Source: an uncultured Acidobacteriota bacterium (GTDB lineage: Bacteria > Acidobacteriota > Vicinamibacteria > Fen-336). Taken from it: a DNA stretch of 40,244 nucleotides. Where the stretch lies: assembly GCA_902826455.1 (NCBI GenBank), contig CADEEV010000003.1:195920-236163 (forward strand). The letters are read 5' to 3'. Made by a program: the position numbers and the translations under genes. This document shows, one piece after another, positions 1-40,244 of this stretch (position 1 is the first letter of the stretch; every line of letters begins with the position of its first letter). A model generated the notes under the pieces. That model saw nothing but the letters and a program-made list of their open reading frames with translations. It had not been told where the DNA came from and ran no database searches.

Positions 1-1046
1 CCCAACAGCTGCCGCGTGCGCACGACGGGCGCCAGCGGGTCGAGGAGGGTCTCCACGGAGCTCCCGGCGCCGGACACGAGCCATGCCGTGGCGAGGGCGC
101 ACGGCGCCGCGACCGCGAGGATCGACGGAGCGCCGCCACAGACGAGTGCGGCCAGCAGCAGGCCCGCGCACAGCGGGGCGGCCAGGAACACCTTGAAGAA
201 CGGCACGCCGATGGCCAGCCCCACGGCGAGGACCAGCCAGCCCCGGCCTTCGCCGGCGCGCGCGCGCCCCAGGCCCACGACCGCTCCCAGCGCCAGCGCG
301 AGAGCCGGCACGAGGGAATTGGCGAACACCAGGGACAACAGCAGGTTGCCGGCGAAGAGCTCCGACCACCAGCGCAGATCGCGGCCCGCCGCGAACAGGA
401 ACGACAGATCCGCGAACAGCGGCGTGAACCCGGCCAGCGCCACGGCCGCGCGTCCACCTCCCAACGCGCGCGTGGCCGCGCGCAGCGCGAGCACGAGAGC
501 GACGGCTCCGAGCGTCACGTCCAGGCGGTACAGGGCGTCGTAGGGCGTGACGCCCGCGTAGCGCAGCGCCATGGCCCGGATCAGGTGGGGGCCGAGGTGA
601 TAGTGGAGCGCCACGCCCGCGAGGCCGGGAACCTGGGGCGGCCAGGAGGTCGCGACCTCCCACGTCACCGCGACGTGAAACGCCGTGTCGATGCGCTCGA
701 GGTCGTCGAGGAGGAAGTCGCCGTTCGCGGCACGGCGGTTCAGGCCGTACTGCGTGAGGGCGAGAAGGGCGACGCACGCGCCGAGCGCCGGAAGAGCGCC
801 CCGCAGGGTCGGGCCGGCGCTGCACCGCCAGCGACCGAGCGGCAGCAGGAGGGCGAGGTCCGCGAGTCCGACGAGCACGAGGAACAGGCGCGGCTCGCCG
901 CTGGCGAAACCCAGCCAGGCCGCGAAGGCGGCGAACGCGAGACCGGCCGGCAGGACGAGGGCGACGTCGATCCGGAGCCGCAGCAAACGCTGCAGCGCGA
1001 CCCCGGGCCCCGCGATCGCGAGGGCCGCGAAGGCGACGGCGCCCAG
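1..1046 (-). CDS. Partial GT-C-like polytopic membrane protein (C-terminus off left edge)
   Basis: The minus strand stays open from just after the enolase stop to the window edge and encodes a strongly hydrophobic protein of at least 348 residues with about 8 predicted membrane helices. A loop after the third helix contains DDLERIDTAFHV and then PPQVPGLAG and LHYHLGPHL. That pattern of an acidic luminal loop followed by PP..P.LAG....YH resembles GT-C-fold, lipid-linked sugar transferases of the kind loosely called DUF2298-like or mannosyltransferase-like. The assignment is by pattern only. The reading frame is the same as enolase and begins right behind its TAG. No ATG or GTG occurs in frame until the second helix, so I place the start at CTG 1046, seven bases after a GGAG that overlaps the enolase stop. 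A TTG at 986 is the alternative. It is the last gene seen of the operon that starts at 4925. Confidence 0.62.
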   Translation of the reverse strand, partial: MGAVAFAALAIAGPGVALQRLLRLRIDVALVLPAGLAFAAFAAWLGFASGEPRLFLVLVGLADLALLLPLGRWRCSAGPTLRGALPALGACVALLALTQYGLNRRAANGDFLLDDLERIDTAFHVAVTWEVATSWPPQVPGLAGVALHYHLGPHLIRAMALRYAGVTPYDALYRLDVTLGAVALVLALRAATRALGGGRAAVALAGFTPLFADLSFLFAAGRDLRWWSELFAGNLLLSLVFANSLVPALALALGAVVGLGRARAGEGRGWLVLAVGLAIGVPFFKVFLAAPLCAGLLLAALVCGGAPSILAVAAPCALATAWLVSGAGSSVETLLDPLAPVVRTRQLL

Positions 1047-1049
1047 GCC

Positions 1050-2336
<1,287 letters not shown>

Positions 2337-2396
2337 TCAGGGCCCCTCTCCTCGGCCGGCCAGGATCGTAACCGAAAGCGGCCCCGGACGCGGCGG

Positions 2397-3641
2397 CTAG
2401 ACGAGCGCCGGGTCGACCTTGCACTCCTCGCCGGGAGTGACGACCACGACGCCGTTCTCGGTCACGGTGTGGCGGCGGCGATCCTCGGCGGGGTCGTAGC
2501 CGATCACGGCACCCTGCGGCAGCTCGACGTCGCTGTCGACGATGGCGCGGCGGATGCGGGCATTGCGGTGCACGATCGCGTTCGTCATCACGATGGAGTC
2601 CTGGATGTCGCAGAACGAGTGCACCCTCACGTTCGGCGCGAGGATCGAGCGCTGCACGCGGCTGCCCGAGACGATGCAGCCCATGGACACGATGGACTCC
2701 GTCGCTTCGCCCTTGCGCCCGTCCTGGTTGAAGACGAACTTGGCGGGCGGGAACTGGGGCTGGTAGGTGCGCATCGGCCAGTCGGGGTCGTAGAGATTGA
2801 AGACGGGGTCGACCTGGATCAGGTCCATCGACGCGTCGTAGTAGGCATCGAGGGTGCCGACGTCGCGCCAGTACTTCGATTCCTTCTTGTTCTCGTCCCA
2901 GAACAGGTAGGCGTAGACCCGCTCCCCGCGGCTCACCAGGCTCGGGATGATGTCCTTGCCGAAATCGTGGCTCGTGGCCTCGTCGGCGTCCCGGAGGAGC
3001 TCGCGCTCGAGGACCTCGAAGTCGAAGATGTAGATGCCCATGGAGCCGAGGGCGAAGCCGGCGTTCCACGGCGTGGGCGTCGCGGCCTGGGGCTTCTCCT
3101 GGAAGCCGGTGACGCGCGAGTCCTCGTCCACCTCGAGGATGCCGAAGCGCCGCGAGTCGGCGATCGGCACCTCGATCGCGCCCACCGTGAGCGAGGCGCC
3201 CCGGGCGATGTGGACGTCGAGCATCTTCCCGTAGTCCATCTTGTAGATGTGATCGCCCGACAGCAGGATCACCCAGCGCGGCCGCTCGCGGCCAAGGGAA
3301 TAGAGGTTCTGGTAGACGGCATCCGCGGTGCCGAGGTACCAGTTCTCGCCGGTGCGCTTCTGGGGCGGGAGGATCTCGACGAACTCGCCGAGCTCGGTGT
3401 TGACGACGCTCCAGCCCAGGCGGACGTGGCGGTTCAGGCTCTGGGACTTGTACTGGGTGGCGATGAAGATCTTCCGGAGCCCCGAGTTGATGCAGTTGGA
3501 CAGCGTGAAGTCGATGATGCGGTAGGCGCCCCCGAAGGACACGGCGGGCTTGGCCCGGTCCCGGGTGAGCGGGTAGAGACGCTCGCCGGCGCCGCCGGCC
3601 AGGAGCAGAGCCACGACGTCCCGCAGGAGAAGGACGTTCAC
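2397..3641 (-). CDS. glgC: Glucose-1-phosphate adenylyltransferase (ADP-glucose pyrophosphorylase)
   Basis: Makes ADP-glucose from ATP and glucose-1-phosphate, the committed step of bacterial glycogen synthesis. The 414-residue protein has the nucleotidyltransferase loop LLAGGAGERLYPLT near residues 13-26 followed by RAKPAVSFGG, the ADP-glucose signatures FIATQYKSQSLNRH and SGDHIYKMDYGKML, the sugar-phosphate segment VGTLDAYYDASMDL, and a C-terminal left-handed beta-helix rich in I and V repeats. GTG 3641 is the only start that keeps the whole N-terminus. It sits 7 bp past the aldolase stop, so translation is probably coupled. Ribosome-binding site is weak (AGAGCGGA). No glgA, glgB or glgP is visible nearby. 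The company of eda and eno suggests co-regulation of carbon storage with central metabolism; that is inference. Confidence 0.97.
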   Translation of the reverse strand: MNVLLLRDVVALLLAGGAGERLYPLTRDRAKPAVSFGGAYRIIDFTLSNCINSGLRKIFIATQYKSQSLNRHVRLGWSVVNTELGEFVEILPPQKRTGENWYLGTADAVYQNLYSLGRERPRWVILLSGDHIYKMDYGKMLDVHIARGASLTVGAIEVPIADSRRFGILEVDEDSRVTGFQEKPQAATPTPWNAGFALGSMGIYIFDFEVLERELLRDADEATSHDFGKDIIPSLVSRGERVYAYLFWDENKKESKYWRDVGTLDAYYDASMDLIQVDPVFNLYDPDWPMRTYQPQFPPAKFVFNQDGRKGEATESIVSMGCIVSGSRVQRSILAPNVRVHSFCDIQDSIVMTNAIVHRNARIRRAIVDSDVELPQGAVIGYDPAEDRRRHTVTENGVVVVTPGEECKVDPALV

Positions 3642-3648
3642 TCCGCTC

Positions 3649-4296
3649 TCATCGCTCCCGGAGCGCCCGCCATTCCGCGACGAGGCCGGCCACGCGCCGT
3701 GCCTTGGTCTCGATCGCCCCCCAGTCGGAGGCGGCGACGCTCTTGCGGTCGACGAGGCCGCTGCCCAGCCCCACGGCCGCGGCCCCGGCGTCGAGCCACG
3801 CGGTCAGGTTCTCCTCGTCGACGCCGCCCGTCGGCATCAGGCGCAGGAACGGCAACGGCTCCCGGAGCGCCCTCAGATAGCCGGGGCCGAAGACCGTCGC
3901 CGGGAAGATCTTGGTGACGTCCACGCCCGCCTTGTGGCACGTCATGACCTCGGTGGCGGTCACGCCCCCCATCGACACCATGAGGCCGTGGCTGCGGGCC
4001 TCGGCCAGCAGGTCGGCGTCGAAGTGGGGGGACACGGAGAAGCGGGCGCCGGCCCGGGCCGCGGCGCGGATCTGCTCGCGCTCGGTGACCGAGCCCACGC
4101 CGACGACCACGCCGGGCGCGTCGCGCAGCGCCCGGACGGCATCGAGTGCTCCGGGGACGGTGAAGGTGACCTCGAGGAGCCGCAGGCCGCCGCGCAGGCA
4201 CGCGCGGCCGGCCTCGATCGCCTGGGACGCCGTGTCCGTGCGGAGCACGACGAAGGAGCGCGTCTCCTCGACGGCGGCGAGCAGGCTGTGGTTCAA
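3649..4296 (-). CDS. eda: 2-keto-3-deoxy-6-phosphogluconate aldolase family protein
   Basis: Class I aldolase that cleaves KDPG to pyruvate and glyceraldehyde-3-phosphate (Entner-Doudoroff pathway), or a related 2-keto-3-deoxy sugar-phosphate. The roughly 215-residue TIM-barrel protein has LLEVTFTVPGALDAVRAL, carrying the conserved general-base Glu; VGVGSVTEREQI; the Schiff-base Lys in VDVTKIFPATVFGP; and the phosphate-binding LMPTGGVDEEN. The start is TTG 4296, whose TTGA overlaps the stop of the upstream cyclase gene by 4 nt. A much longer open frame continues upstream but is only antisense and overlap noise. Which 2-keto acid it cleaves cannot be read from sequence. No edd is in the window. 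Confidence 0.93.
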   Translation of the reverse strand: MNHSLLAAVEETRSFVVLRTDTASQAIEAGRACLRGGLRLLEVTFTVPGALDAVRALRDAPGVVVGVGSVTEREQIRAAARAGARFSVSPHFDADLLAEARSHGLMVSMGGVTATEVMTCHKAGVDVTKIFPATVFGPGYLRALREPLPFLRLMPTGGVDEENLTAWLDAGAAAVGLGSGLVDRKSVAASDWGAIETKARRVAGLVAEWRALRER

Positions 4297-4925
4297 GACC
4301 GTGACCTCAGGACCACGCGGGCCGGGGAGCCGTCGGCGCCCGCGATCCGCAAGGGCAGGCACACCATCTCGTAGTCCCCGGCCTCGACCTGGGAGAGATC
4401 GAGGCCCTCGATGATCACGACGCCGGCGCCGAGCAGCGCGTGGTGCGCCGGAAAGTCGTGGCTCCCGAACTGTTCGACAGACAGGTAGTCGATGCCCACG
4501 AGCTTGATTCCCGCCTGGACCAGGTAGACCGCGGCGTCGGGCGTCAGGTAGACGAAGTCTTCCTGGAACTGGGGCGTGCGCATCTGGCCCGACATGCGGG
4601 TTTTCAGCAGGATCCGCAGATCGTCGCGCAGATCCAGGGCCTCGAGGTCCGCGCGTTCGATCTTCTCGCGGGCCGCGACCTCCACGACCCGTGCCTTGCC
4701 CAGGAGCATCTCGAGGGGCAGCTGGTCGACCGTCGCGCCGTCGGCCAGGAAGTGGTAGGGCGCGTCGACGTGGGTGCCGGCGTGGGCGCCCATCGTGAGC
4801 CGGGCCACGTTGTAGGGTTGACCGTCGTCGATCCGATGGGTGAAGTCCATCTGGAAGGGCGGATCCCCGGGGAACGTGGGGATCGAGGCGGAGAGCGGCA
4901 CTGTGACGTCGTAGATGCGGGCCAT
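4293..4925 (-). CDS. Cyclase-family metal hydrolase (kynurenine formamidase-like)
   Basis: Member of the putative cyclase / kynurenine formamidase superfamily (PF04199), 210 residues, the usual length. The metal-binding motif H48-A-G-T-H52-V-D54 followed by APYH58 is intact, so it should be a Zn or Mn hydrolase acting on a formamide or a lactone-like ring. Kynurenine formamidase is the best-known activity, but no other tryptophan-catabolic gene is present. Its coupling with a KDPG-type aldolase could equally fit sugar-lactone or related carbon metabolism, which is inference. It is the first gene of the minus-strand operon. A -10-like TATGCT at 4961-4966 lies 35 bp upstream on the minus strand, without a recognisable -35. 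Confidence 0.9.
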   Translation of the reverse strand: MARIYDVTVPLSASIPTFPGDPPFQMDFTHRIDDGQPYNVARLTMGAHAGTHVDAPYHFLADGATVDQLPLEMLLGKARVVEVAAREKIERADLEALDLRDDLRILLKTRMSGQMRTPQFQEDFVYLTPDAAVYLVQAGIKLVGIDYLSVEQFGSHDFPAHHALLGAGVVIIEGLDLSQVEAGDYEMVCLPLRIAGADGSPARVVLRSRS

Positions 4926-5024
4926 GTCTGGATTCCGGGACGCTCCCCTTAGCGCCGCCTAGCATAGCGCAACGCGGCGCGGCCTTTGCCCCGCGGCGCG
5001 GCTCCGGAGCGCGTTCAAAATGGG

Positions 5025-5053
5025 TTGACAGCCCCCGCCCCCGCTGCTAGCGT
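5025..5053 (+). promoter_or_regulatory. Sigma-70-type promoter for the outer-membrane barrel gene
   Basis: TTGACA at 5025-5030, a 17-bp spacer and TAGCGT at 5048-5053. Transcription would start near 5060, about 20 nt before the preferred GTG start. The same TAGCGT -10 recurs at the STAS-gene and pta promoters in this window. Confidence 0.75.
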
Positions 5054-5080
5054 GAGGCTTTGAAGGTCCTCATCTCCGCA

Positions 5081-6787
5081 GTGAAGAAGATCCGCTCGCC
5101 GTTCGCGACCGTCGGGAGCGCCGCCCTTCTGCTCCTCGCATCCTCTCCCATTGCCCGGGCCCAGAGCGCATCACCCGGAAACGTCGTGGGCTGGGTCGAA
5201 GACAGCCGCGGCGTTCCGGTGGCCGGGGCGCTCGTCTCCTTCTTCGCGAAGGGCATGCGCGGCGGGGGGCTCGTCGCCTTCTCCGACGACTCGGGCCGCT
5301 TCGCGCTCCCCTCGCTGCCGGCCGGGTCGTACACCGTGCGCGCGGTGGGACGCGGCCTCAAGGCGGCCCAGGCGCAGCGCATCACGGTCCTGCCCAACCA
5401 GGACGCGATCCTGTCCTTGAGCCTCGCCAGCTTCAGCGAGCTGACCGAGAAGGAATCCGAGGAAAAGGCGCGCGAGTGGAAGTGGCTGGTGAGGCACAAG
5501 ACCCGCTCGGTCCTCGAGCAGTCCGGCGCCGAGACCGTCTCGTACGACGCGGCGGGCCTCGAGCGCCCCGAAGCCCTGGCGCCACAGATCGGCGGGTCGG
5601 TCGAGGTCGTGACGAACGCGCTGGCGCGGCCGGGGCGCGACTTCTCGACGAGCGACCTGCTCTCCGGCACCGGCGCCGTTCGCCTCGAGGGCCGGATCGC
5701 GGACATCGCGACGTTCACCCTCGGTGGCCTCGTGGCCGAGAGCGAGGACACGACGTGGCGGATGGGCGCGGAGTTCGTGGTGGAGCCGGGAGGCGGCCAC
5801 GAGATCCGCACCGGGACCGGCTACGGGACGCGGTACGTGCGGCCCCTGACGGACATCGGGCCCGACGTACGGCTCGACGCGGGCACGGTGGGCGCCCTCT
5901 TCATCGAGGATCGCTGGACCATCAACGACCAGGTCACGACCACCTTCGGAGGTCGGCACTCGTACATCGGCTTCGTGACCGGCGACCGCAACCACATCGA
6001 CCCCATGCTCGCCTTCGAGATCAAGGGCTCGGGCGACACCACGATCCTGGCCTCGGCGGAAGAGCGCACGATCGTCCCGGGCGGCGATCTGCTGACCCTC
6101 TCGACGCTCTCGGTGGCGCCCGCGATCGTGTACGCCGACCTCGGCGGAAGCCTCTCGCCGGAGCACCTGCAGCGTTTCCGCCTCGGGCTCGAGCGGCGCC
6201 TGGGCGCGGGTCATGTCGGCGTCCGGGCCTTCCGCGAAGAGACGAAGAACCAGCTCGTCAACGCGTTCAGCGGCCCGAGCAACGCCCGCAGCCTGCGCAT
6301 CGACAACCGCGGCGCCGTGACGACCCAGGGCCTCACCCTCGACGTCGGCCAGGAGCTCGGGCGCTGGGTGCGCGGCTCCGTCGCTTACTCCTTCGGGCGC
6401 CTCGAGCGCGATGCGAACGGCACCGCGAGCTTCGCGCTCGCGAGCGATCCGTTCGGCGTCGGTCCCGGCCGGTTCCACGACGTCACGGCCCAGCTCGAGA
6501 CGTTCATCGAGCCGACCGACACGCGTCTCGTGGCCTTCTACCGCGTGAACGTCGTGCGGGCGGACGGGCCCGAGGCCGAGGCGAGCGCGTCCAAGCACAA
6601 CACCCGCTTCGAGGTCCAGCTCAGCCAGGGGCTCCCCTTCCTGGGCGGGCTGACCCGGGCCGACTGGGACCTGCTGGTCGCCGTCCGAAACCTGTTCTAC
6701 GACTCGGCCGAGGGCGGGATGCTCGACGAGATGGCGGTGCTCAACGCACCCACCAGGGTCATGGGAGGGATCTCCGTCCGCTTCTGA
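5081..6787 (+). CDS. Outer-membrane beta-barrel with N-terminal carboxypeptidase-regulatory-like domain
   Basis: Predicted TonB-dependent-receptor-like outer-membrane protein, 568 residues from GTG 5081. The start was chosen because it gives a classic signal peptide: MKKIRS, a hydrophobic stretch, then cleavage after ARA. An in-frame TTG at 5060 would be almost on the transcription start. Residues about 28-115 form a CarboxypepD_reg-like beta-sandwich (GWVEDSRGVPVAGALVSFF, GRFALPSLPAGSYTV). After a linker, the rest alternates short polar turns with amphipathic strands and ends in GGISVRF, the terminal Phe expected of BAM substrates. A clear plug domain and TonB box are not evident, so it may be a plug-less barrel. 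Substrate unknown. It is monocistronic, with its own promoter and terminator. Confidence 0.8.
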   Translation: MKKIRSPFATVGSAALLLLASSPIARAQSASPGNVVGWVEDSRGVPVAGALVSFFAKGMRGGGLVAFSDDSGRFALPSLPAGSYTVRAVGRGLKAAQAQRITVLPNQDAILSLSLASFSELTEKESEEKAREWKWLVRHKTRSVLEQSGAETVSYDAAGLERPEALAPQIGGSVEVVTNALARPGRDFSTSDLLSGTGAVRLEGRIADIATFTLGGLVAESEDTTWRMGAEFVVEPGGGHEIRTGTGYGTRYVRPLTDIGPDVRLDAGTVGALFIEDRWTINDQVTTTFGGRHSYIGFVTGDRNHIDPMLAFEIKGSGDTTILASAEERTIVPGGDLLTLSTLSVAPAIVYADLGGSLSPEHLQRFRLGLERRLGAGHVGVRAFREETKNQLVNAFSGPSNARSLRIDNRGAVTTQGLTLDVGQELGRWVRGSVAYSFGRLERDANGTASFALASDPFGVGPGRFHDVTAQLETFIEPTDTRLVAFYRVNVVRADGPEAEASASKHNTRFEVQLSQGLPFLGGLTRADWDLLVAVRNLFYDSAEGGMLDEMAVLNAPTRVMGGISVRF

Positions 6788-6812
6788 TACTCCAAGGCGA
6801 GCCCGAAACCAG

Positions 6813-6843
6813 AGCGAGGCGGAGAGCGCCTCGCTTCTTTTTT
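6813..6843 (+). terminator. Intrinsic terminator after the barrel gene
   Basis: A perfect 9-bp stem, AGCGAGGCG (6813-6821) with CGCCTCGCT (6827-6835), a 5-nt loop and then the T-rich tail TCTTTTTT ending at 6843. It lies 26 bp past the barrel gene stop. Confidence 0.9.
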
Positions 6844-6963
6844 CGCCTGGCGGTCGCTCCAAGCCTATGAATTCCGCTTCCGTGAATCCGAATTCGCCGC
6901 GCCGAATGCATCTAGTAGTGCATGTATTATCAGGACTTTACGGCATTTCTGATTTCATGGATC

Positions 6964-6979
6964 GGGCACGCCGATTGCA
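6964..6979 (+). promoter_or_regulatory. Sigma-54 (-24/-12) promoter of the two-component operon
   Basis: GGGCACGCCGATTGCA matches the RpoN consensus TGGCACG-N4-TTGCW at every defined position except the first T, with the essential GG (6965-6966) and GC (6977-6978) at the correct spacing. Transcription would begin near 6990, 14 nt before the kinase ATG. About 70-85 bp further upstream, ATGCA-N8-TGCAT (6906-6923) is a possible activator-binding dyad. The operon itself encodes a sigma-54 activator, which suggests autoregulation. Confidence 0.75.
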
Positions 6980-7003
6980 GCGCCTTGGATCAAGTTCAAA
7001 ACT

Positions 7004-9829
7004 ATGAAAGGCCCTCGTCTCAAGAACCTCGCGGTGGTGGCAGTGGCGTTGCTGCTCACCGGCCTGGGCCTCTACAACATCTTCCTGAAGGCGACATGGA
7101 CGATGCTGGACGATGGCGTTCTCTGGAAGGACGCCCCGGCCGGCGTGACGGCGGCGCGTGTCGCCCCCGGTGGCCCTGCGGCCCTCGCGGGCGTCCACGG
7201 CGGTGACGTGCTTCTGGCCATCGACGGGGACGAGGTGCTCACGGACGAGCAGGTACAGGCGCGTCTCGCCCACCGTTCGGCCGGCAGCCGTGTCCAGTAC
7301 TCGCTGCTGCGCTCCGAGGAGAGGCGTTCGCTGGAGCTCGAGGTCAAGCCGCTCGCGAAGGGCAACGTCACGCTCTTCTACTACCTTTCGCTCGTCGGCT
7401 TCTTCAGCCTGATCGTCGGGACGATCGTGATGCTCCGCCGGCCGCCCGACCGCGCGGCGCTCCACTTCTACGCGATCTGCCTGCTCTTCTTCCTGATGTA
7501 CTCGACGTCCTACACGGGACGGCTGAACCTGGCCGACTGGACGCTGCTGTGGACCGACCACCTCGCGATCCTGCTGCTGCCGGTGGTCTTCCTCCACTTC
7601 TGCATCTCGTTCCCCGAGCGCCGGCTGCCGGCCTCGCGGGCGTGGCTCGTCCCGGCCGCCTACATGCCGGCGCTGGCCCTGGCCGGCGCGGCGGTGGCGA
7701 GCCAGGTGCTCTTCGTCACGACCCCGGGCGGCGAGGTGCTCTGGCGCATCACGGCCGCGATCGATCGCAGCAAGCCGCTCTACTTCGGGTTCCTGTTCGC
7801 GATCTCCTTCGGGATCCTGCTCGACTCTTACCGGAAGACGCGCAGCCTGACGGCGCGCAAGCAGATGAAGTGGCTCGTCTGGGGCACCGGTGCGGGCGTC
7901 CTTCCCTTCTTCCTGTTCTACGCGATCCCGTTCGCCCTGGGACGGGAGCCGCGCTTCGCGATGGAGCTCGCCGGCTACATCCCGCTGGCGCTCATCCCGC
8001 TGTCCCTGGCGTACGCCGTCGTCAAGCACCGCCTCATGGACGTCGAGCTCATCTTCCGCCGCTCGCTGGTCTCGGTGCTGGCGACCGCGGCGATCGTGGG
8101 CATCTGCCTGCTCGTGGTCGGGACCCTCGGCTCGCTCTTCACCGGCGACGAGGAGCCCCACGTCACGCTCATCGCGGTGCTCTCGACGCTCGTGGTGGTG
8201 CTGCTCTTCACGCCGGTCAAGAGCCGCATCCAGGACGCCATCGAGCGGCTCTTCTACCGCCACCACGAGAGCCCGCGCCGGTCCCTGCTGCGTCTGTCCC
8301 AGGACCTCAACTCCGAGCTCGATCTCGACTCGATGACCGCGCGCCTGCTCGACGGCGTGTCCCTGGCCCTGGGCGTGACGTCGGTCGCCGCGTTCCTGCC
8401 GGAGAGCGACGGCTCCTTCTCGATCTTCCAGTCCCGGGGCTGCGCCCCCGGCACCGAGACCGTGCGCCTGCCCCGCGGCGGCGCGCTGCTCCACAAGCTG
8501 GCGCTGGGCGGGCCCGTCCACGCCGAAGCGGCCGGCGAGTCGTATCCCGAGGCCGGCCCCCTCGACCTCGTCTACTACCTGCCCTGCCGCGTGAAGGGCG
8601 AGGTGATCGCGGTGCTGGGCGTCGGCCGCAAGGGCGGCTTCGACACGCTGAACAGCGAGGAGGTCGAGCTGCTGCAGGCCCTCGCGGGCCAGGCGGCCAC
8701 CGCCTTCATGAACGGCCGGCTCTACCAGAGCCTGCGCGAGAAGGCCGAGGAGCTCCAGCGCCTCACGGACTACAACCAGAACATCCTCGAGAGCATGGAC
8801 TCCGGGATCCTCGTGCTCGACCTCGAGGGCCAGCTCGTGCGCTGGAACCGCGCGATGGAAGGGCTCTACGGCAGGAAGCGGGAAGAGATGCTCGGCCGCA
8901 CCCTGGACGAGATCTTCCCCGCGGCGTTCCTCGAGGCGCTGCGCGGCAGCCTGGTCCTCGAGGACCACGAGGAGATCGCCCACATCTACAAGCTCCACCT
9001 TCCGGCGGCCGACGGACGCAGCCTGATGGTGAACGTCTCGATCGCCCCCTTCGAGGTGGTCTCGGGCGAGCGCCACGGCACGGTGCTCATCCTCGAGGAC
9101 GTGACGGGGCGCGTGCGCCTCGAGGAGCAGCTGCAGCATTCGGAGAAGATGGCCTCCATCGGCCTGCTCGCCGCGGGCGTCGCCCACGAGGTCAACACCC
9201 CGCTCACCGGCATCTCGTCGTACACCCAGATGCTGAAGGAGCAGGTGAAGCCCGAGGACCTGCGCTTCCCGCTCCTCGAGAAGATCGAGAAGCAGACGTT
9301 CCGCGCGGCGAAGATCATCAACAACCTGCTCAACTTCGCGCGCTCGTCCACGGCCGAGTTCGAGGTGGTGGACGTGAACAAGAGCGTCCTCGAGGTGCTC
9401 TCGCTCCTCGAGCACCAGCTCGACAAGGCGCGCATCCGCGTCGTCAAGGAGCTGACCGAGGACCTGCCCGAGGTCCGCGGCAACGAGAACCGCATCCAGC
9501 AGGTGTTCTTCAACCTGATCCTGAACGCCCGCGACGCCATGCCCAAGGGCGGCTGGCTCACGATCGCGACCCATGCCGACGACGACACGATCGTGGTCGA
9601 GGTGCGCGACACGGGCCACGGCATCAAGCGCGAGGACGTGAAGCGGATCTACGATCCCTTCTTCACGACGAAAGGCATCGGCCGCGGCACCGGTCTCGGC
9701 CTGTCCGTGTCCTACGGCATCGTCCAGGAGCACGGCGGCGCGATCTTCGTCGACTCGGTGCCGGGCAAGGGCACGACGTTCCAGGTGGCGTTGCCGGCGG
9801 TGCGCGTCGTGGAGGCGGCCCGCCGGTGA
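7004..9829 (+). CDS. Membrane sensor histidine kinase (PDZ-7TM-GAF-PAS-HisKA-HATPase)
   Basis: A 941-residue NtrB/ZraS-type sensor kinase. Helix 1 is at about 8-27. An extracytoplasmic PDZ-like domain follows at about 45-115 (VAPGGPAALAGVHGGDVLLAIDGD), then roughly seven more helices between 124 and 400. The cytoplasmic part has a GAF-like domain at about 430-575, a PAS domain at about 590-705, and a HisKA domain with phospho-accepting His728 in GVAHEVNTPLTGI. The ATPase domain has the N-box NLILNARDAMPKGG, G1 VEVRDTGHGI, and F/G2 DPFFTTKGIGRGTGLGLS. It should autophosphorylate and signal to the NtrC-type regulator that overlaps its stop codon by 4 nt. A PDZ domain on a kinase suggests sensing of protein C-termini or envelope stress; that is inference. 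There is no Shine-Dalgarno sequence before ATG 7004, and the leader would be short. Confidence 0.95.
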   Translation: MKGPRLKNLAVVAVALLLTGLGLYNIFLKATWTMLDDGVLWKDAPAGVTAARVAPGGPAALAGVHGGDVLLAIDGDEVLTDEQVQARLAHRSAGSRVQYSLLRSEERRSLELEVKPLAKGNVTLFYYLSLVGFFSLIVGTIVMLRRPPDRAALHFYAICLLFFLMYSTSYTGRLNLADWTLLWTDHLAILLLPVVFLHFCISFPERRLPASRAWLVPAAYMPALALAGAAVASQVLFVTTPGGEVLWRITAAIDRSKPLYFGFLFAISFGILLDSYRKTRSLTARKQMKWLVWGTGAGVLPFFLFYAIPFALGREPRFAMELAGYIPLALIPLSLAYAVVKHRLMDVELIFRRSLVSVLATAAIVGICLLVVGTLGSLFTGDEEPHVTLIAVLSTLVVVLLFTPVKSRIQDAIERLFYRHHESPRRSLLRLSQDLNSELDLDSMTARLLDGVSLALGVTSVAAFLPESDGSFSIFQSRGCAPGTETVRLPRGGALLHKLALGGPVHAEAAGESYPEAGPLDLVYYLPCRVKGEVIAVLGVGRKGGFDTLNSEEVELLQALAGQAATAFMNGRLYQSLREKAEELQRLTDYNQNILESMDSGILVLDLEGQLVRWNRAMEGLYGRKREEMLGRTLDEIFPAAFLEALRGSLVLEDHEEIAHIYKLHLPAADGRSLMVNVSIAPFEVVSGERHGTVLILEDVTGRVRLEEQLQHSEKMASIGLLAAGVAHEVNTPLTGISSYTQMLKEQVKPEDLRFPLLEKIEKQTFRAAKIINNLLNFARSSTAEFEVVDVNKSVLEVLSLLEHQLDKARIRVVKELTEDLPEVRGNENRIQQVFFNLILNARDAMPKGGWLTIATHADDDTIVVEVRDTGHGIKREDVKRIYDPFFTTKGIGRGTGLGLSVSYGIVQEHGGAIFVDSVPGKGTTFQVALPAVRVVEAARR

Positions 9830-11277
9830 GCGCCACGGGCGAATCGATCCTCGTCGTCGACGACGAAGAGGTGATGCGGGACGTCCTCTCGACGCTCCTC
9901 ACCCAGGCCGGCTACGCGGTGACCCTGGCGGAGAACGGCCTCGAGGGCCTGGCCCTCGCGAAGCGCACGGCCTTCGACGCTGCGATCGTCGACGTGATGC
10001 TGCCCGAGATGGGCGGACTCGACGTCCTCGAGGAGCTGAAGCGGACCGATCCCGACCTCGTCGTCCTGATGATCACGGCCTACGCCTCCGTCGAGACCGC
10101 GATCACGGCGATGCGGCGCGGCGCCTTCGACTACGTGGCGAAGCCGTTCAAGCACGAGGAAGTGCTCCACATCCTGCGCAACGCCCTCAAGCAGCGCAGC
10201 CTGCAGGACGAGAACCGTCAGCTTCGCACGGCGCTGCGCGACCAGGCGCGCTTCACCGAGATCGTCGGCAAGAGCCAGCGCATGCAGCAGGTGTTCGGGC
10301 TCATCTCCCAGGCGGCACCCTCGCGCTCCACTATCCTCGTGGTCGGCGAGAGCGGCACCGGCAAGGAGCTCGTCGCCAAGGCGATCCACGCGAACAGCCC
10401 GCGCAGCGACAAGCCCTTCATCGTCGTCAACTCCGGGAGCCTGCCCCACGACCTGCTCGAGTCGAACCTCTTCGGACACGTGAAGGGCGCCTTCACGGGC
10501 GCCGTCTACGCGAAGAAGGGTCTCTTCGAGCTCGCGGACAAGGGCACACTCTTCTTCGACGAGATCGGCAACATCCCCCTCGAGACCCAGGCGAAGCTGC
10601 TGCGCGTGATGCAGGAGCGCGAGTTCATGCGCCTGGGCGGCGTCGAGACGATCAAGGTCGACGTGCGCATCGTGGCCGCGACCAACATCGACCTGCGCCG
10701 CGCCGTGGAGGAGGGCCGCTTCCGCGAAGACCTCTACTACCGCCTGAACGTCATCGCGATCCAGCTGCCGCCCCTGCGCCAGCGCAAGGAGGACATCCCG
10801 GCCCTGGCCCTGCACTTCGTGGACAAGTACGCGAAGGAGAACGGCAAGAACGTCACGGGCATCGCCCCCTCGGCGCTGCAGGTGCTGATGGACTACGACT
10901 GGCCCGGCAACGTGCGCGAGCTCGAGAACGTGATCGAGCGCGGGGTCGTCCTGACGATCGACGAGCTGATCGAGCGCGAGATCATTCCCGACCACGTCCG
11001 CAGCGCGCCTGTCTTCCACGTGCCGCACCTGACCGTGCCGCCCGAGGGCATCAGCTTCAAGGACGTGATCGCGAGCTTCGAGCGCCGCCTGATCGAGTCC
11101 ACCCTGGAGTCGACGCGCGGCGTGCAGAAGGAAGCGGCGCGGCTGCTGGGCCTCAAGCCGACGACCCTCAACGAGATGATCAAGCGCCACAACATCGCGA
11201 TCCCCCGCGAGCGCGAGCGGCGTGGCGCGAGCCTGCGCGAAGTCGAGGAAGGTCACGCAAAACCGACGCCGGCCTGA
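9826..11277 (+). CDS. NtrC-family sigma-54-dependent response regulator
   Basis: A 483-residue enhancer-binding protein with three domains. The receiver has D11-D12, phospho-acceptor D56 in IVDVMLP and K107. The AAA+ domain has Walker A GESGTGKE at 174-181, GAFTGA at 221-226, the loop that contacts sigma-54, and Walker B TLFFDEIGN at about 241-249, followed by arginine-finger segments. The C-terminal Fis-type helix-turn-helix contains EAARLLGLKPTTLNEMIK. The GTG start at 9826 forms GTGA with the kinase stop, so the two proteins are co-translated. An intact GAFTGA means it should activate RpoN promoters. The candidate sites at 6964-6979 and 37173-37188 are plausible targets. Confidence 0.96.
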   Translation: MSATGESILVVDDEEVMRDVLSTLLTQAGYAVTLAENGLEGLALAKRTAFDAAIVDVMLPEMGGLDVLEELKRTDPDLVVLMITAYASVETAITAMRRGAFDYVAKPFKHEEVLHILRNALKQRSLQDENRQLRTALRDQARFTEIVGKSQRMQQVFGLISQAAPSRSTILVVGESGTGKELVAKAIHANSPRSDKPFIVVNSGSLPHDLLESNLFGHVKGAFTGAVYAKKGLFELADKGTLFFDEIGNIPLETQAKLLRVMQEREFMRLGGVETIKVDVRIVAATNIDLRRAVEEGRFREDLYYRLNVIAIQLPPLRQRKEDIPALALHFVDKYAKENGKNVTGIAPSALQVLMDYDWPGNVRELENVIERGVVLTIDELIEREIIPDHVRSAPVFHVPHLTVPPEGISFKDVIASFERRLIESTLESTRGVQKEAARLLGLKPTTLNEMIKRHNIAIPRERERRGASLREVEEGHAKPTPA

Positions 11278-11279
11278 TC

Positions 11280-11309
11280 TTGACAGCCGGCTTTCATGCT
11301 TGATACCCT
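11280..11309 (+). promoter_or_regulatory. Sigma-70-type promoter before the PATAN gene
   Basis: TTGACA at 11280-11285, an 18-bp spacer and an extended -10 TGATACCCT (hexamer TACCCT, 11304-11309). The start site would be near 11316, leaving a leader of about 40 nt. It allows the PATAN pair to be expressed apart from the two-component operon. Confidence 0.6.
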
Positions 11310-11354
11310 CGCGTCTCTAATTGGAAGAAAACCTGAGGTTTAGAGCCTTCTGAC

Positions 11355-12212
11355 ATGGCCTTCCAGGGCTCACTCGCGGAGCTTCATCTTCCGGACATCA
11401 TCCAGCTCATCAGCGTCAGCGGGAAGACCGGCGTCTTCCACCTGACCGACGGGGCGCTCAAGGGACAGATCTACCTGAACGACGGGAAGATCGTCCACGC
11501 CTCGCTCGAGGATGCGTCCGGCGAGGAGGCCGTCTACGCCCTCGCGATCTGGAGCCGCGGCGATTTCAAGTTCGAGCCCGGCATCTCCACCGAGCTGCGC
11601 ACCATCTCCAAGAGCAACACGAACCTGCTCATGGAGGCGGCGCGGCGCCTCGACGAGTGGCGCGTGCTCTCGAAGAAGATCCCCTCGACGGAGCTGGTGC
11701 CGGAGTTCGTGGTCCTCGACAACCGCGAGGGCCAGATCAACCTCAACACGAGCGAGTGGCTGATCCTCTCCAAGATCGACGGCGCGCGGAGCACCAAGCA
11801 GATCGCCCACGCGAGCGGCCTGTCGGTGTTCGACGCCGCGAAGATCCTCTACGGCCTGATCGCGACCGGCCTGATCCGGCTTCGGGACGCCCCGCCGTCC
11901 TCGGGCACCTCGGGCCGCATCCCGCTGGTCGGCGGCCGCCCGGCGCCCGCGGCGCCCGCGCCCGCCGTCGGCAGCGGTGAGCTCCTCGCCAAGCTCCTGA
12001 AGGCCCGCGACATCTGCAACGGCCTGTTGGGTCCCGTCGGCGAGAGCGTCGTCAGCAAGCACTACACCAAGGCGAAAGCCGAGGTCGAGCGCGGCGCCGG
12101 CTTCGAGGCCGTGGAGGAAGCCGTGACCCAGATCGCACGGGCCGCCTCCATCCTCAAGGGGCCCTCCACGACCGAGGCGATCCTGGAGCAGCTCAAAGCC
12201 CTGCGGGCTTGA
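11355..12212 (+). CDS. PATAN-domain (DUF4388) protein
   Basis: A 285-residue cytosolic protein. Residues 1-110 match the DUF4388/PATAN pattern: FQGSLAELHLPDIIQLIS, then GKTGVFHLTDG, GQIYLNDGKIVHA, GEEAVYALAIWSRGDFKFEPG. A middle winged-helix-like segment (NTSEWLILSKIDGARSTKQIAHASGL) resembles the second half of many such proteins. A Pro/Ala-rich linker at about 180-205 leads to a helical C-terminus. PATAN proteins in other bacteria connect to response regulators and motility or surface-polymer control. Here it follows a sensor/activator pair and precedes a polysaccharide locus on the other strand, which is suggestive only. It overlaps the next gene by 4 nt (TTGA). Confidence 0.88.
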   Translation: MAFQGSLAELHLPDIIQLISVSGKTGVFHLTDGALKGQIYLNDGKIVHASLEDASGEEAVYALAIWSRGDFKFEPGISTELRTISKSNTNLLMEAARRLDEWRVLSKKIPSTELVPEFVVLDNREGQINLNTSEWLILSKIDGARSTKQIAHASGLSVFDAAKILYGLIATGLIRLRDAPPSSGTSGRIPLVGGRPAPAAPAPAVGSGELLAKLLKARDICNGLLGPVGESVVSKHYTKAKAEVERGAGFEAVEEAVTQIARAASILKGPSTTEAILEQLKALRA

Positions 12213-12673
12213 GCGGCGCGACCACGCGCCGCGTCGTCCTGGTGGCGTGGTCGCTCCTCCTTCCCTCCGCCTGCGCCCGGCCTGCGGGCGATCCCGTCGA
12301 ACGCCTCCTCCACGAGATGGCGGATGCGGCCACACGCCGCGACGCCGACGCGATCCTCGGCCGCCTGGCGCCCGGCTTCGCGGGACAGGGCGGCTTGGTC
12401 GCCTCGGACCTGGGCCTCGAGCTCCGGCGCTACTTCGCGCTCTACGACAGCATCGAGGTCGGCCTCGCGGACCTCGTGATCGAGCGACCGCAGGCCGGAG
12501 CCGCCGTCGCGCGCTTCAAGGCGAGCGTCGCCGGCAAGCCCAAGGCGATCGGCGGTCTCGCGGGACTGCTCCCCGAAGTTGAGCGCCTGGGCTTCGAGGT
12601 GTCGCTGACCGAGGCCGGCGGCACGTGGCGCGTGACGGGCGCCCTCTGGGAGCGCCTAGCTCCCGCCTCCTGA
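12209..12673 (+). CDS. Small exported protein, possibly NTF2-like
   Basis: A 154-residue protein starting at TTG 12209, coupled by a TTGA overlap with the PATAN gene. The N-terminus MSGATTRRVVLVAWSLLLP followed by SACARP is a signal sequence. The Cys could be lipidated, but Pro at -3 makes the lipobox poor, so ordinary export is also possible. The mature part begins with a helix (DPVERLLHEMADAATRRDAD) and continues into curved strands ending GTWRVTGALWERL, the layout of SnoaL/NTF2-like folds with accumulating polar loops. Function unknown. Its 3' end overlaps the converging glycosyltransferase gene by 18 bp. Confidence 0.75.
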   Translation: MSGATTRRVVLVAWSLLLPSACARPAGDPVERLLHEMADAATRRDADAILGRLAPGFAGQGGLVASDLGLELRRYFALYDSIEVGLADLVIERPQAGAAVARFKASVAGKPKAIGGLAGLLPEVERLGFEVSLTEAGGTWRVTGALWERLAPAS

Positions 12674-13846
12674 GACGGCGGCGATCATGCGCCGGTACTT
12701 GGCCATGACGACGTCCCAGCGGTAGCCCTCGGCGACGTAGCGTCGGCCGTTCGCCCCCAGGGCCGATGCCAGGCCACGCCGCGTCACCAGCAGGTCGAGG
12801 GCCTCGCCGAACTCCGCCGCGTCCCGGTAGAAGAGCCCGGCGTTCGAGCGGCGGCAGTGGTCCTCGAGGACCTCGGAGCGCGTGGTCGCGAGCACCGGGG
12901 TGCCGTAGGCCATGGCCTCGAGGAGCACGATCGACAGGCTCTCGTAGGGACTGGGGCACACGACGGCGCTCGCGCCGGCCATGCCGGCGAACTTCTCCGC
13001 CTCGCTCAGGTACCCGAGGTACCGGACGCCCGGCACGCGAGGCTCCTCCATGGCGAGCCGCCCGATCAGGAGCAGCTGGGCGCCGCCCCGCACGTCCTGA
13101 CGGTAGCGCGCGAAATGACCGAGCATCTCGTCGCAGCCCTTGCCGGCGTCGATGCGCCCGGCGTAGAGCGCGTACGGCCCCCGCACGTCGTGGCGGATGC
13201 GGAAGCCCTCCACGTCGGGCGCCTCGGGAACCTCGACGCCGATGCCGGCGACGTCGCTGGGGCGCTCCCCGATGTCGAAGCGCCGCCGCACCAGCGACGC
13301 CTCGGGCTCCGAGCAGAAAACGAAGGCCCGCGGCGCCTCGAACACCAGGCGGTAGAGCGAGAACTCGAGCGGCGGCTCGGCGTGGGCGGTGGGCACCAGG
13401 ATGGAGCGCTCCGGCGCCGCGCGCAGTCCCCAGTAGGTCGGGAAGTAGAGGTAGGTGAAGAACAGCACGGCATCGTAGCGGTCGCGATCGGCCTCGAGGC
13501 GGTGCACGAGGCGCGGCACGTCGGGACCCTGGCGCTTCAGCCACTCGAGCTCGTCGGCCTCGGCGCGGGGCCGGCCGTACAGGCCGTCGGAGAGGCGGTT
13601 GAACGACGCGAGGTCGCGCTCCTCCTCGACCGGGAAGCGCAGGACGTCGACGCCGTTCACGCGCTGCGGACCTTCGGGCAGCTCGTTGCGCCAGGTGACG
13701 TAGTCTCGCGCGCAGGTCGTGAGGACCGTCACGTCGTGGTCCAGGACGAGGCGCTCGGCCACGGCGCGCGCCAGGGACTCGGATCCGCCGGCGATGTCGG
13801 CTCCGTAGCGCTGCACGACGATCGCGACCCTCGGGCGCCGCGTCAC
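12656..13846 (-). CDS. GT4-type glycosyltransferase, paralogue type A
   Basis: A 396-residue GT-B-fold glycosyltransferase. The N-terminal acceptor domain opens with VAIVVQRYGADIAGGSE, carries TTCARDYVTWRNELPEG, and the nucleotide-sugar domain has YALYAGRIDAGKGCDEM and the E-x7-E region SPYESLSIVLLEAMAYGTPVLAT. It is clearly homologous along its length with the gene at 17080-18261, which opens with the same QRYG.DIAGG motif. The start is GTG 13846 in a GTGA overlap with the upstream gene. It is the last gene of the polysaccharide block. Donor and acceptor sugars cannot be told from sequence. Confidence 0.92.
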   Translation of the reverse strand: MTRRPRVAIVVQRYGADIAGGSESLARAVAERLVLDHDVTVLTTCARDYVTWRNELPEGPQRVNGVDVLRFPVEEERDLASFNRLSDGLYGRPRAEADELEWLKRQGPDVPRLVHRLEADRDRYDAVLFFTYLYFPTYWGLRAAPERSILVPTAHAEPPLEFSLYRLVFEAPRAFVFCSEPEASLVRRRFDIGERPSDVAGIGVEVPEAPDVEGFRIRHDVRGPYALYAGRIDAGKGCDEMLGHFARYRQDVRGGAQLLLIGRLAMEEPRVPGVRYLGYLSEAEKFAGMAGASAVVCPSPYESLSIVLLEAMAYGTPVLATTRSEVLEDHCRRSNAGLFYRDAAEFGEALDLLVTRRGLASALGANGRRYVAEGYRWDVVMAKYRRMIAAVSGGGS

Positions 13847-14934
13847 AGCGACTCCAGGTGACGCCGCAACGCGCCCTCGACCGCCGCCGGGGCGAAGTGC
13901 TCGAGCCGCTGGCGCTGCCCCGCGAGGACCTTGCCACGCAGGGCGGCGTCGCTCGCGAGGGCATGGGCCAGCTCCGCGATCTGGGGCAGGTCCTTCGTGG
14001 CGACCTGCACGCCCGCGTCGCCCAGGGTGTCGCCCACCGCGGTCGAGCGGTAGGCGAGCACCGGCACGTCCGTCAGCATGGCCTCGAGGAGCGGCACGCC
14101 GAAGCCCTCGTGCTCGCTCATCGACACGAACACGCGGGCGGTCCGGTAGCAGGCCAGGAGGTCGTCGTGGGGGACGTGGCCGGTGAAGACCACCTCGGAG
14201 CTGTCGAGACCCTCCTCGAAGTGGAAGGCCTGCAGGGCATCGAGGTAGTGCTTGCGCAGCGGCAGGCCCTCCCCCGTGGCGCGGCGCGGCTTCTTGCCGA
14301 CGAGGACGAGTCGTACGTCGGGCGAGATGAAGCGCTTCCAGTACGACGCCAACCGGATCAGGTCGTCGTGGCGTTTGTTGGGCGCGATCCGTCCCACGAA
14401 GAGGAGGTTGACCCGCTCGTCTCGCAGGGTCCGCGCGAGGACGGGATTTGGCGGGAGCGAGTAGCGGTCGAAGTCGACGAAGATCGGCAGCACCCCGGTC
14501 CGCTCGAAGCCCATCGCCTCCAGCTCGCGGCGGTTCCACTCGCTGTCGCCGAGGGCGAGGTCCGCGTGGCCCAGGAGGCCCTCGATCTCGCGGCGCCCCA
14601 GGTCGCAGATCCTCGCCATCTCGACGTCGTACGGAGCGTAGAACTCGGGCGGCGTGATGTTGTGGTGCAGCAGCACGCGGCGGCACGAAAGCTCCCGGAA
14701 GGCGCCGCTCAACGGCGACGGCAGCGCGAAGTGGAGGATCACGACGTCGGCGGGGCCGCCGGCACGGAACTCGGCGAACGGCCGGCCCTCGGCGGCCACG
14801 TCCTCGTCGAGATCGAGGGCGAAGACGTCCGCCTGATGACCCCACGCCCGGAACGCATCGCGCATGCGCAGCGCCGAGTCCCCGATCGCGTCGCCCGCGT
14901 GGAGGGCCGGAACCCACTGGTCCACGCGGCTCAT
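13843..14934 (-). CDS. GT4-type glycosyltransferase, paralogue type B (copy 1)
   Basis: A 363-residue GT-B glycosyltransferase with the type-B opening VPALHAGDAIGDSALRMRDAF, HHNITPPEFY, LALGDSEWNRRELEAMGF, NLLFVGRIAPNKRHDDLIR in the donor domain, and SMSEHEGFGVPLLEAM carrying the retaining-GT E-x7-E pair. All of these recur in the next two genes, so the three arose by tandem duplication. The ATG at 14934 forms ATGA with the preceding gene's stop. It likely adds one sugar of a surface polymer. Confidence 0.92.
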   Translation of the reverse strand: MSRVDQWVPALHAGDAIGDSALRMRDAFRAWGHQADVFALDLDEDVAAEGRPFAEFRAGGPADVVILHFALPSPLSGAFRELSCRRVLLHHNITPPEFYAPYDVEMARICDLGRREIEGLLGHADLALGDSEWNRRELEAMGFERTGVLPIFVDFDRYSLPPNPVLARTLRDERVNLLFVGRIAPNKRHDDLIRLASYWKRFISPDVRLVLVGKKPRRATGEGLPLRKHYLDALQAFHFEEGLDSSEVVFTGHVPHDDLLACYRTARVFVSMSEHEGFGVPLLEAMLTDVPVLAYRSTAVGDTLGDAGVQVATKDLPQIAELAHALASDAALRGKVLAGQRQRLEHFAPAAVEGALRRHLESL

Positions 14935-16010
14935 GCGACCAGCACCTCGAGCTCGTCCAGGAAGCGCGCGGCGAAGTCGACGTCGCGCCACACGGCGAGG
15001 CTCCGCCTCTGCGTCGCGAGCACGGCCTCGCGCAGGGGCTTCTCGCCGACGAGGGCCGCCAGGACCTCGGCGACGACCTCGGGCGCCTTCTCCCTGAGCA
15101 GCACGCCTCCCCCTGCCAGCGTCTCCGCGACGGCGCCGGCGTCGAAGGCCACGACGGGAACGTCGTGGGCCATGGCCTCCAGGAGAGGCACGCCGAAGCC
15201 CTCGTGCTCCGAAAGGCTCAGGAAGACGTCGGCGCTCCGGTAGCACGCCTCGAGCTCGGGAGGCTCGACGTGCCCGGTGAAGACGACGTCGTCGAGGCGC
15301 AGTGCGCGGACCAGGGACACGAGGCTCTGCACGTACGACGGGAAGCCGGTCCCGTCGCCGACGAGGAGCAGGCGCAGGCGGCGCCGCGTGCGCCGGCGCC
15401 ACGCCGCGTACGCCCGAAGCACGTCCTCGAGGCGCTTGTTCGGAGCGAGGCGTCCCACGCACAACACGTTGACGCGACCGTCGGAGAGCATCCGGCGGAG
15501 GACGGGCGACGGCGCCGTGGGCGCGTCGCCCAGGTCCACGGCGAACGGAATGACGCGGGCCCGCTCGCCGAACCCGCTCTCGAGCAGGTCGCGCCGGCTG
15601 AACTCGCTGTGGGCCATCCCCACCCGCGCCCGGCGCGCCAGAAGGCGTAACTCGTCTCGTCCCTCGTGGTGGCGCCGCGCGAGGGGCGGATCGTAGGGCG
15701 CCAGGAAACCGGGCGGCGTCACGTTGTGGAACACGACCCCCAGGCGATCCGGCGCCGCGAGGGCGATCCGCCCGGCGGGGCTTCCCGGTGCGAAGTGAAC
15801 GAGGACGGCGTTGTTCTCGCTCGACGCGCGGGCGAAATCGCGCAGCGGCCGCGCCTCCCTGTCCGCGTCCGGATCGATGCGGCCCGCGAAGATCTCCGAG
15901 ACGTGGCCACGGGCGCGCAGGACGCCGCGCATGACGAGGGCCTCGTGGCCCACGGCGTCTCCCGCGTGCAGCGCTCCCAGGATCTGATGCACGGCCCGCC
16001 GCGCGCTCAC
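14931..16010 (-). CDS. GT4-type glycosyltransferase, paralogue type B (copy 2)
   Basis: A 359-residue member of the tandem type-B family: ILGALHAGDAVGHEALVMRG, FHNVTPPGFLAPYDP, MAHSEFSRRDLLESGFG, NVLCVGRLAPNKRLEDVLR and LSLSEHEGFGVPLLEAM. The first ten codons are Arg/Ala-rich. GTG 16010 overlaps the upstream stop as GTGA. Residues in the acceptor-binding half differ more from its neighbours than those in the donor half, the usual sign of a changed acceptor. The exact sugar is unknown. Confidence 0.92.
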   Translation of the reverse strand: MSARRAVHQILGALHAGDAVGHEALVMRGVLRARGHVSEIFAGRIDPDADREARPLRDFARASSENNAVLVHFAPGSPAGRIALAAPDRLGVVFHNVTPPGFLAPYDPPLARRHHEGRDELRLLARRARVGMAHSEFSRRDLLESGFGERARVIPFAVDLGDAPTAPSPVLRRMLSDGRVNVLCVGRLAPNKRLEDVLRAYAAWRRRTRRRLRLLLVGDGTGFPSYVQSLVSLVRALRLDDVVFTGHVEPPELEACYRSADVFLSLSEHEGFGVPLLEAMAHDVPVVAFDAGAVAETLAGGGVLLREKAPEVVAEVLAALVGEKPLREAVLATQRRSLAVWRDVDFAARFLDELEVLVA

Positions 16011-17083
16011 GGCCCGAGCACCGGGGCGAGCCGCTCCCGCAGCAGCGCGCCGAAGTCGGTGGCGCGGATCTCCGCGATCGCACGCGCCTGCGTCGCCAAT
16101 CCGGTTCCGCGCACCGCCGCGTCCGAGATGACGCTGTCGACGAGCTCCGCCGTCTCCTCGGGGCGGCTCTTGTCGCGCAACAGTACGCCGCCGCCCCGCA
16201 GCGTCTCGGGGATAGCCCCCGCCGCGAATGCCACGACGGGAACGCCGTAGTTCATCGCCTCCACGAGCGGGACGCAGAAGCCCTCGTGCTCGGAGAGGCA
16301 CAGGAAGAGGTCCGCAGACGCGTAGCAAGCGCGCAGGTCGTCGTCGTCCACGTGGCCGGTGAAGACGACGTCGTGGAGACCGAGGGCTTCCACCTGTTCC
16401 CGCAGACGCCGGCTGTAGCGCTCGAAGCCGCGCGACTCGCCGACCAGCAGCAGGCGGCTGCGCGGCTCGATGTAGCGCTGGTAGACGGCGAAGACCCGGA
16501 TCACGTCCTCCAGGCGCTTGTTGGGGATCACGCGGCCCACGAACAGGATGTTCTTGCGTCCGTCGTCGAACATCCGCGTCGTCAGCCGTGACGGGGCGCG
16601 CCGATAGCCGTCGAGGTCGAGGACGATCGGCAGCACGGCGGTGCGGCGGTAGCCCGTGGCCTCGAGCTCGCGGCGATTGAACTCGCTGTCGCCGAGGGCG
16701 AGCTCGGTGCGAGGCGCGAAGGCGTGGAGCTCGCGGCGGCCGTGATAGCACAAGCCTGCCAGATGCGGATGGAAGCCCATGAAGAACTCGGCCGGCGTGA
16801 TGTTGTGGTAGATCGAGACGAGCCTGTCGGGAGCGTGGAAGATCATGCGCCCGGCCGCGCTGCCGATCGAGAAGTGGAACAGGCACACGGTCTCGGGCGA
16901 CGAGACCTCGCGATACTCGTGGAGCGGCCGGGCCAGATGTGCCATCCGCGGATGCACGTGCTCCGCGAAGATGTCCGAATCGTAGCCGGCCGCTCTGAGA
17001 TGACGCTGGATCTCCAGCGCCTCGTTGCCGATCGCGTCGCCGTAGGAGAGAGCGGCGAGCAGCTGAGGGACGCGGCGCCTCAC
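16007..17083 (-). CDS. GT4-type glycosyltransferase, paralogue type B (copy 3)
   Basis: A 358-residue third copy of the type-B family: LLAALSYGDAIGNEALEIQRH, YHNITPAEFFMGFHP, LALGDSEFNRRELEATGY, NILFVGRVIPNKRLEDVIR and LCLSEHEGFCVPLVEAM. GTG 17083 forms GTGA with the stop of the upstream type-A gene. With copies 1 and 2 it makes an uninterrupted, translationally coupled triplet. Role as for the other copies: a step of polysaccharide or glycolipid assembly at the cytosolic face of the membrane (inference). Confidence 0.92.
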   Translation of the reverse strand: MRRRVPQLLAALSYGDAIGNEALEIQRHLRAAGYDSDIFAEHVHPRMAHLARPLHEYREVSSPETVCLFHFSIGSAAGRMIFHAPDRLVSIYHNITPAEFFMGFHPHLAGLCYHGRRELHAFAPRTELALGDSEFNRRELEATGYRRTAVLPIVLDLDGYRRAPSRLTTRMFDDGRKNILFVGRVIPNKRLEDVIRVFAVYQRYIEPRSRLLLVGESRGFERYSRRLREQVEALGLHDVVFTGHVDDDDLRACYASADLFLCLSEHEGFCVPLVEAMNYGVPVVAFAAGAIPETLRGGGVLLRDKSRPEETAELVDSVISDAAVRGTGLATQARAIAEIRATDFGALLRERLAPVLGP

Positions 17084-18261
17084 GCCACGCTCCCCTTCGT
17101 GGGCTCGTCCAAGAGGGCCAGGTATTTCCTCTCGACCACGTCCCAGGCGTAGTGCGTGTCGAAGTAGCGCCGGCCGTTGCGGCCCAGGGTCGCGCGCAGG
17201 GTGGCGTCGGCCTCGAGGAGCGCCAGGGACTCCCGGAACTCGTCGTAGCTCGAGTAGTAGAGACCGGCGTTCGAGCGCTGGCACTGGCCACGGAGCACCG
17301 CGCACTTGGCGTTGGCGAGGACCGGCCGCTCGGCCCACCAGGCCTCGAGGGTCACCATCGAAAGGCTCTCGTAGCGCGACGGCATCATGAGAGCCTCGCA
17401 GGCGGCGAGGGCGTTCCACTTCCCGGCGTCGGGCAGGAAGCCGAGGTGCACGATCCCTGGATCGGCGGGAATCGGCAGGACCGCCTTGCCGACGAGCGCC
17501 AGCCGCAGCTGCGAGCCCGTCTCCTCGCGATAGCGCCGGAAGTGGCCGAAGAGCTCGCGGCAGCCCTTGTTCTCGTCGATGCGCCCGACGTAGAGGACGA
17601 AGGGGCCCTCGAGCCCGCTGCTCGCGCGGAAGGCCGCGGGATCCAGGCGCTCCGGAAGCGCCGAGCCGACGCCCACCACGTCGCCGGGAACGCCGGCGCA
17701 CCCGGTGGCAGCCTCGATCATGGCCTTCTCCTCGACGCTGTTCCAGACGATGGCCCGGGGCGCCTTGAAGAGCGGCCTGAAGATCTCGAGATCGTAGACG
17801 CCGTCGTCCTCGGCCGTCGGCACGAGCAGCGCGCGGTCGGCCGCCGCGCGGAGGCCGTGATAGGTCGTGTAGTAGCGGTACGAGAAGAAGATCCAGCGGT
17901 CGAACTCGGCGCGACGCCGCTCCACCTCCCTCACGAGGCGAGGCGAGAAGGGGCCCTCCTCCTCGAGCCAGGCGAGCTCTTCGCGCTCGCCGCGGCGGGC
18001 GCCGAAGACCTCGCGGCTGGCACGGGCGAAGCGCACCGTGTCGCGGGGACGCTTCACCCGGAAGCGATGCACCGGGAGGCCGTTCAGGGTCTCCGTGCCC
18101 TCGGGGAAATGATTGGCCCAGGTGACGTAGTCGAGGGCGCAGGTCGTGAACACCTCGACCTGGGCGTGGCGCGAGAGGTGCTCGGCCACGAGCCGGCAGT
18201 GGTACTCCGCGCCACCCGCGATGTCCAGGCCGTAGCGCTGGACCACGAAGGCGAGCTTCAC
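17080..18261 (-). CDS. GT4-type glycosyltransferase, paralogue type A (copy 2)
   Basis: A 393-residue GT-B glycosyltransferase homologous to the gene at 12656-13846. It opens FVVQRYGLDIAGGAEYHCRL, then has TTCALDYVTWANHFPEG, FFSYRYYTTYHGLRAA, FVLYVGRIDENKGCRELF and PSRYESLSMVTLEAWW in the E-x7-E region. GTG 18261 directly abuts the upstream TAG with no spacer, so re-initiation is likely. The two type-A genes flank the three type-B genes, giving an A-B-B-B-A order. Confidence 0.92.
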   Translation of the reverse strand: MKLAFVVQRYGLDIAGGAEYHCRLVAEHLSRHAQVEVFTTCALDYVTWANHFPEGTETLNGLPVHRFRVKRPRDTVRFARASREVFGARRGEREELAWLEEEGPFSPRLVREVERRRAEFDRWIFFSYRYYTTYHGLRAAADRALLVPTAEDDGVYDLEIFRPLFKAPRAIVWNSVEEKAMIEAATGCAGVPGDVVGVGSALPERLDPAAFRASSGLEGPFVLYVGRIDENKGCRELFGHFRRYREETGSQLRLALVGKAVLPIPADPGIVHLGFLPDAGKWNALAACEALMMPSRYESLSMVTLEAWWAERPVLANAKCAVLRGQCQRSNAGLYYSSYDEFRESLALLEADATLRATLGRNGRRYFDTHYAWDVVERKYLALLDEPTKGSVA

Positions 18262-18810
18262 CTACTCGGCGGGGCGCCCGTCCGGCGCGTCGTCCCGATA
18301 GACGACCATCTGTTCCAGGGTCTTCTCGCGGCGCACCTGGAAGTCGAGGCGGCCCTGCAGCTCGAGGCTGCGGTTGCGCAACTCCTGGACCTCGAGGTTG
18401 AGCTTCGTGACCTCGAGGGCGAGGTTGTGGAGCAGGTGCACGTAGTAGTCGTTCAGGTCCGACTGCCGTGAGAGCGCCGCGATCATCGGGTTCGGGTTCC
18501 AGAACAGCTTCTGGACCGGCTTCAGCACGCCGCGGATCGTCTGCAGGATCGTCCCCACCGTGCCGCGCGACGACTCGTAGACGGTGTCCTTGCCGAAGAT
18601 GAAGTTCCAGCGGGCTTCCTGGGAACGGAAGTCCTTGATGAAGTCGGGGTTGAACTCGTGGGCGTCGAGGACCGCGTCGAGCCTGTGGTCGGCGATCTCG
18701 CGGATCTCGTCGTCGCTGTAGAGGCCCTTGCGCTTCTCGTCGATGCGCTCGCGGATGCCGCGCATGATCGCCTCGACGTCGACGTCCTTCGACTGGATCT
18801 CGAAGCTCAT
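18262..18810 (-). CDS. Coiled-coil protein of the polysaccharide locus, function unknown
   Basis: A 182-residue soluble, highly helical protein that I do not recognise as a named family. The N-terminus KDVDVEAIMRGIRERIDEKR followed by YSDDEIREIADH is a charged helical segment. In my recollection similar segments occur at the front of methyltransferases and glycosyltransferases in capsule or O-antigen clusters, but here no enzyme domain follows. Residues about 120-170 are a coiled coil (LALEVTKLNLEVQELRNRSLELQGRLDFQ). A scaffold or chain-length role for the neighbouring glycosyltransferases is possible but unproven. The stop abuts the GTG of the next gene, and the start directly follows the UbiA gene stop. 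Confidence 0.8.
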   Translation of the reverse strand: MSFEIQSKDVDVEAIMRGIRERIDEKRKGLYSDDEIREIADHRLDAVLDAHEFNPDFIKDFRSQEARWNFIFGKDTVYESSRGTVGTILQTIRGVLKPVQKLFWNPNPMIAALSRQSDLNDYYVHLLHNLALEVTKLNLEVQELRNRSLELQGRLDFQVRREKTLEQMVVYRDDAPDGRPAE

Positions 18811-19707
18811 CTAGCGCCCCAGTGGCATCGGCGCGCCCTGGGCCGTGTACACGATCGCGACGATCGCGAGGGCCCACAGCACGACGTCCAGGATCAGCGG
18901 CACGTCCGTCAGCAGGATGTCCGACGGACTGCCGCCCAGCTCGCGTCGGTGCACGAGGTAAAGATAGCGGAAGATGCCGTAGAGCACGAAGGGGATGGTC
19001 CAGGGCAGCCGGTCCGTCCGGTACTTCTCGATCGTCTCGGGAGCCGTCGTGTAGGACGCGTAGGCCATCAGGCACGAGGCCGTGACCACGCTGATCATCT
19101 GGTCGAGGAGATACGGGCTGTACTCCTCGAGGCTCTTGCGGTGCTCGGAGGCCGAGGCCTCGAGGGATGTGAGCTCGTGCCGGCGCTTGCAGAAGGTGAG
19201 GAACAGCGCCAGCAGGATCGTGCAGATGAGCAGCCATTGGCTGAACACGACGCCGATCACGAGCGCTCCCGCCACGGCCCGCACCACGAACCCGAGCGCC
19301 AAGGCGATCGCGTCGACGATCACGATCTCCTTCAGCTTGAACGAATAGGCGAGGTTGAGGACGAGGTACACGAGCGCCGCGACGCCGAAGCTCAAGCCGA
19401 GCCCGAAGGACCCCGCGAGACAGCCCAGACCGAGCAGGACCGCGGCCAGCGCGGCCGGGCGCGCGCCGAGGGCGCCGCTCGCGATGGGCCGCAGGCGCTT
19501 GCGCGGGTGCAGCCGGTCGCGCTCCACGTCCACCACGTCGTTGACCAGGTAGACGGTGCCCGACAGGCCGCAGAACAGGAGGAAGGCGAGGACGGCGCGG
19601 ACGAGCGGCTCGGGCTCGAAGAGATGCTTCGAGAGCGCCAGTGGAGCGAAGACCAGGAGGTTCTTCGTCCACTGGTGCGGCCGGAGGGAGACGAGCAGCG
19701 GTTTCAT
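18811..19707 (-). CDS. UbiA-family polyprenyl-phosphate phosphoribosyltransferase-like membrane protein
   Basis: A 298-residue, roughly 8-9-helix UbiA prenyltransferase-superfamily protein. The opening SLRPHQWTKNLLVFAPL is typical of the decaprenyl-phosphate phosphoribosyltransferase branch (Rv3806c type). The first Asp-rich motif is N56-D57-VV-D60-VER-D64-RLHP followed by KRLRPIASG. The second polar region includes YSFKLKEIVIVDAI. These enzymes move 5-phosphoribose from PRPP to polyprenyl phosphate, supplying a lipid-linked pentose that glycosyltransferases can use. The adjoining five GTs fit such a role. The epimerase pair that would make the arabinose form is not in the window. The start is ATG 19707. 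Confidence 0.88.
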   Translation of the reverse strand: MKPLLVSLRPHQWTKNLLVFAPLALSKHLFEPEPLVRAVLAFLLFCGLSGTVYLVNDVVDVERDRLHPRKRLRPIASGALGARPAALAAVLLGLGCLAGSFGLGLSFGVAALVYLVLNLAYSFKLKEIVIVDAIALALGFVVRAVAGALVIGVVFSQWLLICTILLALFLTFCKRRHELTSLEASASEHRKSLEEYSPYLLDQMISVVTASCLMAYASYTTAPETIEKYRTDRLPWTIPFVLYGIFRYLYLVHRRELGGSPSDILLTDVPLILDVVLWALAIVAIVYTAQGAPMPLGR

Positions 19708-19746
19708 GGAAGACGCGGGCCCGGCCCTTCGTCCCCCGGACCAGGG

Positions 19747-19767
19747 CCGCCCGGAAGCGTCGGGCGG
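19747..19767. terminator. GC hairpin between the STAS gene and the UbiA gene
   Basis: CCGCCCG (19747-19753) pairs with CGGGCGG (19761-19767) around a 7-nt loop, just past the STAS stop on the minus strand. There is no U tract, so it may be a partial terminator or an mRNA-stabilising hairpin in the 66-bp gap. Confidence 0.4.
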
Positions 19768-19773
19768 GAGCGG

Positions 19774-20109
19774 CTAGAAGCTCTTGATCGCTTCGGGCTC
19801 GGACTCGTAGGTTTCGAAGACCGTGAGCAGCTTGGTGATCGCGAGGAGATCCTTGATCTTCTTCGTGAGGTTGATCAGCTTGAGCTTGCCGTTCTTGCGG
19901 CTGACCGTGGTGTAGCAGCGCACGATCTCGCCGAGGCCGGCCGAATCCACGTAGGGAACGTCCTCGAGGTTGAGGAGGATCTTGGTCTTGCCGCTGTCCA
20001 CCACCCGGGTGACGGCGTCGCGGAGGGCGTCGTCGCCCTCTCCGATCAGGATCTTCCCGTGAAGATCCAGGATCACCACATCCTCGACCGTTCGCTCGAC
20101 GATCTTCAT
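19774..20109 (-). CDS. STAS-domain anti-sigma factor antagonist
   Basis: A 111-residue single STAS domain of the SpoIIAA/RsbV type: [42 protein letters not shown] with conserved phosphorylatable Ser56, then [17 protein letters not shown]. Such proteins bind an anti-sigma or switch kinase when unphosphorylated and release its partner. No kinase or sigma factor is adjacent. The gene stands 66 bp upstream of the polysaccharide genes on the same strand, so it may share their transcript. A good AGGAG ribosome-binding site precedes ATG 20109, and a sigma-70-type promoter lies at 20150-20179. Confidence 0.93.
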
Positions 20110-20149
20110 TGACGTTCTCCTACAGCTTCAGGTAGTTACGAGAGGGGGA

Positions 20150-20179
20150 ACGCTACCACAGGGTTTCGGCGCGTGTCAA
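20150..20179 (-). promoter_or_regulatory. Sigma-70-type promoter for the STAS gene
   Basis: On the minus strand TTGACA (20179-20174), an 18-bp spacer and TAGCGT (20155-20150). The leader to ATG 20109 would be about 35 nt and contains the GTAGGAG ribosome-binding site. Confidence 0.7.
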
Positions 20180-20195
20180 CGAAAGTGTCGAGTTG

Positions 20196-20204
20196 TGCTA
20201 GCGT
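20196..20204 (+). promoter_or_regulatory. Extended -10 element directly before pta
   Basis: TGCTAGCGT with hexamer TAGCGT at 20199-20204 ends 7 nt before ATG 20212. A transcript from it would start at or next to the ATG, giving a leaderless mRNA. No convincing -35 is present. Confidence 0.45.
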
Positions 20205-20211
20205 CGCCGCG

Positions 20212-21216
20212 ATGACTTTCGTGGATCGGCTGCGCGATCGGGCCCGTGACGCCCGCACCCACGTCGTCCTCCCGGAGGCGACCGAGCCGCGAACGCTCGA
20301 GGCGGCGGGCCAGGCCTGCGCCGCCGGCCTCGCCCGGGTCACGCTCCTCGGCCCGCCCGCCGAGATCGCCTCGGCGGCGCGCGTGGCGGGCGTCGATCTC
20401 ACGGGCGTCGCCGTCGAGCCGGTCCCGACCGAGGGTCCCGCCTTCCGCGCGGCCCTCGACGCCTACGAAGCGCGGGTCCGGCATCGAGGCATCCTCGCCG
20501 AGGAAGCGCGCCGGCATTTGGCGGACCCGCTGCTGTGGGCCGCGACCCAGGTGGCGGCGGGCCGCTACGACGGCAGCGTCGCCGGAGCCCGCAACACCAC
20601 GGCGGCGACGCTGCGCGCCGCGTTGCGCGGCATCGGGCCGCATCCGGGCGTCTCGAAGGTGTCGTCCTTCATGCTCATGGCCACGCCCCGCCCGGAGTAC
20701 GGCGACGAGGGCCTGCTGGTCTTCGCCGATTGCGGCGTCAACCCGGACCCGTCGGCGGGAGAGCTGGCCGAGATCGGCCTCCTGGCCGCGCAGAGCGCGC
20801 GCCTGTTCCTGCGCGACGCGCCGCGCGTCGCGTTCCTGTCCTTCTCGACCTACGGCAGCGCCGACCATGCCCGCTCCCGCAAGGTCCGCGAGGCGGCCCG
20901 CCTGGCGCGCGAGCGCGAGCCGGGGTTGCTGTCGGACGGGGAGCTTCAGCTCGACGCGGCCCTGGTGGCCGAGGTCGGCAAGAGCAAGGCCGCGGGCAGC
21001 TCCGTCGCGGGACGCGCGAACGTCCTCGTCTTCCCCGATCTCGACTCGGGCAACATCGGCTACAAGCTGGTGGAACGGCTGTCGGGAGCGCGGGCGATCG
21101 GCCCGATCCTGCAGGGCCTCGCGAGGCCCGCGAACGACCTCTCGCGGGGTTGCTCGGTGGAGGACATCCTCGACGTGATCGCCGTGACGGCGATCCAGGC
21201 CGCGTCGGCTCGCTAA
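20212..21216 (+). CDS. pta: Phosphate acetyltransferase (short form)
   Basis: Interconverts acetyl-CoA and acetyl-phosphate in acetate metabolism; cytosolic. The 334-residue protein is the catalytic PTA_PTB domain alone, without the N-terminal DRTGG/CobB regulatory part of the long E. coli form. Motifs are [85 protein letters not shown] and [20 protein letters not shown] 20212 is chosen because homologous sequence begins there; an in-frame GTG at 20173 is upstream of the likely promoter. There is no Shine-Dalgarno sequence, which fits leaderless expression. No ackA is visible. The TAA shares bases with the TAG of the converging zinc-ribbon gene. Confidence 0.95.
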
Positions 21217-21521
21217 CGCGTCCGGTACGACCCGCCGATCTGGCGGCGCTCCTTGAAGCAGGTCTCGCAGAAGATCGACCGGCCGGGCTTGGGCGCGAAG
21301 GGCACGGTCGTGGCCTTGCCGCACTGCGAGCACACGGCCTCGGTGCTCACGCGCTCACGACCCGTCGGCGCGAACTTCTTCGACTTGCAGTCGCGGCAGC
21401 GCCGCGGCTCGTTCTTGAAGCCACGGTCGGCGTAGAAGAGCTGCTCGCTGGCGGTCCAGACGAACGCCTTCTGGCAGTCGCCGCAGGTCAGTTCCTTGTC
21501 ACGGTATTCCTGAGTCGGCAC
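21213..21521 (-). CDS. Double zinc-ribbon protein
   Basis: A 102-residue protein with two Cys4 zinc ribbons. The first is CGDC at about 14-17 with CRDC at about 47-50 around [16 protein letters not shown], the pattern of PF13451-type probable zinc-binding domains. The second is CSQCG at about 69-73 with [10 protein letters not shown] at about 90-99 around [11 protein letters not shown], like the CxxC-x17-CxxC ribbons of small bacterial proteins. No enzyme motif is present, so RNA, DNA or protein binding is likely. GTG 21521 is preceded by GGAGG at close spacing. It lies downstream of rpsU, separated by a strong GC hairpin. Confidence 0.88.
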
Positions 21522-21544
21522 GGCCCTCCGGGGGGTAAGGGCAT

Positions 21545-21568
21545 GCCCCCGGGTTTCACCCCGGGGGC
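21545..21568 (-). terminator. Strong GC hairpin between rpsU and the zinc-ribbon gene
   Basis: GCCCCCGGG (21545-21553) pairs perfectly with CCCGGGGGC (21560-21568) across a 6-nt loop. It starts 8 bp past the rpsU stop and has no clear U tract. It could attenuate read-through into the zinc-ribbon gene or protect the 3' end of rpsU mRNA. Confidence 0.5.
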
Positions 21569-21576
21569 GCGACGAA

Positions 21577-21774
21577 CTACTCGGTTTCGCGGCGGATCTT
21601 CTTGCGGTTGCGCTTGCGCGCCAGGGCTTGCTTGGCGCGCTTCTTGTCGCCCGGCTTGAGGTAGAAGCTGTGCTTCTTGATGTCCTTGATGATGTCTTCT
21701 TGCTGGACCTTGCGCTTGAAGCGACGGAGGGCGTTCTCGATGGACTCGCCTTCCTGGATCTTGATCTCGGCCAA
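21577..21774 (-). CDS. rpsU: Small-subunit ribosomal protein bS21
   Basis: A 65-residue basic ribosomal protein of the 30S platform, needed for initiation on many mRNAs. The family pattern is clear: IQEGESIENALRRFKRKVQQEDIIKDIKKHSFY is split here as IENALRRFKRKV and KKHSFYLKPGDKKR, and the C-terminus is the usual Lys/Arg-rich tail (KRNRKKIRR). ATG 21774. A promoter TTGACT-N17-TAGCAT lies 70-100 bp upstream. It is transcribed divergently from rsmI and followed by a hairpin and the zinc-ribbon gene. Confidence 0.97.
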   Translation of the reverse strand: MAEIKIQEGESIENALRRFKRKVQQEDIIKDIKKHSFYLKPGDKKRAKQALARKRNRKKIRRETE

Positions 21775-21845
21775 AACGGATACACCCCCTGACTGTGTTG
21801 GAATGGCCTCGGAGCCGCTGGCCGCGGCGCCCCAAAGCTCCTCGG

Positions 21846-21874
21846 ATGCTAGGCGATAGGCCGGGGCGAGTCAA
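21846..21874 (-). promoter_or_regulatory. Sigma-70-type promoter for rpsU
   Basis: On the minus strand TTGACT (21874-21869), a 17-bp spacer and TAGCAT (21851-21846). The leader to ATG 21774 is about 65 nt and GC-rich. Confidence 0.7.
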
Positions 21875-21905
21875 ACCCCGGCCGGCGCTATGATCGGGGC
21901 CTCAC

Positions 21906-22757
21906 ATGGATCGACCCGGCACCCTCTTCGTCGTCGCGACACCGCTCGGCAACCTCGAGGACGTGACCTTGCGCGCCCTCCGAGTGCTCAAGGAGGTCAC
22001 CCTGATCGCGTGCGAGGACACGCGGCGCACGGCCAACTTGCTGAGAGCCCACGGGATCGGCACCCGCACGACGTCCTACTTCGAGCACAACGAGCGCTGG
22101 AAGGGCGAGACGCTCCTGGCCGAGCTCCGGGCAGGCCGCGACGTCGCGCTCGTGTCGGACGCGGGCACCCCCGGAATCTCCGACCCGGGCTTCCGTCTCG
22201 TCCGCGAAGCGCGCGCCGAAGGGCTCCCGGTGCTTCCCGTGCCGGGCGCGAGCGCCGCGGTCGCCGCCTTGTCGGTTTCCGGCCTCCCCACCGATCGCTT
22301 CCTGTTCGTCGGCTTCCTGCCCCCGAAGACCGGAGCGCGGCGGAAGACGATCGCCGCCCTGGCGAGCGTCGCCGAGACGCTGGTGCTCTACGAATCGCCG
22401 ATCCGGATCGTCGCGGCTCTCGAGGATCTCCAGGCGGGCCTGGGCGACCGGGAAGGCTTCGTGGGCCGGGAGCTGACCAAGCTCCACGAGGAGCACCTGC
22501 GTGGGCCGCTGTCGGTCGTGCGCGCCAGCCTGGCGAGCCGCGACGAGGTGCGGGGCGAGATCGTGCTGGTCGTGGCCGGGGCCGGGGCGGGCGAGGCGGC
22601 CGTCTCGGCCGAGTCCGCCGAGACCCTGTTCGAGCGCGCCATTGCGGCCGGCAAGACGCGGCGCGAGGCCGTCAAGGAGGCCGCCCAGGCGCTCGGCCTG
22701 CCGGCTCGCGAGGTCTATGCGCGGGTCCTGTCCTTGACAGGAAAGTCCTTGCCATGA
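21906..22757 (+). CDS. rsmI: 16S rRNA (cytidine-1402-2'-O)-methyltransferase
   Basis: Methylates the ribose of C1402 in the 30S decoding centre using SAM. The 283-residue tetrapyrrole-methylase-fold protein shows LFVVATPLGNLEDVTLRAL, IACEDTRRTANLL, ALVSDAGTPGISDPGF, VLPVPGASAAVAALSVSGL, LFVGFLPPK, VLYESPIRI and GRELTKLHEEHLRG, all diagnostic. The C-terminal tail (AAGKTRREAVKEAAQ...LPAREVY) is the small helical domain of RsmI. A -10-like TATGAT at 21889-21894 ends 11 nt before ATG, with no Shine-Dalgarno sequence, so the leader is very short. It is followed after 39 bp by purD. Confidence 0.97.
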   Translation: MDRPGTLFVVATPLGNLEDVTLRALRVLKEVTLIACEDTRRTANLLRAHGIGTRTTSYFEHNERWKGETLLAELRAGRDVALVSDAGTPGISDPGFRLVREARAEGLPVLPVPGASAAVAALSVSGLPTDRFLFVGFLPPKTGARRKTIAALASVAETLVLYESPIRIVAALEDLQAGLGDREGFVGRELTKLHEEHLRGPLSVVRASLASRDEVRGEIVLVVAGAGAGEAAVSAESAETLFERAIAAGKTRREAVKEAAQALGLPAREVYARVLSLTGKSLP

Positions 22758-22796
22758 GAGAGTTGTCAGTCTTTTTGACCGGAGAAGCCTAAGCGC

Positions 22797-24089
22797 GTGA
22801 AAGTCCTGGTCGTCGGGAACGGGGGCCGAGAGCACGCTCTGGCCTGGAAGATCCGGCAGAGCCCCCTCGTCACCGAGGTCTTCTGCGCGCCGGGGAACGC
22901 CGGCATCGCAGAGCTCGCCGATTGCGTCCCCATCGACACCTCCAACATCGTGGAGGTCGCCGACTTCGCCCAGACGATCAAGGCCGACCTGACGGTCGTC
23001 GGACCCGAGCTGCCGATGGTCCTGGGAATCGCCGACGAATTCTCCCGCCGTGGGATGTCGATCTTCTGTCCCAGCCGCGCGGCCGCGGAGCTCGAGGGCT
23101 CGAAGGCCTTCGCCCGCGAGTTCATGCAGCGCCACAAGATCCCCTCGCCCGGCTACCGCATCTGCACGACGGTCGACGAGGCGCTCGCGGTCGTGAAGGA
23201 GGCGCCCTTCGGGTTCCCGATGGTGCTCAAGGCCGACGGCCTGGCCTCGGGCAAGGGAACGGTCCTCGCGAAGGACGCGAAGGAGGCGAAGGCGGTCGTC
23301 ACGCTGATGATGACCGACAAGAAGTTCGGCTCCGCCGGCTCGAAGCTCGTGGTCGAGGAGTTCCTGACCGGCGAGGAAGTGTCGTTCCTGGTCTTCTCGG
23401 ACGGATCGAAGGCGCTCCCGCTCATGTCCGCCCAGGATCACAAGCGGCTGCTCGACAACGACGAGGGCCCCAACACCGGCGGGATGGGCGCCGTCTCCCC
23501 CGCCACGACCCTCACCCTCGAGGGCCACAAGCAGATCATGCAGGAGGTCATCCTCCCCACGATCGCCGGCATGGCCGCCGAGAACCGCCGCTACCAGGGC
23601 GTGCTGTACGCCGGGATCATGATGACGGACAAGGGACCGAAGACCCTGGAGTTCAACGCGCGCTTCGGCGACCCCGAGACCCAGGCGATCCTGGCGCGGA
23701 TGCGCTCCGACATCGTTCCCGTCCTGAAGAACATCGCCGACGGCCAGCTCAAGGACTCGAAGATCGAATGGGCCAAGGAGCCCTCGGTCTGCGTCGTCAT
23801 CTCCAGCAAGGGCTATCCGGACCAGTCCGAGAGCGGTCGCGTCATCTCGGGCCTCGACTCGCTGAAGGGCCAGAGCGACGCGTTCGCCTTCCATGCCGCC
23901 ACGGCGAGCAAGGACGGCAAGACGGTGACGGTCGGCGGGCGCGTCCTGGGCATCACCGCCCTCGGAGCGAACCTCGAGGGTGCCATCCAGCGCGCCTACG
24001 AGAGCGTCGCCAGGATCTCCTTCGACGGCATGCACTACCGCAAGGACATCGGCCAGCGCGCCCTCGCGCGACTCCACGCCTCCAAGTAG
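22797..24089 (+). CDS. purD: Phosphoribosylamine--glycine ligase (GAR synthetase)
   Basis: Second step of de novo purine synthesis: phosphoribosylamine plus glycine plus ATP to GAR. The 430-residue ATP-grasp enzyme has the N-domain VLVVGNGGREHALAWKI and FCAPGNAGIAELADC, the ATP-grasp segment VLKADGLASGKGTVLAKD, GEEVSFLVFSDG, DHKRLLDNDEGPNTGGMGAVSP, and LEFNARFGDPETQAIL with the metal ligands. Start GTG 22797, with GGAG 12 nt upstream. A 12-codon frame (22754-22792) lies between rsmI and purD and overlaps the rsmI stop as ATGA; I treat it as chance. It forms an operon with purE. Confidence 0.97.
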   Translation: MKVLVVGNGGREHALAWKIRQSPLVTEVFCAPGNAGIAELADCVPIDTSNIVEVADFAQTIKADLTVVGPELPMVLGIADEFSRRGMSIFCPSRAAAELEGSKAFAREFMQRHKIPSPGYRICTTVDEALAVVKEAPFGFPMVLKADGLASGKGTVLAKDAKEAKAVVTLMMTDKKFGSAGSKLVVEEFLTGEEVSFLVFSDGSKALPLMSAQDHKRLLDNDEGPNTGGMGAVSPATTLTLEGHKQIMQEVILPTIAGMAAENRRYQGVLYAGIMMTDKGPKTLEFNARFGDPETQAILARMRSDIVPVLKNIADGQLKDSKIEWAKEPSVCVVISSKGYPDQSESGRVISGLDSLKGQSDAFAFHAATASKDGKTVTVGGRVLGITALGANLEGAIQRAYESVARISFDGMHYRKDIGQRALARLHASK

Positions 24090-24105
24090 ACCCAAGAAGA
24101 GGACC

Positions 24106-24642
24106 ATGACCACGAACCGGACGAAGACGCCGCCTGTCGCGATTCTCATGGGAAGCGACTCGGACCTGCCCGTGATGGCCGAGTGCGTGAAGGTGCTCGA
24201 GAGCTACGGCATCGCCTACGACATCCGCGTCCTCTCGGCCCATCGCAGCCCCGAGCAGGCCACGCGCTTCGCGCGGGAAGCGGAGCGCCGCGGCTTCAAG
24301 GTCGTGATCGCCGGCGCCGGCGGCGCCGCGCACCTGGCCGGCGTCGTCGCCGCCCACACGCTCCTGCCGGTGATCGGCGTGCCCCTCGCGGGCTCGCCGC
24401 TCTCGGGCTTCGATGCGCTGCTGTCGACCGTCCAGATGCCGCCGGGCATCCCCGTGGCGACCGTGGGCGTGGGCGCCATGGGCGCCGGCAACGCCGGACA
24501 CTTGGCGGTCACCCTGCTCGCGATGTCGGACGCGGCGCTGCGCGCGAAGCTCGCGGACAAGCGCAAGGCGATGGCGGCCGCGGTGCTCGAGAAGGCGAAG
24601 ACGCTGCCGAAGAAGCTGCGCGAGCTCCTCGACAAGAAGTAG
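24106..24642 (+). CDS. purE: N5-carboxyaminoimidazole ribonucleotide mutase
   Basis: Purine-pathway enzyme converting N5-CAIR to CAIR (class I), 178 residues. Motifs are ILMGSDSDLPVM, LSAHRSPEQATRF, IAGAGGAAHLAGVVAAHT, IGVPLAGSPLSGFDALLSTVQMP and ATVGVGAMGAGNAGHLAV. The Lys-rich C-terminal extension (LEKAKTLPKKLRELLDKK) is longer than in E. coli PurE. AAGAAGAGG precedes ATG 24106, 16 bp past purD. No purK is in the window. It converges tail to tail with the secreted protein gene, with only 3 bp between stops. Confidence 0.97.
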   Translation: MTTNRTKTPPVAILMGSDSDLPVMAECVKVLESYGIAYDIRVLSAHRSPEQATRFAREAERRGFKVVIAGAGGAAHLAGVVAAHTLLPVIGVPLAGSPLSGFDALLSTVQMPPGIPVATVGVGAMGAGNAGHLAVTLLAMSDAALRAKLADKRKAMAAAVLEKAKTLPKKLRELLDKK

Positions 24643-24645
24643 CGG

Positions 24646-25845
24646 CTAGAGCCCGATCCGCCAGCGCAGCGCGTCCACGACCTGGGAGCCTTCCGGCAAC
24701 GGGCCGTGGCGCGGCGCGAGCGGCATGCCGTCGACGTCGAGGATCCCCGGCAGCAGCAGCAGCTCGACCTGGCGGCCCGGACGCAGGATGTCGCCGGGAT
24801 CCACGACGAGGGCCTTGCGCCCGCCGTCGTAGCGCATGCTGACGCCGTCGAGGTCGCGGTCGCCCGCCTGGGGTCGTCCCGAGTAGCGCAGGACCACGTG
24901 GCCCTTGAACGTGTCCTCGTCCATGTCCTTGCTGAACTGGACGGCGAAGCGCGCGGCGCCGGGCACGTCGACCTCGCCGTCGAGGGGCAGCGCGAAGATC
25001 ACCACGGGCGGCACCCGCGGGCGCTCGACCGGCGGCTTCGGCGGAAGGGCCTGGGCCGTGGGCGTCGGCGGGGTCGTGAGCGCGACGCGCTGCGCGGTCA
25101 GGTACGCGAAGCCCTTGCGCAGCTCGATCTGGCCCACCACCTCGAGCCACTTGCCGCTGTCGCGCTTCAACGTGGCGTCGAGGTCGAAGCCGTCGCCCTT
25201 GGGTTTGCGTCCCGTGACCCAGAGCGCGTACACGTCGTCCTTGACCACCCAATCCGAGCGGTTCGTCTGCGAGGTCGGCGGCAGGTCTCCGAACAGGTTG
25301 CGGCCGCGGAACTGCCCGACGACCCGGATCTGGCGGCCCTCGAAGCGGCCGGGGTTCGTGCTGATCTGCTCGAGGGTCGCGGTCGGAACCTTGCTGACGT
25401 CCTTGATCTCGGGCGCCTCGCCGAAGTACTTCCAGAACGTGATCGAGCCGATGTTCAGGTCGCCGCTCGTGGACTGGCTGGTGGCCGTCTGGAACACGCC
25501 CGTCACGTCCACCTCGCGCCCCATCAACTGGAGCGCCTCGCCCTCGAAGTAGGAGCGCACCTCGGACACCGGCGCGATCCGCACCTTGTCTCCGAAGTTG
25601 TTCTGGAGCTGGTACGACCGGAAGCTGCCGCTCGCGTCGAGCTGGAGGCGGCCGCGCACGCGAACGGCGCGGTCCTGATAGGCGGTCGGCGTGTTGACGA
25701 GGTCGGAGATCGAGACCTCCACCGGATCGCCGAAGCGCATCTCGTACTGGGAGTACGTCTCGCTCGAGCTGACGCCCTGGGGACGAGCCGGCAGGGCGGC
25801 GGCGAAAGTCGCCAGGAACAGCGTCAGGGCGCGTCGCGACCGCAT
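24646..25845 (-). CDS. Secreted protein with tandem OB-like repeats and a bacterial Ig-like (Big_5) domain
   Basis: About 399 residues from ATG 25845, chosen because it gives a tight signal peptide (MRSRRALTLFLATFAAALPA) and lies 6 nt after a TATACT element; an ATG at 25875 would precede the promoter. Three repeats of about 80 residues share a strand pattern seen in VEVSISDLVNTPTAYQDRAVRVRG, then ISTNPGRFEGRQIRVVGQFRG, then WLEVVGQIELRKG. They look like OB-fold nucleic-acid/oligosaccharide-binding-type modules. A Pro-rich linker leads to a Big_5/SbsA-like Ig domain (LDGEVDVPGAARFAVQFSKDMDEDTF). Function unknown; probably periplasmic or surface structural. Divergent from the OPT transporter. 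Confidence 0.75.
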   Translation of the reverse strand: MRSRRALTLFLATFAAALPARPQGVSSSETYSQYEMRFGDPVEVSISDLVNTPTAYQDRAVRVRGRLQLDASGSFRSYQLQNNFGDKVRIAPVSEVRSYFEGEALQLMGREVDVTGVFQTATSQSTSGDLNIGSITFWKYFGEAPEIKDVSKVPTATLEQISTNPGRFEGRQIRVVGQFRGRNLFGDLPPTSQTNRSDWVVKDDVYALWVTGRKPKGDGFDLDATLKRDSGKWLEVVGQIELRKGFAYLTAQRVALTTPPTPTAQALPPKPPVERPRVPPVVIFALPLDGEVDVPGAARFAVQFSKDMDEDTFKGHVVLRYSGRPQAGDRDLDGVSMRYDGGRKALVVDPGDILRPGRQVELLLLPGILDVDGMPLAPRHGPLPEGSQVVDALRWRIGL

Positions 25846-25850
25846 GGGCC

Positions 25851-25860
25851 GAGTATAATC
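25851..25860. promoter_or_regulatory. Symmetric bidirectional -10 element GAGTATAATC
   Basis: Read on the plus strand it offers TATAAT (25854-25859) for the OPT gene, with a leader of about 33 nt carrying GAGGAGCGGAG. Read on the minus strand it offers TATACT (25857-25852), which ends 6 nt before ATG 25845. No -35 is obvious on either side. The same 10-mer occurs inverted at 30223-30232. Confidence 0.6.
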
Positions 25861-25898
25861 CAACGCCACTTTCAAGCAGGCCTATCGAGGAGCGGAGC

Positions 25899-28043
25899 AT
25901 GGCTGAAGAGAAGACCGCGGCGAGCGAGTTCAAGCCGTACGTCCCCGACTCCGCGAACGTCCCGGAGTTCACGTTCCGGGCCGTCCTGCTGGGGATGATC
26001 TTCGGCATCATCTTCGGCGCGGTCACGGTCTACGTCGGGCTGCGGGCCGGCCTCACGGTCGCGGCCTCGATCCCGATCGCCGTGCTGTCGATCAGCCTGC
26101 TGCGGGCCCTGGGCAAGGCGTCGATCCTCGAGAACAACCTGGTGCAGACGATCGGCTCCGCCGGCGAGTCGGTCGCGGGCGGCGTCATCTTCACGATGCC
26201 GGCCCTGATCTTCCTGGGCTTCGAGCTCGAGTACACGCGCATCCTGCTGCTGGCCCTGATCGGCGGCTGGCTGGGCGTGCTGTTCATGATCCCCCTGCGC
26301 CGCCAGCTGATCGTGCAGGAGCACGGGAACCTGCTGTACCCGGAAGGCTCGGCGTGCGCGGACGTGCTGATCGCCGGCGAGAAGGGCGGCTCCTTCGCGA
26401 GCCGGGTGTTCTACGGCCTGGGCCTGGGCGGCGTCTACACGCTGTTCCAGAACGAGAACGCCCTGGCGATCGTGAACCCGCTGCCCACCTACAACCCGAG
26501 CTGGATGCCGGGCGCCTCGCTGCGCGCGGCCATCACCTCGGAGTACCTGGGCGTCGGCTACATCATCGGACCGAAGATCGCCGGCGTGATCTTCGCGGGC
26601 GGCGTGTTCTCCTGGCTCGTGATGATGCCGGCCATCAAGTTCTTCGGCAGCCTGGTGCCCGGCGCCATCTACCCGAGCACGATCCCCATCGCGGCCATGG
26701 ACTCGGGCCAGCTCTGGAACTTCTACATCCGCTACATCGGCGCCGGCGCCGTGGCCATGGCGGGCCTGATCACCCTCGGCAAGACGCTGCCCACGATCCT
26801 CGGCGCGCTCAAGGCCGGCGCCGCCGACCTGCGCAAGCAGAAGGCGGGGACCGAAGCGAGCAGCGGCCGCACCGCGCGCGATCTCAAGATGACGGTCGTG
26901 CTCGGCGGCTCCATCGTGATCGTCGGGCTGATGTGGGCGATGCTGACCTTCAAGCCGGTCGAGGGCGCCCCCACCGGCATGTTCGCGAACCTGCTGGCCT
27001 CGCTGCTGGTGGTCATCTTCGGGTTCCTGTTCGTCACCGTCTCGTCCCGCCTCGTCGGCCTCATCGGGACCTCCTCGAACCCGATCTCGGGCATGGCGAT
27101 CGCGACGCTGATGGCGACGTGCGGCGTGTTCCTCGCGGTGGGCTGGACGAGCGGAGCGTACGGCGTCCTGGCCCTGATGATCGGCGGCGCCGTCTGCATC
27201 GCGGCCGCGAACGCGGGCAACACCTCGCAGGACCTGAAGACGGGCTTCCTGGTCGGCGCGACGCCGTCGGCGCAGCAGATGGGTCTCTTCCTGGGCGTGC
27301 TGACCTCGTCGTTCGTCATCGGCATCACGCTGCTCGCCGTGAACAAGGGCCTCGAGAAGTTCGTTCCCGCCGACATCACGGTCGACGCCGCCCACCTGCC
27401 CGACGGCGTGCACGTCCTCGACAACGCCTACACCCACGAAGGCAAGACCTACACGCTGCTGAACGTGCTGGGCTCGACCGTCATCCCCGAGGGCAAGTAC
27501 CTGCTGAACCCGCAATCCGGGAAGATCGAGATCCAGTGGGTGGCCGGCATCGGCAGCCAGGAGGCGCCGGCGCCGCAGGCGCGCCTGATGTCCGTGGTGA
27601 TCCGCGGCATCCTCGACCGCAAGCTGCCCTGGGGCCTCGTCTTCCTGGGCGTCTTCCTGGTAATCACCGTCGAGCTGCTCGGCGTCCGCTCGCTGAGCTT
27701 CGCGGTCGGCTCCTATCTGTCCATCGGCACGACCTGCGCGATCTTCGTGGGTGGCGTCGTGCGCTGGCTGGCCGAGCGCGGCCAGGAGGAGAAGTCCGAC
27801 GACGAGACGGGGCCCGGCGCCCTGTACGCGAGCGGCCTGATCGCCGCCGGCGGCATCATCGGCCTGCTCGGCATCGCGGTGAAGCTGCTCGAGAAGCAGG
27901 GCTGGATCCCCGAGGGCGCCATCGACATGGGCAAGCACCTGCCGGCGATCCATGCCAGCGCGGGCCTCGGCGTCGTCGCCTTCGCGCTGCTCGCGTTCTC
28001 GCTCTACCACTTCGCGCGCAAGCCTCTCGAAGGCTCGAAGTAG
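25899..28043 (+). CDS. OPT-superfamily oligopeptide transporter
   Basis: A 714-residue integral membrane transporter of the OPT/YSL superfamily (PF03169), expected to carry peptides or metal chelates by proton symport. About 14-16 hydrophobic helices are visible. Typical features are the N-terminal VPEFTFRAVLLGMIFGIIFGAVTVYVGLRAGLTV, given here as its two halves FRAVLLGMIFGII and VYVGLRAGLTVAAS, then LRRQLIVQEHGNLLYPEGSA and the late NAGNTSQDLKTGFLVGATP. Residues about 485-560 form a soluble loop before the last helices, normal for the bacterial branch. It has a leadered start with a GAGGAGCGGAG ribosome-binding site and is monocistronic. No regulator or peptidase is adjacent. Confidence 0.94.
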   Translation: MAEEKTAASEFKPYVPDSANVPEFTFRAVLLGMIFGIIFGAVTVYVGLRAGLTVAASIPIAVLSISLLRALGKASILENNLVQTIGSAGESVAGGVIFTMPALIFLGFELEYTRILLLALIGGWLGVLFMIPLRRQLIVQEHGNLLYPEGSACADVLIAGEKGGSFASRVFYGLGLGGVYTLFQNENALAIVNPLPTYNPSWMPGASLRAAITSEYLGVGYIIGPKIAGVIFAGGVFSWLVMMPAIKFFGSLVPGAIYPSTIPIAAMDSGQLWNFYIRYIGAGAVAMAGLITLGKTLPTILGALKAGAADLRKQKAGTEASSGRTARDLKMTVVLGGSIVIVGLMWAMLTFKPVEGAPTGMFANLLASLLVVIFGFLFVTVSSRLVGLIGTSSNPISGMAIATLMATCGVFLAVGWTSGAYGVLALMIGGAVCIAAANAGNTSQDLKTGFLVGATPSAQQMGLFLGVLTSSFVIGITLLAVNKGLEKFVPADITVDAAHLPDGVHVLDNAYTHEGKTYTLLNVLGSTVIPEGKYLLNPQSGKIEIQWVAGIGSQEAPAPQARLMSVVIRGILDRKLPWGLVFLGVFLVITVELLGVRSLSFAVGSYLSIGTTCAIFVGGVVRWLAERGQEEKSDDETGPGALYASGLIAAGGIIGLLGIAVKLLEKQGWIPEGAIDMGKHLPAIHASAGLGVVAFALLAFSLYHFARKPLEGSK

Positions 28044-28049
28044 CCCCCA

Positions 28050-28283
28050 GAAACACGAATGCCCTGGAGAGCTCACGCTCTCCAGGGCCGGTGCGCTGTT
28101 GGGATTCGCCAGGTCTGCTACGGCCTAGCGGGCCCCCTTCCTTTCGCGGGACCGATCCTGCGATCGGCTGGAGGCATCCAGTTGAAGCGGGTCTAGCTGT
28201 TTACGCTCGGCACGTTGACCTAAGCGTCAGCCACCTCGCGGGGTGTGAGGCAACTGTCCACTGGACCACCTCCTTTCTCGCGT
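28050..28283 (-). ncRNA. Candidate structured small RNA with an extended anti-16S 5' end
   Basis: Free-standing minus-strand unit with promoter TTGACT-N18-TACACT upstream and a hairpin terminator downstream. The RNA would start near 28283. AGAAAGGAGGUGGUCC (28278-28263) can pair along 16 nt, with one G-U, with the usual 3' tail of 16S rRNA. The same bases can pair with CAACUGGAUGCCUCC (28184-28170) through GGAGGUG-bulge-UCCAGU. Inside that closing helix are a long hairpin (28258-28247 with 28237-28226, one A-A mismatch and three G-U) and a smaller one (ACGCU 28227-28223 with AGCGU 28207-28203). Outside is CCGATC/GATCGG (28167-28162 with 28157-28152). A GTG at 28261, well spaced from GGAGG, opens a 13-codon frame (28261-28220, MDSCLTPREVADA). 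So it may be a dual-function RNA or a short-peptide mRNA. I cannot match it to a named Rfam family. Confidence 0.55.
28061..28088. terminator. Bidirectional terminator-like hairpin
   Basis: A perfect 11-bp stem, GCCCTGGAGAG (28061-28071) with CTCTCCAGGGC (28078-28088), and a 6-nt loop. On the plus strand it follows the OPT stop by 17 bp. On the minus strand it is followed by ATTCGTGTTTCT, a modest U-rich tail, and would end the RNA gene at 28050-28283. Confidence 0.6.
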
Positions 28284-28289
28284 GAATCG

Positions 28290-28319
28290 AGTGTACGGAT
28301 CGCCCCTTTCGCAAGTCAA
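28290..28319 (-). promoter_or_regulatory. Sigma-70-type promoter of the candidate small RNA
   Basis: On the minus strand TTGACT (28319-28314), an 18-bp spacer and TACACT (28295-28290). It points at the RNA element, not at any protein gene of ordinary size. Confidence 0.68.
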
Positions 28320-28369
28320 GAAAAAAGTACAACCGGTCGCGTCGCGACGACGACGTCATACCTTCGGTA

Positions 28370-28390
28370 GTGCGCGCGCGTGCGCGCGCG
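28370..28390. repeat. Alternating purine-pyrimidine tract
   Basis: G followed by two copies of TGCGCGCGCG gives 21 bp of uninterrupted alternating pyrimidine-purine sequence, prone to Z-DNA. It lies between the two divergent promoters at 28290-28319 and 28415-28444. Confidence 0.7.
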
Positions 28391-28414
28391 AGATCACCGC
28401 CGCGGTGCACAGGC

Positions 28415-28444
28415 TTGACACTCCGAGAGAGCGCGTGCTACCGT
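28415..28444 (+). promoter_or_regulatory. Sigma-70-type promoter for the cyclic-nucleotide phosphodiesterase-like gene
   Basis: TTGACA at 28415-28420, an 18-bp spacer and TACCGT at 28439-28444. The start near 28451 gives a leader of about 105 nt that contains a short upstream ORF. Confidence 0.68.
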
Positions 28445-28481
28445 CGCGCATCGATCAGCACGAGCCAGTAACCGTCGAGAG

Positions 28482-28559
28482 ATGAGACACTTGGGGCGCA
28501 ACGGGATGAACCAGGAAGCCTCGATGCGGCGGCCGCTCGGACGATCAGCCTCAGCATGA
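28482..28559 (+). CDS. Short upstream ORF (25 codons) coupled to the phosphodiesterase-like gene
   Basis: Reads MRHLGRNGMNQEASMRRPLG then RSASA and a TGA that overlaps the next ATG as ATGA. It sits wholly inside the predicted leader of the following gene, which has no Shine-Dalgarno sequence of its own, so translation of that gene could depend on this frame. The peptide is Arg-rich and has no known motif. Its own ribosome-binding site (GAGAG, too close) is weak. It could be a regulatory leader peptide or a chance frame. Confidence 0.35.
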   Translation: MRHLGRNGMNQEASMRRPLGRSASA

Positions 28560-29317
28560 AACTCAAAGCACTCGGCTGCTATGGCGGCAACATCCCCGGG
28601 CACGGGATGACTTCCTTCCTCGTCAACGACACGCTCGCGCTCGACGCCGGCTGGGTGTCGAACGCGCTGTCCCTGCGTCAGCAGGAGCGAGTGAAGGACA
28701 TCCTCATCTCGCACTCGCATCTGGATCACACCTGCACGCTGCCGTTCCTCATCGACAACAACTTCACGGCGCCGGGCTTCGCGCTGCGCATCTACTCGAT
28801 CCCCGAGGTCGTGGCGTCGATGCGCAACCACCTCTTCAACAACCAGACCTGGCCCGACTTCACGTCGCTTCCCAACGACATGACGCCGGTCCTGAAGCTG
28901 GTCGAGATCCAGCCCGAGGAGCCGTTCGTCATCAACGGCCTGAAGATCCGCGCGGTCCACGTCTCGCACAGCGTGCCGACCGCGGGCTACATCCTCGAAG
29001 ACAAGAAGGGCGCTGTCGCGTTCTCGAGCGACACGGGCCCGACCCACCGCTTCTGGGAGATCACGAACCAGACGAAGAAGCTCAAGGCCGTGATCACGGA
29101 GTGCTCGTTCCCCAACGAGCTGCGTGAGCTCGCGAAGGTCTCGGGCCACATGACGCCCTGGATGCTCGAGCTCGAGCTGAAGAAGCTCAAGAAGGACGTG
29201 CCGGTCTACATCTACGGGTGCAAGCCGAAGCACCTCGGGATCATCAAGCGCGAGCTCAAGGCGCTGAAGATCCGCAACCTGCACGTCATGGTGCAGGGCC
29301 GCACCTACAACCTCTAA
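28556..29317 (+). CDS. Metallo-beta-lactamase-fold hydrolase, class-II cyclic-nucleotide phosphodiesterase-like
   Basis: A 253-residue cytosolic MBL-fold protein. The metal motif H53-S-H55-L-D57-H58 in LISHSHLDHTCTLPFLIDN is the pattern of class-II 3',5'-cyclic-nucleotide phosphodiesterases (PF02112). Further metal or active-site positions appear in VHVSHSVPTAGY, AFSSDTGPTHRFWE and SGHMTPWML. Predicted to hydrolyse cAMP or a related cyclic nucleotide; other MBL phosphodiesterase substrates are possible. The leader of about 105 nt with an upstream ORF suggests post-transcriptional control. It converges with ftsX, with 4 bp between the stops. Confidence 0.88.
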   Translation: MKLKALGCYGGNIPGHGMTSFLVNDTLALDAGWVSNALSLRQQERVKDILISHSHLDHTCTLPFLIDNNFTAPGFALRIYSIPEVVASMRNHLFNNQTWPDFTSLPNDMTPVLKLVEIQPEEPFVINGLKIRAVHVSHSVPTAGYILEDKKGAVAFSSDTGPTHRFWEITNQTKKLKAVITECSFPNELRELAKVSGHMTPWMLELELKKLKKDVPVYIYGCKPKHLGIIKRELKALKIRNLHVMVQGRTYNL

Positions 29318-29321
29318 GACG

Positions 29322-30215
29322 CTAGACCTGGCTGCGGCCGAGGCTCACGAGGCTTCCCACGAGGCCTACGGCCATGCCCCCCAACACGATCGCGAAGGCG
29401 AGCTCCGTCGGCATGAAGATCGCCGCGCGGCCGAGGAGCTCCGACGCCGCCAGCAGGTCGCGCGCGACGAAGCGCAGTCCCCCCCACAAGAGCGCGACAG
29501 CCACGACGCCGCCCAGGCCGCCCTGCAGCATGCCCTCGACGATGAACGGGCCCCGCACGTAGGCCCGGGTGGCGCCCACGAGCCGCATGATGTCGAGCTC
29601 GTCCTGGCGCGCGTAGACCGTCAGGCGGATCACGTTCGAGATGGTGAAGATGCTGGCGAGGGCGAGGATGCCGCCCAGCACGCCGCCCAGGCCGCGCACG
29701 AGGCGCACCGCCGTGGTGAGGCGCTGGATCCAGAGCAGGTCGTACTGCACCTCCTCGACCCCCGGGGACTTCTCGAAGGCCGTCACGAAGCGCGTGATCT
29801 CCTCGGGCGACTGGTGGCCGTTCTTGACGGTGATCTCGATCGACTCGGGAAAGGGGTTCTCGGCCAGGTCGTCGGGCAGCGTCCGCAGGTCGTGGAACAA
29901 GGCGCGGAAGCGGTCGAGGGCCGCCTGCCGGCTGATCGTGGTCAGGGTCTCGACGGCGGGGTCGTCCTTGAGCCGGCTCTCGAGCATCTCGCGGATGCGC
30001 GGCTCGAGGCCGTCCTCCAGGTAGAACGTCACCTGGACCTTCTCGGTCCAGCGCGTCACGACGGCGTTCAGGTTGCTCGCGACCGTGAGGAACGCCCCGA
30101 GCACGAACAGGCTGACGCCGATGGTCCCGATCGAGAGCGCGTTGATCAGCCGGCTCCGCCAGAGGCTGGTGAGGGCCTCCTGCACGAAGTAGGCGAGCGC
30201 CCGGAAGACCGGCAT
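29322..30215 (-). CDS. ftsX: Cell-division permease FtsX
   Basis: Membrane partner of the FtsE ATPase; transmits ATP hydrolysis to periplasmic cell-wall hydrolases at the septum. The 297-residue length and topology fit: TM1 at about 22-46 (INALSIGTIGVSLFVLGAFL), an extracytoplasmic domain to about 165 (VQVTFYLEDGLEPRIREML), then three helices, with TVYARQDELDIMRLVGAT before the third, the FtsX hallmark. A TATAAT element ends 8 nt upstream of ATG 30215 and there is no Shine-Dalgarno sequence, so the mRNA is probably leaderless. It is not adjacent to ftsE: the udk gene lies between them on the other strand. Confidence 0.95.
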   Translation of the reverse strand: MPVFRALAYFVQEALTSLWRSRLINALSIGTIGVSLFVLGAFLTVASNLNAVVTRWTEKVQVTFYLEDGLEPRIREMLESRLKDDPAVETLTTISRQAALDRFRALFHDLRTLPDDLAENPFPESIEITVKNGHQSPEEITRFVTAFEKSPGVEEVQYDLLWIQRLTTAVRLVRGLGGVLGGILALASIFTISNVIRLTVYARQDELDIMRLVGATRAYVRGPFIVEGMLQGGLGGVVAVALLWGGLRFVARDLLAASELLGRAAIFMPTELAFAIVLGGMAVGLVGSLVSLGRSQV

Positions 30216-30222
30216 GCGCGCG

Positions 30223-30232
30223 GATTATACTC
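30223..30232. promoter_or_regulatory. Symmetric bidirectional -10 element between ftsX and udk
   Basis: GATTATACTC is the exact inverse of the element at 25851-25860. The plus-strand hexamer TATACT (30226-30231) ends 8 nt before the udk ATG. The minus-strand hexamer TATAAT (30229-30224) ends 8 nt before the ftsX ATG. The whole intergenic space is 24 bp, so both mRNAs should be leaderless or nearly so. Confidence 0.68.
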
Positions 30233-30239
30233 ACGCCCC

Positions 30240-30854
30240 ATGGCCATCCTGGTCGGGATCGCGGGCGGGACGGGTTCGGGCAAGACGTCGTTCGCGCACA
30301 AGGTCGCGGAGCGCTTCGGACGCGAGCGCTGCCTGACGATCGCCCAGGACTCCTACTACAAGGACGGCAGCGACCTGGACGCCGCGGCCCGCGCGGCCAT
30401 CAACTACGACCACCCCGACGCCTTCGACACGCCGCTGCTCGTGCAGGACCTGCGGGACCTCAAGGCCGGCCGCCCGGCGCCGGCCCTCACCTACGACCAC
30501 GCCAACTACTCGCGCCGCGTGCTGCCCGACGCGCTGTCGCCGCGGCCCGTGATCCTGCTCGAGGGCATCCTGATCCTGGCCGAGGAGCCGCTGCGCCGGC
30601 TCATGGACATCAAGCTGTTCATCGACACGGACGCCGACGTGCGGATCCTGCGGCGCCTGCGCCGCGACATCAAGGAGCGCGGCCGCTCCTTCGACTCCGT
30701 CGAGCAGCAGTACCTGGACTCGGTGCGGCCGATGCACCTCGAGTTCGTGGAGCCCTCGAAGCGCTACGCGGACCTGATCATCCCCGAGGGCGCCGAGAAC
30801 GCCGTGGCGCTGGAAGCGGTCGTGGCCCGCGTCCACGCCATGCTGAAGGCCTAG
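30240..30854 (+). CDS. udk: Uridine kinase
   Basis: Pyrimidine-salvage kinase (uridine or cytidine to UMP or CMP), 204 residues. The P-loop GIAGGTGSGKTS is at 6-17. Then come IAQDSYYKD, NYDHPDAFDTPLLVQDL, YDHANYSRR, LLEGILIL and KLFIDTDADVRILRRLRRD with ERGRSFDSVEQQY, all family signatures. It sits between ftsE and ftsX on the opposite strand, head-to-head with ftsX and tail-to-tail with ftsE (6 bp between stops). Base composition looks like its neighbours. ATG 30240 has no Shine-Dalgarno sequence, which fits a leaderless transcript. Confidence 0.95.
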   Translation: MAILVGIAGGTGSGKTSFAHKVAERFGRERCLTIAQDSYYKDGSDLDAAARAAINYDHPDAFDTPLLVQDLRDLKAGRPAPALTYDHANYSRRVLPDALSPRPVILLEGILILAEEPLRRLMDIKLFIDTDADVRILRRLRRDIKERGRSFDSVEQQYLDSVRPMHLEFVEPSKRYADLIIPEGAENAVALEAVVARVHAMLKA

Positions 30855-30860
30855 GCGGCG

Positions 30861-31514
<654 letters not shown>

Positions 31515-31529
31515 CCCGGGCTCGGTCGG

Positions 31530-31538
31530 GATTATAGG
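31530..31538. promoter_or_regulatory. Shared -10 region between ftsE and the oxidoreductase gene
   Basis: GATTATAGG repeats the GATTATA core of the two symmetric elements. Minus-strand TATAAT (31536-31531) would serve ftsE. The plus-strand reading (TATAGG, 31533-31538) is a poorer hexamer for the gene at 31553, which has a GGAGG ribosome-binding site. Confidence 0.45.
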
Positions 31539-31552
31539 ACGGAGGCCAGGCC

Positions 31553-32581
31553 ATGAAGGCGGCAGTCATCCATCAGCACGGCGGACCGGAAGTGCTGTCC
31601 TACGAAGACCTCGCCGATCCCGTGGCGCAGCCGGGCGAGGCGCTCGTGCGCGTGCGGGCCTGCGCGCTCAACCACCTCGACCTGTGGACCCGGCGCGGAC
31701 TGCCCGGCCGCTCGATCCCCTTCCCCCACGTGCTCGGCAACGACGTCGCGGGCGAGATCGCCGCCCTGCCGACGCCCGTCGACGGCCTCGCCGTCGGCCA
31801 GCGCGTGATGCTGTCGCCGGGAACCTCGTGCGGCCGCTGCCAGGCGTGTCTCTCTGGGGAAGACAGCTCCTGCCGGTCGTACAAGGTGCTGGGCGCTCAG
31901 ATCCATGGGGGCTACGCCGAGCTCGTGCGCTGCCCACTCGCGAACCTGATCCCGATCCCCGACGCGCTGTCGTTCGAGACGGCCGCGGCCTTCCCCCTCG
32001 TGTACCTCACGGCCTGGCGCATGCTCGTGACGCGGGCGCGGCTGCGGCCCGGCGAGGACGTCCTGATCTGGGCCGCCGGCAGCGGCGTCGGGATGGCCTC
32101 GATCCAGATCGCGAAGCACTTCGGCGCCCGCGTGATCGCGACCGCCGGAACCGCGGCGAAGCTCGAGCTCGCTCGCGGCCTCGGCGCCGACGACGTGATC
32201 GACCACCACAAGGGCGACGTGCTCGCCGAGGTGCGCAAGCTCACCGGCAAGAAAGGCGTCGAGGTCGTCATCGAGCACGTCGGCCAGTCGTCGTGGGAGC
32301 GCACGATCCAGGCCCTCGCCCAGCGCGGCCGCCTCGTGACGTGCGGCGCCACCACCGGCTCGGCGGCGACCACGGACCTGCGCTACGTGTTCTCGAAGCA
32401 GCTCTCGATCCTCGGGTCCTACATGGGCAGCAAGGCGGAGCTCCTCGAGGCGGCGCCGCTCCTGTTCAAGGGCGTCCTGAAGCCGATCGTGCACGAGACG
32501 CTGCCGCTCGCCGAGGCTCGCCGCGCCCACGAGATGATGGAAGCGTCGGACCACTTCGGAAAGATCGTGCTCGCGGCGTGA
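31553..32581 (+). CDS. Zinc-type alcohol dehydrogenase / quinone oxidoreductase family protein
   Basis: A 342-residue MDR-superfamily NAD(P)H oxidoreductase. The GroES-like N-domain has VRACALNHLDLWTRRG and LGNDVAGEI. Four Cys at 93, 96, 99 and 107 (CGRCQACLSGEDSSC) form a structural zinc lobe. The usual catalytic zinc Cys is replaced by the ALNHLD sequence, so quinone-oxidoreductase-like chemistry is more likely than alcohol oxidation. The Rossmann motif is AAGSGVGMASIQIAKHFGA. GGAGG precedes ATG 31553. GTGA overlap with the following hydrolase gene makes the two an operon. Substrate unknown. Confidence 0.9.
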   Translation: MKAAVIHQHGGPEVLSYEDLADPVAQPGEALVRVRACALNHLDLWTRRGLPGRSIPFPHVLGNDVAGEIAALPTPVDGLAVGQRVMLSPGTSCGRCQACLSGEDSSCRSYKVLGAQIHGGYAELVRCPLANLIPIPDALSFETAAAFPLVYLTAWRMLVTRARLRPGEDVLIWAAGSGVGMASIQIAKHFGARVIATAGTAAKLELARGLGADDVIDHHKGDVLAEVRKLTGKKGVEVVIEHVGQSSWERTIQALAQRGRLVTCGATTGSAATTDLRYVFSKQLSILGSYMGSKAELLEAAPLLFKGVLKPIVHETLPLAEARRAHEMMEASDHFGKIVLAA

Positions 32582-33546
32582 CGCCTTTCGCTCCCCGCCC
32601 CTTCACCTCCGGGGGCCACCGCCAGACGCTCCTCGGCTACTGGTATCGCCGTCACGTGCAATGGCCCCATGCCAGCGAGGACATCGTCGTGCCCACGGAC
32701 GGCGACGTGCGCCTGCTCCTGCGCGCGAGCTACCAGCCGGGCCCGCGCGAGGCGGCGCCGGCCCTTGTCCTGATCCACGGCCTCGGAGGCTGGGACGCGG
32801 CGAAGTACGGCCTCGCCACTGGGGCCCTCGCGTGGTCGCGCGGCTGGCACGTGATCCGGATGAACATGCGCGGCGCCGGGGACTCGATGGGGCTGTCGCC
32901 GGTCCTCTACAACGCGGGCCTCGACGGCGACGTGGTGCGGGTGCTGGCCCGTGTCGCCGGGATCACGCCGCGCATGGCGGTCGTGGGCTTCTCCCTGGGT
33001 GCGAACCTCGCGCTGCTCGCCGCCGGCCGCAGCGGCGATCGGCTGCCCCCGGGCCTGCTCGGCGTCGTCGGGGTCTCGCCTCCCCTCGACCTCGCGGCCT
33101 GCTGCGAGCGCCTCGACGCCCTCACGAACGCCCCGTACCAACGCTACTTCATGGGCAACCTGCGGCGGACCTACCGCGATCGCCAGCGCGCCCGGCCCGA
33201 CCTATACGCAGCCGGCCGCGAGGTCGGTCTCCGGAGCGTGCGGGCGTACGACGAGGCGATCACCGCGCCCTACGCGGGTTTCCGCGACGCGGCCGAGTAC
33301 TACGCGCGCTCGAGCGCCGGACCGCATCTCGCGCGGATCGCCACGCCCGCGTTGATCCTCGCGGCGCAGGACGATCCCATGATCCCCATCGCGTCGCTCA
33401 CCCATTGGCCGCTGCCCGCCTCGGGCCTGGTGGTCCGCGAGGTCACGCCCACCGGAGGCCACGTCGGCTTCGTGGCGCCGTCCCTTGCCCCCGGCTCGTT
33501 CTGGGCGGGCGAGCGCGCCCTCGATTTCCTCGACCCGCTGCGCTAG
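32578..33546 (+). CDS. YheT-family alpha/beta hydrolase
   Basis: A 322-residue serine hydrolase of the YheT / ABHD1-3 family. The N-terminal FTSGGHRQTLLGYWYRR corresponds to the family's HLQT segment. The oxyanion strand is VLIHGLGGWDAAKYG, the nucleophile elbow GFSLGAN, the acid AQDDPMIP and the His TGGHVGF, so the triad is complete. Family members hydrolyse short-chain or lipid esters, mostly uncharacterised. GTG 32578 lies in GTGA with the oxidoreductase. The stop shares CTAG with the converging Fic gene. Confidence 0.9.
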   Translation: MTPFAPRPFTSGGHRQTLLGYWYRRHVQWPHASEDIVVPTDGDVRLLLRASYQPGPREAAPALVLIHGLGGWDAAKYGLATGALAWSRGWHVIRMNMRGAGDSMGLSPVLYNAGLDGDVVRVLARVAGITPRMAVVGFSLGANLALLAAGRSGDRLPPGLLGVVGVSPPLDLAACCERLDALTNAPYQRYFMGNLRRTYRDRQRARPDLYAAGREVGLRSVRAYDEAITAPYAGFRDAAEYYARSSAGPHLARIATPALILAAQDDPMIPIASLTHWPLPASGLVVREVTPTGGHVGFVAPSLAPGSFWAGERALDFLDPLR

Positions 33547-34247
33547 ACGCGCCCCTCGAGGGTCTGGATCATCACGTCGAGCGGGCGCTCCGCGGCCTCT
33601 TCGAGCAGCGCGACGAGCGGCCCCATGTCGAGCCGGAAGGCGGCTTGCAGCGACGCGTCGAGGCGCGGCTTGTCGCCGCCGACGAGGATCGGGTGACGCG
33701 CGCCACCGCGCCGCATGCGATGGCTCACGGCGAGGCGGGCGACGCGGCCGTTGCCGTCGTCGAACGGCAGCATCTCGACGACGCGGGCCAGGATCAGCGC
33801 CCCGGCCTCCGCCGGCTTCAGCTCGAGGCCGCTGTCGCTGCCCAGCCACTGCTCGGCGATGGCGAGCCGGCCGGGCAGCGCCGCCGCGGGCGCCGGCGGC
33901 GGGCCGCCGGCACGCTCACGCTCCGCCGTTCGGAGGCCGGCCGTGGTGCCCAGGGCCGTCCGGTGCCACAGCAGCAAGGCCTCCGTGCTGAAGGGCCGGT
34001 CGAGGCCGACGGCCTGCGCGGCGGCTCGCAGCGCTGCGATCTCGGGCGCCGCCGTTTCGCCGCGGCGCGAGCGTCGGACGTCGTCCCAACTCACCGCGAC
34101 GCCCGCGAGCTCGAGGCTGCCGAGCAGCCACGCGTCCTCGACGGCCGCGACGAGCTCCGGGGCCTGCGGCGTGCGGTCGCCCAGCAGCGCCGCGAGGCGC
34201 CTCTCCTTGACCGCGAGGCTGGGGCTGAGGCGGAGCAGGCGGGTCAT
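33543..34247 (-). CDS. Fic-domain protein lacking the catalytic His
   Basis: A 234-residue Fic/DOC-fold protein. The core motif reads M-L160-P-F-D-D-G-N-G-R-V-A-R: everything from PF to the last Arg is intact, but the position of the catalytic His of HPFx(D/E)GNGR is Leu (codon CTG). The N-terminal helix has WLLGSLELAG, a rough match to the S-x-x-x-E-G type inhibitory motif. Without the His, normal AMPylation should be lost. It may bind nucleotide only, or use another chemistry. No antitoxin gene is adjacent. A TAGAAT (34262-34257) ends 9 nt before ATG 34247, with no Shine-Dalgarno sequence. Confidence 0.82.
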   Translation of the reverse strand: MTRLLRLSPSLAVKERRLAALLGDRTPQAPELVAAVEDAWLLGSLELAGVAVSWDDVRRSRRGETAAPEIAALRAAAQAVGLDRPFSTEALLLWHRTALGTTAGLRTAERERAGGPPPAPAAALPGRLAIAEQWLGSDSGLELKPAEAGALILARVVEMLPFDDGNGRVARLAVSHRMRRGGARHPILVGGDKPRLDASLQAAFRLDMGPLVALLEEAAERPLDVMIQTLEGRV

Positions 34248-34318
34248 GGCCGGCTCATTCTAAGGGCCCCGGGTTTGATACTAGAATGCCGGTGGGAGGG
34301 GGCTCCCGGGAGTCGCCG

Positions 34319-34753
34319 ATGATTTCGCGTTCCGTGGCCGTTGCCGTTCTCGCCGCCCTCGCCGGTGGGTCTGCCGTCGCCGCCGACGCGCCGAAGGGCA
34401 AGAAGCCCTCCCTCGCCTTGCGCGTCACGCCCCGCTTCTCGTTTTCACCCGTCAGCGTGCTCTTCACGGCGGAGCTCACGGGCGGCGACGACATCGAGGA
34501 CTTCTACTGCCCGGAAGTGATCTGGGAGTGGGACGACGGCGGGAAGAGCGTGCAGGAGGGCGACTGCGCGCCCTTCGAGGCGGGCAAGACCAAGATCGAG
34601 CGGCGCTTCACCGCGAACCACACCTACGACCGCGCCGCGCTCTACGTCGCGAAGGTGTCTCTTCGCCGCACGGAGAAGACGTTCGCGACCCAGACCGTCC
34701 AGGTCACGGTGCGGCCGGGCGCCGGCGACCGCACGGACGGCGACCCGAACTAG
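34319..34753 (+). CDS. Small secreted PKD-like domain protein
   Basis: 144 residues from ATG 34319, preceded by CGGGAG at 7 nt. The signal peptide is MISRSVAVAVLAALAGGSAVAA. A Lys-rich stretch (APKGKKP) leads to one beta-sandwich: LRVTPRFSFSPVSVLFTAEL, VIWEWDDGG, HTYDRAALYVAKVSL and TQTVQVTVRPG follow the PKD pattern, including W.WDDG and the HTYD turn. The two Cys (YCPE and GDCAPF) could form a disulfide. An upstream in-frame ATG at 34286 would add 11 residues ahead of the signal peptide and is less likely. Role unknown. The stop shares CTAG with the ADOP gene. Confidence 0.75.
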   Translation: MISRSVAVAVLAALAGGSAVAADAPKGKKPSLALRVTPRFSFSPVSVLFTAELTGGDDIEDFYCPEVIWEWDDGGKSVQEGDCAPFEAGKTKIERRFTANHTYDRAALYVAKVSLRRTEKTFATQTVQVTVRPGAGDRTDGDPN

Positions 34754-37152
34754 TCGCCGCGCAGCGCCTGCATCGGGTCGCAGCGTTCGGCCCGCCGTGC
34801 CGGCAGCCAGGCCGCGACGATCGACGCCGCGCACACTAGGGCGGCGACGCCCGCGTAGGCCCACGGATCGGCCGGGCTCACGTCGAACAGGAGGGACGAC
34901 AGGCCGCGCGCGAGCGCGATGGCCGCCAGGAGCCCGAGCACGGCTCCGACGAGCGTGAGGCGCAGTCCCTCGCCGAGGATCATCCGGCGGATGTCGACCG
35001 GCCGTGCGCCCAGGGCGAGGCGCAGGCCGACCTCGGTGCGCCGCCGGTTCACGGCGTGTGTCAGGACGCCGTAGAGCCCGAGGCCCGCGAGGCCGAGCGC
35101 CGTGGCGGCGAAGACCGCGATCAGCACGAGCACGAAGCGCTGCGCCACGAGGGAACGGCCGACCACGTCCTCCAGCGAGCGGATCTCGGCGACTGGCAGG
35201 CCGGGGTCGAGCGCGCCGAGCGCCGCGCGAGCGGGAACGGCGAGCGCCGCGATCGGGCCCCGGCTGCGGACGGCCAGGGTCATCGCGCCCGTCGGCGCCT
35301 GAGCGCTCCAGAAATAGAGCGTCGAGCGCGCCTCGGTATCGAGCGCGGTGAGCCTCACGTCGGCCACGACGCCGACGATCTCGGACACCTTCTCCTGGCC
35401 CAGCAGGCGCAGCCGCTGGCCGACGGCGCTGCGGCCCGGCCAGAAGCGCCGGGCCAGGCTCTCGTTGACGACGACGACCGGCGCCGACGTGGCGGTGTCG
35501 TGCTCCGAGAACACGCGGCCGTCGCGCACCGGGATGCCCAGGGCCTCGAAGGCCCGTCCCGCGACGATGCGCACGTCGGCCACGGGCTCCTGGCCCTTGG
35601 GCGGCGTGGGCTCGCCCTCGATTCCGATCGTGGTAGCCATTCCCATCTGATTGCCCAGGGGCGTGTAGCTGATGGCGCCGGCCGAGGCCGCGCCCGGAAG
35701 CCGACCCAGGCCGGCGATCGCGTCGTCGAAGAAGCGCACCTGGCTCGCGTCCTCGCGGTAGCGATCGCCCGACAGCGACATCTGCATCGTGAGCACGCCG
35801 CCGGGCGCGAAGCCAGGGTCGACCTGATTGAGCCGCCAGAAGCTCTTCGCGAGCAGGGCGCCTCCGACGAGCAGCACGAGCGCCAAGGCCACCTCGGTCA
35901 CGACCAGGCTCTGGCGCAGGGTCCGACGCTCGGAGCCCGAGCCGGAGCCGCCCTCCTTCAACGAGCGCGCGAGGGCGGGCCGGGCGAGATGGAGCGCCGG
36001 CACGAGCCCGAACAGGAGCACGCTGACGAGGGACAGGCCGAGGGTGAACGCGACCGCGGTGGCATCGAGCCGGATCGGCGCCAGCGACGCGAGCTCGGGC
36101 GGCACCAGGGCGAGCAGGCCCTCGAGGGCCCACGCGCCGAGGGCCAGGCCGCAGACGGCTCCGAGCGTCCCGAGCAGCGCCAGCTCCGGGAGGAACTGGG
36201 CCGCGAGGCGGGCGGGCCCCGCGCCGATCGAGGCGCGGATCGCGACCTCGCGCTCGCGTCCCACCGCGCGCGCCAGCAGCAGGTTGGCCACGTTGGCGCA
36301 GGCGATCAGCAGCACGAAGCCGACGGCGCCGGCCAGTGCCAGGAGCGCCGGGCGCAGAGCCTCGACGCGGTCGTCGTGGAGCGGCTTGACCGTCACGCTC
36401 CAGCCCGTGTCGCGGTCGGGGAACTCCTTCGCGAGGGTCGCGGCGATCGTGACCATCTGGGCTCGCGCGGCCTCGACCGTGACCCCCGGCTTGAGGCGTC
36501 CGATCCCGGCGAGCCAGCGGCCCCGCGAGCCCACGACGGTCTCGTCGGACACGGGCGCCCACAGCTCGCCGGGGATGGGCACGTTGAAGCTCGCCGGCAT
36601 CACGCCGACGATAGCGGTCGGCGTGTCGTTGAGCGACACGACGCGGCCCACGACGTTGGGGTCCGCCCCGAAGCGGCGCTTCCAGGAGCCGTCGCTGAGC
36701 ACGGCGACGTCCGGCGCTCCCCGTTTCGCGTCCTCGGGGCGCAACACGCGGCCAAGGGCTGCTTCGACGGCGAGGGTCCGGAAGAAAGAGCCGGTGACGA
36801 GCACGGCCGGCACGCGCTCCGGATCGCCGCTCCCGCCGGCCAGGTTGGCCGCCCACGGGTAGTAGGCACCGAGGCTCGAGAACACGTCGTTGCGGGCCGT
36901 CCACTCGGCGAGGTTCGCCCCGTTGATGACGTTGCGGTCGCGGCCGCGACCGACGTTGTGCTCCCAGATCGCGACCAGCCGGTCCGGCTCGGACACGGGT
37001 AGCGGCCGTACGAGGACGGCGTTCAACACGCTGAAGATCGCGCTGTTGACCCCGATGCCGATGGCCAGCGTGGCGATGGCCACGAGCGCGAACGTGGGGT
37101 TGCGCCGCAGCGTCCGCACCGCGTACCGAAGGTCCTGGCCGAGGCTGTTCAT
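34750..37152 (-). CDS. ADOP-type FtsX/MacB-like ABC permease
   Basis: An 800-residue duplicated permease of the ADOP (acidobacterial duplicated orphan permease) family. The N-terminus LGQDLRYAVRTLRRNPTFAL runs into TM1 (AIATLAIGIGVNSAIFSVLNAVLV) and a MacB_PCD periplasmic domain with VRPLPVSEPDRLV. Three helices near 275-430 follow, then a linker with LRQSLVVTEVALALVLLVGGALL and a second MacB_PCD/FtsX unit ending RRAERCDPMQALR. No ATPase partner is adjacent, which is usual for the family. It may export a peptide or lipid or act as an envelope mechanotransducer. A near-consensus sigma-54 site lies just upstream, and AGGAG precedes ATG 37152. Confidence 0.93.
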   Translation of the reverse strand: MNSLGQDLRYAVRTLRRNPTFALVAIATLAIGIGVNSAIFSVLNAVLVRPLPVSEPDRLVAIWEHNVGRGRDRNVINGANLAEWTARNDVFSSLGAYYPWAANLAGGSGDPERVPAVLVTGSFFRTLAVEAALGRVLRPEDAKRGAPDVAVLSDGSWKRRFGADPNVVGRVVSLNDTPTAIVGVMPASFNVPIPGELWAPVSDETVVGSRGRWLAGIGRLKPGVTVEAARAQMVTIAATLAKEFPDRDTGWSVTVKPLHDDRVEALRPALLALAGAVGFVLLIACANVANLLLARAVGREREVAIRASIGAGPARLAAQFLPELALLGTLGAVCGLALGAWALEGLLALVPPELASLAPIRLDATAVAFTLGLSLVSVLLFGLVPALHLARPALARSLKEGGSGSGSERRTLRQSLVVTEVALALVLLVGGALLAKSFWRLNQVDPGFAPGGVLTMQMSLSGDRYREDASQVRFFDDAIAGLGRLPGAASAGAISYTPLGNQMGMATTIGIEGEPTPPKGQEPVADVRIVAGRAFEALGIPVRDGRVFSEHDTATSAPVVVVNESLARRFWPGRSAVGQRLRLLGQEKVSEIVGVVADVRLTALDTEARSTLYFWSAQAPTGAMTLAVRSRGPIAALAVPARAALGALDPGLPVAEIRSLEDVVGRSLVAQRFVLVLIAVFAATALGLAGLGLYGVLTHAVNRRRTEVGLRLALGARPVDIRRMILGEGLRLTLVGAVLGLLAAIALARGLSSLLFDVSPADPWAYAGVAALVCAASIVAAWLPARRAERCDPMQALRGD

Positions 37153-37172
37153 GAGAGCTCCTGCGAGCCCAT

Positions 37173-37188
37173 GGCGAAGGCCGTGCCA
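37173..37188 (-). promoter_or_regulatory. Sigma-54 (-24/-12)-like promoter of the ADOP permease gene
   Basis: On the minus strand TGGCACGGCCTTCGCC: a full TGGCACG -24 block, correct spacing, and TCGC in place of TTGC at -12, keeping the essential GC (37175-37174). The start would be near 37162, so the leader just includes the AGGAG ribosome-binding site. It is the second such site in a window that also encodes a sigma-54 activator. Confidence 0.55.
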
Positions 37189-37283
37189 GGGGCCAGAGCC
37201 TGTCGACTGTGCGAGTTGCGCCGATGGCCACCGTCGCGGGCGTCCGATCCTGCTACGCCCTCTCCCATAGACGGACAGTGCCG

Positions 37284-39398
37284 CTAGGGGGCCACCTCGA
37301 AAGCGATCGACTGGTCGGCGGACGCGTCCTTCCTCGGCGCCAGAGTGTTGGTCACTTTGACCTGGAGCACGTAGTTGCCTGGCGTCAGCTGGCGCGGCAG
37401 TTCGAAAGTGCCGCCGGCCAGCACCCGATCGGGCGGCTGCCCGGCAAGGTCCACCGGCCGGGTCGTCCCGCTCACGACCTCGCGGCCGTCCTCGCTGAAG
37501 AGCCGCATCTGGCTCGAGAGCGGCGGCGACGCCGCGTCGGCGACGCGCGCGTTGTAGATGTTGAGCCCATAGGTGACGGGCTGGCCCGCGGCGAATGCGT
37601 AGGCGGCTTCCGCCACGGGGACCTCGGAAGGGTTCTCGGTCGCGAGACCGGGCGCCAGGAGGATCCCGGAGAGGGCAAGCCGCTTCTTGCCGAGGTCCGG
37701 GACCTTCACGAACTGGAACGCCGAGCCCAGCCGTCCCGACGCCTTGTCCCGCAGCGCGACACGCAGCTGGTACGAGCCGGGCTTCTTGACGGGGACGTCG
37801 ATGACGTATTGAACCCCGCGCTTTCGCGCACGCTCGTAGGCTTCCGCCGAGAGGCGTAGCTCCCCGGAACGATACAGCTGGTCGACGCCGCGCCCGTCCG
37901 CGTCGAAGGTCACGGCCAGCAGCTCCACGTCGGCCTTGTAGCTGCCGTCCTCGGCGCGAGCGAAGCTCAACGCCCCCGGATCGACGCTCATGAACGAGTG
38001 CAGCAGAAGGCCCCGGGCCGGGTCGTCGAAGAACAACGAGCTGACCCGGACCGCGATGTCGCTCGAGCCGAAGGGCGAGAGCAGGGCCGTGCGCAGGGCC
38101 ATGGCGCCCTGGGTGTGGACCAGGCGGGCATCGTCGTCGGCGACTCCGTAGAACCCGTCACGCGACCGGACCCTCAGTCCCTTCCGTCGCACCTCGACCT
38201 TGACGCGGTGGTAGACGGGCCGATTGCCGTTCATGAGGAAGCTGGCGGAGATGGGCACGTAGCCGACGAGGTAGTAGCCCTGCTGGTCCGCGATGACCTT
38301 GTCGATGTGCTCCGTCGGATCGTTGCTGCCGCGGTGCAGTGCGCCGCCTGTCGGCTCGGCGAGCCCCCGCAGACCCTCGAACTCCTCCTTGCGGTCCCGA
38401 CTCCCTGCCATCGTCTCCAGATGCGCCCGGAACTGATCCACGCTCCAGCCGTTGCCACGGTTGACGTTCGAGGGCCCGAGGAGGTTGTCGGCAGCGTTGA
38501 GAACGCCGGTCGAGATCCCGATCGGATCGATCGCGTACACGACGACACTCGCGCGGTTGGCGAGGTCGACCAGCCCGGGGATCGCCTGGCCCCAGGGCGT
38601 CAGCCGGTTGTCCGTGCCCCGATATCGGCTGGGATAGCCGCGCGAGAAGAACATCAGCGACTTGCGCCCCGGGATGTCCTTGAGACCCGTGAGCTGCGAC
38701 CGCAGCGCGTGGATCGACCCGTACATGAGGCTCTCCGCGTCGAGGGCCGCGTCGCCCACCGGGTTGTTCCGGGCCTTCCCGTCTGCCCCTGCGAGCAACG
38801 AGCCGGTATCGATGGTGGGAAACGGCAACGCGCCGGCCATCACGTTGAAGCGCACGTTTGCGGCAGCTTCGCCCAGGACGTGCTTGTCGGCCGTGAACTG
38901 CTGGAGCCGCCCGCTGCCACGGCCGGTCATGGCGATCGAAACGAGGTCGCCGGGCTGGACGTCGTGCTCGACGAACCTCGCGAGGCTCTCCCGGAGCGAG
39001 GTCATGGACCACATGTCCGTGTTGAGGTCGTCCACGAGGAGGACCATGGTGCGCCGGACCTTGTCGGCGCTCAGCGTTCTCGGAGGAAGCGCCTTCGCGA
39101 CCGCGACCGCGACCGGCAGACTGGCTGACGTGGACTGCACAGTCTCGGTCACAGGAGGGGCGAGCGGGACGTACGTGCAGTTCGTGATCTTCTGCCGGTG
39201 GCCGTCCTCGTAGATCGCGAAGTCGTCGGGGCCGAGGTCCGTGACGTAGCGGCCCTTCTTGTCCGTCACGATGGCGTCGACCTGGATCAGCTCGAGGCTG
39301 GTGCGAACGACCAGGGTCTCGCGTGGCGTCGGCGTCGGCGTCGGTACCGGCTCCTGCACCGAGGCGAGCACCATCAGGCTCGCAATGAGGGTTCGCAT
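37284..39398 (-). CDS. Secreted VWFA-related Acidobacterial domain protein
   Basis: A 704-residue protein with signal sequence MRTLIASLMVLASV, a short Pro-Thr repeat linker (PTPTPTP), then a beta domain (LELIQVDAIVTDKKGRYVTDL, FAIYEDGHRQKI) typical of the TIGR03436 'VWFA-related Acidobacterial domain'. The von Willebrand A fold follows (TMVLLVDDLNTDMWSM), in which the metal-site DxSxS is altered to DDLNT, as is common in this family. RKSLMFFSRGYPSRY and VVYAIDPIGIS complete it. The C-terminal 250 residues are beta-rich and hold a further Ig-like region. Function unknown; probably surface adhesion or a protein scaffold. AGGAGGGG precedes ATG 39398. It lies 131 bp upstream of the ADOP gene on the same strand. 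Confidence 0.92.
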   Translation of the reverse strand: MRTLIASLMVLASVQEPVPTPTPTPRETLVVRTSLELIQVDAIVTDKKGRYVTDLGPDDFAIYEDGHRQKITNCTYVPLAPPVTETVQSTSASLPVAVAVAKALPPRTLSADKVRRTMVLLVDDLNTDMWSMTSLRESLARFVEHDVQPGDLVSIAMTGRGSGRLQQFTADKHVLGEAAANVRFNVMAGALPFPTIDTGSLLAGADGKARNNPVGDAALDAESLMYGSIHALRSQLTGLKDIPGRKSLMFFSRGYPSRYRGTDNRLTPWGQAIPGLVDLANRASVVVYAIDPIGISTGVLNAADNLLGPSNVNRGNGWSVDQFRAHLETMAGSRDRKEEFEGLRGLAEPTGGALHRGSNDPTEHIDKVIADQQGYYLVGYVPISASFLMNGNRPVYHRVKVEVRRKGLRVRSRDGFYGVADDDARLVHTQGAMALRTALLSPFGSSDIAVRVSSLFFDDPARGLLLHSFMSVDPGALSFARAEDGSYKADVELLAVTFDADGRGVDQLYRSGELRLSAEAYERARKRGVQYVIDVPVKKPGSYQLRVALRDKASGRLGSAFQFVKVPDLGKKRLALSGILLAPGLATENPSEVPVAEAAYAFAAGQPVTYGLNIYNARVADAASPPLSSQMRLFSEDGREVVSGTTRPVDLAGQPPDRVLAGGTFELPRQLTPGNYVLQVKVTNTLAPRKDASADQSIAFEVAP

Positions 39399-39452
39399 GC
39401 TGCCCCTCCTAAGGCGAGATGGCCCCTCAGGTCTCGCCGCACCGGGATTCTC

Positions 39453-39471
39453 TTTTCGTATACCACGAAAA
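39453..39471. promoter_or_regulatory. Inverted repeat upstream of the VWFA-related gene
   Basis: TTTTCGT (39453-39459) and ACGAAAA (39465-39471) form a perfect 7-bp dyad with a 5-bp spacer, in the AT-richest part of the 107-bp gap before the gene. On the minus strand it contains TATACG, a possible -10, so the dyad may be an operator over the promoter. Confidence 0.45.
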
Positions 39472-39505
39472 CGAACCGGAACCCCGGAGGAATTCGACGG
39501 CGGGA

Positions 39506-40244
39506 CTAGCCGCCGCTCGACATGCTGTCGAGGAACTCCTTGTTCGACTTCGCCTTCGAGAGCCGCTCGATCAGCAGCTCCATGGCCTCGACCGACGACA
39601 GGGCCGACAGCACCTTTCGCAGGATCCAGGCGCGGTTGAGTTCGGCCTCGGGGACCAGCAGCTCTTCCTTGCGGGTGCCGCTGCGCAGGATGTCGATCGA
39701 CGGGAACACGCGCTTGTCGGTGAGCTTGCGGTCCAGCACGATCTCCGCGTTGCCCGTGCCCTTGAACTCCTCGAAGATGACGTCGTCCATGCGCGAGCCC
39801 GTCTCGACCAGGGCCGAGGCGATGATCGTGAGGGAGCCGCCTTCCTCGACGTTGCGGGCGGCGCCGAAGAAGCGCTTCGGCCGCTGCAGCGCGTTCGAGT
39901 CGACGCCGCCCGAGAGCACCTTGCCCGAGGGCGGGACGATCGTGTTGTAGGCGCGCGCCAGGCGCGTGATCGAGTCGAGCAGGATCACGACGTCCTTCTT
40001 GTGCTCGACCAGGCGCTTCGCCTTCTCGAGGACCATCTCGGCCACCTGCACGTGGCGGTCGGCGGGCTCGTCGAAGGTCGAGGACACGACCTCGCCGTGG
40101 ACCGAGCGCTGCATGTCCGTGACTTCTTCCGGGCGCTCGTCGATCAGCAGGACGATCAGCACGACCTCGGGATGGTTGGCGGTGATCGCGTTGGCGATCG
40201 CCTGCAGCAGCATGGTCTTGCCGGTGCGCGGCGCCGCGACGATC
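39506..40244 (-). CDS. rho: Transcription termination factor Rho (N-terminus off right edge)
   Basis: The C-terminal roughly 246 residues of the RNA-dependent ATPase/helicase that ends untranslated transcripts. The visible part begins in the P-loop ([13 protein letters not shown] at the edge). It continues with [20 protein letters not shown] (Walker-region DERPEEV), [36 protein letters not shown] (Walker B), [27 protein letters not shown] (Q-loop), [33 protein letters not shown] (R-loop) and the C-terminal FLDSMSSGG. The frame is open to the last base, so the start lies outside. No defect is seen. Confidence 0.97.

Follow-up and report, generated by a model that had tools for sequence, protein, structure and literature searches.

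The minus strand at 28319-28050 of a 40,244-nt stretch of DNA from an uncultured Acidobacteriota bacterium (the window) is, judging by its sequence, a free-standing RNA that has a promoter and a terminator of its own. It is probably (roughly 0.6) an RNA of the Ms_IGR-5 (RF02471) kind that is translated and engages ribosomes; one ribosome would be loaded on it and held at the stop codon, with refolding of the RNA. Comparison with its relatives shows, at the level of sequence conservation, selection on ribosome entry, on the reading frame and on a Shine-Dalgarno (SD) sequence at the stop codon, and not on the peptide. A structured RNA had been noticed here in a sequence-only reading of the window, and that observation was confirmed as real and beyond chance.

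The transcript and its orthologues

The promoter, the complement of the 16S rRNA tail (SD1), the mimic of that tail, the short frame and the terminator reported earlier were all present at their positions when the sequence was re-read. The predicted transcript and its parts are listed below with the basis for each.

28290-28319, minus strand: promoter TTGACT-N18-TACACT, aligned in the orthologues as TTGAC and TA(C/A)ACT
28050-28283, minus strand: predicted transcript of about 234 nt, from the promoter and terminator, orthologues in seven other genomes and a fold z-score of -4.7
28261-28278, minus strand: SD1, AGAAAGGAGGTGGTCCAG, complementary to the 16S rRNA tail over 18 nt with a single G-U pair, read from the sequence and near-invariant in the eight orthologues
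28220-28261, minus strand: 13-codon frame GTG...TAG, MDSCLTPREVADA, selected by the frame test, its peptide not selected by pN/pS
28231-28237, minus strand: second site (SD2), GAGGTGG, 8 nt 5' of the stop codon, from the SD-to-stop distance and frame tests
28228-28235, minus strand: 5' strand of the SD2 helix, GGTGGCTG, from covariation between phyla
28203-28227, minus strand: hairpin ACGCTTAGGT...GCCGAGCGT overlapping the stop codon, from the consensus fold
28170-28181, minus strand: 16S-tail mimic CTGGATGCCTCC, the predicted pairing partner of SD1
28108-28129, minus strand: hairpin GCTAGG...CCTGGC, from the consensus fold, with pair-keeping changes (A-U, G-U and G-C forms)
28095-28110, minus strand: conserved 3' motif GGCGAATCCCAACAGC directly ahead of the terminator, the counterpart of GCgAAUuCCccGcAG in Ms_IGR-5
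28090-28098, minus strand: 3' strand of the SD2 helix, CAGC-GC-ACC, from the consensus fold and covariation
28061-28088, minus strand: terminator hairpin of 12 pairs, its T-run imperfect in the window and better in most orthologues

Besides TTGACT-N18-TACACT the region contained no promoter-like site (0.0 expected from shuffles), and the fold check suggested earlier was borne out as the RNA folded better than 200 of 200 shuffles. SD1 was complementary to the canonical bacterial 16S tail CUGGAUCACCUCCUUUCU, which was used because the 16S genes of these genomes are absent from their assemblies. The sequence-only reading had correctly seen this complement with its single G-U pair, and the terminator-like hairpin, while giving the former as 16 nt instead of 18 and the latter as 11 bp instead of 12 pairs. 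The downstream segment that it had expected to pair with SD1 is complementary to it (28181-28170), and the sole well-placed frame does have 13 codons, from the GTG at 28261 to the TAG at 28220. Both neighbouring genes, named by reading of their translations, are on the plus strand: an oligopeptide-transporter gene (25899-28043) lies downstream and is convergent with the RNA while a metallo-beta-lactamase-like gene (28556-29317) lies upstream and is divergent.

In a search of 100 related genomes, the homologues that had been called for were found in seven further genomes of the family (E 1e-57 to 3e-26). All eight copies keep the promoter, SD1, the GTG start, the 13-codon frame, the TAG and the terminator, as well as the 16S-tail mimic as CTGGAT(A)GCCTCC or a close form and the GGCGAATCCCAACAGC motif with few changes at most. 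A compensatory change from CGCG/CGCG to CGCA/TGCG occurred at the 5' end of one orthologue (L013). The 16-nt complement was present once per genome in all eight carriers and nowhere else in the 14 family genomes, six of which had no recognisable copy of the RNA; being missing or unrecognised in these, the RNA is therefore dispensable. In 193 genomes of the class, no convincing further members outside the family were found with a covariance model (R1) built on the 5' half. The region was also considered as the remnant of a helix-turn-helix gene with readthrough of three TAG codons, an idea that was dropped because TAG ends the frame in all eight orthologues and the RNA covaries. In another orthologue (L012) an insertion has duplicated the mimic region (CCAACTAGAGCGCCTTCAACTGGATGCCTCC), giving one degenerate and one intact mimic.

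Relatives in other phyla and the short frame

A motif scan with AAAGGAGGTGRTCCAGTGR over one genome per species returned at least 118 stretches, against an estimate of about 7 expected by chance. SD1 and the GTG were part of the search pattern; SD2, the frame of the stop codon and the pairing of SD2 with the 3' element were not searched for. A frame of 28 codons or fewer followed the GTG in 115 of the 118 among the matches listed, and the 80 titles among them named Acidobacteria, Planctomycetes, Krumholzibacteria, alpha- and betaproteobacteria, Myxococcota or Deltaproteobacteria, Nitrospirae, Actinomycetota and NC10. The occurrence of one layout across at least eight phyla suggests that the RNA is widespread and catches ribosomes instead of making a particular peptide. 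A search of 396 genomes of the phylum with the 18-mer followed by ATG, GTG or TTG gave eight matches and reversed-pattern controls gave none. All seven GTG matches were RNAs with the two-site architecture, three of which were new and came from outside the window's family, and the single ATG match was an ordinary gene. Chance, or an ordinary strong ribosome-binding site, was ruled out by the homologues, the single copy per genome and this search.

Of 115 loci among the matches listed, 55 had their downstream gene on the strand of the RNA and 51 had it on the other strand, and 85 had a strong terminator within 260 nt. With no strand preference of the neighbours and with these terminators, the RNA is therefore generally free-standing. 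An acidobacterial subgroup with frames of the WTCEVAEA/WTSEVAEA type (L049, L123, L132, L140, L166) has a tRNA gene in the same orientation approximately 240-360 nt downstream, a neighbourhood that is conserved in the subgroup and was not seen in the window's family. Viral contigs (L167-L188) carry the identical 19-mer ahead of ordinary phage genes (MKGRMKNEAGKNAMPKPAKK..., MDYSTSKAKPKKKPTPPEDMG...), where it is a natural case of near-perfect 16S complementarity serving as a ribosome-binding site.

The second site was tested in 107 unique frames from the matches listed, using 8-mers that bind the anti-Shine-Dalgarno sequence at less than -6 kcal/mol and codon-shuffled frames as controls. Strong SD-like 8-mers peaked 6-10 nt 5' of the stop codon in these frames. 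Among the matches listed, SD2 was 7-9 nt from the stop in 80% against 9% of codon-shuffled frames, and the median spacing was 8 nt although frame length ranged from 6 to 28 codons. The first stop fell 3-12 nt 3' of the strongest SD-like site in 83% for the GTG frame and in 0-1% for the other two frames among the matches listed. Placement of the stop is thus selected in the GTG frame alone, which argues for translation since the frame matters only when it is translated. TAG was the commonest stop of the short frames (62 of 109), and a G followed the stop in 60 of 109 (L049-L166, among the matches listed).

The peptide itself behaved differently from the frame. The pN/pS ratio was 0.70 in the window's family, where no purifying selection on the amino-acid sequence was detected, 0.5-0.9 in most other clades and 1.33 in Brevundimonas, with lower values in two small sets. 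Peptides of different phyla had little in common besides the residues encoded by the SD2 codons GAG GTG.

Pairing of the two Shine-Dalgarno sites

Plain z-scores for the pairing of SD1 or SD2 with all downstream sequence were uninformative in this GC-rich DNA, so a permutation test on each RNA's own partner was used. In 41 representatives, the SD2 region paired with its own 3' element at -17.6 kcal/mol compared to -14.86 +/- 0.45 kcal/mol with permuted partners, and none of 10,000 permutations did as well. Both strands of the SD2 helix change between relatives: GGTGATTGT/GCAGTCACC (L141), GGTGATGA/TCATCACC (L137), GGTGGCGT/ACGCCACC (L080), GGTGGCGG/CCGCCACC (L138), GGTGGTGGC/GCTACCACC (L104), GGTACCAGCG/CGCTGGTcACC (L060) and GGTGGCTGA/TCAGTcCACC (L049), where the consensus fold of the window gives GGTGGCTG/CAGCgcACC. 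A motif close to AATCCCA is located 5' of the 3' strand of this helix in several clades. The SD2 region of the window (28251-28228) has a further potential partner in the beginning of the frame (CAGTTGCCTC with GAGGTGGCTG); this partner is family-specific and is predicted to compete with the 3' element.

Pairing of SD1 with the mimic was predicted at a probability of 0.96-1.0 in the plain ensemble of all eight orthologues. When a ribosome was taken to occupy the start region, the SD2 helix was predicted at 0.48-0.86 in five of the eight, and with the stop region set as occupied SD1 was still predicted to be closed by the mimic (0.85-1.0). The SD1-mimic and SD2 helices cross in the plain fold and would therefore be alternatives or a pseudoknot. 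Closure of SD1 by a downstream mimic was strong in the window's family and in one deltaproteobacterial group, and elsewhere weak on average (mean z -0.5). The earlier suggestion of a switch that hides or shows its Shine-Dalgarno sequence is thus backed, at the level of folding and sequence, by the predicted closure of SD1 and the compensatory changes around SD2.

Known families, alternative readings and proposed function

No Rfam family reached its gathering score in the window, and the comparison with Rfam proposed earlier led instead to a diverged relation. At a permissive threshold, Ms_IGR-5 aligned to the window at 18.8 bits (E 0.039 in 551 nt) against a gathering score of 45, over model positions 1-184 of 184, collinear and on the transcript strand, in the window and in four orthologues. 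When the 193 class genomes were scanned blind and genome-wide with RF02471, four orthologues were recovered at full length (25-30 bits, E 5.9e-5 to 2.0e-3), together with one further match that was apparently spurious. Two-site relatives passed the family cut-off in Acidobacteria (L049, 47.7 bits), Proteobacteria (L076, 49.1 and L106, 47.5 bits) and NC10 (L094, 50.3 bits), as did L141 (72.3 bits). Because of the full-length alignment, the genome-wide matches and these intermediates above the cut-off, the window RNA is, on sequence evidence, a diverged relative of Ms_IGR-5 that is formally below the family threshold. Ms_IGR-5, an actinobacterial small RNA with no function in its Rfam description, shares with the window RNA SD1, GAGGUGGCUG, a 3' motif of the GCGAAUUCC type and the terminator. 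Its consensus includes UUG..UAG (MIDLWTCEVAAR) with SD2 9 nt 5' of the stop, and a GGUGgCUGC that is complementary to GCAGuCACC as in the SD2 helix, a stretch left unpaired in the printed Rfam structure. Ms_IGR-5 is transcribed in Streptomyces (PMC8079986, PMC8780764) and in M. smegmatis (PMC10454040), and ribosome footprints have been recorded on its homologues in M. abscessus and M. smegmatis (PMC4974804).

The Caulobacter small RNA CC2171 (RF01867) shares the 5' GAAAGGAGGUGAUCCAGUG with the window RNA and aligned at 21.8 bits (E 0.015) against a gathering score of 75, with 102 middle model positions skipped. Only its 5' part aligns, its SD2 is the weaker GCGAGGUCC and its 3' half is unalignable, while a Brevundimonas relative with the two-site layout (L062) scored above the CC2171 cut-off. 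Caulobacter non-coding RNAs were described as mostly untranslated, which counts against the translated reading, in a study that does not name CC2171 (PMC4117421). No description of the two-site architecture or of a joining of Ms_IGR-5 and CC2171 was found in the open-access literature.

Other known systems were compared. Toxic small RNAs carrying Shine-Dalgarno sequences have reportedly been described by Kimelman and colleagues. The toxic small RNA family of Betaproteobacteria (RF02278) is likewise free-standing. An identity with the toxic RNAs found no support, and none of the 35 relatives scanned whole had an RF02278 match at the gathering score. RF02278 RNAs are 57-92 nt and come from Burkholderia (PMC4603805). 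A tmRNA, which would be expected to have a tRNA-like domain and to match RF00023, was rejected: the window had no RF00023 match, and in one relative (L132) a separate tmRNA lies approximately 3 kb from the two-site RNA. Dual-function small RNAs also contain a translated short frame; here, however, the frame and two Shine-Dalgarno sites are conserved and the peptide is not.

In an ordinary base-pairing small RNA the C-rich segments (the CCUCC mimic and AAUCCCA..CACC) would act on the Shine-Dalgarno sequences of other mRNAs, with the frame either incidental or serving as an input for control. This reading would suit a free-standing RNA that has its own terminator and segments complementary to such sites. 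It is nevertheless unlikely, since strong selection on the frame and on the spacing of SD2 to the stop would be needless for such an RNA and its 3' strand covaries with its own SD2 region. The same selection for translation, seen in the spacing of the GTG, the frame and the placement of SD2, makes it improbable that the RNA is an untranslated decoy that blocks 30S subunits through the pairing of SD1 alone with the 16S tail, although 18 nt of complementarity is well above an ordinary site.

The conserved micropeptide mRNA that the sequence-only reading had offered (MDSCLTPREVADA in the window) would explain a frame kept in all eight orthologues and in 83% of relatives among the matches listed, and the lower pN/pS of some clades (0.19-0.54). 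This reading is unsupported and has little probability because the peptide drifts, at a pN/pS of approximately 0.7 in the window's family and near neutrality in most clades, and differs almost wholly between phyla except at the residues dictated by SD2 (GAG GTG). Control of a neighbouring gene in cis, as its leader or attenuator, is very improbable despite the tRNA gene that follows at 240-360 nt in the same orientation in one acidobacterial subgroup, as the next gene is convergent in the window and, among the matches listed, neighbours are divided between the strands (55 same, 51 opposite in 115 loci) and strong terminators are common (85 of 115). The earlier proposal of a ribosome-contacting small RNA held up, given the conserved 16S complement, the selected frame, SD2 at the stop in more than 100 relatives and the footprints on Ms_IGR-5 homologues (PMC4974804).

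For the free-standing, translated RNA of the Ms_IGR-5 kind, which is the reading preferred here, the following course is proposed. A 30S subunit would open SD1 and start at the GTG, and the ribosome would run 13 codons and unzip the SD2 helix. At the UAG its anti-Shine-Dalgarno sequence would pair with SD2 so that release is slowed, while SD1 behind the ribosome may close on the mimic and keep a second ribosome off. The function would lie in the act of translation with the peptide irrelevant, and one RNA would capture one ribosome, either sensing or buffering free ribosomes or exposing the C-rich 3' segments to other targets. Ribosome pausing, the capture of a single ribosome and the physiological use are what we infer from these features.

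We more tentatively propose, at somewhat less than even odds, a single superfamily in at least eight phyla that acts by ribosome position alone, through single loading, parking at the stop and a refolding that would sense or buffer free ribosomes, with Ms_IGR-5 and CC2171 as two separately catalogued pieces of it. Such a superfamily would link at least two orphan Rfam families and give Ms_IGR-5 a revised structure and mechanism. Selection on the features of translation but not on the peptide, across distant phyla, points to a function of translation itself, and these RNAs would offer a natural setting in which to study the long-standing question of the role of Shine-Dalgarno pairing at termination.
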